This document shows positions 1 through 64,000 of a stretch of 64,000 bases of DNA, one piece after another. The stretch lies in assembly GCA_016187725.1 (NCBI GenBank), contig JACPJE010000122.1, forward strand, positions 1-64,000, in the 5' to 3' direction. This DNA comes from Candidatus Latescibacterota bacterium. GTDB taxonomy: Bacteria > Latescibacterota > UBA2968 > UBA8231. The notes below the pieces were generated by a model, which had not been told where the DNA came from, searched no databases, and worked only from the letters and a program-made list of their open reading frames with translations. A program made the position numbers and the translations under genes. Every line of letters starts with the position of its first letter. Position 1 is the first letter of the stretch.

Positions 1-513
1 GAGCCCTCTGAACCCCGTTACGAAGTGGTAACCTCGGCCGCGAATACGCCCTTCGAAGAGGTGGCGTGGTACAACGATGGGTGGAAGTCCTATCGGGAAG
101 GGTATCACAAGTGGCGACTACTGCTGATATGGACCGGCGCAGCTATGCTCTTCATGAGCTTGCCAGCGCTCAACCTGATCAACCTGAACCTGAGCCGCAT
201 CCTGGAGCGGGCCTCGGAAATCGGGGTGCGCAAAGCCTTTGGCGCCTCTTCCCATTCCCTAGTGGTGCAGTTCGCGGTCGAGAACCTGCTCCTCACTCTG
301 ATAGGAGGAGTACTCGGTTTTGCCCTATCCTACTTGGTGCTCTACACCCTGGCCCAGGGATTTAACGATTTCCAGTTTTCCTTTGGGATGGGTCTGAGGG
401 TATTTGCCCTGGGGTTGCTGGCTACAGTCTTCTTCGGGGTGTTCTCAGGAGGGTACCCGGCCTGGCGGATGTCCAGGTTGCAGCCGGCCCAGGCTCTGAG
501 AGGAGGGAAGTGA
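1..513 (+). CDS. FtsX-like ABC transporter permease, C-terminal part (type A)
   Basis: The gene enters from the left edge, so its start and most of its periplasmic domain are missing. The visible 170 codons hold the typical FtsX C-terminus: three hydrophobic segments (visible residues about 39-61, 92-117 and 132-151), the cytoplasmic coupling motif ERASEIGVRKAFGAS, and the terminal YPAWRMSRLQPAQALR signature. Such permeases (MacB/LolCE superfamily) work with a separate ATPase to drive periplasmic efflux or lipoprotein work. The protein closely resembles the gene at 1730-3007. Its stop overlaps the next start, so the four permeases are co-translated. The ATPase is not in the window and may lie upstream. 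Substrate unknown. Confidence 0.9.
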   Translation, partial: EPSEPRYEVVTSAANTPFEEVAWYNDGWKSYREGYHKWRLLLIWTGAAMLFMSLPALNLINLNLSRILERASEIGVRKAFGASSHSLVVQFAVENLLLTLIGGVLGFALSYLVLYTLAQGFNDFQFSFGMGLRVFALGLLATVFFGVFSGGYPAWRMSRLQPAQALRGGK

Positions 514-1718
514 TGATCCGCCATCTGTTTCGATTGGCCTGGAACTGCAGGCGCGGGTACGCCCTGTTGGGACTGGAAGTGCTACTATCTTTCTTGATCC
601 TCTCGGTGATTGCCGTATCGGCTCTCAACGAGTTGAGGATTTTCTATCAGCCTCTGGGATTCGACTATCGCGACGTGTGGTGGGTCCATCTGCAGCCAAA
701 GAGTAGCGCTGCTGACGCAACGATTATGCCAGAGGTCTACCGAGCTCTAGATGACTTCGAGGAAGTGGAGGGAGTCGCCGCCGACAGTAGTCCTCCTTTT
801 GCATTCCACGTATCGAGCAACAAGGGCGAGTACGGAAGGGCAAGTGCATATTTCGAGTATAGTATGGTCTCTGACCGGCTAGACGAGGTGCTCAAGCTGA
901 ACCTGGTGGCCGGTCGGTGGTTCACTAGGGAGGACGACGCCCTTGGCGAGGAACCAGTGGTGGTCACCCGGAAACTTGCCCATACCTTCTTTGGCGAGGA
1001 AGATCCGCTGGACAAGATCATCTCCACCAAGGGGTTCAATGGAGAGGAAGAAGCCCTGCGCGTGGTCGGGGTGGTGGACTACTGCCGCAACAAGAGCCCT
1101 TTCGAACCTGAAGAGCCAGAGTTCTTCCTCTACCGCCGAGTGCGCGGGGGTCGGGCTGCTGCTGAACCGCAGTCCTACACGCCACCGATATGGTTCCTCA
1201 TCCGCGTGCAGCCAGGCACACCACACAGCTTTGAAAAACAGATCCGGGAGAGGCTGGCGCCGGTGGTCCGCCAGTGGAGTATTGAGGTGGAGACGTTGGA
1301 AGGCAAGAGGGCGATGTGGATCAACGGTGCTACCAAGCTCTTGATAATGCGGGGAGTTATCGTCGCGTTCATGCTCCTCATGGTAGCCCTGGGCCTGGTC
1401 GGGGTGCTCTGGCAGAGCGTGACCCAGCGCACCCGCGAGATCGGCATCCGGCGGGCGACCGGGGCCGAGGCGCGCCATGTCTATGCCCAGTTCACCGGAG
1501 AGATGCTGGTGCTGACCACCGTGGCGGTAGTCCTGGGGGTAGTGCTGGTCCTGAATTCGGCGGTGCTCGATCTGTTCCCAAGTGTGGGTGTCGGGATTTA
1601 CACCGCCGGCCTGCTGAGTGCGGCGTTGGTGCTCTATCTCCTGGTCATCGCTGCGGCCATGTATCCGGGTTGGCTGGCCACCCGGGTGCAGCCGGCCCAG
1701 GCTTTGCACCACGAGTGA
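513..1718 (+). CDS. FtsX-like ABC transporter permease (type B)
   Basis: Membrane permease of the MacB/FtsX superfamily, 401 residues from the ATG at 513, which overlaps the previous stop (a GTG at 510 is also possible). One N-terminal transmembrane segment (about 17-39) is followed by a periplasmic MacB-type core of roughly 230 residues. Three C-terminal membrane segments follow, with the TREIGIRRATGAEARHV coupling motif and the ending YPGWLATRVQPAQALHHE. It differs from type A in its N-terminus and ending, and pairs with it; the pair A-B occurs twice here. Two unlike permeases probably form a heterodimer with one ATPase, which is inference from the pairing. Substrate not predictable. Confidence 0.88.
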   Translation: MIRHLFRLAWNCRRGYALLGLEVLLSFLILSVIAVSALNELRIFYQPLGFDYRDVWWVHLQPKSSAADATIMPEVYRALDDFEEVEGVAADSSPPFAFHVSSNKGEYGRASAYFEYSMVSDRLDEVLKLNLVAGRWFTREDDALGEEPVVVTRKLAHTFFGEEDPLDKIISTKGFNGEEEALRVVGVVDYCRNKSPFEPEEPEFFLYRRVRGGRAAAEPQSYTPPIWFLIRVQPGTPHSFEKQIRERLAPVVRQWSIEVETLEGKRAMWINGATKLLIMRGVIVAFMLLMVALGLVGVLWQSVTQRTREIGIRRATGAEARHVYAQFTGEMLVLTTVAVVLGVVLVLNSAVLDLFPSVGVGIYTAGLLSAALVLYLLVIAAAMYPGWLATRVQPAQALHHE

Positions 1719-1729
1719 GGAGCGCGACC

Positions 1730-3007
1730 ATGCTGAAGAATTATATCAAGACCGCCTTCAAGGTCTTCCTTCGGCGGAAGTTCTTTACCGCTATCAGTCT
1801 GTTCGGGATCAGCTTTACCCTGGTGGTGCTGATGGTGGCCACTGCTTTCCTGGACCACGCCTTCGGGTCTTATCCGCCGGAGGTGAAGACCGATAGAACC
1901 CTGGGGGTGTTCACGCTGATCGGCGAACTCATCGTCGACGGGGAAAGAAAAGGTGGGGGGTCCGGCCCTCCCAGCTACACCTTTCTGGACCGGTACGTGC
2001 GCACGCTGTTAGGGGTGGAAAAGGTTTCGATCTCCACCCAGTTCTTCCGCGACAACGCCGTGGCGGTGTACAAAGACGGAGAATACATCGAGCTGTACCT
2101 CAAGCGCACGGACGGAGAGTTCTGGCAGATCCTGGAATTCGATTTCCTGGAGGGGAGTCCCTTCACCGCTGAGGACGAAAAGAACGCCAACATGGTGGCC
2201 GTGATCAACCAGGCCACCCGGAAGAGGTTCTTTGGCGATGAGCGGGCAACGGGGAAGTCCATCGAAGTGGATGGACAGCGCTTCCGGGTGGTAGGGGTAG
2301 TGGCCAATATCCCCATTTTTCGCGCCGTCCCCTTTGCCGATGTCTGGGTCCCTATCAGTACGAGTAAAGAAGACTATCGCTATATGCACTGGAATGGCCG
2401 CTATCAGGCCCTGGTTCTTGCAAAGAAACCCTCAGATATTCCGCTCATCAAGGCCGAGTTTCAGGCCCACTTGGCCCAGGCCCAGGTGGAGTTTCTGGAT
2501 CCCAAGGAATTCAACAGACTATACGGAGGGGTTGAGAGTTATTTTGAAACTGTTTCCCGCGAAATCTTCAATCCAGCAGAAGCCGATAAAGAGAGCCATG
2601 CCGACCGTCTCCTCGCGGTGATCGCCGGGGCCATGGTCCTCTTCATGCTGCTGCCCACCCTCAACTTGGTCAACCTCAACATGAGCCGCACCCTGGAGCG
2701 CGCCTCGGAGATCGGAGTGAGGAAGGCTTTTGGCGCCTCTTCCTGGACCCTGGTCGGGCAGTTTGTGGTCGAAAATGTGCTGCTCGTCCTCACCGGGGGG
2801 GTGATCGCCCTGGTGGCTTCCTCGCTCGTCCTGCAGGCGCTGACCTACAGCGAACTGATCCAGTACGCGGAATTTTACCTGAACTACCGGCTCTTTCTGT
2901 ACGGGTTGCTCATCGCCCTGTTCTTCGGGGTGCTCTCCGGGGTGTACCCGGCCTGGAGGATGTCTCGCCTGCAGCCGGTACAAGCGCTGAAAAGGAGGGC
3001 GAGGTGA
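1730..3007 (+). CDS. FtsX-like ABC transporter permease (type A, second copy)
   Basis: Complete 425-residue permease. The ATG at 1730 follows a GAGGAGCG ribosome site 11 bases after the previous stop, and the protein begins MLKNYIKTAFKVFLRRKFF as this family usually does. One N-terminal membrane segment (about 18-40) precedes a periplasmic MacB_PCD-like domain; then come three C-terminal membrane segments with ERASEIGVRKAFGASS and YPAWRMSRLQPVQALKR. The C-terminal 170 residues are strikingly like the truncated gene at 1-513, so the A-B pair appears duplicated in tandem. Role: substrate-extruding or mechanotransmitting permease of the inner membrane. Confidence 0.9.
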   Translation: MLKNYIKTAFKVFLRRKFFTAISLFGISFTLVVLMVATAFLDHAFGSYPPEVKTDRTLGVFTLIGELIVDGERKGGGSGPPSYTFLDRYVRTLLGVEKVSISTQFFRDNAVAVYKDGEYIELYLKRTDGEFWQILEFDFLEGSPFTAEDEKNANMVAVINQATRKRFFGDERATGKSIEVDGQRFRVVGVVANIPIFRAVPFADVWVPISTSKEDYRYMHWNGRYQALVLAKKPSDIPLIKAEFQAHLAQAQVEFLDPKEFNRLYGGVESYFETVSREIFNPAEADKESHADRLLAVIAGAMVLFMLLPTLNLVNLNMSRTLERASEIGVRKAFGASSWTLVGQFVVENVLLVLTGGVIALVASSLVLQALTYSELIQYAEFYLNYRLFLYGLLIALFFGVLSGVYPAWRMSRLQPVQALKRRAR

Positions 3008-4179
3008 TTGGACATCTCTGCAAGCTGGTCTGGAACCGGAAGCGGGCCAATGGCCTGATTGTCGCCGAGATCTTCGTCTCCTTCCTGATCCTGTCGGCGG
3101 TCGCCACCCTGGGGGTCTACACCTTGGACACCTACCGCCAGTCCCTCGGCTACTCCTATGAAAATATCTGGGCCCTGCACATCTCGACCAAGAACGATCC
3201 CCAGAGGGCCGCGACCCTGCAGCAGGTCTACACGGCCATACGGAGTATGGAGGAGATAGAGGGGTTTGCAGGAGTGAGCCATTCTGCGATTCCCTATGGG
3301 AGTTCATCCTCGAGGAGGGATATCGAGTATCAGGGGCGATCTATCATGGTTCCAACCACGACTGCGGCAGATGACTTTGCTGAGGTTGCGGATCTGCAAC
3401 TCCTCGATGGCCGCTGGTTTGAAGAGGGAGATGAAGTCTTGAACTGGGACCCGGTGGTCATCAATCAGCGGCTCAGTTGGGAGTTGTTCGGCGCAGAGAA
3501 CCCCCTGGGAAAGAACATTGCGCCCAGTGACCGCACCAAAGAGATGCGCGTGGTGGGGGTGATCTCCGATTTCCGCAAGGACGGGGAGTTCGCCGGATTG
3601 GGCAATTTCCTGTTCCAGCGGATGGCGCTGAATACTGCTCCGACGAGGCCGACCCTCCTGCTCAAGGTCCGCCCGGGGGCTACAACCCTCTTTGAGGAGA
3701 GGCTGGTGTCCACCCTCCAGAGCCTGGCCAAAGACTGGTCCTTCAAACTAGAAACCCTGAAGCGGACCAGGGCAGCGTCTCACCAGCAGCATCTGGCGCT
3801 GCTCAGCGGCGTGGTCGTTATCTCCGCCTTCCTGATGCTCATGGTGGGGTTGGGACTGGTGGGGGTCCTGTGGCAGAGCGTGGTGCAGAGGACCGAGGAG
3901 TTGGGGCTGCGGCGGGCTTTGGGGGCTACGGGCAGCGGAGTCCGACGGCAGGTGGTCGGCGAGTTGCTGGCGCTGACTTCAATCAGTACCGTCTTTGGAT
4001 TGGCGGTGGCGCTGCAATTTCCGCTATTGGGAGTGATAGGGTTCGTGAGTGGAAAGGTGTATATATATGGATTGGCGCTCTCGCTCTTGCTGATGTATTC
4101 TCTGGTCGTGCTCTGCGGTCTGTATCCTAGCTGGCTGGCCACCCGGGTGCAGCCGGCTCAGGCATTGCACTATGAGTGA
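3004..4179 (+). CDS. FtsX-like ABC transporter permease (type B, second copy)
   Basis: 391 residues from a GTG start at 3004 that overlaps the preceding stop (GTGA). Same layout as the gene at 513-1718: N-terminal membrane helix (about 17-40), periplasmic core, three C-terminal helices, coupling motif TEELGLRRALGATGSGV and the ending YPSWLATRVQPAQALHYE, almost the same as copy one. It is the last gene of the permease run. No clear terminator follows; the next genes lie on the opposite strand. Confidence 0.88.
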   Translation: MIGHLCKLVWNRKRANGLIVAEIFVSFLILSAVATLGVYTLDTYRQSLGYSYENIWALHISTKNDPQRAATLQQVYTAIRSMEEIEGFAGVSHSAIPYGSSSSRRDIEYQGRSIMVPTTTAADDFAEVADLQLLDGRWFEEGDEVLNWDPVVINQRLSWELFGAENPLGKNIAPSDRTKEMRVVGVISDFRKDGEFAGLGNFLFQRMALNTAPTRPTLLLKVRPGATTLFEERLVSTLQSLAKDWSFKLETLKRTRAASHQQHLALLSGVVVISAFLMLMVGLGLVGVLWQSVVQRTEELGLRRALGATGSGVRRQVVGELLALTSISTVFGLAVALQFPLLGVIGFVSGKVYIYGLALSLLLMYSLVVLCGLYPSWLATRVQPAQALHYE

Positions 4180-4206
4180 AGGCCAGCAAATTTCAGAAAA
4201 ACTATT

Positions 4207-4329
4207 CTACCGGATGGCACGATCCACTTTCCGCCTCGGCTTAAAAATGGTGCGGCGCTCGCTTTGCCTGAACTCGATGTGGAAGCGGTCGAACACATCT
4301 TCCCGGCCCAGCAGGTTGGGAAGGAGGGA
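4207..4329 (-). pseudogene. Remnant of a retropepsin-like aspartyl protease (C-terminal fragment)
   Basis: On the minus strand one frame reads SLLPNLLGREDVFDRF, then HIEFRQSERRTIFKP, to a TAG at 4207-4209. This is the ending I recognise from small bacterial retropepsin-like proteases (…LLGR-DVFD-F-I-F…). The catalytic D-S/T-G half is absent. An ATG at 4340 overlaps the DUF5678 stop exactly where an intact partner would start (reading MIEF), but it is in a different frame from the fragment. The simplest reading is an internal deletion that joined the first codons to the last 40. DUF5678 genes often precede such proteases (family knowledge). Not expected to be functional. Confidence 0.6.
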
Positions 4330-4336
4330 AACTCGA

Positions 4337-4534
4337 TCATAGGATCAGGGTATCTTGCGCGGGGACCTTGTCGATCAGTGGCTCGGGGTCAATCTTGCGC
4401 GCTTTTTGGAGTACGGCCCTGAGGTGTTTGCCATGGGCGATCACCCGTTCTCCTGAGACAGCGATGTACTGGCCGCGGTACTTTTGGAGAATTTCAGGGT
4501 GGCTGGCGAGCCAAAGAGCTTCGGTCTCTTTCAT
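4337..4534 (-). CDS. DUF5678 family small protein
   Basis: 65 residues. The ATG at 4534 is preceded on the minus strand by AAAGGA at good spacing. The body reads YRGQYIAVSGERVIAHGKHL, then KARKIDPEPLIDKVPAQDTLIL, which matches the DUF5678 pattern (…Y.G.WIA..G..VIA.G.dl..v...a......p.i.kVP.ed). Function unknown; such genes often overlap a small aspartyl-protease gene, and here that partner is degraded. It sits alone on the minus strand between the permeases and the NtrC regulator. Confidence 0.75.
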   Translation of the reverse strand: MKETEALWLASHPEILQKYRGQYIAVSGERVIAHGKHLRAVLQKARKIDPEPLIDKVPAQDTLIL

Positions 4535-4628
4535 GGGTCGTCCTTTGCTGGGCTATCACAATCGCTCTATCATAACGTAGAATGCCTGTACACCCAAGTC
4601 AACATCGCGGTTTTCGAGGATTAGCAGA

Positions 4629-6008
4629 ATGAGCTTTCCGCTGATCCTCCTCATCGACGACGACCCTTCCATCACTGCTTCCCTCTCCCTGTTGCTGAAG
4701 CAGGCGGGGTACCAGTCGGTATGCGCTGCTGCTCCTGCCCAGGCATTGGCGCTGCTGGAAAAGGAGCGCTTCGGCCTTATTCTTCAAGATATGAACTTCT
4801 CCCGGCAGACCACCGGGGAGGAGGGCATGGCGCTTTTGCAGCAACTCAAGGAGCAGTACCCGCAACTCCCTGTGATCTTGATGACCGCCTGGGGCTCCAT
4901 CGAACTGGCGGTCAGGGGAGTCAAGGCCGGCGCCGCGGATTTCATCACCAAACCCTGGACCAACGAGCAACTGGTGCAGGCGGTGAAAACCGCTCTGAGC
5001 CTGGCGGCCACCGAACACGGCCAGGCCGGGGTACCGACGCGGGAGGACCTGGACCGGCGCTGGGATTTCAGCAAGGTCATCGGGCGCGATCCGCGCTTGT
5101 TGCGCGTCCTGGAGGTGGCGGGTCGGGTCAGCGCCACGGATGCCTCGGTGCTGCTCACCGGGGAGAGCGGCACGGGCAAGGACGAGATCGCCGAGGTCCT
5201 CTTCCGCAACAGCCAGCGGCGGACCGGCCCCTTCGTCAAGGTCAACCTGGGGGGGATCTCCGCCACCCTCTTCGAGAGCGAGATGTTCGGGCACGTGAAA
5301 GGGGCCTTCACCGACGCGCATCAGAACCGCCAGGGGCGCTTTGAACTGGCCCACGGCGGGACCATCTTCCTCGACGAGATCGGCGACCTGGACCCGGGTT
5401 GCCAGGTCAAGCTGCTGCGGGTGCTGCAAGATCGCACCTTCGAGGTGCTGGGGTCGAGCCGGACCCGGGCCGTGGATGTGCGGGTGATCTCGGCCACCAA
5501 CCGCAACCTGGCCGAATTGGTGGAGAAGGGGGAGTTCCGCGAGGACCTGCTCTACCGCCTGAACCTGATCGCCCTGCACCTGCCGCCCCTGCGGGAGCGG
5601 CGGGAGGATGTGCCGCTTCTGGCGCGCCACTTCGTCCGCCAGTTGGGACAGGTGTACCGCCGCGGCGAGCTGGAAATAGACGAGGGGGCACTCCACTGGC
5701 TGCAGGGATTGGACTGGCCGGGGAATATCCGCCAGTTGCGCCAGGTCATCGAACGATCGGTGTTGATGAGCAGCGCCGGGCCCCTGCAGCGAGCCGACCT
5801 CGAACTGGCCATGGAGATGCAGCCCGAGGAAAGAGCCAGAGGGCAACTCCCCTCGCCCGGAAGCATGACCCTGGACCAGATGGAAGAGCGGATGATCCGC
5901 CAGTGTCTGACCCACTATGAGGGCAACCTCAGCCGGGTAGCTGAAGCGTTGGGCCTGAGCCGGGCCGCGCTCTACCGCCGCCTGGAGAAATACGGGATTG
6001 AGCCGTGA
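4629..6008 (+). CDS. NtrC-family sigma-54-dependent response regulator
   Basis: Activates RNA polymerase-sigma-54 after phosphorylation. The receiver (1-125) is complete: acidic residues D10-D12, phosphoacceptor D54, T86 and K108. The AAA+ domain (about 145-385) has Walker A GESGTGKD (178-185), Walker B IFLDEIGD and an arginine-rich LRERREDVP segment. The sigma-54 loop reads GAFTDA (225-230) rather than GAFTGA, a variant also seen in other NtrC-like proteins. A C-terminal Fis-type helix-turn-helix (about 420-459) gives DNA binding. The gene overlaps the histidine kinase at 6005, so the two form a two-component system. Likely targets are the nearby permeases and/or the sigma-54 promoter at 7637-7652; that is inference. 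Confidence 0.93.
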   Translation: MSFPLILLIDDDPSITASLSLLLKQAGYQSVCAAAPAQALALLEKERFGLILQDMNFSRQTTGEEGMALLQQLKEQYPQLPVILMTAWGSIELAVRGVKAGAADFITKPWTNEQLVQAVKTALSLAATEHGQAGVPTREDLDRRWDFSKVIGRDPRLLRVLEVAGRVSATDASVLLTGESGTGKDEIAEVLFRNSQRRTGPFVKVNLGGISATLFESEMFGHVKGAFTDAHQNRQGRFELAHGGTIFLDEIGDLDPGCQVKLLRVLQDRTFEVLGSSRTRAVDVRVISATNRNLAELVEKGEFREDLLYRLNLIALHLPPLRERREDVPLLARHFVRQLGQVYRRGELEIDEGALHWLQGLDWPGNIRQLRQVIERSVLMSSAGPLQRADLELAMEMQPEERARGQLPSPGSMTLDQMEERMIRQCLTHYEGNLSRVAEALGLSRAALYRRLEKYGIEP

Positions 6009-7315
6009 GCCTGCGGGCGAAGTTTGTCCTTTACTTGACGCTGGTCCACTTTGTCTTTGCGGCAGCGGCGATCTGGCTGCTGCGCCAGGAGTGGGTCTGG
6101 CTGCTGGTGGTCGAGGTGTTCTTCGCCCTCTCCCTCATCGCGGGTATCTGGTTGATCCGGCATCTCTTCATCCCCCTGGACCTGATCCGCACCGGCGCCG
6201 AACTGATCGAGGAGGAGGACTTTGCCAGCAAGTTCGTCGAGGTGGGGCAGCCGGAGATGGACCAGCTCATCCGGGTGTTCAACCGCATGAACGAGCGACT
6301 GCGCGAGGAGCGGCTCCAACTGCAGGAACAGCACTACCTCCTGGAGAAGATCCTGGCGGCGTCTCCTTCCGGAATCATCACCTTCGACTACGACGGGAGG
6401 ATCTCCCTGGTCAACCCCAGCGCCGAACGTCTGCTGCAGGCGCTGGCCGCTGAGTTGATCGGAAAGAAGCCGGAGGGAAGTGCCCCGGAACTGCTTCACG
6501 TCCTGGCCGGCCTGGAGGTGGGAGGGGCGAAGGTGGTGCGTCTGCAGGGGCAGCGGCGGGTGCGCTGCCAGAAGTCTCAGTTCGTGGATCGGGGCTTCCC
6601 CCGTTCCTTCGTCCTCATCGAGGAACTGACCGAGGAGTTGCGCCATTCGGAGAAGCGGGGCTACGAGCAGGTGATCCGCATGATGGCGCACGAGGTCAAC
6701 AACTCCACCGGCGCGGTGAGTTCGCTGATCCGTTCCTGCCTCAACTACCGCGACCAGGTCCGCGAGGCGGACCGGGAGGATTTCGCCACCGCCCTCCAGG
6801 TGGCGGCCCAGCGCAGCGAGCGCCTGAGCAGTTTCATGCGCAACTTCTCCGAGGTGGTCAAGCTCCCTTTGCCCCGCTTGCAGTTGGTGAATCTGGTGGA
6901 GTTGCTCAGGGAGATCGAAAGGCTGCTACAGGTCGAAAGCCAGCAGCGGCATATTATCTGGGAATGGGAGGTGGAAGACGAACTGCCTCCCTTGCATATG
7001 GATCGGGAGCAGATGGAACAGGTCTTCGTCAACGTCCTCAGGAACGCGATGGAGGCCATCGGGACAGAAGGGCGCATCGAGGTGAGGGTGGGCAGGGTGG
7101 GTGGTCGTTCCCGGGTGGTGATCGCCGACAGCGGCTGCGGCATCGCCCCCGAGATCAGGGAGCAGTTGTTCACCCCCTTCTTCAGCACCAAGGAGCAGGG
7201 ACAGGGCATCGGCCTGACCCTGGTGCAGGAGATCCTGGATCGGCACGGCTTCGAGTTTTCCCTGGAGAGCCGGTCAGGGGGCCCCACGGACTTTGCGGTC
7301 TATTTCAAGTCTTGA
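6005..7315 (+). CDS. Sensor histidine kinase (HAMP-PAS-HisKA-HATPase)
   Basis: 436 residues; the GTG start overlaps the regulator stop. Two adjacent membrane helices (about 7-27 and 31-52) leave almost no periplasmic loop, so sensing is probably in the membrane or cytoplasm. HAMP-like linker (52-102), PAS domain (about 112-205), H-box MAHEVNNS with phosphorylated H229, then the ATPase domain with N-box NVLRNAMEAI, G1 DSGCGI, F-box FTPFFSTK and G2 GQGIGL. It should phosphorylate the NtrC-type regulator just upstream. Its 3' end overlaps the convergent small gene at 7305-7580 by 11 bases. Confidence 0.93.
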   Translation: MSLRAKFVLYLTLVHFVFAAAAIWLLRQEWVWLLVVEVFFALSLIAGIWLIRHLFIPLDLIRTGAELIEEEDFASKFVEVGQPEMDQLIRVFNRMNERLREERLQLQEQHYLLEKILAASPSGIITFDYDGRISLVNPSAERLLQALAAELIGKKPEGSAPELLHVLAGLEVGGAKVVRLQGQRRVRCQKSQFVDRGFPRSFVLIEELTEELRHSEKRGYEQVIRMMAHEVNNSTGAVSSLIRSCLNYRDQVREADREDFATALQVAAQRSERLSSFMRNFSEVVKLPLPRLQLVNLVELLREIERLLQVESQQRHIIWEWEVEDELPPLHMDREQMEQVFVNVLRNAMEAIGTEGRIEVRVGRVGGRSRVVIADSGCGIAPEIREQLFTPFFSTKEQGQGIGLTLVQEILDRHGFEFSLESRSGGPTDFAVYFKS

Positions 7316-7580
7316 GGACAGCGATGATGACCCCAGCCAGAGCGATCATGGTCGTCAGCAACCAGCGGAAGTGGGTGTCCTGCCGCTTGTTGCCGTCGTC
7401 GATGCGGACGTGGACGCCGCGGATCTCTGCGCGCAGGTCCTGGATTTCTGCGCGGACCTCAGTGCGCAGATTCTGAAAATCAGTGCGCAAATTCTGGAAG
7501 TCTTCGCGCAGGTAGGAAATGCCCCAGTGGAATTCGGCCGGGGGCTGGGAAGAGGATGGGGATTGCGGAGTTTCTGGCAT
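7305..7580 (-). CDS. Small coiled-coil protein with C-terminal membrane anchor
   Basis: 91 residues from the ATG at 7580 with GTGAGAAAA upstream. I chose this start because the longer open frame runs through a sigma-54 promoter and would begin upstream of the transcript. A proline/serine-rich N-terminus (1-17) leads to a heptad-rich stretch (22-62) with near-repeats LREDFQN, LRTDFQN, LRTEVRA and LRAEIRG. A single hydrophobic segment (about 72-89) closes the protein. This layout recalls DUF1640-like or tail-anchored coiled-coil proteins, but I cannot name a family with certainty. It follows sbcC on the same strand, yet has its own promoter 57 bases upstream. Function unknown. Confidence 0.75.
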   Translation of the reverse strand: MPETPQSPSSSQPPAEFHWGISYLREDFQNLRTDFQNLRTEVRAEIQDLRAEIRGVHVRIDDGNKRQDTHFRWLLTTMIALAGVIIAVLKT

Positions 7581-7636
7581 GACGGATTTTCTCACTGAGT
7601 TGAAGATACCCAACGACAGCCCACAGCACAACGAGA

Positions 7637-7652
7637 CGCAAATCCCATGCCA
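7637..7652 (-). promoter_or_regulatory. Sigma-54 (-24/-12) promoter
   Basis: Minus-strand sequence TGGCATGGGATTTGCG fits the sigma-54 consensus TGGCAYG-N4-TTGC with the invariant GG and GC exactly 10 bases apart (GG at 7651-7650, GC at 7639-7638). Transcription would start near 7626, giving a leader of about 46 bases before the small gene at 7580. The core is almost the same as the promoter at 15480-15495. Farther upstream, AGTGT-N12-ACACT is a possible but weak activator site. Confidence 0.75.
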
Positions 7653-7730
7653 GTCCGGATACACTGGGGAATGAGGGGGAGAGCCTGTAGCAGTGTGGTG
7701 GAAGAGAAACACTCGTGGATCAGATCGCGC

Positions 7731-10700
7731 TCACCCGTTGTAGATGATCTCGAAGCGGGAGCCCAGTTCGGGATGTTTGGTGACCTCAATCTGCACGGGG
7801 AAGGCCTTCTTCAGTTCGGACAGATGGGTGACCACCAGCACCTTGTCGAAGTCCTTGCTGATCTCCTGGATGGCCTCGACCAGGTACTCCAGCCCCTGGC
7901 TGTCCTGGGTGCCGAAGCCCTCGTCGATGATCAGGGTGCGCAGGCGGGCGCCGGCCCGCCGGGCCAGGACTTTGGAGAGGGCCAGGCGCAGGGCGAAGTC
8001 GGTGCGGAAGGCCTCGCCCCCCGAGTAGAGGTGGTAGGAGCGTTCCCCCAACTCGTCGGCGATCTTGATGTCCAGGGTCTCCCGGGTGCCGCCTTTTTTC
8101 AGGTCGCGCAGGGACTCGATGGAGATCTGGATGCGGTGGTCGGTCAGGCGTCCCAAAAGGGCGTTGGCTTCCTGCTCGATCTCGGGGATGGCGCTCTCGA
8201 TGATCAGGGCCTGGATGCCGTCCTTGCCCAGGGCCTCGGCCAGTTGCTGGTAGACCCAGGCCTCCCGCTGATCCCTTTCCAACTCAGCCCAGACCGCCTT
8301 GCGCTCCTGGGCCAGGGCGATGCCGCGCTGGTGGCGGGTCTGCACCGCGCCCTGCTGCAACAAAAGCTGATCCCGCTCGGCGCGCTGGCGCGCCAACTCC
8401 TGGGAAGTCTCGGCAAAACGCTCCTCCGCGCCGGCCAGCTCCTGCAGCCGGGTCTGGGCCGCGGCCAGTTCGTTCTGCACTGCGCCTAGCTGGTCCCGCA
8501 GCGCGGCGAGGGCCAGGGCGTTTTTCTCCAGCTGCTCCCGGCTGGCGGCATGGCGCTGCTGGGCGGCGATCAGGCGCTCGCGGCGGGCCACCGCATCGCT
8601 GAGCCGGTCCAGGCTGAGGCGGACTTGCTGGTGGCGCGCCGGATCGTAGCCCAGTTCCCGGAGCCGGCGCTGCAATTCCTCCAGGGCGCGCTGCTCCTGC
8701 AGGCCGTAGCGCTTTTCCTCCAGATAGAGACGGGCGGCCTCCAGTTTCTGCACCGCGTCTTCCAGCTCGGCGCGCAATTGTTCGTGGCGGAGGCGGGCTT
8801 CCTGCAGATGGGCCCGCTCCGTTTCGGCGGGGGCCAGGAGTTCTAGCTGCTGGCGCAGGCTGTCGTATTGCTCGGGGCGGTAACCCAGGGCGCTCAACTC
8901 GGCGGCCAGCTGGGCGAGGCGGAGGCGCTGGTCCGGGGCAAAGCGCTCCTCCCGCAATTGGGCTTCCAGATCCGCCAGCTGAAGGTCCAGTTCCCGCTTT
9001 TGGGCCTCTGCTTCGGCAAATTGCGCCAGCAGGGCTTCGAGCTGGCCCCACTCTTGTTGCAAGGCCGGCAGGAGTTGGGCCTGCTGCTCGGCGCGCTGGT
9101 ACTGCTGCCGCAGATCGACCAGCTGGTCTTCGAGGGCCTGCAACTGCTGCTGGTCGGCGGCGATGGCCTGCTCCTGCCCGCGCTCCTGCTGGGCCAGTTC
9201 CTGGTCGAGCTGCTGCCGGTGGGCTTCGTCCAGCCGGCTGCCGCACAGGGGGCAGGAGGCCTGGGGGGCAGTCTGGAAGAGGTGGAGTTTTTCGCGCGCC
9301 TTGGCCAGGTCGGCCCGCTGGGTTTCCAGGTGCCGCCGCACCTGCTCCTGGCGGGTCCGCAGGGAGCTGCCTTCCTCGCGCAACTGGTCCCGGTGCTGGG
9401 CCTCCAGTTGCAGGGTTTCCAACTCCTGGGCCAGCTCTTCCCTCCGGGCGGCGGTGGCCTGGTGCTGCTGGAGCCGGCGCAGCAACTCGCCGATCCGGCG
9501 CTGCAGCTCTTCGCGGCGGGCGGCCAGGCGCTCGGCCTCGGCGGCGATCCGCTCGCGCAGCTGGCGCTCTTCGTGCTGCAGAGCCTCGTGCCGCAGGCGC
9601 GGAGCCTCCAGTTGCTGCAGTTGCTGGCGGGTGGCCAGCAGGCGCTGGTAGCGCTCCTCGCTCTGGGCCTGCCCTTCGAGCAGGGTGCGGAAGTGGTTCA
9701 GCTGGTCTTCCAAGGTATGGCGGCGGGCCTCCCAACTGCTGCGGCGCTGCTCCACCTCGTGCCTGGCGGCGAGGAGCTGGTTTTCAACCTGGCGCGCCTC
9801 CCCCTCCAGTCCGCGCAGGCTCTGGAAGAGGAGGGCCAAATGACTCTCCTGGGCAACCAGTTGCTGGTAGTCGGCAAAGTCGCGCTGGACGAGGTCGGCG
9901 CCTTTCAGGACTTCCCCGTCTTTCTCCAGTTGGCTGGTCAGGTACAGGCGTTCCTTTTCGCCCTGGTCCAGCTGCGCGCCCAGGCGCTGGCGGTCTTCCT
10001 GGCAGACGGCGCTGCGGCGCTGAAGCTGGGCCCGTTCCAGGCGCTCTTCGCGCCACTCCTCCAGGCGGGCCTCGCCGGCCTGCAGCTGGGCGGCGAGGAC
10101 TTCCAGCCGGCTGGTCAATTCGCGCAATTGCCGTTCCAGTTCGCCCTGCTGGGCCAGCTGGACATCCATTTCCTGCAATTGCCGCTGAAATCCCTGGCAG
10201 CGCAGTTGTCCTTCCTGCTGGTGGCGGCGGGCCAGTTCCTGCAGCCGGTCGTAGCGCGACAGGCCCAGCAGGTCGGCGAGGATCTCCTTGCGCTGGCGGG
10301 CCCCCTTCTGGGTGAACTCGTCGGCCCGTCCCTGGAGGATGAAGGCGGAGTTGATAAAGGTGTCGTAGGTCATGCACAAGAGCTGGTCGATGCGCTCCTG
10401 GGTGCGGATCAGCGAGGCGTTTTCCGAGAGCGTCTTATACGTGTTGCCTGCGGGATCGAAGACCTGGAGTTCGAGCTGGGTCATGCCCTGGCGGCGGCCC
10501 TTGCGGAAGCTGCGGATGACGCGGAAGCGGTCCTCGTCGAGGGCAAAGCAGAATTCGACCCGCATCTCGGCGGCTCCCAGGCGGAGCAGTCCTTCGTCTG
10601 GCCGGCGCTCGTGCTGGCTCTTGCGGGCCTCGCCCCACAGGGCATAGGTGATGGCGTCCAGCAGGGCGGATTTGCCGTGGCCATTGCCGCCGGTGAGGCA

Positions 10701-10787
10701 GGCCACCTTGAACTGGGTGAAGTCGAGCACGGGGACACGGGGGCCGTAGCTGAGGAAATTGTGCAGGGCCAGCGAGAGGGGGATCAT
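7731..10787 (-). CDS. sbcC: Exonuclease SbcC (Rad50-like SMC ATPase)
   Basis: 1018-residue ATPase of the SbcCD (Mre11-Rad50-like) complex, which cleaves hairpins and processes double-strand ends. The N-terminal lobe has Walker A GGNGHGKS and the Q-loop region (…FILQGRADEFTQ). Long Q/E/R-rich coiled coils follow, with a zinc hook CPLC (C512, C515) at mid-protein. The C-terminal lobe has signature YSGGEAFRTDFALRLALSK and Walker B LRTLIIDEGFGTQD. Its length matches the family. The start overlaps the sbcD stop by four bases, so the two are co-translated. Confidence 0.96.
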   Translation of the reverse strand: MIPLSLALHNFLSYGPRVPVLDFTQFKVACLTGGNGHGKSALLDAITYALWGEARKSQHERRPDEGLLRLGAAEMRVEFCFALDEDRFRVIRSFRKGRRQGMTQLELQVFDPAGNTYKTLSENASLIRTQERIDQLLCMTYDTFINSAFILQGRADEFTQKGARQRKEILADLLGLSRYDRLQELARRHQQEGQLRCQGFQRQLQEMDVQLAQQGELERQLRELTSRLEVLAAQLQAGEARLEEWREERLERAQLQRRSAVCQEDRQRLGAQLDQGEKERLYLTSQLEKDGEVLKGADLVQRDFADYQQLVAQESHLALLFQSLRGLEGEARQVENQLLAARHEVEQRRSSWEARRHTLEDQLNHFRTLLEGQAQSEERYQRLLATRQQLQQLEAPRLRHEALQHEERQLRERIAAEAERLAARREELQRRIGELLRRLQQHQATAARREELAQELETLQLEAQHRDQLREEGSSLRTRQEQVRRHLETQRADLAKAREKLHLFQTAPQASCPLCGSRLDEAHRQQLDQELAQQERGQEQAIAADQQQLQALEDQLVDLRQQYQRAEQQAQLLPALQQEWGQLEALLAQFAEAEAQKRELDLQLADLEAQLREERFAPDQRLRLAQLAAELSALGYRPEQYDSLRQQLELLAPAETERAHLQEARLRHEQLRAELEDAVQKLEAARLYLEEKRYGLQEQRALEELQRRLRELGYDPARHQQVRLSLDRLSDAVARRERLIAAQQRHAASREQLEKNALALAALRDQLGAVQNELAAAQTRLQELAGAEERFAETSQELARQRAERDQLLLQQGAVQTRHQRGIALAQERKAVWAELERDQREAWVYQQLAEALGKDGIQALIIESAIPEIEQEANALLGRLTDHRIQISIESLRDLKKGGTRETLDIKIADELGERSYHLYSGGEAFRTDFALRLALSKVLARRAGARLRTLIIDEGFGTQDSQGLEYLVEAIQEISKDFDKVLVVTHLSELKKAFPVQIEVTKHPELGSRFEIIYNG

Positions 10788-12052
10788 TCAGCGGCGCCCT
10801 CCGCCTGGTCGCCGGCTTCCAGTTCCTGGCGCAGGGCCAGCGCGTAGGATTGCAAGATTTCCCGCTGGCCGTGCAGGCCGGGGTGGTTGTCGATATAGCG
10901 GTCGAGAGCCTGGGACAGATCCAGTTCCCGGTCCACCGCAGCGCGGCGCAGGCGGGTGGGGGCGGTGAGCCGGGGCAGGATGCCGGCCAGGTGAAAGGCC
11001 GGGGCCAGGGCCGCCCGCACCCGGGCCAGATCGACGGGGGGCTGCTCCGGCTGGGGCTGGGGGTAGCTCAAGCGCACCACCGCGTCTTCAAACCGGTGGG
11101 AGGCGATGGCCTCCAGCAGGCAGGCGGTGGGGTCAGTGGCGTCCAGAGGGATCTCCGCTTCGATGGTGAGAAAGGGGCGGGCCGGAGTGGGGGCAAATTC
11201 CCAGGTGGTGCGGCGTTCCCCTCCAGGGAGGGTTTCGATCCGCACCAGGCAGCACCCCTTGGGATCGCGCTCCTCGCCGAAGTTGAGGCGCTCGATGCTG
11301 CCGGCATAGACCACCGCGGGCGGGGCCTGGGGATGGAGATCCTGGTGCTTGTGCACGTGCCCCAGGGCCACGTAATCGAAGGCCGGATGGGCCAGGGTGC
11401 TGGTCAAGAGCACCGGGTCCTGGCCGATGACGGCGGTGCGCTCCGAACCCGAATAGGTGGCCTCGGCGGCGGCCAGGTGCGCGGTGAAGATCGCCGGCAG
11501 GGCCGGGTCCAGGGCGCGGGCGAACTGGGCGATCTGGGCGGCGCAGATCCCCTGGATCTGCTGGTTGAGGGTCTCCTGGGACAGATCCTTGTACTCGTCC
11601 AGTGCGCGCAGGGAGTGGCGGGTGGGCCAGGGCAGGCCGGCCAGTTGGAGCGGGCCGCTGCGCGTCTCCAGGCGCAGCAGCTGGGGGCGGCGGATGACAT
11701 GGGTGTGGTCCAGTTCGAGGGCGCTGAAGATGTCCAGGGCCGTGGCCCGGCCAAAGGCCGCCGGCGTGTCGTGGTTGCCGACCACCAGGACGAGGGGGAT
11801 GCCCGCCAGCCGCAGCCGGCTCAGCTGTTGGGCGAACTCGCGCTGGTAGGTCGGGTCAGGATCGCAGGTCTTGTAGGTGTCGCCGGCAAAGAGGACCAGG
11901 TCCACCTGCTCCCCGATGGCCAGGTCAAAGACAAAACTCAGGCTGTTGACAAAATCCTGGGCGCGCGTGTTGAAGCCGGTCTGTGGATCGAGACGGCCGT
12001 AGGTTTCCACGCCCAGGTGCAGGTCGGCAAAGTGGAGGAATCGCAGGGCCAT
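10784..12052 (-). CDS. sbcD: Exonuclease SbcD (Mre11-like nuclease)
   Basis: 422-residue metallophosphoesterase subunit of SbcCD. Metal-binding motifs appear in order: DLHLG (near residue 10), GDTY (near 57), GNHD (near 95), a conserved TAHL, and GHVHKHQ. It acts as a Mn-dependent 3'-5' exonuclease and hairpin endonuclease with the SbcC ATPase encoded next. First gene of the operon; no strong -10/-35 pair was found upstream on its strand. Confidence 0.95.
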   Translation of the reverse strand: MALRFLHFADLHLGVETYGRLDPQTGFNTRAQDFVNSLSFVFDLAIGEQVDLVLFAGDTYKTCDPDPTYQREFAQQLSRLRLAGIPLVLVVGNHDTPAAFGRATALDIFSALELDHTHVIRRPQLLRLETRSGPLQLAGLPWPTRHSLRALDEYKDLSQETLNQQIQGICAAQIAQFARALDPALPAIFTAHLAAAEATYSGSERTAVIGQDPVLLTSTLAHPAFDYVALGHVHKHQDLHPQAPPAVVYAGSIERLNFGEERDPKGCCLVRIETLPGGERRTTWEFAPTPARPFLTIEAEIPLDATDPTACLLEAIASHRFEDAVVRLSYPQPQPEQPPVDLARVRAALAPAFHLAGILPRLTAPTRLRRAAVDRELDLSQALDRYIDNHPGLHGQREILQSYALALRQELEAGDQAEGAAE

Positions 12053-12274
12053 GTTCAGCGCAGGTGGCAGAGGAGTGAGGACAACGATCTAGTAAGGTAT
12101 AATTTGCCGGAGCTGCCGTAAAGCGCCTGCCGGCGCGGCCTGGCCCTGCCGCTTGTTGCATCCCCCGGAGTTTTTTTATATATTCGGGAAGAATTTCAGC
12201 GGGAGCGATGGTAGTTTATCCGCGCTTCCGCTTTTTGTATGAGTCCCGGCCAGTCAGCTGGCAGGAGAAAGAGG

Positions 12275-12745
12275 ATGAGCGAGGTCTACCTCTCCAGAGA
12301 AGGCTACCAGAAGCTTCAGGACGAGTTGCAGAATCTGAAGGGGAAGGAGCGCCCCAACGTGCGCCAGGCGCTACAGCGGGCCAGGGAATACGGCGACCTG
12401 TCTGAAAACGCCGAGTACTCCGCGGCCAAGGAACGCCTGCTCTTCCTCGAACAGCGCATCAACAAGCTGGAAGAGACCCTGAGCCGGGCCCGGTTGCTGG
12501 AAAACGAGAACATCCCCGCCGACAAGGTCTATATCGGCGCCACGGTCGATCTGACCGACCTGAAGTCCGGGCGCAAGCTCAAATACACCCTGGTGGCTCC
12601 CGAAGAGGCCGACTTCGAGCGCGGCAAGATTTCCACGGTCTCGCCCATCGGCAAGGGGCTGCTCGGCCACGCCGAAGGGGAAGAAGTGGATATCCAGGTG
12701 CCGGCCGGGCTGTTGCACTACAAGATAGATAAAATTTCGCGCTGA
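12275..12745 (+). CDS. greA: Transcription elongation factor GreA
   Basis: 156 residues, the usual GreA length. I took the ATG at 12275 after AGGAGAAAGAGG; a GTG-like extension upstream is not needed. The N-terminal antiparallel coiled coil (about 1-75) carries the tip acidic residues in GDLSENAEYSAAKE, and the C-terminal FKBP-like domain ends in GEEVDIQVPAGLLHYKI. It binds the polymerase secondary channel and promotes transcript cleavage in backtracked complexes. Single gene with its own terminator. Confidence 0.96.
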   Translation: MSEVYLSREGYQKLQDELQNLKGKERPNVRQALQRAREYGDLSENAEYSAAKERLLFLEQRINKLEETLSRARLLENENIPADKVYIGATVDLTDLKSGRKLKYTLVAPEEADFERGKISTVSPIGKGLLGHAEGEEVDIQVPAGLLHYKIDKISR

Positions 12746-12787
12746 TAGATCGCCGAGCCTGCGGGCTGGTGGCATCGAGAGCAAGGG

Positions 12788-12828
12788 CAAACTCCCGGAG
12801 GCGACAGGTCTTCGGGAGTTTGTTTTTT
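12788..12828 (+). terminator. Intrinsic terminator after greA
   Basis: Perfect 10-base-pair inverted repeat (CAAACTCCCG at 12788-12797 with CGGGAGTTTG at 12813-12822) followed by six T residues at 12823-12828. It separates greA from the sigma-54 activator that follows. Confidence 0.9.
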
Positions 12829-12872
12829 CGCGCGACCCGCAGCTTTTAACGCTCAACCTTCCCAAGGTCACC

Positions 12873-15281
12873 ATGGACGACGTCAATACCGTAGAAATGA
12901 GATTGTGGCGCGACGGGCTCGCCTTGATTTCCAAGCCCCAGGCGCTGCAGCAGGGATTGAGAGAGATGGCCGAGATGCTGGTGGGGCATTTTGCCGTGGA
13001 CTTCTGCGCCATCTACCTGCTCGACCGGCGGACGGACGAATTGGTGCTGCACGGGCGGGGAGGGCAGGAGAGCTATCTGGCGATGACCAGGCTGCGCGTC
13101 GGCCAGGGCATCACCGGCATGGCCGCCTACCAGGGGAAGCTCCTGCAGGTCGCCCACATGCAGCGCGATCCGCGCTCGGTGCACCGTCAGGGAGGCGAAC
13201 GCTACTACCAGAGCATCGTCGCCCTGCCTCTGGTCGAAGGCGAAGCGCTGCTGGGGGCGCTCAATCTGCAAAGCGGCGCGGTGCGCCACTTTTCGCAGGA
13301 CGAGATCGAGGTCCTCAACCAGGTGGTGCGGCCGATCATCATCGGGATGATCCGAACCGCCCAGGCCTTTGAAGACATGGGACAGCGGACTAGCGAGGTC
13401 CAGGCCCTCAACGAACTGGGCCAGGCGATGAATTCCGGTCTGGGGCTGGATGAGTCCATCGAACTGATCGCCACCAAGGCGGCCGAGGCCCTCAGCGCCA
13501 AAGGTTCCATCATCCGCCTGATGGTGGAGGACGGGTCCCTGGCGCAGGCGACGGTGGTGGCGGTGTCCGAGGAGCAGTTCGACGCGCGCGACGAAAAGCG
13601 GATCGCCGAGTACGTGGCCGCCACCGGCGAGCCCATCGTGATCGACGATCTGCGCGCCATCAAATACCCCGGGACGCTGGGGGCGTCGCTGGTGTGCATT
13701 CCCCTGGTGCTCGAAGAGCGGGTGGTCGGCACCCTGACCCTGTTCGACAAGATCACCCCATTGGGGGCCGAGCGGCGGTTGTTCAGCATGGACGACCTCA
13801 ACATGCTTTTCGCCCTTTCCAGCCAGCTGGCGGCGGAGATCGAGGATATACGTCTCACTGGGCGCCTCCAGGAGCTGGTGCGCACCGAAAAGCAGCAGGC
13901 CGAGGAACTGCGGCAACTCTACAACCGCTCGCGGGCCTTGCTGGAGTCGATCTCGGATGGCCTGCTGGCGGTGGACCGGGAAGGGGTGGTGGTCGAGGCC
14001 AACACCGTGGCCCACCGGATATTCGGCCAGCAGCAAAGGGCGCTGAAAAACCGCCCCATCGACGAACTGGCCGAGGACAAACCGCCCCTGCGGGAGTGGC
14101 TGAGGAGAGGAGAGCAATTCAGCCAGCGGGTCATCACGCTGAATACGGCTGCGGGGAGGGTGGCGGCCATGGCCAACCTGCAGCCGATCCTCGATGCCGG
14201 CTCGCAGGCCAGCGGGGCGGTGCTGACCTTCAGGGAGATGGGCGAGGTGGGGCGCCTGGTGAACCGGGTCATCGGGGTGCAGCGCACCTTTGCCTTCGAG
14301 GATATCATCGGCAGCAGTCCCATCATCGAGAAGACCAAGGAACTGGCCAGGATCGCCGCCGGCACCAGTTCCAATATCCTGATCCAGGGGGAGACCGGCA
14401 CGGGGAAGGAGGTGTTCGCCCAGGCCATTCACAATGCCAGCGCCTATAGCGAGGGGCCTTTTCTGGCAGTCAACTGCGCGGCCTTGCCCCGGGATCTGAT
14501 AGAGAGCGAGTTGTTCGGTTATGTGGAAGGCGCCTTTACCGGGGCCAGCAAAAAGGGCCGGCTGGGTAAATTCGAACTGGCCAGCGGTGGCACCCTCTTT
14601 TTGGACGAAATAGGCGAGATCCCCCCCGAAGTCCAGGTAAAATTGCTGCGAGTCCTTCAGGAGAAGGCCATCGTCAGGGTGGGTGGGGATCGCACCATCC
14701 CGGTGAATTGCCGCATGATCACCGCCACCAACCGGGATCTGCACCGCGCCGTGGGTGAGCAGAAGTTCCGCCAGGACCTGCTCTACCGGCTGGATGTGAT
14801 CACTATCGAAGTGCCTCCGCTGCGCGAGCGGCGAGGGGATATCCCTCTTTTTGCCGCGCGCTTCATCGAGAATTTCGCCCGGCGCAACAGTAAGGCAGTA
14901 GAGGGGATGGAACAAGAGGTATTGGAAAAACTGATCGCCTATACCTGGCCCGGCAATGTCCGCCAGCTCGAAAATGCCATAGAGCATGCCGTTGCCCTGG
15001 CTAAGGAGCACCTAGTCCAGTGGGAGGATTTGCCGGCGCACCTCCAGAGCGTGGTCAGCGGGGAGGCGATCGGCGCAGAGCCTCAAGATACCTTTACCAA
15101 AGCCCGTCTCAATTGCGAGGCAGCCACCAAAAGCATGTATATAGAAGCCCTCCGGGTGGAGCAGGGGGATATAGCCAGGGCTGCTCATCTGCTGGGGATC
15201 AGCAGAGCCACCTTTTACCGGCGTCTGAGGAGGTATGGATTAAAAAGGAATATCTCAAAAACGATACTAATGGATCAATAA
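12873..15281 (+). CDS. Sigma-54 activator with two GAF domains and a PAS domain
   Basis: 802-residue enhancer-binding protein without a receiver, so it is controlled by its own sensor domains. GAF 1 (about 25-165), GAF 2 (about 185-330), a short coiled coil (about 335-350), PAS (about 352-455), then an AAA+ domain (about 475-715) with Walker A GETGTGKE (506-513), GAFTGA (553-558) and Walker B LFLDEIGE. A Fis-type helix-turn-helix follows (about 750-790), with a short basic tail. The architecture is like NifA/FhlA-type sensors of small molecules or redox state, but the ligand is unknown. The sigma-54 promoter at 15480 lies directly downstream and is the obvious candidate target. Confidence 0.93.
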   Translation: MDDVNTVEMRLWRDGLALISKPQALQQGLREMAEMLVGHFAVDFCAIYLLDRRTDELVLHGRGGQESYLAMTRLRVGQGITGMAAYQGKLLQVAHMQRDPRSVHRQGGERYYQSIVALPLVEGEALLGALNLQSGAVRHFSQDEIEVLNQVVRPIIIGMIRTAQAFEDMGQRTSEVQALNELGQAMNSGLGLDESIELIATKAAEALSAKGSIIRLMVEDGSLAQATVVAVSEEQFDARDEKRIAEYVAATGEPIVIDDLRAIKYPGTLGASLVCIPLVLEERVVGTLTLFDKITPLGAERRLFSMDDLNMLFALSSQLAAEIEDIRLTGRLQELVRTEKQQAEELRQLYNRSRALLESISDGLLAVDREGVVVEANTVAHRIFGQQQRALKNRPIDELAEDKPPLREWLRRGEQFSQRVITLNTAAGRVAAMANLQPILDAGSQASGAVLTFREMGEVGRLVNRVIGVQRTFAFEDIIGSSPIIEKTKELARIAAGTSSNILIQGETGTGKEVFAQAIHNASAYSEGPFLAVNCAALPRDLIESELFGYVEGAFTGASKKGRLGKFELASGGTLFLDEIGEIPPEVQVKLLRVLQEKAIVRVGGDRTIPVNCRMITATNRDLHRAVGEQKFRQDLLYRLDVITIEVPPLRERRGDIPLFAARFIENFARRNSKAVEGMEQEVLEKLIAYTWPGNVRQLENAIEHAVALAKEHLVQWEDLPAHLQSVVSGEAIGAEPQDTFTKARLNCEAATKSMYIEALRVEQGDIARAAHLLGISRATFYRRLRRYGLKRNISKTILMDQ

Positions 15282-15294
15282 TGACCATCTCACC

Positions 15295-15397
15295 TTGACA
15301 ACAATAACCGGTTGTAATTGAAAAAGATTTTTGGATTCCCGAGAGACGGGAGGGACATGGAAGGCCGTTGTTGTCGCAATGTTGACACAGTTGTCAA
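15295..15397 (+). promoter_or_regulatory. Candidate upstream activator sites (TTGACA/TGTCAA repeats)
   Basis: In the AT-rich gap after the activator gene, TTGACA-CAGT-TGTCAA (15382-15397) is a symmetric 16-base site centred about 95 bases from the -12/-24 promoter. A looser site, ACAAC-N8-GTTGT, lies at 15298-15315, and TTGTTGTC falls between them. Spacing and symmetry fit binding by a Fis-type helix-turn-helix dimer upstream of a sigma-54 promoter. Assignment to the neighbouring activator is inference. Confidence 0.45.
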
Positions 15398-15479
15398 GCG
15401 ATCAAACCGCATATAAATGACAAGGCATATCATTTTTAAATAATAGTTTAAGTACAAAATCAAGATTTTGCTGATCTTC

Positions 15480-15495
15480 TGGCATGTTATTTGCT
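15480..15495 (+). promoter_or_regulatory. Sigma-54 (-24/-12) promoter
   Basis: TGGCATGTTATTTGCT: GG at 15481-15482 and GC at 15493-15494, exactly 10 bases apart, with the full TGGCAYG and TTGCW elements. The expected start of transcription is near 15505, leaving a leader of about 43 bases before the ATG at 15548. It shares TGGCATG-NN-ATTTGC with the minus-strand promoter at 7637-7652. Confidence 0.82.
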
Positions 15496-15547
15496 ATGTT
15501 TCAAGATGCGTAACCGAGATATAAGACTGAGGTATAAGAGGTATAAG

Positions 15548-15982
15548 ATGATGATAGGATCAGATGGCAGTAAGGGCAGTATAGTCATTGGCAAGTGGGG
15601 CTTGGTCTGCAAGGCCGACGGGTGTGGATGCGAGGCTCGCACCGCGGGTTATTGTCCGCGCCATTACCAGCAGATCCGGCGCCATGGCCGGCTGACTCCT
15701 GAGCGCGAATATCACCGCAGGGGCAATCGCTGCCTGGTCGAACACTGCGAAGAGCCTCAGATCGCCAAGGGATATTGTTTTCGCCACTACCAGCAGGTCC
15801 GCAGATACGGGCGGCTGACTCCTGAGCGCGAGCGTATCTACGGTCGCCTGGGTTGTCGGGTGCCAGGCTGTGAGGAGCACCACTCTTCCCGGGGCTATTG
15901 CAAGCGCCACTACATGAGCGAGTATTACCTGCCCAGGCTCACTCGTTCCGCTACTCCTTTCCGGGCCAGAGCCCAGGCTTGA
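15548..15982 (+). CDS. Protein of three tandem C-x4-C-x9-C-x2-H zinc-ribbon-like units
   Basis: 144 residues. The ATG at 15548 (or 15551) follows AGAGG-TATAAG; an upstream in-frame ATG at 15506 would be leaderless. Three units repeat every 41 residues: C21/C26/C36/H39, C62/C67/C77/H80 and C103/C108/C118/H121, each with GYC-x2-HY and, in the first two, QQ-RR-GRLTPERE. The unit resembles the C….C…GxCxxHYxRxxxxG motif found in many phage and actinobacterial small proteins and next to HNH domains, which probably binds one zinc. The basic spacer suggests nucleic-acid contact. Monocistronic: sigma-54 promoter in front, terminator behind. Function unknown. Confidence 0.8.
   Translation: MMIGSDGSKGSIVIGKWGLVCKADGCGCEARTAGYCPRHYQQIRRHGRLTPEREYHRRGNRCLVEHCEEPQIAKGYCFRHYQQVRRYGRLTPERERIYGRLGCRVPGCEEHHSSRGYCKRHYMSEYYLPRLTRSATPFRARAQA
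15608..15913 (+). repeat. Three tandem 123-bp coding repeats
   Basis: The zinc-ribbon units start at 15608, 15731 and 15854. Units one and two still share DNA: the 20-base run CGGCTGACTCCTGAGCGCGA occurs at 15689 and again at 15812, exactly 123 bases apart. The third unit keeps only the metal ligands and the GYC-x2-HY core. This points to a fairly recent duplication of the first two. Confidence 0.8.
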
Positions 15983-16014
15983 TGGGACTGCTGGACTGAA
16001 GGGTACTGCGGTTG

Positions 16015-16052
16015 AAGGCGGCGAACCACGCAGATGGTTCGCCGCCTTTATA
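16015..16052 (+). terminator. Intrinsic terminator after the zinc-ribbon gene
   Basis: Perfect 14-base-pair inverted repeat (AAGGCGGCGAACCA at 16015-16028, TGGTTCGCCGCCTT at 16035-16048) with a 6-base loop and a T/A-rich tail (TTTATATTT overall). It isolates the sigma-54 transcript from the tRNA and ribosomal block. Confidence 0.85.
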
Positions 16053-16067
16053 TTTCCTTGCGAGGTC

Positions 16068-16095
16068 TTGACAAAAAAAAGCAAATCTTTAAATT
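16068..16095 (+). promoter_or_regulatory. Sigma-70-like promoter of the tRNA/rpmG/secE block
   Basis: A perfect -35 TTGACA (16068-16073) and a -10-like TAAATT (16090-16095), 16 bases apart, lie in an A/T-rich stretch directly upstream of tRNA-Gly. Given the position, it likely drives the tRNAs, rpmG, secE and perhaps the downstream block. Confidence 0.6.
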
Positions 16096-16128
16096 TTAAA
16101 ATCTACGGGCAGGGGGCTCTATGCAAAA

Positions 16129-16204
16129 GCGGGAGTAGCTCAGTTGGTAGAGCGCGAGCCTTCCAAGCTCGATGTCGCGGGTTCGAACCCCGTTTCCCGC
16201 TCCA
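16129..16204 (+). tRNA. tRNA-Gly (anticodon TCC)
   Basis: 76 bases with encoded CCA. Acceptor GCGGGAG pairs with TTCCCGC, D-arm GCTC/GAGC, anticodon stem CGAGC/GCTCG around loop CTTCCAA (anticodon TCC), T-arm with TTCGAAC. First gene of the block. Confidence 0.97.
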
Positions 16205-16241
16205 GAAAATACTCCATCCTTTATTTACAGTTCATCTAAAA

Positions 16242-16317
<76 letters not shown>

Positions 16318-16358
16318 GTTTTGATCCTTTTAACCGAGCTTTCCGCCAGCAGGTAGAG

Positions 16359-16511
16359 ATGCCACGAGAACAGATAACGCTGGAATGTGCGGATTGCAGC
16401 CGGCGGAACTATTCTGCCACCAAGAATCGCCGTGCCCATCCCGGGCGCGTAGAGTTCAAGAAATACTGCCGCTTCTGCCGTAAGCATACAGCACATAAAG
16501 AAACCCGGTAA
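16359..16511 (+). CDS. rpmG: Large-subunit ribosomal protein L33
   Basis: 50 residues from the ATG at 16359. Zinc-binding form: C10-x2-C13 and C37-x2-C40 are intact. NYSATKNRR and the ending FCRKHTAHKETR are typical L33. It lies between tRNA-Thr and tRNA-Trp, three bases before the latter, so it should be processed out of a mixed tRNA-mRNA transcript. Confidence 0.96.
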   Translation: MPREQITLECADCSRRNYSATKNRRAHPGRVEFKKYCRFCRKHTAHKETR

Positions 16512-16514
16512 GCT

Positions 16515-16590
16515 AGGTCTGTAGCTCAAGTGGTAGAGCACCGGTCTCCAAAACCGGGGGTTGCAGGTTCGAGTCCTGCCAGGCCTGCCA
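16515..16590 (+). tRNA. tRNA-Trp (anticodon CCA)
   Basis: 76 bases with encoded CCA end. Acceptor AGGTCTG pairs with CAGGCCT; anticodon stem CCGGT/ACCGG around CTCCAAA gives anticodon CCA; T-loop TTCGAGT. The order rpmG, tRNA-Trp, secE, nusG is common in bacteria. Confidence 0.97.
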
Positions 16591-16629
16591 TTTTTGCTAG
16601 ATGAGCGAAGAGCCGAGGGCTATGGGGTG

Positions 16630-16818
16630 ATGTGGGAAAAGATCAATACCTTTGCCAGAGATGTCCGCAGTGAATTCGCAAAGATCAGTTGGCCCACACG
16701 CGAAGAGTTGGTCAATTCTACCAGTGTGGTACTGGTGTTTTCCGCTGCCTTTGCCGTATTCATCGGGGTCTTCGATCTCTTGATCACTTTCATCTGGGAT
16801 AAGTTCCTCTTCCATTGA
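16630..16818 (+). CDS. secE: Preprotein translocase subunit SecE
   Basis: 62 residues from the ATG at 16630 (a GTG one codon earlier is possible). The short one-helix form of SecE: amphipathic N-terminus with VRSEFAKISWPTREELVNST, the family hallmark, then one membrane segment (about 32-56). It clamps SecY, encoded at 40535. Confidence 0.95.
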   Translation: MWEKINTFARDVRSEFAKISWPTREELVNSTSVVLVFSAAFAVFIGVFDLLITFIWDKFLFH

Positions 16819-16917
16819 TCCAGGGAGCAGTCGGACTATTGGAGCCTGTAGCGGCGTCTTTGATGCCTGCCTTCGCCATTTGGCCTTTTCGGCAGCGGGC
16901 TCTCGGGTGCGAGGTCT

Positions 16918-17466
16918 ATGGCTAAGTTTTGGTATGCTCTGCACACCTACTCTGGGCACGAAAACAAGGTCAAGACTTATATCGAATCCCTGATTGAGTC
17001 TGCGGCGGCCCACGGTGCCATTTCCAGAGTGGTGGTGCCTACCGAGGAAGTGGTGGAGATGCGGGGGGGCAAGAAAACCGTATCCAAGAAGAGGTTTCTG
17101 CCCAGCTACGTCCTGATCGAGATGGAGATGACCAAGGACGCCTGGCACTTGGTCACCAATATCCCGGGGGTTACCAATTTCGTCGGTCCCGCCAAGAAAC
17201 CCCAAGCCCTCACCACAGAAGAAATAGACCAGATCCTCGGGCACATCGACCGCCGCAAGTCGCCCGAAGTGGCGGATATCCCCTATGTGGTGGGCGACCA
17301 GGTAAAGGTCAATGACGGCGCTTTCAAGGATTTTATCGGCACGGTCCAGGAGGTGCTGTCCGAGAAACGCCGGGTGAAGATCATGGTGAGCATTTTCGGG
17401 CGCGGCACCCCAGTGGAACTGGATGTCCTCCAGGTGGCTTTGGCAGACGAGAAAAACAAGGGCTGA
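16918..17466 (+). CDS. nusG: Transcription termination/antitermination factor NusG
   Basis: 182 residues, the normal length. NGN domain begins with WYALHTYSGHENKV and contains KRFLPSYVLIEM; the C-terminal KOW domain reads VGDQVKVNDGAFKDFIGTV. It binds the polymerase clamp and links it to Rho or to ribosomal S10. The 99-base gap after secE shows no clear signal. Confidence 0.97.
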   Translation: MAKFWYALHTYSGHENKVKTYIESLIESAAAHGAISRVVVPTEEVVEMRGGKKTVSKKRFLPSYVLIEMEMTKDAWHLVTNIPGVTNFVGPAKKPQALTTEEIDQILGHIDRRKSPEVADIPYVVGDQVKVNDGAFKDFIGTVQEVLSEKRRVKIMVSIFGRGTPVELDVLQVALADEKNKG

Positions 17467-17485
17467 GTGAGAAGAGCGAGCAATT

Positions 17486-17911
17486 ATGGCCAAGAAAGAA
17501 GTCGCCAGCATCAAGCTTCAGATCCCCGCAGGAGCAGCGAACCCCACCCCGCCAGTGGGTCCGGCTCTGGGCCAGCATGGCGTCAACATCATGGAGTTCT
17601 GCAAGGCCTTCAATACTTCCACCCAGGACAAGCAGGGACTGATCATTCCGGTGGTCATCACCGTTTACGCCGATCGGAGTTTCACCTTCATCACCAAGAC
17701 CCCGCCGGCTGCGGTCCTCTTGCAGCGGGCGGCCGGTGTCCCCAAGGGGTCCAGCGTGCCCAACCGCGACAAGGTGGGCAGTGTCACCCAGGCGCAGGTG
17801 CGCGAAATCGCCGAATTGAAGATGCCCGACCTGAATGCGGCTTCCGTAGAAGCGGCAATGTCAATGGTCATGGGCACGGCCCGGAGCATGGGCCTGAGAG
17901 TCGAAGGTTAG
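17486..17911 (+). CDS. rplK: Large-subunit ribosomal protein L11
   Basis: 141 residues. The N-terminal domain carries [18 protein letters not shown], the factor-binding and thiostrepton-site signature. The C-terminal rRNA-binding domain includes [13 protein letters not shown] and ends [15 protein letters not shown]. Starts 19 bases after nusG and is followed closely by rplA, the usual pair in which L1 represses translation. Confidence 0.97.
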
Positions 17912-17926
17912 GAGGGGAGAAGCGCA

Positions 17927-18625
17927 ATGGCCATCAGAGGAAAGAAATACAGGCAGGCCGCAGAACACATCGACAGCCGCAAGTTCTATTCCTGGGAAGG
18001 GGCGGTCAAACTGCTGAAGGACACCCCGAAGCGCAAATTCGACGAAACCGTCGAATTGTCCTTCCACCTGGGCATCGACGGGCGCCAGGCCGACCAGGCC
18101 TTGCGCGGGACGGTGATGCTGCCCCACGGGACCGGCAAGACGATGCGGATCGTGGTCATCACCCAGGGCGAACTCGTGAAGGAGGCCCAGGATGCCGGCG
18201 CCGACGAGGTGGGCGGCGCTGATTTGGTCGACAAGATCCAGAAGGGCTGGCTGGACTTCGACATGGTCATCGCCTCTCCGGACATGATGGGGCAGGTGGG
18301 CAAACTGGGGCGTATCCTGGGACCTCGCGGCTTGATGCCCAACCCCAAGACCGGCACGGTCACCCGCGAAGTCGGGCGGGCGGTGAGGGAGGCCAAGGCA
18401 GGGCGCATCGAGTTCCGCGCCGACGCCAAATCGGGAAACAACGCCCAGGCGCCCATCGGCAAACTCTCCTTCAGCGAAGAGGCCATCATCGAAAACGCCA
18501 AGGCCTTCACCGAGGCGATCATGCGGGCCAAGCCGGCCTCTGCCAAGGGGCACTACATCCGCAAGTTGGTCATCTCTTCGACCATGGGACCAGGGGTGCG
18601 CATCGACCCGGCGCTGGTCAGTTGA
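17927..18625 (+). CDS. rplA: Large-subunit ribosomal protein L1
   Basis: 232 residues. Contains the L1 fold with FHLGIDGRQADQALRGTV, the GPRGLMPNPKTGTV signature and the ending SSTMGPGVRIDP. It forms the mobile L1 stalk that moves E-site tRNA and typically represses the rplKA mRNA. Confidence 0.97.
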   Translation: MAIRGKKYRQAAEHIDSRKFYSWEGAVKLLKDTPKRKFDETVELSFHLGIDGRQADQALRGTVMLPHGTGKTMRIVVITQGELVKEAQDAGADEVGGADLVDKIQKGWLDFDMVIASPDMMGQVGKLGRILGPRGLMPNPKTGTVTREVGRAVREAKAGRIEFRADAKSGNNAQAPIGKLSFSEEAIIENAKAFTEAIMRAKPASAKGHYIRKLVISSTMGPGVRIDPALVS

Positions 18626-18670
18626 GCGTCTGCCTCAGGGAATGAGTTCAGCACAGGGGATACCTCGCAA

Positions 18671-19195
18671 ATGCCCACTGCAGAGAAGGTAGCAAAGGTA
18701 AATGAGTTGACCCAGAAGATGGCGGGATCAACAGCCATCTTCCTGGCGGATTTCACCGGCCTCGACGTGGCTTCGGTCACCGACCTGCGCAGCCAGCTGC
18801 GCAAGGCATCGGTCGAATACGAGGTGGTCAAGAACCGCCTGGCCAAACGCGCGGCCCAGGAGGCCGGTATCGCCGGTCTGGAACAGTATTTCGTCGGTCC
18901 CACGGCCATCGCTTTTGCCAAGGACGATCCGGTAGCGCCGGCGAAGATCTTGCAGAAGTTCATCGATACCGGCGGCAAGATCGCTATCAAGAGCGGCCTG
19001 GTCGACGGCCAGGTCATCTCCTCCGAGCAAATCAAAGCACTCGCTTCCCTGCCCTCCCGCGAACAGCTCCTCGCCCAAGTGGTGAGAGCTGCCCAGGGAC
19101 CCCTCTACGGCCTCTCTGGAGTCCTGACGGGTCTGTTGCGCAACCTCGTCGGAGTCATCGCCGCTATCGAGAAGAAGCAGGGCGAGGGCGCCTGA
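18671..19195 (+). CDS. rplJ: Large-subunit ribosomal protein L10
   Basis: 174 residues. N-terminal rRNA-binding part has FLADFTGLDVASVTDLRSQL and VKNRLAKRA; the C-terminal helix anchors L7/L12 dimers. Only 45 bases separate it from rplA, so an extended L10 leader as in E. coli is not visible. Confidence 0.96.
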   Translation: MPTAEKVAKVNELTQKMAGSTAIFLADFTGLDVASVTDLRSQLRKASVEYEVVKNRLAKRAAQEAGIAGLEQYFVGPTAIAFAKDDPVAPAKILQKFIDTGGKIAIKSGLVDGQVISSEQIKALASLPSREQLLAQVVRAAQGPLYGLSGVLTGLLRNLVGVIAAIEKKQGEGA

Positions 19196-19244
19196 TCGAC
19201 CGGTCACAAATGATCCTACACTTCATTAATGGAGGTTTTGCGAG

Positions 19245-19640
19245 ATGAGTGAAGAATCGACTCCCAGCGCCAAAGTCGCCGGGATCATCGAGGCGATCAG
19301 CGGCCTCACCGTGCTCGAGCTGGCTGAGCTGGTCAAGGCCCTGGAGACCAAGTTCGGCGTTTCCGCCGCCGCGCCGATGATGATGGTCGGGGCTGCCCCG
19401 GCCGCCGCTGCTGAAGCTGCCCCGGTGAAGGATACCTTCGACGTGATCCTGACCAGCGCCGGCGAAAAGAAGATCCAGGTGATCAAGGTGGTGCGCGAAA
19501 TCACCAATCTGGGCCTCAAGGAAGCCAAGGCCCTGGTGGACGAAGCGCCCAAGCCGATCAAGGAAGGAGTCTCGAAGCAGGAAGCCGATGATATTCAGGC
19601 CCGCATGACCGAGGTCGGCGCCATCATAGAGATCAAGTAA
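19245..19640 (+). CDS. rplL: Large-subunit ribosomal protein L7/L12
   Basis: 131 residues. N-terminal dimerisation part (about 1-38), alanine-rich hinge (about 44-68) and the factor-binding C-terminal domain with [19 protein letters not shown]. Ribosome site GGAGG lies before the ATG. The long hairpin at 19678-19738 follows directly. Confidence 0.97.
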
Positions 19641-19677
19641 GGCGTCGCTCCATTATCGATCTCGCACGCGCCATTCG

Positions 19678-19738
19678 AAAGCTCATGGAAGGGCTGGCCC
19701 TCTGCCTTTTGCAGACGGCCAGTGCTCCATGAGCTTTT
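19678..19738 (+). terminator. Long hairpin between rplL and rpoB (probable attenuator or processing site)
   Basis: Outer arms are a perfect 12-base inverted repeat (19678-19689 with 19726-19737). After a small internal loop, CTGGCC pairs with GGCCAG, and after one C/C mismatch TCTGC pairs with GCAGA around a CTTTT loop: 23 pairs in all. Only four T residues follow, interrupted by GG, so termination should be partial. In E. coli this gap holds an attenuator and an RNase III site that set rpoBC below rplL levels; the same role is likely here. Confidence 0.7.
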
Positions 19739-19769
19739 GGCTTAAACTTGCAAAGAAGGAGCCCGGGGC

Positions 19770-23558
<3,789 letters not shown>

Positions 23559-23600
23559 TTTCGGAACGAACCTTCGCCCAATCGCCAAAGGGGGTCTGCA

Positions 23601-27686
<4,086 letters not shown>

Positions 27687-27763
27687 CGGATGGAAAATCC
27701 ATACTTATATTTTGAGTTTACCGCTACTTTCGCCTGAACCTCTGAACCGGGAGAGCACGATTC

Positions 27764-28150
27764 TTGCCGACGATCAGCCAGTTGGTCCGCAAAGGGCGCA
27801 TCCAGTTCAAAAAGAAAACCGACGCGCCGGCGCTCCAGGGATGCCCCCAGCGCCGCGGGGTGTGCACCAGGGTCTTCACCTCCACCCCCAAAAAGCCCAA
27901 CTCCGCCCTGCGCAAGATGGCCCGGGTGCGCCTGACCACCGGCCAGGAGGTCACGGCTTATATCCCCGGAGAAGGCAACAACCTGCAGGAGCACTCCATC
28001 GTCCTGGTCCGCGGCGGGCGCGTCAAGGACTGCCCGGGTGTCCGGTACCACATAATTCGCGGGGTGCTCGACACCAGCGGGGTGGCTGAGCGCAAGCAGG
28101 GCCGCTCCAAGTACGGCGCCAGAAGGCCCGACAAGAAAGACAAAAAATAG
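27764..28150 (+). CDS. rpsL: Small-subunit ribosomal protein S12
   Basis: 128 residues. The start is TTG at 27764: the protein then begins [12 protein letters not shown], the expected S12 N-terminus, with GGGAGAG upstream. Decoding-site loops [11 protein letters not shown] and [14 protein letters not shown] are present, with the lysines linked to streptomycin sensitivity unchanged. First gene of the str-type group. Confidence 0.97.
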
Positions 28151-28171
28151 CCCAGGGGAATGACAGCATAA

Positions 28172-28642
28172 ATGTCGCGCCGCAGACGGATTACCAAAAA
28201 GCAGATCCTGCCGGATCCCAAGTTCAACAATGTGCTGGCCTCCCGCTTCATGAACTGCCTCATGAAGCAGGGCAAGAAGAGCGTGGCCGAGCACATCTTC
28301 TACCACGCGGTGGATCTGATCGGCCAGCGTACCGGCCAGCCGGGCATCGAGGTTTTCCAGGTGGCGGTGGAGAAGGTCAAGCCCATGGTCATGGTGCGTT
28401 CCCGGCGCGTGGGCGGTGCCACCTACCAGGTACCGTTGGAGGTCCGCCCCGAAGAGCGCACCTCCCGCTCCATCAAGTGGCTCATCCGCTTTGCGCGCGA
28501 GCGCTCCGAGCGGACCATGGCAGAGAGACTGGCCAATGAATTGATCGCCGCCTCCAAGGGCGAAGGGGGCGCTATTCGCCAGCGCGACGATGTCCACCGC
28601 ATGGCCGAGGCGAACAAGGCTTTTGCCCATTATCGGTTCTGA
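28172..28642 (+). CDS. rpsG: Small-subunit ribosomal protein S7
   Basis: 156 residues, standard length. Contains KFMNCLM-type helix (here SRFMNCLMKQGKKSVAEHI), GGATYQVPLEVRPEER and the ending MAEANKAFAHYRF. Primary binder of the 16S 3' major domain and usual translational repressor of the str operon. Confidence 0.97.
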   Translation: MSRRRRITKKQILPDPKFNNVLASRFMNCLMKQGKKSVAEHIFYHAVDLIGQRTGQPGIEVFQVAVEKVKPMVMVRSRRVGGATYQVPLEVRPEERTSRSIKWLIRFARERSERTMAERLANELIAASKGEGGAIRQRDDVHRMAEANKAFAHYRF

Positions 28643-28648
28643 GAGAAA

Positions 28649-30742
28649 ATGGCACGCGAACACGACCTGAGCGTCACCCGCAACATCGGCATTGCCGCGC
28701 ACATCGACGCCGGCAAGACCACCACCACCGAGCGCATCCTGTTCTACACCGGGCGCGTCCATCGCATGGGCGAAGTCCACGAGGGCAACACCACGATGGA
28801 CTGGATGGAGCAGGAGCGCGAACGGGGCATTACCATCACCTCGGCCGCCACGGCCTGCGAATGGCGCGACCACCGGATCAACATCATCGACACCCCGGGG
28901 CACGTCGATTTTACCGCCGAGGTGGAGCGTTCCCTGCGGGTGCTGGACGGGGCCATCGGGGTCTTCTGTGCGGTGGGAGGGGTCGAGCCTCAGTCGGAGA
29001 CGGTCTGGCGCCAGGCCAACCGCTACAGCGTGCCGCGCATCGCCTTTGTCAACAAGATGGATCGCAACGGGGCCGACTTCTACCGGGTCCTGGCCATGCT
29101 CACCGAGCGCCTGGGCAGCAATTTTGTGCCGGTCCACCTGCCCATCGGCACCGGCGAAACCTTCACCGGGATCATCGACCTCATCACCATGAAGGCCATC
29201 ACCTACGAGGAAGGTTCGCAGGGGTCGAAGTTCTTCGAGACAGATATTCCCGCGGATCTGCTGGAGAACGCCCTTCACTACCGGGAGAAGATGCTCGAGG
29301 CGGTGGCTGACTTCGACGACCACCTGCTCGGGAAATTCCTCGAGGGCGAGGAGATCAGCCCAGTCGAGATCCGGACGGCCCTGCGCCAGGCCACCGTGGC
29401 CATGAAGGCCGTGCCGGTCACCTGCGGTAGCGCCTTCCGCCACAAAGGCGTCCAACACTTGCTGGATGCAGTGGTCGATTTTCTGCCTTCTCCTCTGGAC
29501 ATCGGCCAGGTCCAGGGCACCTTGCCCAACTCCGAAGAGGAAGTGGTGCGCCAGGCCAGAGACGAAGAACCCTTTGCCGGCCTGGCCTTCAAGGTCATGA
29601 CCGACCCCTTCGTGGGCCGCCTGACCTTTGTGCGAGTCTATTCCGGCCAGCTCCAGGCCGGTTCTTATGTGTACAACGCCACCTCGGGCAGGCGGGAGCG
29701 GATCTCGCGCTTGCTGGAGATGCACGCCAACAACCGCACCGAGCGCAAGGAGGTCTGGGCCGGCGACATCGTCGCGGTGGTCGGCCTCAAGAGCACCACC
29801 ACCGGCGATACCCTCTGCGACGAAAAGGCGCCCATCATCCTGGAGCGCATCGAGTTCGCCAAGCCCGTGGTGCACGTGGCCATCGAGCCCAAGACCCGCG
29901 CCGACCAGGAGCAGCTCCACATCGCCCTGGCCAAGCTCAGCGAGGAAGACCCCACCTTCCTGGTCAGGGTAGACGCCGAGACCGGGCAGACGGTGATGTC
30001 GGGCATGGGCGAGCTGCACCTCGAAATCCTCATCGACCGCCTCTTCCGCGAGTTCAAGGTCGAAGCCAATGTGGGCCGGCCCCAGGTGGCCTACAAGGAA
30101 GGTCTGCGCAACAAGGTGGAGGCTACCGGGCGCTTCGTGCGTCAGTCGGGCGGCCGGGGCCAGTACGGGCACGTGGAGATCGAGATGGAGCCGGGCGAGC
30201 CGGGAACGGGCCTGGTCTTCGAGTCCAAGCTCGTCGGCGGCTCCATCCCCAGGGAATATGTCAACCCGGTGCGCCAGGGCATCCAGGAAGCCATGCTCAA
30301 CGGGCCGGTGGCCGGTTATCCCATCGAGGACGTCAAGGTCAGCCTGCTGGACGGTTCCTACCACGAGGTGGACTCTTCGGAAATGGCCTTCAAGGTCGCG
30401 GGCTCCATGGCCTTCAAGGCGGGCGCACTGAAGGCCAAGCCCTTCCTGATGGAACCGATCATGGAACTGGAAGTAGTGGTCCCCGAGCAGTACCTGGGCG
30501 ATGTGATCGGCGATCTCAATTCCCATCGCGGCGACGTTTCGGGCATCAATCCCCGTTCAGATGCCCAGGTGATCAGCGCCCTGATTCCGCTGAGCGAGAC
30601 CTTCGGTTACGCCACCCGCCTGCGCTCGCTGACCCAGGGGCGGGCGGTGTTCACCCTGCAATTCTCCAAGTACCGCGAGGTTCCCAGGCAGATCACCGAC
30701 GAAATCGTCGCCAAGGCCCAGGGCAAAGACACGAAAAAATAA
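28649..30742 (+). CDS. fusA: Elongation factor G
   Basis: 697 residues. GTPase motifs: G1 AHIDAGKT, G2 RGITI, G3 DTPGHVDF, G4 NKMD, G5 GSA. Domain IV has [19 protein letters not shown] and the C-terminus ends in the typical [12 protein letters not shown]. Catalyses translocation. Starts seven bases after rpsG. Confidence 0.98.
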
Positions 30743-30774
30743 ATTGTTATAAAGCAAGGAAGAGAGGGAGAGAT

Positions 30775-31968
<1,194 letters not shown>

Positions 31969-31988
31969 GTCGAGCGGGGAGGCCGCCA

Positions 31989-32297
31989 GTGGCAGTCGGG
32001 AGAATACGCATACGCCTCAAGGCATACGATCACGCGGCGCTGGATCGTTCGGTGGACGAGATCGTGCAGACGGTGAAACGGAGTGGCGCCAGGGTCGCCG
32101 GCCCGGTGCCCCTGCCCACGGACCGCACCGTCTACACCGTCCTGCGTTCGCCGCATGTGGACAAGAAGTCGCGGGAACAGTTTGAGACCCGGGTCCACAA
32201 GCGGCTCATAGACATCTACGATTCCACCCCGCAGACGGTGGACTCCCTGATGAAGCTCGACTTGCCGGCGGGCATCGGCATCGACATCAAGGTCTGA
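31989..32297 (+). CDS. rpsJ: Small-subunit ribosomal protein S10
   Basis: 102 residues from a GTG at 31989 with GGGGAGG upstream. [39 protein letters not shown] and [19 protein letters not shown] are typical. Also NusE, the NusG partner. rplD follows after 36 bases, so rplC is absent from its usual place. Confidence 0.97.
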
Positions 32298-32333
32298 CAG
32301 CAGCGCCAAACTTTTCAGGAAAAGGATGCAGTC

Positions 32334-32972
32334 GTGCAGGTCGAAGTGCTGAGTTCAGCGGGCAAGGGCGAGGGGACAGTGGAGTTGCCTTCCCATCTCT
32401 TCGAGGCCGAGGTTTCCGAATACGCCCTTTACCGGGCGGTGGTGGCCTACGAGGCCAACCAGCGCCAGGGCACGGCGGCGGTCAAAACCCGCGCCGAGGT
32501 GAGCCGCACCAGCAAGAAGCACCACCGGCAGAAGGGCACTGGCCAAGCCCGTCTGGGCTCCCTCAAGTCCCCGGCGGTCAAGGGTGGCGGCGTGGCTTTC
32601 GGGCCCGTTCCCCGCTCCTACCGGACGCGGATGCCCAAGGGGCTCAAGCAGCGGGCCTTTTCTTCGGCCCTCTCGCTGAAGGGGCGGGACGGGCTGGTCA
32701 AGGTGGTCGCCGATTTCGAGCTGTCGGCTCCCAGCACCAAGTCCTTCAAGGCGGTCATCGACGCCTGCGGCCTGGGCGGCCAACGCCTGCTTTTCGTGAC
32801 CTCGGAAAGCACCCCCGTGCTCCTCAAGTCGGGGCGCAACTTGCCCGGAGTCGAGATCCAGCCGGTCGGCACCTTGTGCACCTACGACATCCTGAAAGCC
32901 GACGCCGTGCTGTTCACCCGCCAGGCGCTGGGCAAGCTCCCCCAGATCTTTGCCGGTCCTGACAAGGAGTGA
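32334..32972 (+). CDS. rplD: Large-subunit ribosomal protein L4
   Basis: 212 residues from a GTG at 32334, eight bases after AGGAAAAGGA. The extended loop is clear: QGTAAVKTRAEVS, then KHHRQKGTGQARLGSLKSP and GGGVAFGPVPRSY. Lines the peptide exit tunnel with L22. Its direct position behind rpsJ is unusual. Confidence 0.96.
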   Translation: MQVEVLSSAGKGEGTVELPSHLFEAEVSEYALYRAVVAYEANQRQGTAAVKTRAEVSRTSKKHHRQKGTGQARLGSLKSPAVKGGGVAFGPVPRSYRTRMPKGLKQRAFSSALSLKGRDGLVKVVADFELSAPSTKSFKAVIDACGLGGQRLLFVTSESTPVLLKSGRNLPGVEIQPVGTLCTYDILKADAVLFTRQALGKLPQIFAGPDKE

Positions 32973-32979
32973 GACGCGC

Positions 32980-33270
32980 GTGAACCAGGCTTATACCATC
33001 CTCAAGCGCCCCATCCTCACCGAGAAGGCCACGGCGGCACGGGAAGCGGCCAATACCTATACCTTTCGGGTGGCTGCCGGCGCCACCAAGGTGCAGATCC
33101 GCCAGGCGGTCGAATCCATCTTCAGCGTGCAGGTGAAATCGGTGCGCACGGTGAACGTGCCTTCCAGGCCCAAGCGCCAGGGCGCCTTCCAGGGACGCCG
33201 GTCTGGATGGAAGAAGGCTTATGTGTCACTGAAGACTGGCGAGTCCATCGCCCTGATCGAAAACATCTAG
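32980..33270 (+). CDS. rplW: Large-subunit ribosomal protein L23
   Basis: 96 residues from a GTG at 32980, eight bases after the rplD stop; an upstream ATG in this frame lies inside rplD and adds non-conserved residues. [12 protein letters not shown], the tunnel-exit loop, and [17 protein letters not shown] are typical. Docking site for trigger factor and SRP. Confidence 0.95.
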
Positions 33271-33289
33271 CCCGAGGCCTAGCTGCACG

Positions 33290-34120
<831 letters not shown>

Positions 34121-34134
34121 GGAGCATTCGATTC

Positions 34135-34425
34135 ATGCCCAGATCGGTCAAGAAGGGACCTTTCATCGACGCCAGCCTGGCCAGAAAGGTCGAGGCGCTC
34201 AATCGGGGCGGCGACAAGCGGGTGGTCAAGACCTGGTCGCGGCGCTCCACCATCACCCCCGATTTTGTCGGCCACACCCTGGCAGTGCACAACGGCAACA
34301 AGTTCATTCCGGTCTACATCACCGAGAACATGGTGGGCCACAAACTGGGGGAGTTTGCCCCGACGCGGACCTTTCGCGGCCACAGCGGCAGACTGACTGA
34401 GCGCTCCAGCACCGTCAAGAAATAA
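34135..34425 (+). CDS. rpsS: Small-subunit ribosomal protein S19
   Basis: 96 residues. Begins [15 protein letters not shown] and contains [20 protein letters not shown] and [16 protein letters not shown], the full S19 signature. Sits in the 30S head; binds with S13. Confidence 0.97.
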
Positions 34426-34444
34426 GTCGATCAGGGCTGATGAC

Positions 34445-34783
34445 ATGGAAACCAGAGCGATAGCCAGGAATATCGGCGTGCCGGCCACCAAGGTGCGCCA
34501 GATCATCGACCTGATCCGCGGCAAGCCGGTCGCAGAGGCCATGACCATTCTGAGTTTCTCCTCCAGACACGTGGCCAAGATCATCGAGAAAACCCTGCGT
34601 TCGGCCATTGCCAACGCCGCCAACCAGGACGTCGAGAATCCGGTGGATCCCGAGGAGCTGGTGGTCAAGAGGATATTTGCCGATGAAGGGCGGGATCTGA
34701 AGCGCATCCGGCCGCGGGCGCGCGGCTCGGCAGATCGGATCAAGAAACGCCAGAGCCACCTCACGGTGGTGGTGGGCGACTGA
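34445..34783 (+). CDS. rplV: Large-subunit ribosomal protein L22
   Basis: 112 residues. [20 protein letters not shown] at the start and the beta-hairpin region [20 protein letters not shown] that reaches into the exit tunnel (the macrolide-resistance loop). A 74-base gap follows before rpsC. Confidence 0.96.
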
Positions 34784-34857
34784 AACAGCGAGGCGGTCTT
34801 TCCGCTCCACGGGAATTCCCGCCTCTGCAGCCAAACTCATCTTCAGGGAGATTTTTT

Positions 34858-35514
34858 TTGGGCCAAAAGACGCATCCCTATGGCTTCAGGCTCGGCGTGA
34901 TCAAAGGGTGGCGGTCGAACTGGTTCGCCGAGAAGGACTTCGCCGAACTGCTGAAGGAAGATCTGATGCTGCGCCGCTACATCCGGCAGCGCCTGCAGCG
35001 GGCCGGGGTATCGCGCGTCAACATCGAGCGCCATCCCAAGCGGGTGACGATCGAGGTGTTCACCGCCCGCCCAGGAATCGCCATCGGCCGCCGGGGCGCC
35101 GAAGTGGACAAACTGCGGGACGAACTCAAGCAGCTCACCGGCAAGGATGTGTCCCTCAACATTCAGGAGATCAAGAAGCCAGAGCTGGACGCCCAGCTGG
35201 TGGCCGACAATCTGGCCAAGCAGTTGGAGCAGCGGGTGGCTTTCCGCCGCGCCATGAAGAAGGCGGTGGCCTCCTCGATGCGCATGGGCGCCGAGGGCAT
35301 CCGCATCGTCTGTTGCGGCCGGATCGGCGGCGCCGAAATGGCCCGCCGCGAAAAGTCGGAGCCGGCCGGGCGGGTGCCGCTGCACACCCTGCGCGCCGAC
35401 ATCGACTACGCGACCTCCACGGCCTTCACCGTCTCCGGAACCGTCGGGGTCAAGGTGTGGATCTGCCACGGCGAGGTGGTGGACGACCCCACCGCCGCGG
35501 TGCGCGCCTCCTGA
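34858..35514 (+). CDS. rpsC: Small-subunit ribosomal protein S3
   Basis: 218 residues. The start must be TTG at 34858, since the next codons give [17 protein letters not shown], the universal S3 N-terminus; CAGGGAG lies eight bases upstream. KH domain with [15 protein letters not shown]-terminal part with [22 protein letters not shown]. Part of the mRNA entry channel. Confidence 0.97.
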
Positions 35515-35537
35515 TTATCGCCGAGGAATACTGAGCC

Positions 35538-35950
<413 letters not shown>

Positions 35951-35954
<4 letters not shown>

Positions 35955-36178
35955 AAGTCGCTGAGTTGCGCGAGATGAGTGCCGAGGATCTGCGGCGCAA
36001 GGTCGACGAGTTGCAGGAAGAGCGGTTCAATCTGCGCTTCCAGAAGACCCTGGGCCAGTTGACCAGTCCCATCCGCCTGCGCCAGCTCAGGCGCGACATC
36101 GCGCGGGTCCACACGGTGCTGCGGGAGCGCGGCACCGGCAGCGCTTCAACGCCAAAGACCGAGGGCGACAAGGTTTGA
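35951..36178 (+). CDS. rpmC: Large-subunit ribosomal protein L29
   Basis: 75 residues, two-helix protein. [20 protein letters not shown] and [20 protein letters not shown] then the R-D-IARV-TVLRER end fit the family. It is next to L23 at the tunnel exit. Overlaps rplP by four bases. Confidence 0.95.
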
Positions 36179-36181
36179 GCT

Positions 36182-36445
36182 ATGAGTGAGCACGTCACAG
36201 GCCGGCGCAGCGTCGAAGGTCGGGTTCTCAAGGCCAACAACGAGAAGACGCGGGTCGTCTCCATCGAGCAGTTGATCTCCCATCATCTCTACGGCCGGTT
36301 TCAGAAGCGGACGGTGAAGGTGGTGGCCCACGACGAGCAGAATACCTCAAAGGTGGGCGATCTGGTGCGGTTGCAGGAGTGCCGGCCCATGAGCCGGACC
36401 AAGCGGTGGCGCCTGGTCGCGGTCTTGGAAAAGAGCAGCGAGTGA
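36182..36445 (+). CDS. rpsQ: Small-subunit ribosomal protein S17
   Basis: 87 residues. [33 protein letters not shown] and [18 protein letters not shown] form the OB-fold signature. Starts three bases after rpmC; a primary 16S-binding protein. Confidence 0.95.
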
Positions 36446-36464
36446 GCGAGGGCGACAGCCAGTC

Positions 36465-36833
36465 ATGATCAGAGTATACACGATCGTCAACATGGCCGAT
36501 AACGCCGGCGCGCGGCGGGCGCGCTGTATCCGGGTGCTCGGCGGCTCCAAGCGGCGGTACGCAAAGGTGGGGGACCTGATCGTGGTGGCGGTGCACGACG
36601 TGCTGCCCAACGGGCCCCTCAAGGAAGGCCAGGTTGCACGGGCGGTGGTAGTGCGCACCAAGAAGGAGTACCGGCGGCCGGACGGGTCCTATATCCGCTT
36701 CGACGAAAACGCCGCGGTCCTGGTCGACAACAACAACGAGCCCATGGGAACCCGCATCTTCGGGCCGGTGGCGCGCGAACTGCGAGACAAGCAGTTCATG
36801 CGCATCGTCTCCCTGGCTCCCGAAGTGGTCTGA
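36465..36833 (+). CDS. rplN: Large-subunit ribosomal protein L14
   Basis: 122 residues, exact family length. [20 protein letters not shown], the [19 protein letters not shown] segment and [11 protein letters not shown] ending are typical. Sits at the subunit interface with L19. Confidence 0.97.
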
Positions 36834-36843
36834 GAGGGTGCAG

Positions 36844-37161
36844 ATGAATATCCGCAAGGGCGACCAGGTTCAGGTGGTCAGCGGCAACGACAAGGGCAAG
36901 CGGGGGAAGGTGCTCAGCGTTTCCAGAGAAAAGAACCGGGCCATCGTGGAAGGCATCCGGTTGATGAAACGCCACACGCGCCCCACCCAGCGGGATCCCC
37001 AGGGCGGCATCGTCGAGCGGGAGGCGCCTATCCACGTCTCCAACCTGATGGTCATCTGCCCCAAGACCGACAAGCCGACGCGGATCGGCAAGAAAAAGAT
37101 CGAAAACGGCAAATACGTGCGGACTTCAGTGCGCAGCGGCGAAATGATCGATTCCAAGTGA
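36844..37161 (+). CDS. rplX: Large-subunit ribosomal protein L24
   Basis: 105 residues. I chose the ATG at 36844 over the GTG two codons earlier, as [20 protein letters not shown] is the expected KOW-domain start. The body [20 protein letters not shown] and [18 protein letters not shown] fits. Assembly initiator of the 50S subunit. Confidence 0.95.
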
Positions 37162-37171
37162 GCTGGGGTTC

Positions 37172-37711
37172 ATGGCCAGATTGAACGAGCAGTACCAAAA
37201 AGACGTAGTCCCCGCGCTGCGCGAGCGCTTCGGCTACCACAATCCCATGGAAGTGCCGCGCCTCGAGAAGATCGTGGTCAACATGGGGGTGGGGGAGGCC
37301 GTCCAGGAGCCCAAGGCGATGGACGGGGCGGTGGCGGACCTGAGGGCGATCACCGGGCAGAAGCCCGCCTTGCGCCGCGCCAAGAAGGCGATTTCAAACT
37401 TCAAACTGCGCGAGTCCATTCCCGTCGGCTGCATGGTCACTCTGAGGCGGGAGCGGATGTTCGAGTTCCTGGATCGCCTGGTGAATTTCGCCCTGCCCCA
37501 GGTGCGGGATTTCCGCGGGGTGCCGATCAAGGGATTCGATGGCCGGGGCAACTACAACATGGGGATCAAAGAGCAGATCATCTTCCCGGAAATCGACTAC
37601 GACAAGGTCGACCAGATCCGGGGCATGAATATCACCATCGTCACTTCGGCCAAAACCGACGAAGAGGCCAGGGAGTTGCTGCGGCTCCTGGGGATGCCTT
37701 TCAGCAACTGA
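37172..37711 (+). CDS. rplE: Large-subunit ribosomal protein L5
   Basis: 179 residues. [20 protein letters not shown] near the start, [35 protein letters not shown] and the ending [16 protein letters not shown]. Binds 5S rRNA and the P-site tRNA. Confidence 0.97.
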
Positions 37712-37724
37712 TGCGGAGAGCTAG

Positions 37725-37910
37725 ATGGCTAAAAAGTGCCTGATTATCAAAGCCTCGCGTGAACCAAAATTCAGGGTGCGCAAGTACACGCGCTGTCAGC
37801 GCTGCGGGCGGCCCCGCGGGGTGTACCGGAAATTCGGCCTCTGCCGGATTTGTTTCCGCGACCTGGCGCTCCAGGGGGAGATCCCCGGGGTGACCAAGGC
37901 CAGCTGGTAA
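37725..37910 (+). CDS. rpsN: Small-subunit ribosomal protein S14, zinc-binding (type Z)
   Basis: 61 residues, the short C+ form: C24-x2-C27 and C40-x2-C43 bind zinc. [20 protein letters not shown] and the ending [11 protein letters not shown] are hallmarks. Confidence 0.97.
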
Positions 37911-37929
37911 AGGCAGGGAGAGCCGAGCT

Positions 37930-38328
37930 ATGAGTATGACCGATCCCATCGCCGATATGCTGACCCGCATCCGCAACGCCTGCCATGCCCGCCACAAGAA
38001 GGTGGACGTGCCGGCATCCAAGGTCAAGCGGGAAATAGCGCGCATCATGGCCGAGGAGCGCTTCATCGACAATTTCGCCTTCTTTGAAGACGGCAAGCAG
38101 GGGCAGTTGCGGCTCTACCTGCGCTACGACGAGCAGAGCCACAGCCTCATCCGCGGGCTGCAGCGCATCAGCAAGCCCGGCCTGCGCCAGTACACCGCCA
38201 AGGACCAGATCCCCAGGGTGTTGCGCGGCCTGGGCATCGCCATCATCTCCACCTCCCGGGGTCTGATGACCGACCGGGAGGCCAGGAGGGCCGGGATCGG
38301 CGGCGAGGTCATCTGCAAAGTCTGGTAG
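37930..38328 (+). CDS. rpsH: Small-subunit ribosomal protein S8
   Basis: 132 residues. [20 protein letters not shown] at the start, ISKPGLRQY in the middle and the ending [19 protein letters not shown] followed by GGEVICKVW. Central 16S binder; regulates the spc operon in E. coli. Confidence 0.97.
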
Positions 38329-38347
38329 TTAACCTGGAGAGTATGGC

Positions 38348-38905
38348 GTGTCTCGCATAGGATCATTGCCAATAGAGTGCCCCAAGGGAGTGGACGTGAT
38401 CCCCGAGGGGGGCGAGGTGAAAGTCAAGGGGCCCAAGGGGGAGCTGCGGGTGCCCTTCAATCTCAGCCTGCTGGATCTGCAGGTCGAGCAGCAGCAGGTG
38501 CGCATCCAGCGCAAGGCCGACGACAAGTTCGCCCGCGCGGTGCATGGGCTCACCCGGTCGCTGATCGCCAACGCGGTCACCGGGGTCACCCAGCGCTTTT
38601 CCAAGCGGCTCGACGTCTTTGGCATCGGTTTTCGCGCCGAGGTCCAGGGCCGGCGCCTGACCCTCCACATCGGCTATTCTCATCCGGTGGTCTACGAGGT
38701 TCCCGAGGGCATAGAGCTGACCACCGAGAACCCGGTCCAGGGAGCCCAGGTGCGGCTCGTGGTGCACGGTGTAGACAAGCAGCAGGTGGGGCAGACTGCG
38801 GCGGAGATCCGCGACAAGCGCAAGCCCGATCCGTACAAGGGCAAGGGTATCCGCTACGAGAACGAAGTGATTCACTGGAAAGCGGGCAAGACCGCCTCCG
38901 CTTAG
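38348..38905 (+). CDS. rplF: Large-subunit ribosomal protein L6
   Basis: 185 residues from a GTG at 38348 (SRIGSLPIECPKGVDVIPEG follows). The C-terminal RNA-binding motif KRKPDPYKGKGIRYENEVI is intact. Lies near the sarcin-ricin loop. A 78-base gap to rplR holds no clear signal. Confidence 0.97.
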   Translation: MSRIGSLPIECPKGVDVIPEGGEVKVKGPKGELRVPFNLSLLDLQVEQQQVRIQRKADDKFARAVHGLTRSLIANAVTGVTQRFSKRLDVFGIGFRAEVQGRRLTLHIGYSHPVVYEVPEGIELTTENPVQGAQVRLVVHGVDKQQVGQTAAEIRDKRKPDPYKGKGIRYENEVIHWKAGKTASA

Positions 38906-38983
38906 GCCTCGCGATGATAGTCGCCTGAGCTGTGACATTTATTTCCACGCGGGCCCTTAGCGCAGGGACGGAGAAGGCAGAGG

Positions 38984-39349
38984 ATGGCAGACAAGAATCG
39001 CCATAAGAAACAGGTGCTAGATCGGCGCCGCTACCGGATCCGCAAGAAGGTCAGCGGTACCCAGGCGCGCCCCAGACTGGTGGTGCATCGGAGCCTGCGC
39101 AATATCGAAGCGCAGATCATCGACGACGGCGCCGGGCATTCGCTCGTCGGACTCTCCACCCTTTCCAAGGAGTTGCGCGGCGAGTTCAGCAACCGCACCG
39201 AGCAGGGGCGCCTGCTGGGCAAACTGCTGGCAGCCAAGGCCGCCGAGAAGGGCATCCGCCAGGTGGTCTTCGACCGGGCCGGGTCTCTGTACCACGGCAT
39301 CGTCAGGGCGGTGGCCGAAGGTGCCCGTGAGGGCGGATTGAATTTCTAG
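38984..39349 (+). CDS. rplR: Large-subunit ribosomal protein L18
   Basis: 121 residues. Basic N-terminus with RRRYRIRKKVSGTQARPRL, then VHRSLRNIEAQIIDD and the ending FDRAGSLYHGIVRAVAEGAR. Binds 5S rRNA with L5. Confidence 0.96.
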   Translation: MADKNRHKKQVLDRRRYRIRKKVSGTQARPRLVVHRSLRNIEAQIIDDGAGHSLVGLSTLSKELRGEFSNRTEQGRLLGKLLAAKAAEKGIRQVVFDRAGSLYHGIVRAVAEGAREGGLNF

Positions 39350-39364
39350 AGGAGAAGACTTTAG

Positions 39365-39871
39365 GTGGCCAAGATCGATCTAGCCAGTCTGGAACTCAGC
39401 GAGGCGGTAGTCCAGAACAGCGTCCGCCGCGTCGCCCATGTGCGCAAGGGCGGACGCCGCTTCAGCTTCACCGCCCTGGTGGTGGTGGGCGACCGCCGAG
39501 GGCACGTGGGCATCGGTACGGGCAAGGCGGGCGAGGTGGCTGAGGCCATCCGCAAGGGTACTGAGACCGCCAAGAAGCATCTGGTTGAGGTGCCCTTGAT
39601 GGGGAGCACTATTCCGCACGAGATCATCGGCAAATTCGGGGCTGCCGAGGTGTTGCTCAAGCCGGCGTCGCCGGGAACCGGGGTCATCGCCAGCGGCGGG
39701 ATCCGCATCCTGCTCGAATTGGCGGGGATCCACGATATTCTGACCAAGTCACTAGGGTCTAACAATTCCCAGAACAGCGTCAAGGCCGCCCTCCAGGGGA
39801 TCACGCAGTTGCGCAACCCCGAGATGGTGGCCAGGATGCGGGGTGTGGAATTGGGGGCGTTGCGCGGCTGA
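39365..39871 (+). CDS. rpsE: Small-subunit ribosomal protein S5
   Basis: 168 residues from a GTG at 39365. VVHVRKGG-like N-terminus ([20 protein letters not shown]), the [19 protein letters not shown] segment and [18 protein letters not shown] are typical. Involved in decoding accuracy and mRNA unwinding. Confidence 0.97.
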
Positions 39872-39883
39872 GGAGGAGTGCAG

Positions 39884-40096
39884 ATGAAATTGGCCATTGT
39901 TCAATGCCGCAGCGCCATCGGCAAGTCCAGAGGACAGCAGGAAACCGTCAGGGCGCTGGGTATCAGGCACCTGCACCAGCCAGTGGTGCACGAAGATTCA
40001 CCTCAGATCCGCGGCATGATCCGCAAGGTATCGCACCTGCTGCAGGTGCGCCAGATCGAAAGTAGCGAGGAGGTGCGGGGAGCGCCATGCGTCTAG
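39884..40096 (+). CDS. rpmD: Large-subunit ribosomal protein L30
   Basis: 70 residues from the ATG at 39884 (a GTG two codons earlier is less likely). KLAIVQCRSAIGKSRGQQET, LGIRHLHQPVVHEDSPQIRG and a short VSHLLQVRQIE end fit L30. Overlaps rplO by ten bases. Confidence 0.93.
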   Translation: MKLAIVQCRSAIGKSRGQQETVRALGIRHLHQPVVHEDSPQIRGMIRKVSHLLQVRQIESSEEVRGAPCV

Positions 40097-40533
40097 GTCA
40101 GATAAAGCAACCCCGGGGAGCCCATCGGGACCGCAAGCGCTTGGGGCAGGGGACGGGCTCGGGGACGGGCAAGACCTCGGGCCGGGGCCACAAAGGGCAG
40201 CGCGCCCGGTCTGGCGGGGCGCGGGGTCGCCGCACCGGGTTTGAAGGCGGTCAGATGCCCCTGCATCGCCGCATTCCCAAGATCGGGTTCACCAACCCCT
40301 TCCGGAAGACCTACCAGGTCGTCAACCTGGGCGACATCGAGGCACGGGGGCTGGAAGGCGTGGTCGGCCCCGAAGAGCTGAAAAAGGCCGGCCTTATCCG
40401 CAAGGCGACCCTGCCGGTCAAGATCCTGGGTGAAGGAGAATTGACACGCGGCCTCACCTTTAGAGCCCACAAATTTTCCCAGTCGGCTCAGGACAAGATT
40501 GTCCAGGCCGGTGGCAAGGCCGAGGTGATCTGA
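40087..40533 (+). CDS. rplO: Large-subunit ribosomal protein L15
   Basis: 148 residues. Glycine/arginine-rich N-terminus RLGQGTGSGTGKTSGRGHKG, then EGGQMPLHRRIPKIGFTNPF, and a globular C-terminal half. The family member always precedes secY, as here. Confidence 0.97.
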   Translation: MRLGQIKQPRGAHRDRKRLGQGTGSGTGKTSGRGHKGQRARSGGARGRRTGFEGGQMPLHRRIPKIGFTNPFRKTYQVVNLGDIEARGLEGVVGPEELKKAGLIRKATLPVKILGEGELTRGLTFRAHKFSQSAQDKIVQAGGKAEVI

Positions 40534-40534
40534 G

Positions 40535-41875
40535 GTGCTGCAGAGTTTCCAGAACTGCTTCAAGATACCGGATCTGCGCCGCCGCATCCTCTATACTTGT
40601 GCCCTGCTGGTGGTCTACCGCATCGGCGGGCAGATCACCATTCCGGGCATCAACCCGCAGATCCTGCAGGAGTTCTTTGCCGGTTCCGGGTCGACGCTTT
40701 TCGGCCTCTACGATATGTTCGTGGGCGGGGCCTTCACCCGGGCCACGGTCTTTGCCCTGGGGATCATGCCCTATATCAGCGCCTCGATCATCCTGCAGCT
40801 GCTGGGAGCGGTGGTCCCCTTCTTCCAGAAGCTGCAGCGGGAGGGGGAAGAGGGCCGGCGCAAGATCATCCAGTACACCCGCTACGGGACCGTCTTCCTG
40901 GCCGCTGGGCAGTCTTTCGGCGTCAGCGTGTTCCTGGAAACCATCCGGGCTCCCATGTCGGGGATCAGCGCGGTGGGCGATCCGGGTTGGGCTTTCCGCC
41001 TGATGACCATGTTGACCATCACCACCGGCACGGTCTTCATCATGTGGCTGGGCGAGCAGATCACCGAGCGCGGCATCGGCAACGGCCAGTCGCTGATCAT
41101 CTTCATCGGGATCGTCGCCGAACTGCCCTATGCGGTCAAGACCGAATGGGCCAACTACCTGATCAACCGCGGGGCGGGCAAGAACCTCATCGAAGAGCTG
41201 ATCCTGATCGGGGTCATGTTCCTGATGGTGGCCTTCGTCATCCTGTTGACCCAGGGACAGCGCAAGATCCCGGTGCAGTACGCCAAAAGGGTGGTCGGGC
41301 GCCGGGTCTACGGCGGGCAGACCACCCATATACCCTTGCGCATCAATGCCGCCGGGGTGATTCCCATCATCTTCGCCCAGTCCATCATGTTTCTGCCCCA
41401 GACGGCGACCAGCTTCTTTCCGGACAACAATTTCATGCAGACCCTGGGCGGGTTCTTCTCGACGGACTCTTTTGTCTACTGGAGCCTCTACGGGCTGATG
41501 ATCGTGTTCTTCGCCTATTTCTACACCGCCATCGTCATGGATCCCAACCAGGTGGCGGACACCATGAAGAAGCACGGGGGATTCATTCCGGGGGTGAGGC
41601 CTGGCAAGAAGACCGCGCAGTTCATCGACGGCATCATGACCCGCATCACCTTGCCGGGTTCCATCGCCCTGGCCCTGGTGGCGATCATCCCCTTCTTCAT
41701 CGCGGAAGAGTTCAATGTTTCGCAGTCCTTTGCCCAGTTCTTCGGCGGTACCGGGTTGCTGATCGTCGTCGGGGTGGCCCTCGATACCCTGCAGCAACTG
41801 GAATCACAGCTGCTCACCCGGCATTATGAAGGCTTCATGAAGAAGGGGCGGATCCAGGGGCGCCGCATGGCCTAG
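40535..41875 (+). CDS. secY: Preprotein translocase subunit SecY
   Basis: 446 residues from a GTG one base after the rplO stop. Ten membrane segments; ITIPGIN, GIMPYISASIILQLL, EQITERGIGNGQSLIIFIGI and the cytoplasmic loop RRVYGGQTTHIPLRINAAGV are all present. Forms the protein-conducting channel with SecE (16630). Confidence 0.98.
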   Translation: MLQSFQNCFKIPDLRRRILYTCALLVVYRIGGQITIPGINPQILQEFFAGSGSTLFGLYDMFVGGAFTRATVFALGIMPYISASIILQLLGAVVPFFQKLQREGEEGRRKIIQYTRYGTVFLAAGQSFGVSVFLETIRAPMSGISAVGDPGWAFRLMTMLTITTGTVFIMWLGEQITERGIGNGQSLIIFIGIVAELPYAVKTEWANYLINRGAGKNLIEELILIGVMFLMVAFVILLTQGQRKIPVQYAKRVVGRRVYGGQTTHIPLRINAAGVIPIIFAQSIMFLPQTATSFFPDNNFMQTLGGFFSTDSFVYWSLYGLMIVFFAYFYTAIVMDPNQVADTMKKHGGFIPGVRPGKKTAQFIDGIMTRITLPGSIALALVAIIPFFIAEEFNVSQSFAQFFGGTGLLIVVGVALDTLQQLESQLLTRHYEGFMKKGRIQGRRMA

Positions 41876-41899
41876 GCCATCCGCCGCAAGGAGGTCAAT

Positions 41900-42016
41900 G
41901 TGAAGGTCAGAGCATCCATCGGCAAGCGCTGTTCAGAGTGCAAGATCATCCGCCGCCACGGGGTTTTGCGGGTGATCTGCAAGCGCAACCCACGGCACAA
42001 GCAACGGCAAGGCTAG
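41900..42016 (+). CDS. rpmJ: Large-subunit ribosomal protein L36
   Basis: 38 residues from GTG at 41900 with AAGGAGG upstream. Reads [20 protein letters not shown] and ends NPRHKQRQG. Zinc ligands C11, C14, C27 and H33 match the zinc form of L36. Follows secY directly, as in E. coli. Confidence 0.97.
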
Positions 42017-42026
42017 GAGGAACCCA

Positions 42027-42410
42027 ATGGCACGCATCGCCGGAGTGGATCTCCCCAGGGAGAAGCGCATCGCCGTCGGGCTCACCTACATCTTCGGCAT
42101 AGGTCAGCCCACCGCGAGCAAGATCCTCGAACAGGCGGGGGTCGATCCCAATACCCGCGTCCAGGCGCTCAGCGACGAGCAGGTCACCCAGCTGCGCGGC
42201 ATCATCGAGAATCGGCTGAAGGTCGAGGGAACCCTGCGCAGCGAAGTGAGCATGAACGTCAAGCGGCTGATGGACATCGGCTGCTTCAGGGGGTGGCGCC
42301 ACCGCCGGGGACTGCCGGCGCGTGGTCAGCGCACCCGCACCAATGCGCGCACCCGCAAAGGTCCGCGCAAGGCCGTGGCCGGCAAGAAGAAGGCCCCGGC
42401 GCCCAAGTAG
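42027..42410 (+). CDS. rpsM: Small-subunit ribosomal protein S13
   Basis: 127 residues. [26 protein letters not shown], the helix-two-turn-helix [20 protein letters not shown] and [11 protein letters not shown], with a lysine-rich tail. 30S head, contacts the P-site tRNA. Confidence 0.97.
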
Positions 42411-42447
42411 GCATCCGCATTGACACCTTTGCAGAAGGAAGAGCCCT

Positions 42448-42840
42448 TTGCCACCTGAGAGAACGCGCCGGCGGCGCAAGAAGGCCAAACAAGTAGAGTC
42501 GGTGGGCATCGCCCATATCCTGTCCACCTTCAACAACACCATCGTCACCCTGACCGACCGGCAGGGCAACGTGATTTCGTGGGCTACCCCCGGCAAGATG
42601 AGCATCAAGGGCAGCCGCAAATCCACGCCTTTTGCCGGCCAGCTGGCCGCCGAAAGGGCCGCCCAGGACGCCATCAGCATGGGGTTGAGAAGGGTAGAGG
42701 TCTGGGTGAAAGGTCCGGGGGTGGGCCGCGATTCGGCCATTCGCGCCCTGCAGAACGCCGGCTTGGAGATCTCGGCCATCCGCGACGTCACTCCCATTCC
42801 CCACAATGGTTGCCGGCCCCCCAAGCGCCGCCGGGTCTGA
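42448..42840 (+). CDS. rpsK: Small-subunit ribosomal protein S11
   Basis: 130 residues from a TTG at 42448, downstream of [50 protein letters not shown] and the ending [18 protein letters not shown] are the family signatures. Confidence 0.96.
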
Positions 42841-42855
42841 GAAGGGAAGGACAAA

Positions 42856-43482
42856 ATGAGCAGATACGTGGGGCCCAATTGCCGCTTTTGCCGGCGCGAA
42901 GGGGCCAAGTTGTTTCTCAAAGGTGAGCGCTGCAACTTGGAAAAGTGCGCCTTTGAGCGGCGCAGCTATGCCCCCGGACAGCACGGCCAGGGGATGCGCC
43001 GCAAGCAGTCCGATTACAGCGTGCAGTTGCGCGCCAAGCAGAAGCTGTCGCGGATCTACGGATTGCGCGAAGGCCAGTTCAGGAAGTACTACCAGGAGGC
43101 CACCCGCGTTCCCGGCGTCAGCGGTGAGAATCTGCTGCGTCTGCTGGAAGGGCGCCTGGACAATATCGTCTTCAGGCTCGGCATGGCTCCCTCGCGCAAG
43201 GCGGCCCGCCAGCTGGTCCGCCACCGCCACTTCACGGTCAACGGGCGCAAGGTCAACATCCCCTCGTTCCTGACCAAGCCGGGCGACGTGATCCAGGTGA
43301 CTGAACAGAGCAAGCAACTCGAAGTCATCCACGAGTCCATGCGGCGCTCCAGGGAATCGCTGCCCTGGCTTTTGGTGGACAAGGTCAATCTCCAGGGAAC
43401 CGTGCTGGAGAAGCCGAGCCGGGACCATATCCCGACCGTGGCGGATGAGCAGTTGGTGATCGAGTTCTACTCGCGGGTCTGA
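42856..43482 (+). CDS. rpsD: Small-subunit ribosomal protein S4, zinc-binding form
   Basis: 208 residues. Four N-terminal cysteines (C9, C12, C26, C31) mark the zinc form. YAPGQHGQGMRRKQSDY and the S4 RNA-binding domain with VFRLGMAPSRKAARQLVRH then FTVNGRKVNIPS follow. Assembly initiator; regulates the alpha operon in E. coli. Confidence 0.97.
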   Translation: MSRYVGPNCRFCRREGAKLFLKGERCNLEKCAFERRSYAPGQHGQGMRRKQSDYSVQLRAKQKLSRIYGLREGQFRKYYQEATRVPGVSGENLLRLLEGRLDNIVFRLGMAPSRKAARQLVRHRHFTVNGRKVNIPSFLTKPGDVIQVTEQSKQLEVIHESMRRSRESLPWLLVDKVNLQGTVLEKPSRDHIPTVADEQLVIEFYSRV

Positions 43483-43523
43483 TCCCGCGTCTGACCTCCA
43501 ATCCGGAACTTCAGGGAGTCGCT

Positions 43524-44540
43524 ATGAAGCTAGACGGCCTCCAGATGCCCAGGCTGGTCGAGATCGACAAGGACTCGTTGAACGAGACCTACGGCAAATT
43601 CCTGGTGCAACCGCTCGAACGGGGTTTTGGCATGACCGTGGGGCACGCCCTGCGCCGGGTGCTGCTCTCGGCCATCCAGGGTGCCGCCATCAAGCGGGTG
43701 AATATCGAAGGAGTGCAGCACGAGTTTTCAGTGGTCAAGGGCCTCCGCGAGGACGTCCCCGAACTCATCCTCAACCTCAAGGAGGTGGCCCTGCGCTACC
43801 ACGGGGAAGAGGACCGGATCCTGAGAGTGGACGCCAAAGGCGCCGGCGAACTGCTGGCCAAGCAGCTGGCCGTCGACCCCAGCGTGGAAGTCATGAATCC
43901 GGACCTGCACCTGGCCACCCTGGGAGCCAACGCCCATTTCAAGATGGAGTTCACGGTGGGCAAGGGGCGCGGCTATGTCTTCTCCGAGGAGAACAAGGCC
44001 CCGGATCAGCCCATCGGCACGATTCCGCTGGACGCCAACTTCTCGCCGGTGCTCAAGGTGAAGTACGAGGTCGAGAACGCCCGCGTCGGCCGGCGCACCG
44101 ACTACGACCGGCTCTCCCTGGAGGTGTGGACCAACGGCTCGCTGAAGCCCGAGGACGCCGTCGCCCAGGCCGCCCACATCCTCAACGAGCACCTCAACCT
44201 CTTCATCAACTTCGAGGAGGAGCCGGCGCAGGTCGAGGAGAAGCGGGTGGACGAGGAGAGCAAGCGCATCGCCCGGCTGCTGGCCATGCCGGTGGACGAA
44301 CTGGAACTCTCGGTGCGCTCCGCCAATTGCCTGCGGGCCGCCGGGATCACCCACCTGCGCGACCTGGTATCCCGCAGCGAGGGCGAGATGCTCAAGTTTC
44401 GCAATTTTGGCCGCAAATCCCTCAACGAGCTGGGAGAAATTCTCCAGAAGCTCGACCTGCGCTGGGGTATGGACATCTCGATGTACGAGCATCTCAACAT
44501 CGAGGAGGAAGTCGCCGCGCCCGTCAGCGAGGAATTCTGA
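43524..44540 (+). CDS. rpoA: RNA polymerase alpha subunit
   Basis: 338 residues. The N-terminal dimerisation domain has PLERGFGMTVGHALRRVLLS and the C-terminal domain (about 260-320) has VDELELSVRSANCLRAAGI and FGRKSLNELGEILQKLDL, which contacts UP elements and activators. Standard length and place. Confidence 0.98.
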   Translation: MKLDGLQMPRLVEIDKDSLNETYGKFLVQPLERGFGMTVGHALRRVLLSAIQGAAIKRVNIEGVQHEFSVVKGLREDVPELILNLKEVALRYHGEEDRILRVDAKGAGELLAKQLAVDPSVEVMNPDLHLATLGANAHFKMEFTVGKGRGYVFSEENKAPDQPIGTIPLDANFSPVLKVKYEVENARVGRRTDYDRLSLEVWTNGSLKPEDAVAQAAHILNEHLNLFINFEEEPAQVEEKRVDEESKRIARLLAMPVDELELSVRSANCLRAAGITHLRDLVSRSEGEMLKFRNFGRKSLNELGEILQKLDLRWGMDISMYEHLNIEEEVAAPVSEEF

Positions 44541-44561
44541 TTTAGTCAGGAAGCCCGGACC

Positions 44562-44996
44562 ATGAGACACGCTAAGAAAGTCGCCAAGCTGGGGCGCACC
44601 TACGACCATCGCAACCACATGATGGCCAACATCGTCACCTCGTTCTTCGCGCACGAGTCCATCCAGACCACCGAAGCCCGGGCCAAGGAATTGCGCCGCG
44701 AAGCGGAGCACGTGATCTCCTTTGCCAAACGCGGCGACCTGCACGCCAGACGCCAGGTGCTGCGCCTCATCGCCGACAAGAAGGTGGTGGCCAAGATCTT
44801 CAGTGAGATCGCCCCGCGGTACACCAACCGCCAGGGGGGCTACACCCGCATCGTCAAGCTGGGCAACCGCCGCGGCGACAGCGCCTCGCTGTGCCTCATC
44901 GAACTGGTGGACCGCCCGGCCAAGGAGGCGCGGAGCGCCGCTGCCAAGACCGAAGGTGCAACGGAGAAAGAAGGTGGGGCGGAGGACAAGAGCTGA
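44562..44996 (+). CDS. rplQ: Large-subunit ribosomal protein L17
   Basis: 144 residues. MRHAKKVAKLGRTYDHRNHM, TEARAKELRREAEHVIS and GGYTRIVKLGNRRGDSA are typical, with an extra acidic/alanine-rich tail of about 25 residues. Last gene of the ribosomal block; a strong terminator follows. Confidence 0.97.
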   Translation: MRHAKKVAKLGRTYDHRNHMMANIVTSFFAHESIQTTEARAKELRREAEHVISFAKRGDLHARRQVLRLIADKKVVAKIFSEIAPRYTNRQGGYTRIVKLGNRRGDSASLCLIELVDRPAKEARSAAAKTEGATEKEGGAEDKS

Positions 44997-45018
44997 TCGC
45001 CCCTCAACAGGAACCAGG

Positions 45019-45054
45019 CGGGACGAGAGTTGGTTGCTCGTCCCGTTTTTTTTT
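45019..45054 (+). terminator. Intrinsic terminator closing the ribosomal-protein block
   Basis: Perfect 9-base-pair stem (CGGGACGAG 45019-45027, CTCGTCCCG 45037-45045), 9-base loop, then nine T residues (45046-45054). Strong on its face. It ends only 15 bases before the next start codon. Confidence 0.93.
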
Positions 45055-45069
45055 GCGAAAGCTAGGCGT

Positions 45070-46428
45070 ATGAAGCGGGGGGATCTCTTTGTGACCCAGG
45101 TGGTAGGTATGTCGCCGCAGGGGGAGGGGATCGCCTATGTCGAGGGGCGTGCGGTGCTGTTGCCGCAGGCGGTGCCGGGGGACAAGGTCGAAGCCCGTCT
45201 CAAGGGGAAATACCGAGGATTCCTGCTGGCCGTGCCCGAACAATTCCTGGAGACCGCCCTCAGCCGCCAGCAGGCTCCCTGCGGGCATTTTGGCCGCTGC
45301 GGCGGGTGCCGCTGGCAGGACCTGGAATACGCGGATCAGCTGCGCTTCAAGGAGGGCATGGTGCGCAGCGCCCTGGAGAAGCGCGGGGTGAGCGCCGGGG
45401 AGTTCCTACCGGTGCTGGCCAGCCCGAAGCCCTTCTTCTACCGCAACAAGATGGAGTTCTCCTTCGGAACCGATCCGGCTGGCACCCTGCTGCTGGGGCT
45501 ACACCTGCGGGGGCGCTTTGACCGGGTGTTCAGCGTGGAGGAATGCCACCTGCAGTCGGCCCTTTCCAACCGCATCCTCGGGGCGGTGCGCCACCATGCG
45601 GAGCGGGCCGGCTTGCCCGCCTACAATCTGAAAACCCACCAGGGATCGCTGCGCTTCCTGGTCATCCGCCAGAGCGCCAGGAGGGAGGAGACCCTGGTGG
45701 ATCTGGTGGTGGCCCAGTACCCCAACGCGGCCGTGGATGCCCTGGTCGCCGGGGTCCTTGAAGAGGTGCCTCAAATCACCACCTTCGTCCTCACCCTGCA
45801 CCGCGGCAAGGCTCAGGTGGCCGCCGGGCAGGCCCATTGGGTGGTCAAGGGCAGGGGGTGGATCGAGGAGGAGTGCGGCGGGCTGGAGTTCGCCATCTCG
45901 CCGCGCTCCTTCTTTCAGACCAACCCCCTCCAGGCCGCACGGCTCTATGCCATGGCCTGCCGGATGGGCGGCGATTTGCAGGGTCTGTCGGTGTTGGACC
46001 TGTATTGCGGGACCGGCAGCCTGAGCCTGCACCTGGCGCGCACCGCCCGCGCAGTGCTGGGGGTGGAGATAGTGGCCGAAGCGGTGGAGGATGCGCGCAG
46101 GAACGCCGCCCGCAACCACATCGCCAACTGTGAATTTGCAGCAGGACCTGCCGAAGAGGTCCTGCCGCGCCTGCAGCGCGAGGGGCGGGGTTTCGACCGG
46201 GTGTTCGCCGATCCCCCCAGGGCCGGCCTGCACCGCAAGGTGCTGGAAGCCTTGGGCATTCTGAGGACGCCGCAGGTGGTGTACATCTCGTGCAACCCGC
46301 TCTCGCTGGCCGAGGACCTGGCGGGCTTGCAGGCCATGGGGTACCGCGTCGCCGCCGTGCAGCCGGTGGACATGTTTCCCCAGACGCCGCACTGCGAAGT
46401 GCTGTCCCATCTGGTGTTGAGGGAGTGA
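45070..46428 (+). CDS. rlmD: 23S rRNA (uracil-C5)-methyltransferase, RlmD/TrmA family
   Basis: 452 residues from the ATG at 45070. N-terminal TRAM domain (about 1-55), then an iron-sulphur site C71-x5-C77-x2-C80 with C159. The SAM-binding fold has VLDLYCGTGSLSLHLA, and the catalytic cysteine lies in VVYISCNP. The enzyme makes m5U in rRNA; the four-cysteine cluster and TRAM favour RlmD over TrmA, but the target base cannot be fixed from sequence. No room for a promoter lies between the terminator and the start, so it may rely on read-through or a promoter inside rplQ. Confidence 0.88.
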   Translation: MKRGDLFVTQVVGMSPQGEGIAYVEGRAVLLPQAVPGDKVEARLKGKYRGFLLAVPEQFLETALSRQQAPCGHFGRCGGCRWQDLEYADQLRFKEGMVRSALEKRGVSAGEFLPVLASPKPFFYRNKMEFSFGTDPAGTLLLGLHLRGRFDRVFSVEECHLQSALSNRILGAVRHHAERAGLPAYNLKTHQGSLRFLVIRQSARREETLVDLVVAQYPNAAVDALVAGVLEEVPQITTFVLTLHRGKAQVAAGQAHWVVKGRGWIEEECGGLEFAISPRSFFQTNPLQAARLYAMACRMGGDLQGLSVLDLYCGTGSLSLHLARTARAVLGVEIVAEAVEDARRNAARNHIANCEFAAGPAEEVLPRLQREGRGFDRVFADPPRAGLHRKVLEALGILRTPQVVYISCNPLSLAEDLAGLQAMGYRVAAVQPVDMFPQTPHCEVLSHLVLRE

Positions 46429-46540
46429 ACCGCAGGGGGAATCCAGGCCGGCGCTGACCGGGCTTGGAAGTGTCAGCGGAGCGGCAAAGGCAGAGAATGG
46501 AGCGCCGTGATGCGGACAGTGCGCGGTGCCGGCACGGAAC

Positions 46541-48070
46541 TCAGGCGTTGGCGGGGGGTGGAGTCTGGGGGCGGGGCCGGGAAACGCGTTCGCGCTCGGC
46601 AGTGATGCTCTGGGTTTCGAGATAGCCGTAGAGCTGGCTCAGCTTGCTGTGGACGTTTCTGAGGTGCTCGTTGTCCTTGATGTTCTTGATGTACCGCCAA
46701 GGGACAATATCCTCTTCCTTGAGGGGAATGGCCTGCGGTTCGTAGGCGAGCTGGAGACCGTGCTGCAGGACCTGATTTTTCGGACTCACCTGGTTCAAAT
46801 GGGTGCGGGCAATCTGGGCCAGGACCGAAAACTTGAAGGGTAGTTCCGGCTTGAACCCCTTTACTGCTTCCGGGAAGTGGAGTTTGGGGTACAGGGTCAG
46901 GTGCAGGACATGCTGGCGCATCTCCTCGAAGATCTCGGGCCAGGGTTCGCGGGAGTAGTCGGTGTTCTCGTCGATAGCCGGGCACTTTTCTTGTAGAACA
47001 AAGGAGAGAAACGCGGGGCTGCTCTCGATGAGCAGGCCGCCAGTGCTGTAGTTGACCAGGGGCACCTCCAGGCCGCTCTCGGGCCGGATGAAGCCCAGGG
47101 GTTTGACCACCTCGTTCTGGGTCCGCGCCTCCACGATTTCGAGGAGGAGTTCGTAGTATTTGTTGTCGTGGGAGAAGCGCCCGATGATCTTCTCCCCCTC
47201 GTGAAGGGTGTAGAGGCTGTCCTGCCCCTTCTTGCCTCCCGTGGAGATCCTGACCGGTTTTTTCAGGTAGAGCACATCGCGCAAGGACTCCATTTCCAGG
47301 GCCAGGACATTGACCTCCCCCAGCACCAGTTCGATATCCGGTTTGCGCAGCATACCGGTGCTGGGGGGACGAATGATCTTGGAAAGGCTGATGTAGCGAT
47401 CGTGGGGCTGCTTGTTGAGCATGATCGCACGGAATTCGGCAATGGCCTCCCGGGTGGAAAAAGACGGGCGTCCCGGCTCTGGCTTGAGGAAGGGGGTAGT
47501 GCTCAGGTCGTTGAGCATGGGCGTGGGCGCACCCTGGGTGGGAAAGGTGTGATTGGTCGTCCGCACAAAGAGGTCGAAGGTGACGTGGGAGGTCAAGGGC
47601 ACCCTGGTATCGCCGTAGTTCCTCATGGTGTAGCGGAGGAACTGGCGTTTTTCCTGTTTTTTGACCGAGCCGATGGGGATGAGCTTGTAGGCTGCCTGGG
47701 CGTGAAAATCCAGGGTTTCGACGATTTCGGGAAGCAGGCGGAAACGGCCCAGGATGCGGCAATCGATGCGATGGGGGACCCGGCGGTGATAGAAATGCAG
47801 GGAAACGTTCCTGGCAGACAGGTTCTGGTCGGTGGAGAGTTTCAGGTTTTCTGGAGTGGTGATGTAGAGGTGGGGCCCTTCGGAATAGAGCTTCTTGTCG
47901 CGCCGCAGGATGAAGGACTTGCCCAGTTCCTCCACTCCTCCGTTGGCCGTCCCCTTGAGATGGTAGACCAGGGCCGAAGGCGGGCTGAATTCTACCAGGC
48001 GTTCGATCTCTATCTTGGGATCGAATCCCGGGTCATTGGTTTTTCTTCTGCCAAAAAAAAAATCGAACAT
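46541..48070 (-). CDS. PilZ-like protein with split c-di-GMP motifs
   Basis: 509 residues, no signal peptide or membrane segment. RQFLR (142-146) followed by a beta-rich stretch resembles the PilZ RxxxR motif, and NYSTGG (340-345) matches the PilZ [D/N]xSxxG motif. They are separated by about 194 residues rather than the usual 20-35, so the protein may carry a PilZ-type barrel with a large insertion, or two half-sites. The C-terminal 160 residues are helical and end in a proline-rich tail. If PilZ, it would respond to cyclic di-GMP. Transcribed divergently from the activator at 48232. Confidence 0.55.
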   Translation of the reverse strand: MFDFFFGRRKTNDPGFDPKIEIERLVEFSPPSALVYHLKGTANGGVEELGKSFILRRDKKLYSEGPHLYITTPENLKLSTDQNLSARNVSLHFYHRRVPHRIDCRILGRFRLLPEIVETLDFHAQAAYKLIPIGSVKKQEKRQFLRYTMRNYGDTRVPLTSHVTFDLFVRTTNHTFPTQGAPTPMLNDLSTTPFLKPEPGRPSFSTREAIAEFRAIMLNKQPHDRYISLSKIIRPPSTGMLRKPDIELVLGEVNVLALEMESLRDVLYLKKPVRISTGGKKGQDSLYTLHEGEKIIGRFSHDNKYYELLLEIVEARTQNEVVKPLGFIRPESGLEVPLVNYSTGGLLIESSPAFLSFVLQEKCPAIDENTDYSREPWPEIFEEMRQHVLHLTLYPKLHFPEAVKGFKPELPFKFSVLAQIARTHLNQVSPKNQVLQHGLQLAYEPQAIPLKEEDIVPWRYIKNIKDNEHLRNVHSKLSQLYGYLETQSITAERERVSRPRPQTPPPANA

Positions 48071-48111
48071 CAGGCAAGAGCTTGGAGGTGAGGGACGCTG
48101 GGGTGAGCGTC

Positions 48112-48140
48112 TTGAATTATTAACTTAATTTATATATAAA
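48112..48140 (+). promoter_or_regulatory. Sigma-70-like promoter for the activator at 48232
   Basis: TTGAAT (48112-48117), 17-base spacer, TATAAA (48135-48140). Start of transcription near 48147, leaving a leader of about 85 bases. It lies on the same DNA as the minus-strand promoter at 48131-48159, so the two cannot both be occupied. Confidence 0.6.
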
Positions 48141-48159
48141 AATAACAGTTGAATGTCAA
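48131..48159 (-). promoter_or_regulatory. Sigma-70-like promoter for the PilZ-like gene
   Basis: Minus strand: perfect TTGACA (48159-48154), 17-base spacer, TATATA (48136-48131). Transcription would start near 48124, about 54 bases before the ATG at 48070. Its -10 overlaps the -10 region of the plus-strand promoter. Confidence 0.65.
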
Positions 48160-48231
48160 GGGGAAAAGAGGGCTGGAGGTATAATAAGTGCTTTTCTTTT
48201 CTGACTGTTATACCGAGGAAAGCGAGGGCTC

Positions 48232-49605
48232 GTGAGCGCCGACAACAAGCCGACATCGAGGATTCTGGTAGTGCTGCCCGAATCGGCACCGACCAAGGAA
48301 TTGGTGGCCTTTCTGGAGCATCAGGGTTTCGAGGTGATGTGGGCCAGGGAAGGGCAGAATGGGTACGAAATCATCGACACCGAAGCGCCGGACGCCCTCA
48401 TCGCCGATCTGCGGGACAGCCGCATCGACGGGTTGCGCCTGCTGCAAGTGGCGCGCCAGCGCAATTCGGAGATCTGCGCCATCCTGGTCGGTGGACCAGC
48501 GGAAATCGAGCTGGGAGTGGAAGCCATGCGCATGGGGGCGTACGACTTCCAGGTCCAACCGCTGAATCTGGCCAAGATCAGGGCCGTGCTGGACCGGGGG
48601 ATTTCCCATCAGCGCCTGGTGGGCGAGGTCACCAGCCTGCAGCGCCGGCTGGACGAGCGCTACCGCCTGGGGGGCATCGCCCGCCGCTCCTCGCGCTGGC
48701 AGCGGATCTACAGCCAGATCGAGCAGGTGGCCAGGTCCAAGGCCAGCGTGCTGATCACCGGCGAGACCGGCACCGGCAAGGGAGAGGTGGCCAAGGCCAT
48801 CCATCAACAGAGCCGCAGACGGGAAAATCCCTTTGTCGAGATCAGCTGCGGGGCCCTGCCCGAAGGCATCGTGGAGAGCGAATTATTCGGCCACGAGAAA
48901 GGGGCCTTCACCGGAGCGGCCATGGCGCGCAAGGGGCGTTTTGAGCTGGCCGACCAAGGCACCCTCTTCCTCGACGAGGTCGGGGACCTGCCCCTGGCCA
49001 CCCAGGTGAAGCTGCTGCGGGCCATCCAGAGCGGCGAATTCGAGCGGGTGGGGGGGGTGCAGACCCGCAAGGTGGATGCGCGGATCATCGCCGCCACCAA
49101 CCGGAATCTAGAAGAGATGGTCGAGCAGGGGACCTACCGGGCGGATCTCTTCTACCGCCTCAAGGTGGTGGCCATCGAGGTGCCGCCCCTGCGCGAGTGC
49201 CGGGAAGACATCCCGATCCTGGTCGATATGTTCACCCACCAGTTCGCCCGCGAAAACGGGGTGAAACTCGGGGGGGTGGCCCCCGAAGCCCTCGACGTGC
49301 TGATGGCCTACGAGTGGCCGGGCAATGTGCGGGAGTTGAAGAACTGCATCGAGGGGATGGTGGTCATGGGGCCGCGCCAGGGCCTGCTCAAGGTGGGCGA
49401 CATTCCGCGCCATATCAGGAAGAAGGCCCCCGAGGCCTCCGAGCTCCTCTTCCGGCCGGGCATGAGCCTGGAAGAGCTGGAGAAAGTGGCCATCGAGGAG
49501 ACCCTGAAGGCGGTCAATTTCGACCGCCGGCAGGCGGCCAGGCTGCTGGGCATAGGCCTGAGCACCCTCTACCGAAAAGAAAAGGAGTACGGACTGCGGC
49601 CCTGA
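48232..49605 (+). CDS. Sigma-54 activator with degenerate receiver domain
   Basis: 457 residues from a GTG after GAGGAAAGCGAGGG. The N-terminal domain (about 10-120) is receiver-like, but only D59 remains; the acidic pair after the first strand is VVLPES, the T/S switch is GG, and the conserved lysine is Q in QVQPL. Phosphorylation is therefore doubtful. The AAA+ domain (about 150-385) is intact: Walker A GETGTGKG, GAFTGA, Walker B LFLDEVGD. A Fis-type helix-turn-helix ends the protein. Known degenerate-receiver activators are controlled by partner proteins or ligands. The adjacent PilZ-like gene is a possible functional partner (inference). Confidence 0.9.
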   Translation: MSADNKPTSRILVVLPESAPTKELVAFLEHQGFEVMWAREGQNGYEIIDTEAPDALIADLRDSRIDGLRLLQVARQRNSEICAILVGGPAEIELGVEAMRMGAYDFQVQPLNLAKIRAVLDRGISHQRLVGEVTSLQRRLDERYRLGGIARRSSRWQRIYSQIEQVARSKASVLITGETGTGKGEVAKAIHQQSRRRENPFVEISCGALPEGIVESELFGHEKGAFTGAAMARKGRFELADQGTLFLDEVGDLPLATQVKLLRAIQSGEFERVGGVQTRKVDARIIAATNRNLEEMVEQGTYRADLFYRLKVVAIEVPPLRECREDIPILVDMFTHQFARENGVKLGGVAPEALDVLMAYEWPGNVRELKNCIEGMVVMGPRQGLLKVGDIPRHIRKKAPEASELLFRPGMSLEELEKVAIEETLKAVNFDRRQAARLLGIGLSTLYRKEKEYGLRP

Positions 49606-49610
49606 GGCCT

Positions 49611-51119
49611 TCAGCGGCGGCGGCTGTAGAACTCCTTGATCAGCTGGTTGAGCATCTCCTGCGGCTTGAGGAGTACCCCGGAACTGACGGTGAATTCGCG
49701 CTGCTCGATGAGCCGCAGGCCGTGGCCGTAGTCGGCCAGCAGCTCGCGGCACAGCTCTTCGGGTGAGAGCTTCCTGGCCAGGGTCAGCTGCCACAGCTCC
49801 TGGAGGGCGTCGGGAGGGAAATGCAGCTGGATGCCGTGGGACTGGAAAAAGGTGTCGCTGAAGCGCTGGAGGGAATGGTGGAAGAGGAGTTCCTGCAGAC
49901 TGCCCGCGGGATCTTCCACCACCCCGGCACTCACCTTCAGGGAGGTGATATCCACCGAGGGCAGCTTGCGCTCGAAGTGGAGCAGGACCTTTTCGATGGC
50001 GCTGACCAGGGCCCGGGCCCCGGTGTGTTCCTCCCCGGCCCGCCGGGCCAGGAGTTGGAGCGCCTCGTCGGTAAATTGTAAGGCTATGCCGTAGGCGCGG
50101 AAATCGCGTTTCTTGGCCAGGATGACGCTGCTCTTGGGGTTGCGCAGGATCTGGAGCAGATCCTCCCATCCCAGTTCGTCGAGCACGGCGACCACCGGCA
50201 GGCGGCCGATGAACTCGGACTCGAAGCCGTATTCGATGAGGTCTTCGGCGCGCACCTGAGCGGCCAGCCGATCACCGGCGGGTTCGGGTTGGACCTGGGA
50301 GGGGGCATGGAAGCCCATCTGGCCGCGGTTGAGCCGTCGGGCAATGATCTCCTCGAGGCCGGAGAAAGCGCCGCTGACCACAAAGAGGATGTTGCGGGTA
50401 TTGATCTTGCGCCGCTCCACCTTGCCGGTGCGCTGTATTTGCAGGACGGATTCCATCTGCGAGGCGATATCGTGGGGAGAGCGCAGATCGACCTCGGTCT
50501 CCTCCATCAGCTTGAGCAGGTTGCGCTGGACTCCGGAGCGGGAGACATCGGGCCCGAAGCTGTTGCGCGAGGCGGCGATCTTGTCGATCTCGTCGATGTA
50601 GATGATGCCGTACTGGGCACGTTCGATGTCGCCCCCGGCCTCGCGCACCAGCTCGCGCACCAGATCCTCCACGTCGCCGCCCACGTAGCCGGTCTCGCTG
50701 AACTTGGTGGCGTCCGCCTTGACAAAGGGCACGCCCAGCCGGCGGGCGATGAGCTTGATCAGGTAGGTCTTGCCCACGCCGGTGGGGCCGATCATCAGCA
50801 CGTTGTTCTTGATGGTGCCGACCAGGTCCTCCTCTTCATCGGGGGGCAGCCTGAGCCGGTTGAAGTGGGTGCAGAACTTGGTGGCGAGGATGGCCTTGGC
50901 TTCGTCCTGCTTGATCACGTACTGGTCGAGGTAGGCGATCAGTTCCTCGGGCTTCAGGTCGAATTCGACGCCCTCCCGGTAGGAACCGGGCGTGCCGGTG
51001 GCGGCGGTGCCGGCCGTCTGGGGCTGGGGTGGGGGTTCGGCGGCGGACTCGTACTGGCGAGCCAGGAACTGGCGCAGTTTTTCGGGATCGAGGCCCGGCT
51101 TTTCGGCGCGTATATCCAT
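49611..51119 (-). CDS. ClpX-like AAA+ unfoldase without zinc domain
   Basis: 502 residues from the ATG at 51119; a promoter at 51169-51197 supports this start over a GTG at 51230. ClpX features: Walker A GPTGVGKT (111-118), pore loop GYVG (144-147), Walker B IIYIDEID (172-179), and EFIGRLPVVAVLDEL. The N-terminal zinc-binding domain is missing, replaced by about 50 variable residues. The ClpP-binding IGF tripeptide is MGF (268-270), and the C-terminus extends about 100 residues beyond ClpX. It may unfold proteins alone or with ClpP. Symbol clpX is not assigned because a classical copy may exist elsewhere. Confidence 0.82.
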   Translation of the reverse strand: MDIRAEKPGLDPEKLRQFLARQYESAAEPPPQPQTAGTAATGTPGSYREGVEFDLKPEELIAYLDQYVIKQDEAKAILATKFCTHFNRLRLPPDEEEDLVGTIKNNVLMIGPTGVGKTYLIKLIARRLGVPFVKADATKFSETGYVGGDVEDLVRELVREAGGDIERAQYGIIYIDEIDKIAASRNSFGPDVSRSGVQRNLLKLMEETEVDLRSPHDIASQMESVLQIQRTGKVERRKINTRNILFVVSGAFSGLEEIIARRLNRGQMGFHAPSQVQPEPAGDRLAAQVRAEDLIEYGFESEFIGRLPVVAVLDELGWEDLLQILRNPKSSVILAKKRDFRAYGIALQFTDEALQLLARRAGEEHTGARALVSAIEKVLLHFERKLPSVDITSLKVSAGVVEDPAGSLQELLFHHSLQRFSDTFFQSHGIQLHFPPDALQELWQLTLARKLSPEELCRELLADYGHGLRLIEQREFTVSSGVLLKPQEMLNQLIKEFYSRRR

Positions 51120-51168
51120 AGGGGGATCGAGAAGGGGAATTGGGGGATGAAAATAGCAGTGCGCCGTT

Positions 51169-51197
51169 AATATACTCGGCCCCTGCCCTCCGGACAA
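51169..51197 (-). promoter_or_regulatory. Sigma-70-like promoter for the ClpX-like gene
   Basis: Minus strand TTGTCC (51197-51192), 17-base spacer, TATATT (51174-51169). Start near 51162, about 43 bases before the chosen ATG. The inverted repeat GTCCCG-TTCTG-CGGGAC (51199-51215) lies just upstream, between the two divergent promoters, and could be an operator. Confidence 0.55.
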
Positions 51198-51223
51198 GGT
51201 CCCGTTCTGCGGGACAAGCTCAA

Positions 51224-51252
51224 TTGACACCGGCCGGGGGGAGGTCTAGATT
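51224..51252 (+). promoter_or_regulatory. Sigma-70-like promoter for the LpoA-like gene
   Basis: Perfect TTGACA (51224-51229), 17-base spacer and TAGATT (51247-51252), 54 bases before the ATG at 51307. Confidence 0.6.
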
Positions 51253-51306
51253 CTCTCTTACTTTTCAACCCGGTGCCGGCGCCCACGGCCGGCCGGGGGA
51301 GCCTCC

Positions 51307-53292
51307 ATGCCCCAGCGCACCTTAGTCCTGTGCCTCGCGTTCAGTTGCCTGGTCGCGGCCAGTGCGCCCGCTAGAGCGCAGGCCGCAGCGGCGCCTTATT
51401 CCACCGCGGCTGACAAGCTCTTCAACAAGGGCCTCAAATATTACGCCAAGGGCCAGTACTCCAAGGCGCGCGACGCCTTCGTGGACCTGGTCAAGCAGCC
51501 CCTCAACCAGCGCTCCAGCGCCGGCCAGCTCATGCTCGGCCGCACCCTGTTCCACCTGGGCGAGTACGAGCGGGCCCTGCAGGTGGCCCAGCGGCTGGAG
51601 CCCAAATACCCCGACAGCCCCTACCTCACGGACGCCTGGCTGCTGGCCGGTGACTGCTGCTACGCCCTGCAGCGCTATGCCGAGGCGGCCCTGCTCTACG
51701 GCCGGGTGCTCCTGGTCGAGGCCCCCCTCGAACTCAGGGCACAGGCCGCAGAGCGGCTGGCCGGGGTGGTCAGGAACGAATTGGTCGCTGGCCAGGCCCT
51801 GGACCGACTCCGCGACCAGTTGGGCGAGGGCCTGCTGCGCGAGGCCCTGGATTTCGGCGCGGCGCGCTGGTACCAGCGACTGGGCTGGGAGGCGCAGAGC
51901 CGGGCGGCCCAGAAGACCTATCGCCGCCAGCACGCCGGCGGGATTTTCATCCCCCTGCTGGCCGAAGCCAAAGCCCCCCCTGCCAAGCCAGATCCGGCAG
52001 TGGTGGTCCCCGGCCAGGCAATCCGGGCCCAGGAGGAGGTGCCGCGCCTGGGTTTGCTGCTGCCCCTGTCGGGACCTGACCTGCAGCTGGGCCGGGAATT
52101 GCTGGAAGGGGCCCGGCTGGCCAACCGCGAGCAGGGCAATCCCTTCGAACTGGTCCCCATGGATACGGGATTCGATTACGGCAACCTGCCCATCGCCGAA
52201 GGCCAGGACAGCGAATTGGTGCGCACGGCGCGTGCCATCCGCAGCCTGATCGAGGACGAAAGGGTGCTGGCAGCGGTGGGGCCGGTGTTCAGCGCCCCGG
52301 CGGTGGCGGCGGCGGTGAGCGCCGAGGCGGCCGGCCTGCCCCTGGTCGTCCCGCTGGCCCAGCAGAGCGGGCTGGATTCCCTGGGGCGCTACACCTTTCA
52401 GTTGCGCACCACCCCGGAGGTTCAGGGCCGCGCCCTGGGCGAGTACGCGACCCTGGGACTGGGGCTGAGGACCCTGGTAGTGCTGGCGCCGCTGACCGAC
52501 TACGGTTGGAATTTCGAGCGCGAGTTCACTCGGGTGGCACAGGCCAACGGGGGAAGGGTGGTGCACCGGGACTGGTACCTGCCAGACCAGCAGAAGGATT
52601 TCAAGCGCGAATTCGCGGAGATCAGGCGGGTGGGCCTGGCGCTCAAACCGCCGGCAGGGGACAGTCTGGCGGCCGACTCGCTGGACACCCTGGGCACCAC
52701 TGCTTCGCTGCCGATCGTCGATGCCATCGACGGCATGGCGGTGGTGGTGGAAAGCTTCGAGGACGCCAGGACCATCGCCCCCCAATTGCACTTCTACCAG
52801 GTGCGAACCCAGGTGCTGGGCAACGATATCTGGTACGACCCGGAGGCTCTGCGCCAGCTGCCAGCGGCGGAGCGCCAGGACCTGCTGGGGTGCATGTTCG
52901 TGTCCGGGCGCGACGAAGGAACGCCGGGGGCCAGGCAGTTTGCGGAACAGTTCCGCCGCCAGTTCGGCCAGCCGCCGGTCTACGCGGTCTACGGGTACGA
53001 TGCGGCCAGGCTGGTGATCCAGGGCTGGCAGGGGGGCAAGCGGGAGCGGGGCGCCTTGCGCGACTGGCTGGCCGGGCTGGAGGGCTTTGCCGGCGCCTCA
53101 GGGCGGATCAGCTTTGCCCGGGGACAGCGGACCAACACCGAGCTGGAGATGATGAAGATCGACCGGCGCGGGCACATCGTGCCAGCCAGCCAGGCCGAAG
53201 AGCCGGAAGAGCTTCCCCCGCAGGTGCCCCTGGAGGAGTCGGCTCCCGAGGAGGGAGCTGCACCCACCCCAGGAAGGGAAACCGGCCAGTGA
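51307..53292 (+). CDS. Periplasmic TPR plus type-1 binding-fold protein (LpoA-like)
   Basis: 661 residues with a signal peptide (about 1-25, cut near ARA-QA). Residues about 33-220 form TPR repeats (YYAKGQYSKARDAFVDL, LGEYERALQVAQRLE); residues about 245-620 form a periplasmic-binding fold (LGLLLPLSGPDLQLGRELLEGA, AVGPVFSAPAVAAAVSAEAA, VYAVYGYDAARL). This TPR plus ABC-binding layout is that of LpoA, an activator of penicillin-binding proteins, and of similar substrate-binding proteins. There is no lipobox, unlike LpoA. The tail is acidic and proline-rich. No transporter genes flank it. Confidence 0.75.
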   Translation: MPQRTLVLCLAFSCLVAASAPARAQAAAAPYSTAADKLFNKGLKYYAKGQYSKARDAFVDLVKQPLNQRSSAGQLMLGRTLFHLGEYERALQVAQRLEPKYPDSPYLTDAWLLAGDCCYALQRYAEAALLYGRVLLVEAPLELRAQAAERLAGVVRNELVAGQALDRLRDQLGEGLLREALDFGAARWYQRLGWEAQSRAAQKTYRRQHAGGIFIPLLAEAKAPPAKPDPAVVVPGQAIRAQEEVPRLGLLLPLSGPDLQLGRELLEGARLANREQGNPFELVPMDTGFDYGNLPIAEGQDSELVRTARAIRSLIEDERVLAAVGPVFSAPAVAAAVSAEAAGLPLVVPLAQQSGLDSLGRYTFQLRTTPEVQGRALGEYATLGLGLRTLVVLAPLTDYGWNFEREFTRVAQANGGRVVHRDWYLPDQQKDFKREFAEIRRVGLALKPPAGDSLAADSLDTLGTTASLPIVDAIDGMAVVVESFEDARTIAPQLHFYQVRTQVLGNDIWYDPEALRQLPAAERQDLLGCMFVSGRDEGTPGARQFAEQFRRQFGQPPVYAVYGYDAARLVIQGWQGGKRERGALRDWLAGLEGFAGASGRISFARGQRTNTELEMMKIDRRGHIVPASQAEEPEELPPQVPLEESAPEEGAAPTPGRETGQ

Positions 53293-53381
53293 AGTGCTTG
53301 CGCGAAGGGGCATGGCACTATATATTGTCTTATTTTGTAATGAGATAAATTTGGATATGGCTACCTAGGAGGAGGCCTGCA

Positions 53382-53678
53382 ATGCCCACCTACGAATACC
53401 AGTGTCAGAAGTGCGGCCATACCTTTGAAGAATTCCAGAGCATCAAGGCCGACCCCCTGCAGAAGTGCAAAAAAAAGGGGTGCCGGGGCAAGGTGCGGCG
53501 CCTGGTGGGCGCGGGGGCGGGCCTGCTTTTCAAGGGGTCTGGTTTCTATACCACCGATTACCGCAGTGAGGGCTACAAGAAGGCCGCCAAGGCCGGCGAC
53601 TCCTCAGCGGCCAGCAGCAGCAGCGGGAGCGAAAGCAAGAGTTCCCCGACTCCTGCCTCGCCGCTCTCCTCCTCCTGA
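53382..53678 (+). CDS. FmdB-family zinc-ribbon regulatory protein
   Basis: 98 residues; the ATG follows AGGAGGAGG. The N-terminal 40 residues are the FmdB/CxxC ribbon: MPTYEYQCQKCGHTFEEFQS with C8-x2-C11, then C29…C34 in KCKKKGCRGKV. GLLFKGSGFYTTDYRS follows, then a serine-rich disordered tail. Small zinc proteins of this family have no agreed function. Confidence 0.88.
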   Translation: MPTYEYQCQKCGHTFEEFQSIKADPLQKCKKKGCRGKVRRLVGAGAGLLFKGSGFYTTDYRSEGYKKAAKAGDSSAASSSSGSESKSSPTPASPLSSS

Positions 53679-53732
53679 GCTGGGTGCAGGCGGGAACTCG
53701 AAAACAGGTTAGGTGGTCTTAGCAGTTTGAGT

Positions 53733-54233
53733 ATGATGACGATCTTGCTGAGAAGTTTATTGGGGCTGGGCTGGGTCTGCTGGGGATTGGCGGGCTGTAG
53801 CAGCCAGACCCCCGAGCAGCTGTTCTCCCAGGCCGAAGCGGCGGCCGCCGATACCACCGCCCTGGACAAGGCGGTCAGCCAGTTCAACGCCTTTCTCGAG
53901 CGTTATCCCCAGGACGAGCGGGCGCCCAAGGCCCTGGACAAACTCGCCCTCATCGCCCAGCGGCGGGGCGACATGAAAGGCGCCGTCGCCTTGTATGAGC
54001 GCCTGCTCAGCCAATATCCAAAGAGCGAGTACGCCGACGAGGCGCAGTTCATGATCGCCTTCATCTGCGAGGAATTCCTCGGCGACCTGGACAAGGCGCG
54101 CCAGGCCTACCAGCGGGTCATCGAGCTGTACCCGGACTCGGAATTGGCCCTCAGCGCCCAGCACCTGCTCCCCAACGTGGGCCGTCCCCCCGAGGAGTGG
54201 GTCAAGTTCCAGGATGCCCCCAGGGCTCCCTAG
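53733..54233 (+). CDS. TPR lipoprotein
   Basis: 166 residues from the ATG at 53733 (a TTG two codons earlier is possible). Lipoprotein signal with lipobox LAGC (lipidated C22). At least two tetratricopeptide repeats (FNAFLERYPQDERAPKALDK; AVALYERLLSQYPKSEYADE; ARQAYQRVIELYPDSELALS), as in BamD/CpoB-type outer-membrane lipoproteins, though shorter than BamD. It leads the MoxR-Bat cluster; the link is by position only. Confidence 0.8.
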   Translation: MMTILLRSLLGLGWVCWGLAGCSSQTPEQLFSQAEAAAADTTALDKAVSQFNAFLERYPQDERAPKALDKLALIAQRRGDMKGAVALYERLLSQYPKSEYADEAQFMIAFICEEFLGDLDKARQAYQRVIELYPDSELALSAQHLLPNVGRPPEEWVKFQDAPRAP

Positions 54234-54354
54234 GCCCCTCCGAAGCATTTCTCTGCCGATGATTACAGTTGCTGAGGAGGGCGGCGCCTGGTATGCGACC
54301 GCTTTCCTATCCCGGTGTTTTTATCCCCTTTGCGTGCTGCGCTAGCGAGCGAAG

Positions 54355-55347
<993 letters not shown>

Positions 55348-55353
55348 GCCGCC

Positions 55354-56232
55354 GTGATCCCCAAGGAGATACTCAAGCAGGTCCATCGGATCGAGATCCA
55401 GACTCGCAGCCTGGTGGACACCCTCTTTGCCGGTGAGTACCACTCCGCCTTCAAGGGCCGGGGCATGGAATTCGCCGAGGTGCGCCAGTACCAGCAGGGA
55501 GACGAGGTCCGCAACATCGACTGGAACGTCACGGCCCGGGCCGGCGCCCCCTTTGTCAAGGTCTTCGACGAGGAGCGCGAGCTGACGGTGATGCTGGCGG
55601 TGGACGCCAGCGCCTCGGGGGATTTTGGCTCCGGCCAGCGGATGAAGGGCGAGGTGGGAGTGGAACTGTCGGCCCTGCTGGCCTTTGCCGCCATCAAGAA
55701 CAACGACCGGGTAGGCTTGCTGATCTTCACTGACGAGCCCGAGGTCTTCATCCCCCCCAAGAAGGGGCGCCGGCACGTGCTGCGCGTGATCCGCGAACTA
55801 CTCTACTTCCAGCCGCGCAAGAGAGGGACTTCCCTGCGGGCAGCCCTCGAGTACCTCGACCGGCTGCTGCACCGCCGCAGCGTGGTCTTCCTGATCTCCG
55901 ACTTTCTCGACCAGGGCTACGAGCGGGCCCTGCAACTGGTGGGGCGCCGGCACGATCTGGTGGCCATCGCCCTGAACGACCCGCGCGAGCGGCAGTTGCT
56001 CTCGGTGGGCCTGGTCTCGCTCTACGACGCCGAGCGGGGGACTCAGTTGCTGGTGGACACCGGCAGTTCCCAGCTGCGGCGCTTCTTTGCCGACCGCCGG
56101 CGCGAGGAGGAGGCGGGGCGGGCGGAGCTGTTCCGCCAGCAGGGCATCGACACCATCAGCATCGACATCTCCCGCTCGTACATGGAACCACTAATCCAAT
56201 TCTTCCAGGCCCGGCTGCGGCGCAGCCGCTGA
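55354..56232 (+). CDS. DUF58 / VWA-like protein
   Basis: 292 residues from a GTG. GRGMEFAEVRQYQQGDEVRN and IDWNVTARAGAPFVKVFDEE are the DUF58 signature. A metal-site VWA-type motif DASAS sits near residue 88. Cytoplasmic partner of MoxR ATPases in many gene clusters. Starts six bases after moxR. Confidence 0.93.
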   Translation: MIPKEILKQVHRIEIQTRSLVDTLFAGEYHSAFKGRGMEFAEVRQYQQGDEVRNIDWNVTARAGAPFVKVFDEERELTVMLAVDASASGDFGSGQRMKGEVGVELSALLAFAAIKNNDRVGLLIFTDEPEVFIPPKKGRRHVLRVIRELLYFQPRKRGTSLRAALEYLDRLLHRRSVVFLISDFLDQGYERALQLVGRRHDLVAIALNDPRERQLLSVGLVSLYDAERGTQLLVDTGSSQLRRFFADRRREEEAGRAELFRQQGIDTISIDISRSYMEPLIQFFQARLRRSR

Positions 56233-56261
56233 AGCGGGCGCAAACCCAAGGAGAGGTCCCG

Positions 56262-57206
56262 GTGATCGAAGTGCGCGAACTCTCAAAGTACTACGGCGAT
56301 CTGGCGGCGGTCGAGCAGATCTCCTTCAGGGCCGAGAAGGGCGAAATCCTCGGCTTTCTGGGGCCCAACGGCGCCGGCAAGACCACCACCATGCGCATGC
56401 TCACCTGCTATCTGCCCCCCACCTCGGGCTCGGCCAGGGTGGCCGGCTACGACGTGGTCGAGGAATCGCTGGAGGCGCGCCGGCGCATCGGCTATCTGCC
56501 CGAACTGCCGCCCCTCTACGCCGATATGACGGTGCGGGCTTACCTGCGTTTCGTCGCCAAGATCAAGGGAGTGCCCAACGCCCAGTTGAACGGCCGCATC
56601 GACGACACCATGGAGAAGACGGGGGTCGCCCACGTGCACCACTCGATCATCGGCCATCTGTCCAAGGGGTACCGGCAGCGGGTGGGCCTGGCCCAGGCCC
56701 TGGTGCACAACCCCGAGGTGCTCATCCTCGACGAGCCGACCGTGGGCCTGGACCCCAAGCAGATCATCGAGATCCGCCAGGTGATCAAGGGGTTGGGCGG
56801 GGAGCACACCATCATCCTGAGCACCCACATCCTCCCCGAGGTGAGCATGACCTGCGAGAAGGTGGTGATCATCCACAACGGCCGCATCGTCGGCGAGGGC
56901 ACCCCCCAGAGCCTGATGGCCCAGCTCAAGGAGGGCGAGGTGCTGCGCGCCCAGATCAGCGGCCCGCCGGAGCAGGTGCAGACGCTGCTGCGCAGCATCG
57001 ACGGGGTGCTGGAGGTGGCGGGGGAAGCGGGTCGTTCCGCCGCAGAGCAGATCTACATCATCACCGCGGTCCCGGGCCGGGACGTGCGCGATCTGGTGGC
57101 CCGGCGGGTGGTGGACAGTGGGTTGGGGCTGCGCGAGCTGCGCGCCCTCGAAATGACCCTCGAAGACATCTTCCTGCGGCTGGTGACTGAGGAGGTGAAG
57201 GTCTGA
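56262..57206 (+). CDS. ABC transporter ATPase (GldA-like)
   Basis: 314 residues from a GTG. Walker A GPNGAGKTT, signature LSKGYRQRVGLAQALV, Walker B VLILDEPTVGLDP and the H-loop STHI. The 70-residue C-terminal part fits exporter ATPases that pair with two-component permeases. It feeds the permease at 57206 (4-base overlap) and the GldG-like protein at 57990. GldAFG of Flavobacterium supports gliding; such triples also occur in non-gliding bacteria. Confidence 0.94.
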   Translation: MIEVRELSKYYGDLAAVEQISFRAEKGEILGFLGPNGAGKTTTMRMLTCYLPPTSGSARVAGYDVVEESLEARRRIGYLPELPPLYADMTVRAYLRFVAKIKGVPNAQLNGRIDDTMEKTGVAHVHHSIIGHLSKGYRQRVGLAQALVHNPEVLILDEPTVGLDPKQIIEIRQVIKGLGGEHTIILSTHILPEVSMTCEKVVIIHNGRIVGEGTPQSLMAQLKEGEVLRAQISGPPEQVQTLLRSIDGVLEVAGEAGRSAAEQIYIITAVPGRDVRDLVARRVVDSGLGLRELRALEMTLEDIFLRLVTEEVKV

Positions 57207-57988
57207 TGAGCAATTTTCTCGCGATCTACACCAAGGAGCTGCGCTCCTACTTTGTCTCGCCGGTGGCCTACGTCATCGCCGGGGTCTTTCTCTTCCTCTC
57301 AGGCTACCTGTTCCGCAACATCCTGATGCAGTTCAATTTCTGGTGCCTGCAGTTCGGCCAGCGGGCGCAGATGATGGGCGGGGAGATGCCCAGCCTCAAC
57401 CTCAACGAGATGGTGGTCTCCCAGTTCTTCTCGGTGATGGACTTCATCTGGCTGCTGGTGATCCCCATGCTGACCATGAGGCTGATCGCCGAGGAGAAGA
57501 AGAGCGGCACCATCGAGTTGTTGATGACCTCGCCCATCTCCACCGTCGAGATCCTGCTGGGCAAGTTCTTCGCCTGCCTGACCCTCTACACCATGATCGT
57601 CGCCCTCACCGGGATCTACTGCGTCATCCTCGAACTGTACGGCAGCCCGGACTGGGGGCCCATCTTCTCCGCCTATTTCGGGTACCTGCTGCTGGGCGGC
57701 ACCTTCATCGGCGTGGGCCTGCTGGCCTCCTCGCTGACCGAGAACCAGATCGTCGCGGTGCTGCTGGGCTTCGGCATGTTGCTGCTTCTCTGGCTGATCG
57801 ACTGGTCGGCCAGCTTCGCCGGCCCCACCGCGGCCAAGATCCTCCAGTACGTCTCGATCATCGAGCACCTCAAGGACTTCCAGCGGGGGGTGATCGACAC
57901 CAAGGACGTGGTCTTCTACCTGAGCTTCATCTTCCTCAGCCTCTTCCTCACCAGCCGGGTGCTCGAATCGCGCAGATGGAGGCGCTAG
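57206..57988 (+). CDS. ABC transporter permease (GldF-like, ABC-2)
   Basis: 260 residues with six predicted membrane segments. FLAIYTKELRSYFVSPVAYV at the start, and the mid-protein motif MRLIAEEKKSGTIELLMTSP is typical of ABC-2 permeases next to GldG. Ends FLTSRVLESRRW. Its start overlaps the ATPase stop. Confidence 0.93.
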   Translation: MSNFLAIYTKELRSYFVSPVAYVIAGVFLFLSGYLFRNILMQFNFWCLQFGQRAQMMGGEMPSLNLNEMVVSQFFSVMDFIWLLVIPMLTMRLIAEEKKSGTIELLMTSPISTVEILLGKFFACLTLYTMIVALTGIYCVILELYGSPDWGPIFSAYFGYLLLGGTFIGVGLLASSLTENQIVAVLLGFGMLLLLWLIDWSASFAGPTAAKILQYVSIIEHLKDFQRGVIDTKDVVFYLSFIFLSLFLTSRVLESRRWRR

Positions 57989-57989
57989 G

Positions 57990-60900
57990 ATGAAGAGGTA
58001 CAGCGTACCGCTCAGCCTGGCCGGCGCGGCCCTGGCCCTGGCCGGCGGCCTGGCCTACCTGCTGGGGCCCGAGTCGGCGGCCCTGGCCCTGGCCAATCTG
58101 GGGGCGGGTCTGGCGCTGGTGGTAATCGCCGGCTTGCTCAATCCCGAACTCTTCCGCCAGTACGGCCGCTGGCTCAACGCCTTCTGGGGCAGCCTGATGG
58201 TGCTGGGCATCGCGGCGATGCTCAACTTTCTCGGCACCCGCTACCACGACCGCCTGGACCTGACCGCCGGCAAGCTGCACAGCCTGGCGGATCTGACCCT
58301 GGAGACCCTCAAGGGCCTGCCCGAGGAGGTGCACGCCCTGGGCTTCATGGAGCAGGGCAAGGACGAGGCCCTGGAAGGCCTGCTCAAGGAGTACGCCAGC
58401 CACGGCAGCCAGTTCAGCTACGAGTTCGTCGACCCAGACCGCGATCCGGACCGCACCAAGGAGTACGGGGTGCGCAATTACAACACCCTGGTGCTGGAGA
58501 GCGGCAAAAAGCAGCAGAAGGTCACTGAACTCAACGAGAAGGAGATCACCAGCGCCCTGCTCAAACTGGTGCGCGACCGGCAGGACAAGGTCTACCTGAG
58601 CGTGGGGCACGGGGAGGGCGGCGCCGGGGCCGGGGAGCAGGGCTACGGCCGGCTGAAGGCCCGTCTCCAGGAATTCAACTACGAGGTGGAGGACTCCCTC
58701 TTTCTGGCCCGCGCCGGGGCGGTGCCCGCCGATTGCGCCCTGCTGGTGGTCCTCTCCCCCAAGACCCCCTTCCTCAGCAACGAAGTCGAGGCCCTGCGCC
58801 GCTACCTCAAGGGGGGTGGGGCCGCCCTGGTGCTCTTGGACCCGCCCTACCAGACGGGCCTGGAAGGGCTGCTGGGCGAATGGGGCATCGAGGTGGAGAA
58901 CGACTTCGTCATCGACACCAGTGGGCTTGGCAGCCTTTTTGGCCTGGACTACACCAGTCCGGTGGCCGTGGAGTACGGCGACCATCCCGTCACCCGCAAG
59001 CACCGCGGCCTGATGACCTTCTACGAGTTGTGCCGTTCGGTGCATTACAGCGAGCGGTCCGGGCTCAACGGGACCGACCTAGTCAAGACCAGCAAAGAGG
59101 GCTGGGCTGAGACCGACCTGGGGGTGCTGCAGGCCAAGGGCAACAAGACGGTGAAACTGGACGAGGGGGTGGATCGGCCCGGTCCCATCTCCCTGGCGGC
59201 GGCCGTCGACGCCGGCCAGGGGGGCGGCCGGCTGGTGGTCTTTGGCGACGCCGACTTCGCCGGCAACCGCTTCTTCGACCTGCAGGGCAACGGCGACCTG
59301 GCCCTCAACGCGATCAGCTGGCTGGCCGAGGACGAGAGCCTGATCTCCATTCGGCCCCGGGAGCCGGGGTACAATCCCATCGCCCTGACCGAGAGCCAGT
59401 CGGATTTCATCTTCTGGTTGACGGTGGTGCTCTATCCCCTGGCCGTGGCGGTGGCCGGCATCGCGGTGGTCTCGCGCAAGGGGCGGTGGAACCTGGCCGA
59501 GTTGAGCGCCGCCGGCCTGGGTATCGTCCTGTCACTGGGGGTGGTGGGGCTGCTCAATTTCATCGGCGACCGCTACCACGCCCGCTTCGATCTGAGCGCC
59601 GATAAACTCTTCACCCTCTCAGAAGACACCCACCGGCTGCTGGACGAGACCGAGGCCCAGAACCGCTATATCTCAGTCAAGACCTTCATGGCCAAGACCG
59701 AGGGCGTGCGCTTCCAGGAGGTCATGGACCAGTACCGGTACGCCTCCAAGCACTTCGACTACGAGGTGCTCGATCCCCAGAAACACACCCTGGAGGTCAA
59801 GCAGTACGGGGTGCGCGAACGGGGCACCTCGGTGGTGGAGGTCAGTGGCGAAGGCAAGGTGCGCACCGAGAAGATCACCGCCCAGAGCGAGGAGGCCCTG
59901 AGCAACGCCATCCAGCGGGCCATGAAGGCCGAGGAGCGCAAGGTCTACTTCACCGGCGGGCACCAGGAGGGGCAGCTCTCCCAGGTGGACGGCAAGGGCT
60001 TCAGCATCCTGGGCGGCCGGCTCAAGGAGATGAACTTCCAGGTGGAGGAGGGTCTGGGCATCGCCGGGAGCGGTATTCCCGAGGACGCTACCCTGCTGGC
60101 GGTAGTGGGGCCCAGGCAGCCCCTCTCACCGGCCGAGGCCCAGGCCCTGCGCGCCTATCTCAAGAAGGGGCACAGCGCCCTCTTCATGCTCGACCCGGGC
60201 CCGCCCACCGGCCTGGAAGGGCTGCTCGACGAGTACGGAGTGGAGCTGGGCCAGAACTTCGTCGTGGACCTGAGCGGCATCGGCCAGCTCCTGGGGGCGG
60301 ATGTCTCGGTGCCGGTGGTGGTGCAGTACGGCGAGCACCCGATCACCGCCCGCCTTTCCCAGGGTACCATGAGCTTCTATCCCCTGGCCCGGTCGGTGTC
60401 GCTGGCCGGCCGCCCCGGCCCGGACAAGACGGCCCTGGTCTTCACCCACCGCAGCAGTTGGGGCGAGAGCGACCTGGGGCCCATCACCGGGGTGGGGGGA
60501 GGGCAGGTGGAATTCGATCCGGCCAGGGACAAGCAGGGACCCCTGTCGCTGGGAGTGGCGGTCAAGGCGGCGGCTGACAGCAGTGCCCACACCGAGGATC
60601 AGACCCGGCTGGTGGTCTTCGGCGACGCCGATTTCGCCAGCAACCAGTACTTTGGCCAACAGGCCAACGGCGAACTCCTGGCTAGCAGCATCTCCTGGCT
60701 GGGTGAAGGGGAGGACAAGCTGGACATTCCGCTCAAGGAGCCGCCCTTCAACCCCATCAATCTGATCGGCAACCAGGGGGCGGTGGTGCTGTGGGTCTCG
60801 GTCTTCATCGTGCCCTTTGCCGTCGCCCTGTCCGGAGTGCTGATGATGCTGCGCCGGGGGTACCAGACCTACGCGTCCGGGTTCATCTCCTGGCTGATGT

Positions 60901-61208
60901 ACACCTTCATCGGCGCGGCGATCTTCTACTTCATCCAAGGGGTCATCGGCCTGAGCGAGGCCAGCGCGCCGCGCGGGCAGGGTTATCTATTGTTGGCGCT
61001 CTTGTGCGGGGCGGCCAGCTACGGGCTCTTCAGGCGCCAGGGGCAGGCCTGGATTCTGGCGGCCGGACTGGCGGTGCTCAACGCCGCCGCCGGCTTGGTG
61101 GCCATACCTCATGAGACCATCCAGTTGCTCTTCGCCGCCCTGTGGGTGGCCAACGCCTGCATTCTGGTCTGGATCAAGAAAGCCTTCGGCGGCGAGCGGG
61201 AGGGATAG
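57990..61208 (+). CDS. GldG-like ABC auxiliary protein, internally duplicated
   Basis: 1072 residues, about twice the usual GldG length. Two membrane helices start the protein (about 8-50). Module one (about 68-500) and module two (about 510-957) have the same order: a helix ending NF-G-RYH-R-DL, an ABC_transp_aux-type periplasmic domain (…GHGEG…/…GGHQEG…, RLVVFGDADFA…), then a helix. Further membrane segments (about 960-1066) end the protein. Identical landmarks in both halves (RLVVFGDADFA, TGLEGLL) show tandem duplication or gene fusion. Its role with the GldA/GldF exporter is not known in detail. Confidence 0.88.
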   Translation: MKRYSVPLSLAGAALALAGGLAYLLGPESAALALANLGAGLALVVIAGLLNPELFRQYGRWLNAFWGSLMVLGIAAMLNFLGTRYHDRLDLTAGKLHSLADLTLETLKGLPEEVHALGFMEQGKDEALEGLLKEYASHGSQFSYEFVDPDRDPDRTKEYGVRNYNTLVLESGKKQQKVTELNEKEITSALLKLVRDRQDKVYLSVGHGEGGAGAGEQGYGRLKARLQEFNYEVEDSLFLARAGAVPADCALLVVLSPKTPFLSNEVEALRRYLKGGGAALVLLDPPYQTGLEGLLGEWGIEVENDFVIDTSGLGSLFGLDYTSPVAVEYGDHPVTRKHRGLMTFYELCRSVHYSERSGLNGTDLVKTSKEGWAETDLGVLQAKGNKTVKLDEGVDRPGPISLAAAVDAGQGGGRLVVFGDADFAGNRFFDLQGNGDLALNAISWLAEDESLISIRPREPGYNPIALTESQSDFIFWLTVVLYPLAVAVAGIAVVSRKGRWNLAELSAAGLGIVLSLGVVGLLNFIGDRYHARFDLSADKLFTLSEDTHRLLDETEAQNRYISVKTFMAKTEGVRFQEVMDQYRYASKHFDYEVLDPQKHTLEVKQYGVRERGTSVVEVSGEGKVRTEKITAQSEEALSNAIQRAMKAEERKVYFTGGHQEGQLSQVDGKGFSILGGRLKEMNFQVEEGLGIAGSGIPEDATLLAVVGPRQPLSPAEAQALRAYLKKGHSALFMLDPGPPTGLEGLLDEYGVELGQNFVVDLSGIGQLLGADVSVPVVVQYGEHPITARLSQGTMSFYPLARSVSLAGRPGPDKTALVFTHRSSWGESDLGPITGVGGGQVEFDPARDKQGPLSLGVAVKAAADSSAHTEDQTRLVVFGDADFASNQYFGQQANGELLASSISWLGEGEDKLDIPLKEPPFNPINLIGNQGAVVLWVSVFIVPFAVALSGVLMMLRRGYQTYASGFISWLMYTFIGAAIFYFIQGVIGLSEASAPRGQGYLLLALLCGAASYGLFRRQGQAWILAAGLAVLNAAAGLVAIPHETIQLLFAALWVANACILVWIKKAFGGEREG
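58191..60860 (+). repeat. Two tandem GldG modules within one gene
   Basis: Module one spans codons from about 58191, module two from about 59520 to 60860. The DNA has diverged, but both translate to the same ordered landmarks, such as LNFLGTRYHDRLDL versus LNFIGDRYHARFDL and VVFGDADFAGNRFF versus VVFGDADFASNQYF. Confidence 0.75.
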
Positions 61209-61211
61209 GCA

Positions 61212-62585
61212 ATGCGTCTGAAGACCAATCTGGTGATCGGGGTTCTCTTCGCGGCCCTGCTGGCCTTTGTCTACTTCTATGAGATCAGGGGCGGCGAGGA
61301 AAGGCGGGCCGAGTCGGACAAGGCCAAGAAACTGGTGGACTTTTCCGAGAGCGAGGCCAGGCGACTGACCATCGACCGCATCGACACCCTGATCGCCATC
61401 GAGAAGGTGCAGGACCGCTGGTGGCTCAAGTCGCCGGTGGAATGCGAGGCGGACCAGGAGGCGGTGGACCGGTACCTGCGCAACCTGCGCGAGAGCGAGC
61501 GGGACAAGGTGGTGGAGGAGGCCGACCGGGTGCGGGACAATCCGGAGCTGGCCCAGAAGTACCGGCTGCACGCCCCGCGCCTGAAGGTGGTGGTCGAGAC
61601 GGCCTCCGGCAGCACCGACACCCTATGGTGGGGGGCCGACAGTCCCACCCAGCGCTTTGTGTACGTGCAGCAGCGCGGGGGCAACCCCGAGATCTTCACC
61701 GTGCAGGCCTGGCGCTTCGACAACCTCGACAAGGGGATCTTCGACCTGCGCGACCGCCGGGTGCTGGCCTTTGACCAGGAGGCGGTGCGCGAAGCGCGGC
61801 TGATCCAGCCCCAGGCCACCCTCTCCCTGGCCAAGGCCGAGGGCTGGCGCCTGGTGAGCCCGGTGGCCGCCCCGGCTGACGAGGGGGCAGTGAAGGGCTT
61901 GCTCGACCAACTGCACCAGGCCCAGGCCAAGTCCTTTGTCCCCGAGCCGGCAGTCGCCCAGTACGGGCTCACTTCGCCGACCCTGGAGGTCTCGCTGCTC
62001 CTGGGCGACGAGCGGGCCGAGAAGCGCCTGCGGGTGGGCGCCCCGGCCTCGGGCGGGGCCTATTACGCCCAGGACCCCAGCCGGGCAGGGGTGTTCACCG
62101 TCGATTCCTCGCTGGTGCGGCAACTGAGCAAGACCGCCTTCGACCTGCGCGACAAGAAGCCGCTCAAGTTCGCCCGCGACCAGGTGGACCGCATCGAACT
62201 GCAGCGGCCAGGCCAGCTGCTGGCCGCCGCCAAGGACACCGCCGGGGTCTGGTCCCTGGCCGCGCCCCAGAGCGGCCCGGCAAAATCCTGGAAGTTCAAC
62301 AACCTGCTCAACCAGTTGGAAGGGGTGGAGGCGGAGGAGTTCGTCGGCGAGGCCGTGCGCGATCTGCGGCCCTACGGGTTGGACACGCCTAGCCTGCGGG
62401 TGGTCCTGCAGGCCGGCGGCAAGACCGCGATGGAAGTGAAGCTGGGGGAGAAAGCCTCCCAGGTCTATCTGGCCAAGGGAGGGGAACAGGCGGTGTACCG
62501 GGTGGCTGCGTCGGTGCTCAAGGATCTGGACCTGCAACTCCAGGACGTGGCCCAGACCACGGAAGCGGCGCAGACAGGGCAGTGA
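61212..62585 (+). CDS. DUF4340 protein with three repeat units
   Basis: 457 residues starting right after the GldG-like gene. One N-terminal membrane helix (about 5-23), then three similar beta-rich DUF4340 units (roughly 45-195, 200-320, 320-450), marked by ILDQ/L-type motifs such as RYLRNLRES, GLLDQLHQAQ, NLLNQLEGVE and by AR-YGLTSPT/YGLDTPS. DUF4340 proteins often follow GldG genes. Likely a membrane-anchored periplasmic accessory; function unknown. Confidence 0.85.
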   Translation: MRLKTNLVIGVLFAALLAFVYFYEIRGGEERRAESDKAKKLVDFSESEARRLTIDRIDTLIAIEKVQDRWWLKSPVECEADQEAVDRYLRNLRESERDKVVEEADRVRDNPELAQKYRLHAPRLKVVVETASGSTDTLWWGADSPTQRFVYVQQRGGNPEIFTVQAWRFDNLDKGIFDLRDRRVLAFDQEAVREARLIQPQATLSLAKAEGWRLVSPVAAPADEGAVKGLLDQLHQAQAKSFVPEPAVAQYGLTSPTLEVSLLLGDERAEKRLRVGAPASGGAYYAQDPSRAGVFTVDSSLVRQLSKTAFDLRDKKPLKFARDQVDRIELQRPGQLLAAAKDTAGVWSLAAPQSGPAKSWKFNNLLNQLEGVEAEEFVGEAVRDLRPYGLDTPSLRVVLQAGGKTAMEVKLGEKASQVYLAKGGEQAVYRVAASVLKDLDLQLQDVAQTTEAAQTGQ

Positions 62586-63529
62586 TGGGCTGGTGGGTCT
62601 TGAGCGCCCTCTGGCTGGCCGGGGCGCTGCCCGCTTGGGCGGTCCCGGCCGTGGAAGCCCGGCTGGACACCGCGCAGGTGCGGGTGGGAGATCCCCTGCA
62701 CCTGGAACTGCGCCTGCGCTACGACCAGGGCACCGAGCCCTTGGTGCCGGCGCTGCCCTCCCTGCTGCCTGATTTTTCCGTGCGTCCCGAGACCCCGGGC
62801 CCGCCGGTGGGCAGAGGGGGCGGGATGGAGGAGGTGCGGCGTTACGAACTCCGGCTCTTCAAGCCCGGAACGCACCAGATCCCCCCGCTGGAAATCGGCT
62901 TTGTCCAGGGGGACACCCTCAGACTGTCCACCCCCCCGCTGCAGATCGAGGTGCTCAAGGTGCGGCAGGAGGGGGACGAGGAATTGCGGGATATCAAGGG
63001 CCCGGTGGAACTGGGCGGAAGGATGCCGGCCTGGGCCTGGGGCCTGCTGGGTGGGCTGGTCGCCCTGGCCCTGGCCGGGTGGGTGTACTGGTGGCTGGAG
63101 CGCCGGCAGCGGCCCGCCCTTCCTCCCCCCTCTCCGCCTCCCAAGGACTACCTGGCTGAGTTCGCGCGCATCGCGGCCATGGGCCTCTTGGAGCGGGGGG
63201 GGACCAAGGTCTATTACTCGCTGCTGGCGGAGACCCTGCGCCGTTTTCTCGAAGACCGGCTGGGCATCGAGGCCATGGAGCGGACCACCGCGGAGATCTC
63301 CCAGGCCCTGAGCGCCAGCCGCTGCGAAGCCGCCCTGGCCGCGCAGATCGAGCGCTTCCTCAGCGCTGCAGATCTGGTCAAATTCGCCCGTTTTACCCCC
63401 GCTGAGGGCGAGGCGCGCCAGGCCCCCGAGGCGGGCAAGGCCATCGTGCGCCGGGCCCTGGCGCTCAAGGCGGAGGAAGAAGAAGAAGCCCGCCAGGCCC
63501 TGGAGCCCGCTCCGGCGCCGACTGCGTGA
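62585..63529 (+). CDS. BatD-like / DUF4381-type membrane protein
   Basis: 314 residues from the ATG at 62585, overlapping the previous stop (a GTG at 62582 is possible). Signal peptide (about 1-20), a beta-rich periplasmic part with KPGTHQIPPLEIGFVQGD, a membrane helix (about 148-171), and a cytoplasmic helical part with the LRRFLEDRLGIEAMERTTAE motif typical of BatD/DUF4381 neighbours of BatA. Probably part of a membrane complex with the BatA-like protein. Confidence 0.75.
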   Translation: MGWWVLSALWLAGALPAWAVPAVEARLDTAQVRVGDPLHLELRLRYDQGTEPLVPALPSLLPDFSVRPETPGPPVGRGGGMEEVRRYELRLFKPGTHQIPPLEIGFVQGDTLRLSTPPLQIEVLKVRQEGDEELRDIKGPVELGGRMPAWAWGLLGGLVALALAGWVYWWLERRQRPALPPPSPPPKDYLAEFARIAAMGLLERGGTKVYYSLLAETLRRFLEDRLGIEAMERTTAEISQALSASRCEAALAAQIERFLSAADLVKFARFTPAEGEARQAPEAGKAIVRRALALKAEEEEEARQALEPAPAPTA

Positions 63530-63539
63530 GGGAAGCGCC

Positions 63540-64000
63540 ATGGCGCATCTGCGCTTTGCCGATCCCGAGTGGCTGCTGGCCCTGATCCTCCTGCCCCTGC
63601 TGCTCTACCGCTACCTAGCCGAGCACCGCCGGGCCAGGAGCGGCCTGCGCTTTTCCGATCTGGGACTGCTACAGGCCGCCGGCCCCACCCTGTGGACCCG
63701 GCTGCGGCACTGCCTCATCGTTTTCAAACTCCTGGGTCTGGCCTGCCTGGTGCTGGCCATGGCCCGGCCCCAGGCCGGCAGGGAGCGCCGCGAACTGTCC
63801 GCCGAGGGCGTGGACATCTTGTTGACCCTGGACGTCTCCTCCAGCATGGAGGCCAAGGACCTGGGGTCCAGGAACCGCCTGGAGATCGCCAAGGAGGTGG
63901 TGGCCGAGTTCATCCGCGGGCGGCACAGCGACCGGCTGGGATTGGTGGTCTTTGCCGGCGAGAGCTTCACCCAGTGCCCCCTGACCCTGGATTACGATAT
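63540..64000 (+). CDS. BatA-like VWA-domain membrane protein, N-terminal part
   Basis: Runs off the right edge; 153 codons are visible from the ATG at 63540. N-terminus FADPEWLLALILLPLLLYRY is the Bat-type membrane segment, with a second helix near residues 58-75. The VWA MIDAS motif DVSSS appears at about residues 98-102, then RLEIAKEVVAEFI and RLGLVVFAGESFTQCPLT. In Bacteroidota-type Bat clusters, BatA is a MoxR substrate. Confidence 0.9.
   Translation, partial: MAHLRFADPEWLLALILLPLLLYRYLAEHRRARSGLRFSDLGLLQAAGPTLWTRLRHCLIVFKLLGLACLVLAMARPQAGRERRELSAEGVDILLTLDVSSSMEAKDLGSRNRLEIAKEVVAEFIRGRHSDRLGLVVFAGESFTQCPLTLDYD

Follow-up and report, generated by a model that had tools for sequence, protein, structure and literature searches.

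A candidate sigma-54 regulon joining a triple zinc-unit protein and an unlinked operon of tiny membrane peptides in Candidatus Latescibacterota

The stretch of DNA analysed here (the window, 64,000 nucleotides from Candidatus Latescibacterota) is contig C127 of an 89%-complete MAG of 5.56 Mb in 292 contigs. Its local gene order is sbcD (minus strand), greA, a sigma-54 activator, a gene for a small protein with zinc units, tRNA-Gly, tRNA-Thr, rpmG, tRNA-Trp, secE, nusG and rplK, within which the run greA-activator-zinc gene-tRNA-Gly is conserved among relatives. A search of the window with Rfam returned tRNAs only. The original prediction for this locus was a one-activator, one-target module controlling the zinc protein. 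The positions of the features are given in Table 1.

Table 1. Features of the activator and zinc-protein locus, and of the unlinked peptide operon
Feature	Position	Strand	Basis
One-component sigma-54 activator (bEBP), GAF-GAF-PAS-AAA+(GAFTGA)-Fis-type HTH, 802 aa	12873..15281	+	Pfam, motifs, orthologues
Distal dyad 1, ATCTCAAAAACGATAC, within activator 3' end	15252-15267	.	PWM from tiny-peptide promoters; 20-bp tandem in 11/11
Distal dyad 2, GGATCAATAATGACCA, overlapping activator stop codon	15272-15287	.	Same PWM; 20-bp tandem in 11/11
Proximal dyad, GTCGCAATGTTGACAC	15373-15388	.	Aligned sites in L009, L010, L012 at -107 to -109
Perfect palindrome of the original prediction, TTGACACAGTTGTCAA	15382-15397	.	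Present; not conserved in relatives
Sigma-54 promoter -24/-12, TGGCATGTTATTTGCT	15480-15495	+	Exact site; box in 11/11 activator-adjacent orthologous promoters
Ribosome-binding site AGAGG, six bases before ATG 15548	15537..15541	+	Sequence
Protein of 144 aa with three zinc units, an HNH-endonuclease-type array lacking the HNH domain	15548..15982	+	Ligands, dN/dS, PHROG 5351
Zinc unit 1, C21-x4-C26-x9-C36-x2-H39	15608..15664	+	Invariant ligands
Zinc unit 2, C62..H80	15731..15787	+	Invariant ligands
Zinc unit 3, C103..H121	15854..15910	+	Invariant ligands
Intrinsic terminator between zinc gene and tRNA-Gly	16013-16050	+	16-pair stem plus T tract; strong
Peptide operon near lnt, two or three tiny membrane proteins with a single span each	L047 1564-1970 (G000:C47)		Also L090, L099, L100, L109, L111, L113, L160

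The activator had been described as receiver-less with two GAF domains and a PAS domain, and Pfam searches bore this out: they identified GAF_2 in two stretches, PAS at residues 354-455, Sigma54_activat at 478-646 (E=2e-67) and a C-terminal Fis-type HTH_8 (E=4e-9), and found no receiver domain. The GAFTGA motif (residue 553) and the Walker A motif GETGTGKE (506) are intact, so that the AAA+ domain and the HTH are both those of a bEBP, and the genome also carries rpoN (G000:C244, Sigma54_DBD E=1e-57). Among the equivalogs listed, scores fell below every curated NCBIfam cut-off, as for PrdR (412 of 795 bits, the best), NifA (356/529), NorR (323/476) and PspF (234/444), and the protein is therefore not a named bEBP. 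Its orthologues, which are 58-90% identical, occur in 14 of 25 family genomes. As regards autoregulation, neither the dyads described below nor a -24/-12 box was present between greA and the activator at 11 loci.

The zinc gene does encode, as had been proposed, 144 residues with three C-x4-C-x9-C-x2-H units; these are spaced exactly 41 residues apart, are rich in Arg and His, and keep all 12 ligands invariant in 14 relatives. A dN/dS of 0.02-0.06 within the genus, where dS is near saturation, indicates purifying selection. Nothing in Pfam or NCBIfam, HNH included, rose above cut-off, a PDB sequence search gave no match, and an AlphaFold2 model built with 14 sequences reached a pLDDT of 61, with nothing significant in the PDB by Foldseek. 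The best family matches were HNH endonucleases, with PHROG 5351 at E=1e-21 covering the repeat part only (best stretch, residues 20-96). The listed phage and plasmid relatives are 26-44% identical, and viral contigs contributed a single weak relative. Two phage genes were translated: in the first, three such units precede an HNH domain of the C-x2-C kind, and in the second, similar units, again three, precede an HNH-type region. The bacterial protein has the three-unit array of these phage members (PHROG 5351 and the translated proteins) and stops after unit 3, without the HNH catalytic domain. By this comparison it is best described as a recognition array without a nuclease, and it probably descends from an HNH endonuclease whose DNA-recognition array was kept when the nuclease was lost. 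The earlier suggestion that the protein perhaps binds nucleic acid is plausible, given the match of its three units to the N-terminal array of phage HNH endonucleases, and, because of these homologues and the basic composition, nucleic-acid binding is most likely its present activity.

The -24/-12 site TGGCATGTTATTTGCT begins 68 bp 5' of the zinc-gene ATG, with transcription predicted to start near 15505, and combines GG-N10-GC and conserved flanks with upstream candidate enhancer sites, as in sigma-54-dependent promoters. It is the sole exact match within the window to the pattern TGGCATGNNNNTTGCW. With 2 mismatches allowed the window held 8 matches as against 9.5 by chance, which is not above chance, and the case for the promoter is thus made by its exact match, position and conservation and not by the relaxed-pattern count; the box is found in all 11 zinc-gene promoter regions that adjoin the activator. 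The whole genome contains 123 sigma-54-like sites (17 with a reversed-pattern control), so that a -24/-12 box alone is ordinary and it is the upstream sites that count. The full promoter and the isolating terminator of the original prediction were both confirmed.

The candidate enhancer is a 16-bp dyad, about GTMTCA-N4-TGAKAC, of which there are three for each zinc-gene promoter in 11 Latescibacterota genomes. A 6-N4-6 dyad was first suggested by comparing relatives; for the test, a PWM was trained solely on the dyads of the peptide operon described below and then applied to the 11 zinc-gene promoters. All 11 contained two dyads exactly 20 bp apart around the activator stop codon and a proximal one, located at -107 to -109 in the genus and, outside it, at about -125, -152 or -187. 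In each of the 11 promoters the three best dyad scores together were higher than in all 300 dinucleotide shuffles. The symmetric TTGACA-N4-TGTCAA site proposed originally is present (TTGACACAGTTGTCAA, 98 bp upstream of the promoter site and the sole match within the window), but as an enhancer element it did not hold up: it is not kept in the nearest relative, which has TTGACACATGTCTTG, whereas the proximal dyad GTCGCAATGTTGACAC, which overlaps it and starts 9 bp further upstream, aligns throughout the genus in both position and sequence. The palindrome is probably species-specific and not itself an enhancer site.

Fifteen zinc-gene loci were found in the genome contigs, with the gene in all five genus genomes, and records with close relatives are mostly Candidatus Latescibacterota or Handelsmanbacteria, some being labelled 'Gemmatimonadetes'. 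Within the phylum the gene occurs in 13 of 25 family genomes and in none of 39 outside the family. The activator is present in 14 family genomes, and as a fragment at a contig end in a fifteenth (G044). Thirteen family genomes have both genes and 10 have neither (Fisher p=2e-5, uncorrected for phylogeny); of the two genomes with the activator but no zinc gene, one (G062) has a contig that stops at the activator and the other (G044) has the fragment. In six of the ten genomes with neither gene (G046, G047, G051, G052, G054 and G055), two of them single-contig, greA is followed by tRNA-Gly about 150 bp later. Co-occurrence and these direct junctions together argue that the pair is either wholly present or wholly absent between neighbours that stay the same. 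Gene pair, promoter and dyads are conserved together in related genomes, and homologues are not a set that lacks the promoter and lies away from the activator, since the promoter precedes all 11 activator-adjacent copies.

Three extra zinc-gene copies do lie away from the activator. Two (L018 and L020) have their own -24/-12 box behind a 619-residue gene, with dyads absent, and are perhaps served by another activator. The third (L002, G000:C24:25727-26131) is a second copy in the same genome, 76% identical, which directly follows an unrelated gene and lies near a two-component system; no -24/-12 box was seen there by eye. On these grounds, dyads lacking at two and a box not seen at the other, the copies were set aside as further targets of the regulon.

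A dyad scan of the first 30 sigma-54-like sites in the genome yielded a second target promoter at C47:12064 (locus L047), unlinked to the activator. It is followed by three tiny reading frames, MANLTQALNQHLRRRECLSEWVCLIGATVLLASLVSLVGIGMA, MRNTWNDIMIQGSLWALGVSVGLLVLSQFASWVRWTL and MRSAWFDLVTPAAIWLGTIAAGVLLFVLEF, which have ribosome-binding sites; a terminator-like stem comes next, and after it a convergent lnt-like gene (named by inspection). The peptides are single-span membrane proteins of 30-43 residues. The same arrangement, with two or three peptides near lnt, was found in seven other genomes (G001, G002, G003, G045, G049, G050 and G059), and G060 has a weaker candidate with one good dyad only; in five activator-bearing genomes (G004, G057, G058, G062 and G063) the operon was not located. 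All nine sequences of the first peptide that were compared can be aligned, and a Leu and a Trp are invariant among them. That the peptides are real genes is supported by dS values higher than those of dN, for the first and third in every comparison made and for the second in comparisons within the genus. In G002 (L101) one extra base breaks the frame of the second peptide near its start, either a real change or an assembly error. None of the peptides matched Pfam or NCBIfam above cut-off. They would probably act by modifying the membrane or a membrane complex.

The reciprocal analysis used a PWM trained solely on zinc-gene promoters to scan 9-17 kb around lnt. The highest-scoring promoter at this locus reached 44-55 in eight activator-bearing genomes, 16.9 in G060, 7.8 in G044 (activator fragment only), and -2.8 or less in nine activator-less genomes, a negative control that covers the lnt locus only. 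When 97 sigma-54-like sites of the present genome were scored by a PWM whose training set excluded the sites of the window, the two targets reached 44.9 and 40.7 and the next site 15.8; since the scoring covered 97 of 123 sites, in an 89%-complete MAG, a third target may have escaped it. The tandem dyads are spaced 20 bp apart in one promoter set and 21 bp in the other, and both sets have a proximal third site. Searches with strict patterns, either UAS plus promoter or tandem dyads, yielded mainly the two targets, and single extra matches in six genomes (G003, G044, G046, G051, G054 and G062) were taken as chance. A predicted regulon of two targets is well supported by these comparisons.

Other sigma-54-related genes lie in the window. 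A small coiled-coil-like protein (7305-7652, minus strand, promoter 7637-7652) with the signature LHWGISYLREDIQDLRQDLR belongs to a multicopy family, seen also at six other loci (L053, L063, L064, L065, L071 and L072) and repeatedly just behind sigma-54-like promoters of this genome; none of these promoters, where scored, came out as a target of the activator's regulon. At 4629-7315 (plus strand) a receiver-bearing sigma-54 response regulator is followed by a histidine-kinase-like gene, and the two sit behind a series of FtsX/MacB-like permease genes (all by inspection).

Other explanations of the regulatory sequences have to be considered. It is scarcely credible that an AT-rich intergenic stretch has produced the -24/-12 box and the dyads by chance: the promoter pattern at two mismatches is indeed no commoner in the window than in shuffles, but the exact match, the presence of a box in all 11 orthologous promoters, the excess of such sites over the reversed control, the dyad scores above those of shuffles, and the conservation of box and dyads across genera all speak against chance. 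The original model, in which the activator has one target and the peptide operon answers to another regulator with a similar site, deserves more weight and is still improbable. Sigma-54 activators commonly regulate locally, and the zinc gene is the only target that adjoins this one; yet the PWMs match both promoter sets reciprocally, down to the tandem spacing and the proximal third site, the peptide promoter at the lnt locus occurs only in activator-bearing genomes, and only these two promoters stand out among those scored. What remains of the original model is that activator and zinc gene form a regulatory unit, with pair, promoter and dyads conserved and present or absent as a block, while its restriction to one target fails on the second, unlinked promoter with the same dyads.

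The nature of the zinc protein also admits other readings. Its kinship with HNH endonucleases, its missing nuclease domain, and the partial, broken extra copies of its gene in some genomes might suggest that it is what is left of a phage or homing HNH endonuclease in decay, surviving by chance without a cellular role; against this stand the low dN/dS and invariant ligands, a promoter and enhancers conserved across five genera, and a presence and absence shared with the activator, and we consider it very improbable. That the zinc units bind protein instead, for example tying the membrane peptides to another complex, or that they store or sense zinc, is unlikely but less easily dismissed, as no DNA-binding fold could be assigned and the co-regulated peptides are membrane proteins. 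In phage enzymes, however, homologous arrays adjoin HNH nuclease domains and are likely to serve in DNA recognition, and the units of the present protein are rich in Arg and His, which favours the nucleic-acid-binding array as the reading of this protein.

We consider it likely that a small sigma-54 regulon, with two targets as far as seen, has its core at this locus: the activator would act through the dyads on an HNH-derived zinc protein and an unlinked peptide operon, and the whole has the look of a membrane or energy stress system. Promoter, dyads, the architecture shared by the two targets, the co-occurrence of the genes and the missing HNH domain can be read directly from the genomes; the dyads are tied to the activator through conservation and co-distribution. 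In the proposed mechanism the activator would bind the three 16-bp dyads upstream of each target, and binding of a signal by the GAF or PAS domains would free its AAA+ ring. The freed activator would then loop to sigma-54 RNA polymerase at the -24/-12 box and open the promoter, in a manner dependent on RpoN. The adjacent zinc gene and the C47 operon near lnt would in this way be switched on together. Since the peptides probably alter the membrane or a membrane complex, our preferred, if weakly supported, guess is that the module responds to membrane or energy stress. A bolder proposal is that it is a new switch for stress or defence that genomes gain and lose as one unit, by which the activator co-induces a nuclease-less, HNH-derived array acting on nucleic acid and an operon of membrane-altering peptides, array and peptides working together; this we put forward tentatively, as doubtful.

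The analysis provides a predicted regulon and an enhancer motif for a phylum for which a literature search found no paper combining sigma-54 with Latescibacter. It also uncovers an operon of tiny membrane peptides with no match above cut-off among the curated families of Pfam and NCBIfam; for the pair of targets, as for the operon itself, the family libraries used gave no counterpart. An HNH recognition array of phage type has apparently been domesticated into a regulated cellular protein.

Among known systems, the phage-shock response is a works-like comparison only: there PspF, a sigma-54 activator without GAF or PAS domains, serves separate promoters for small membrane proteins, and the present activator lies below the PspF equivalog cut-off. 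In the NorR system three enhancer sites scaffold the oligomer (PMC2941729), and a layout of three dyads is thus mechanistically familiar. Compared with NorR-norVW, the activator here has two GAF domains plus a PAS domain and fails the NorR cut-off, the dyad is GTMTCA-N4-TGAKAC, and the targets are a zinc-array protein and tiny membrane peptides and not an NO reductase. Desulfovibrio vulgaris has one-component EBPs that carry GAF or PAS domains and control a single target operon or a few (PMC4641369); the present regulon differs from these in lineage, binding sites and targets. Some phage HNH endonucleases (for example Gordonia phage Verity gp42 and Arthrobacter phage Jinkies gp7) likewise have three tandem units of the C-x4-C-x9-C-x2-H type at the N-terminus, whereas the bacterial protein ends after the third, without HNH, and is encoded on the chromosome, in a conserved locus and behind a sigma-54 promoter.
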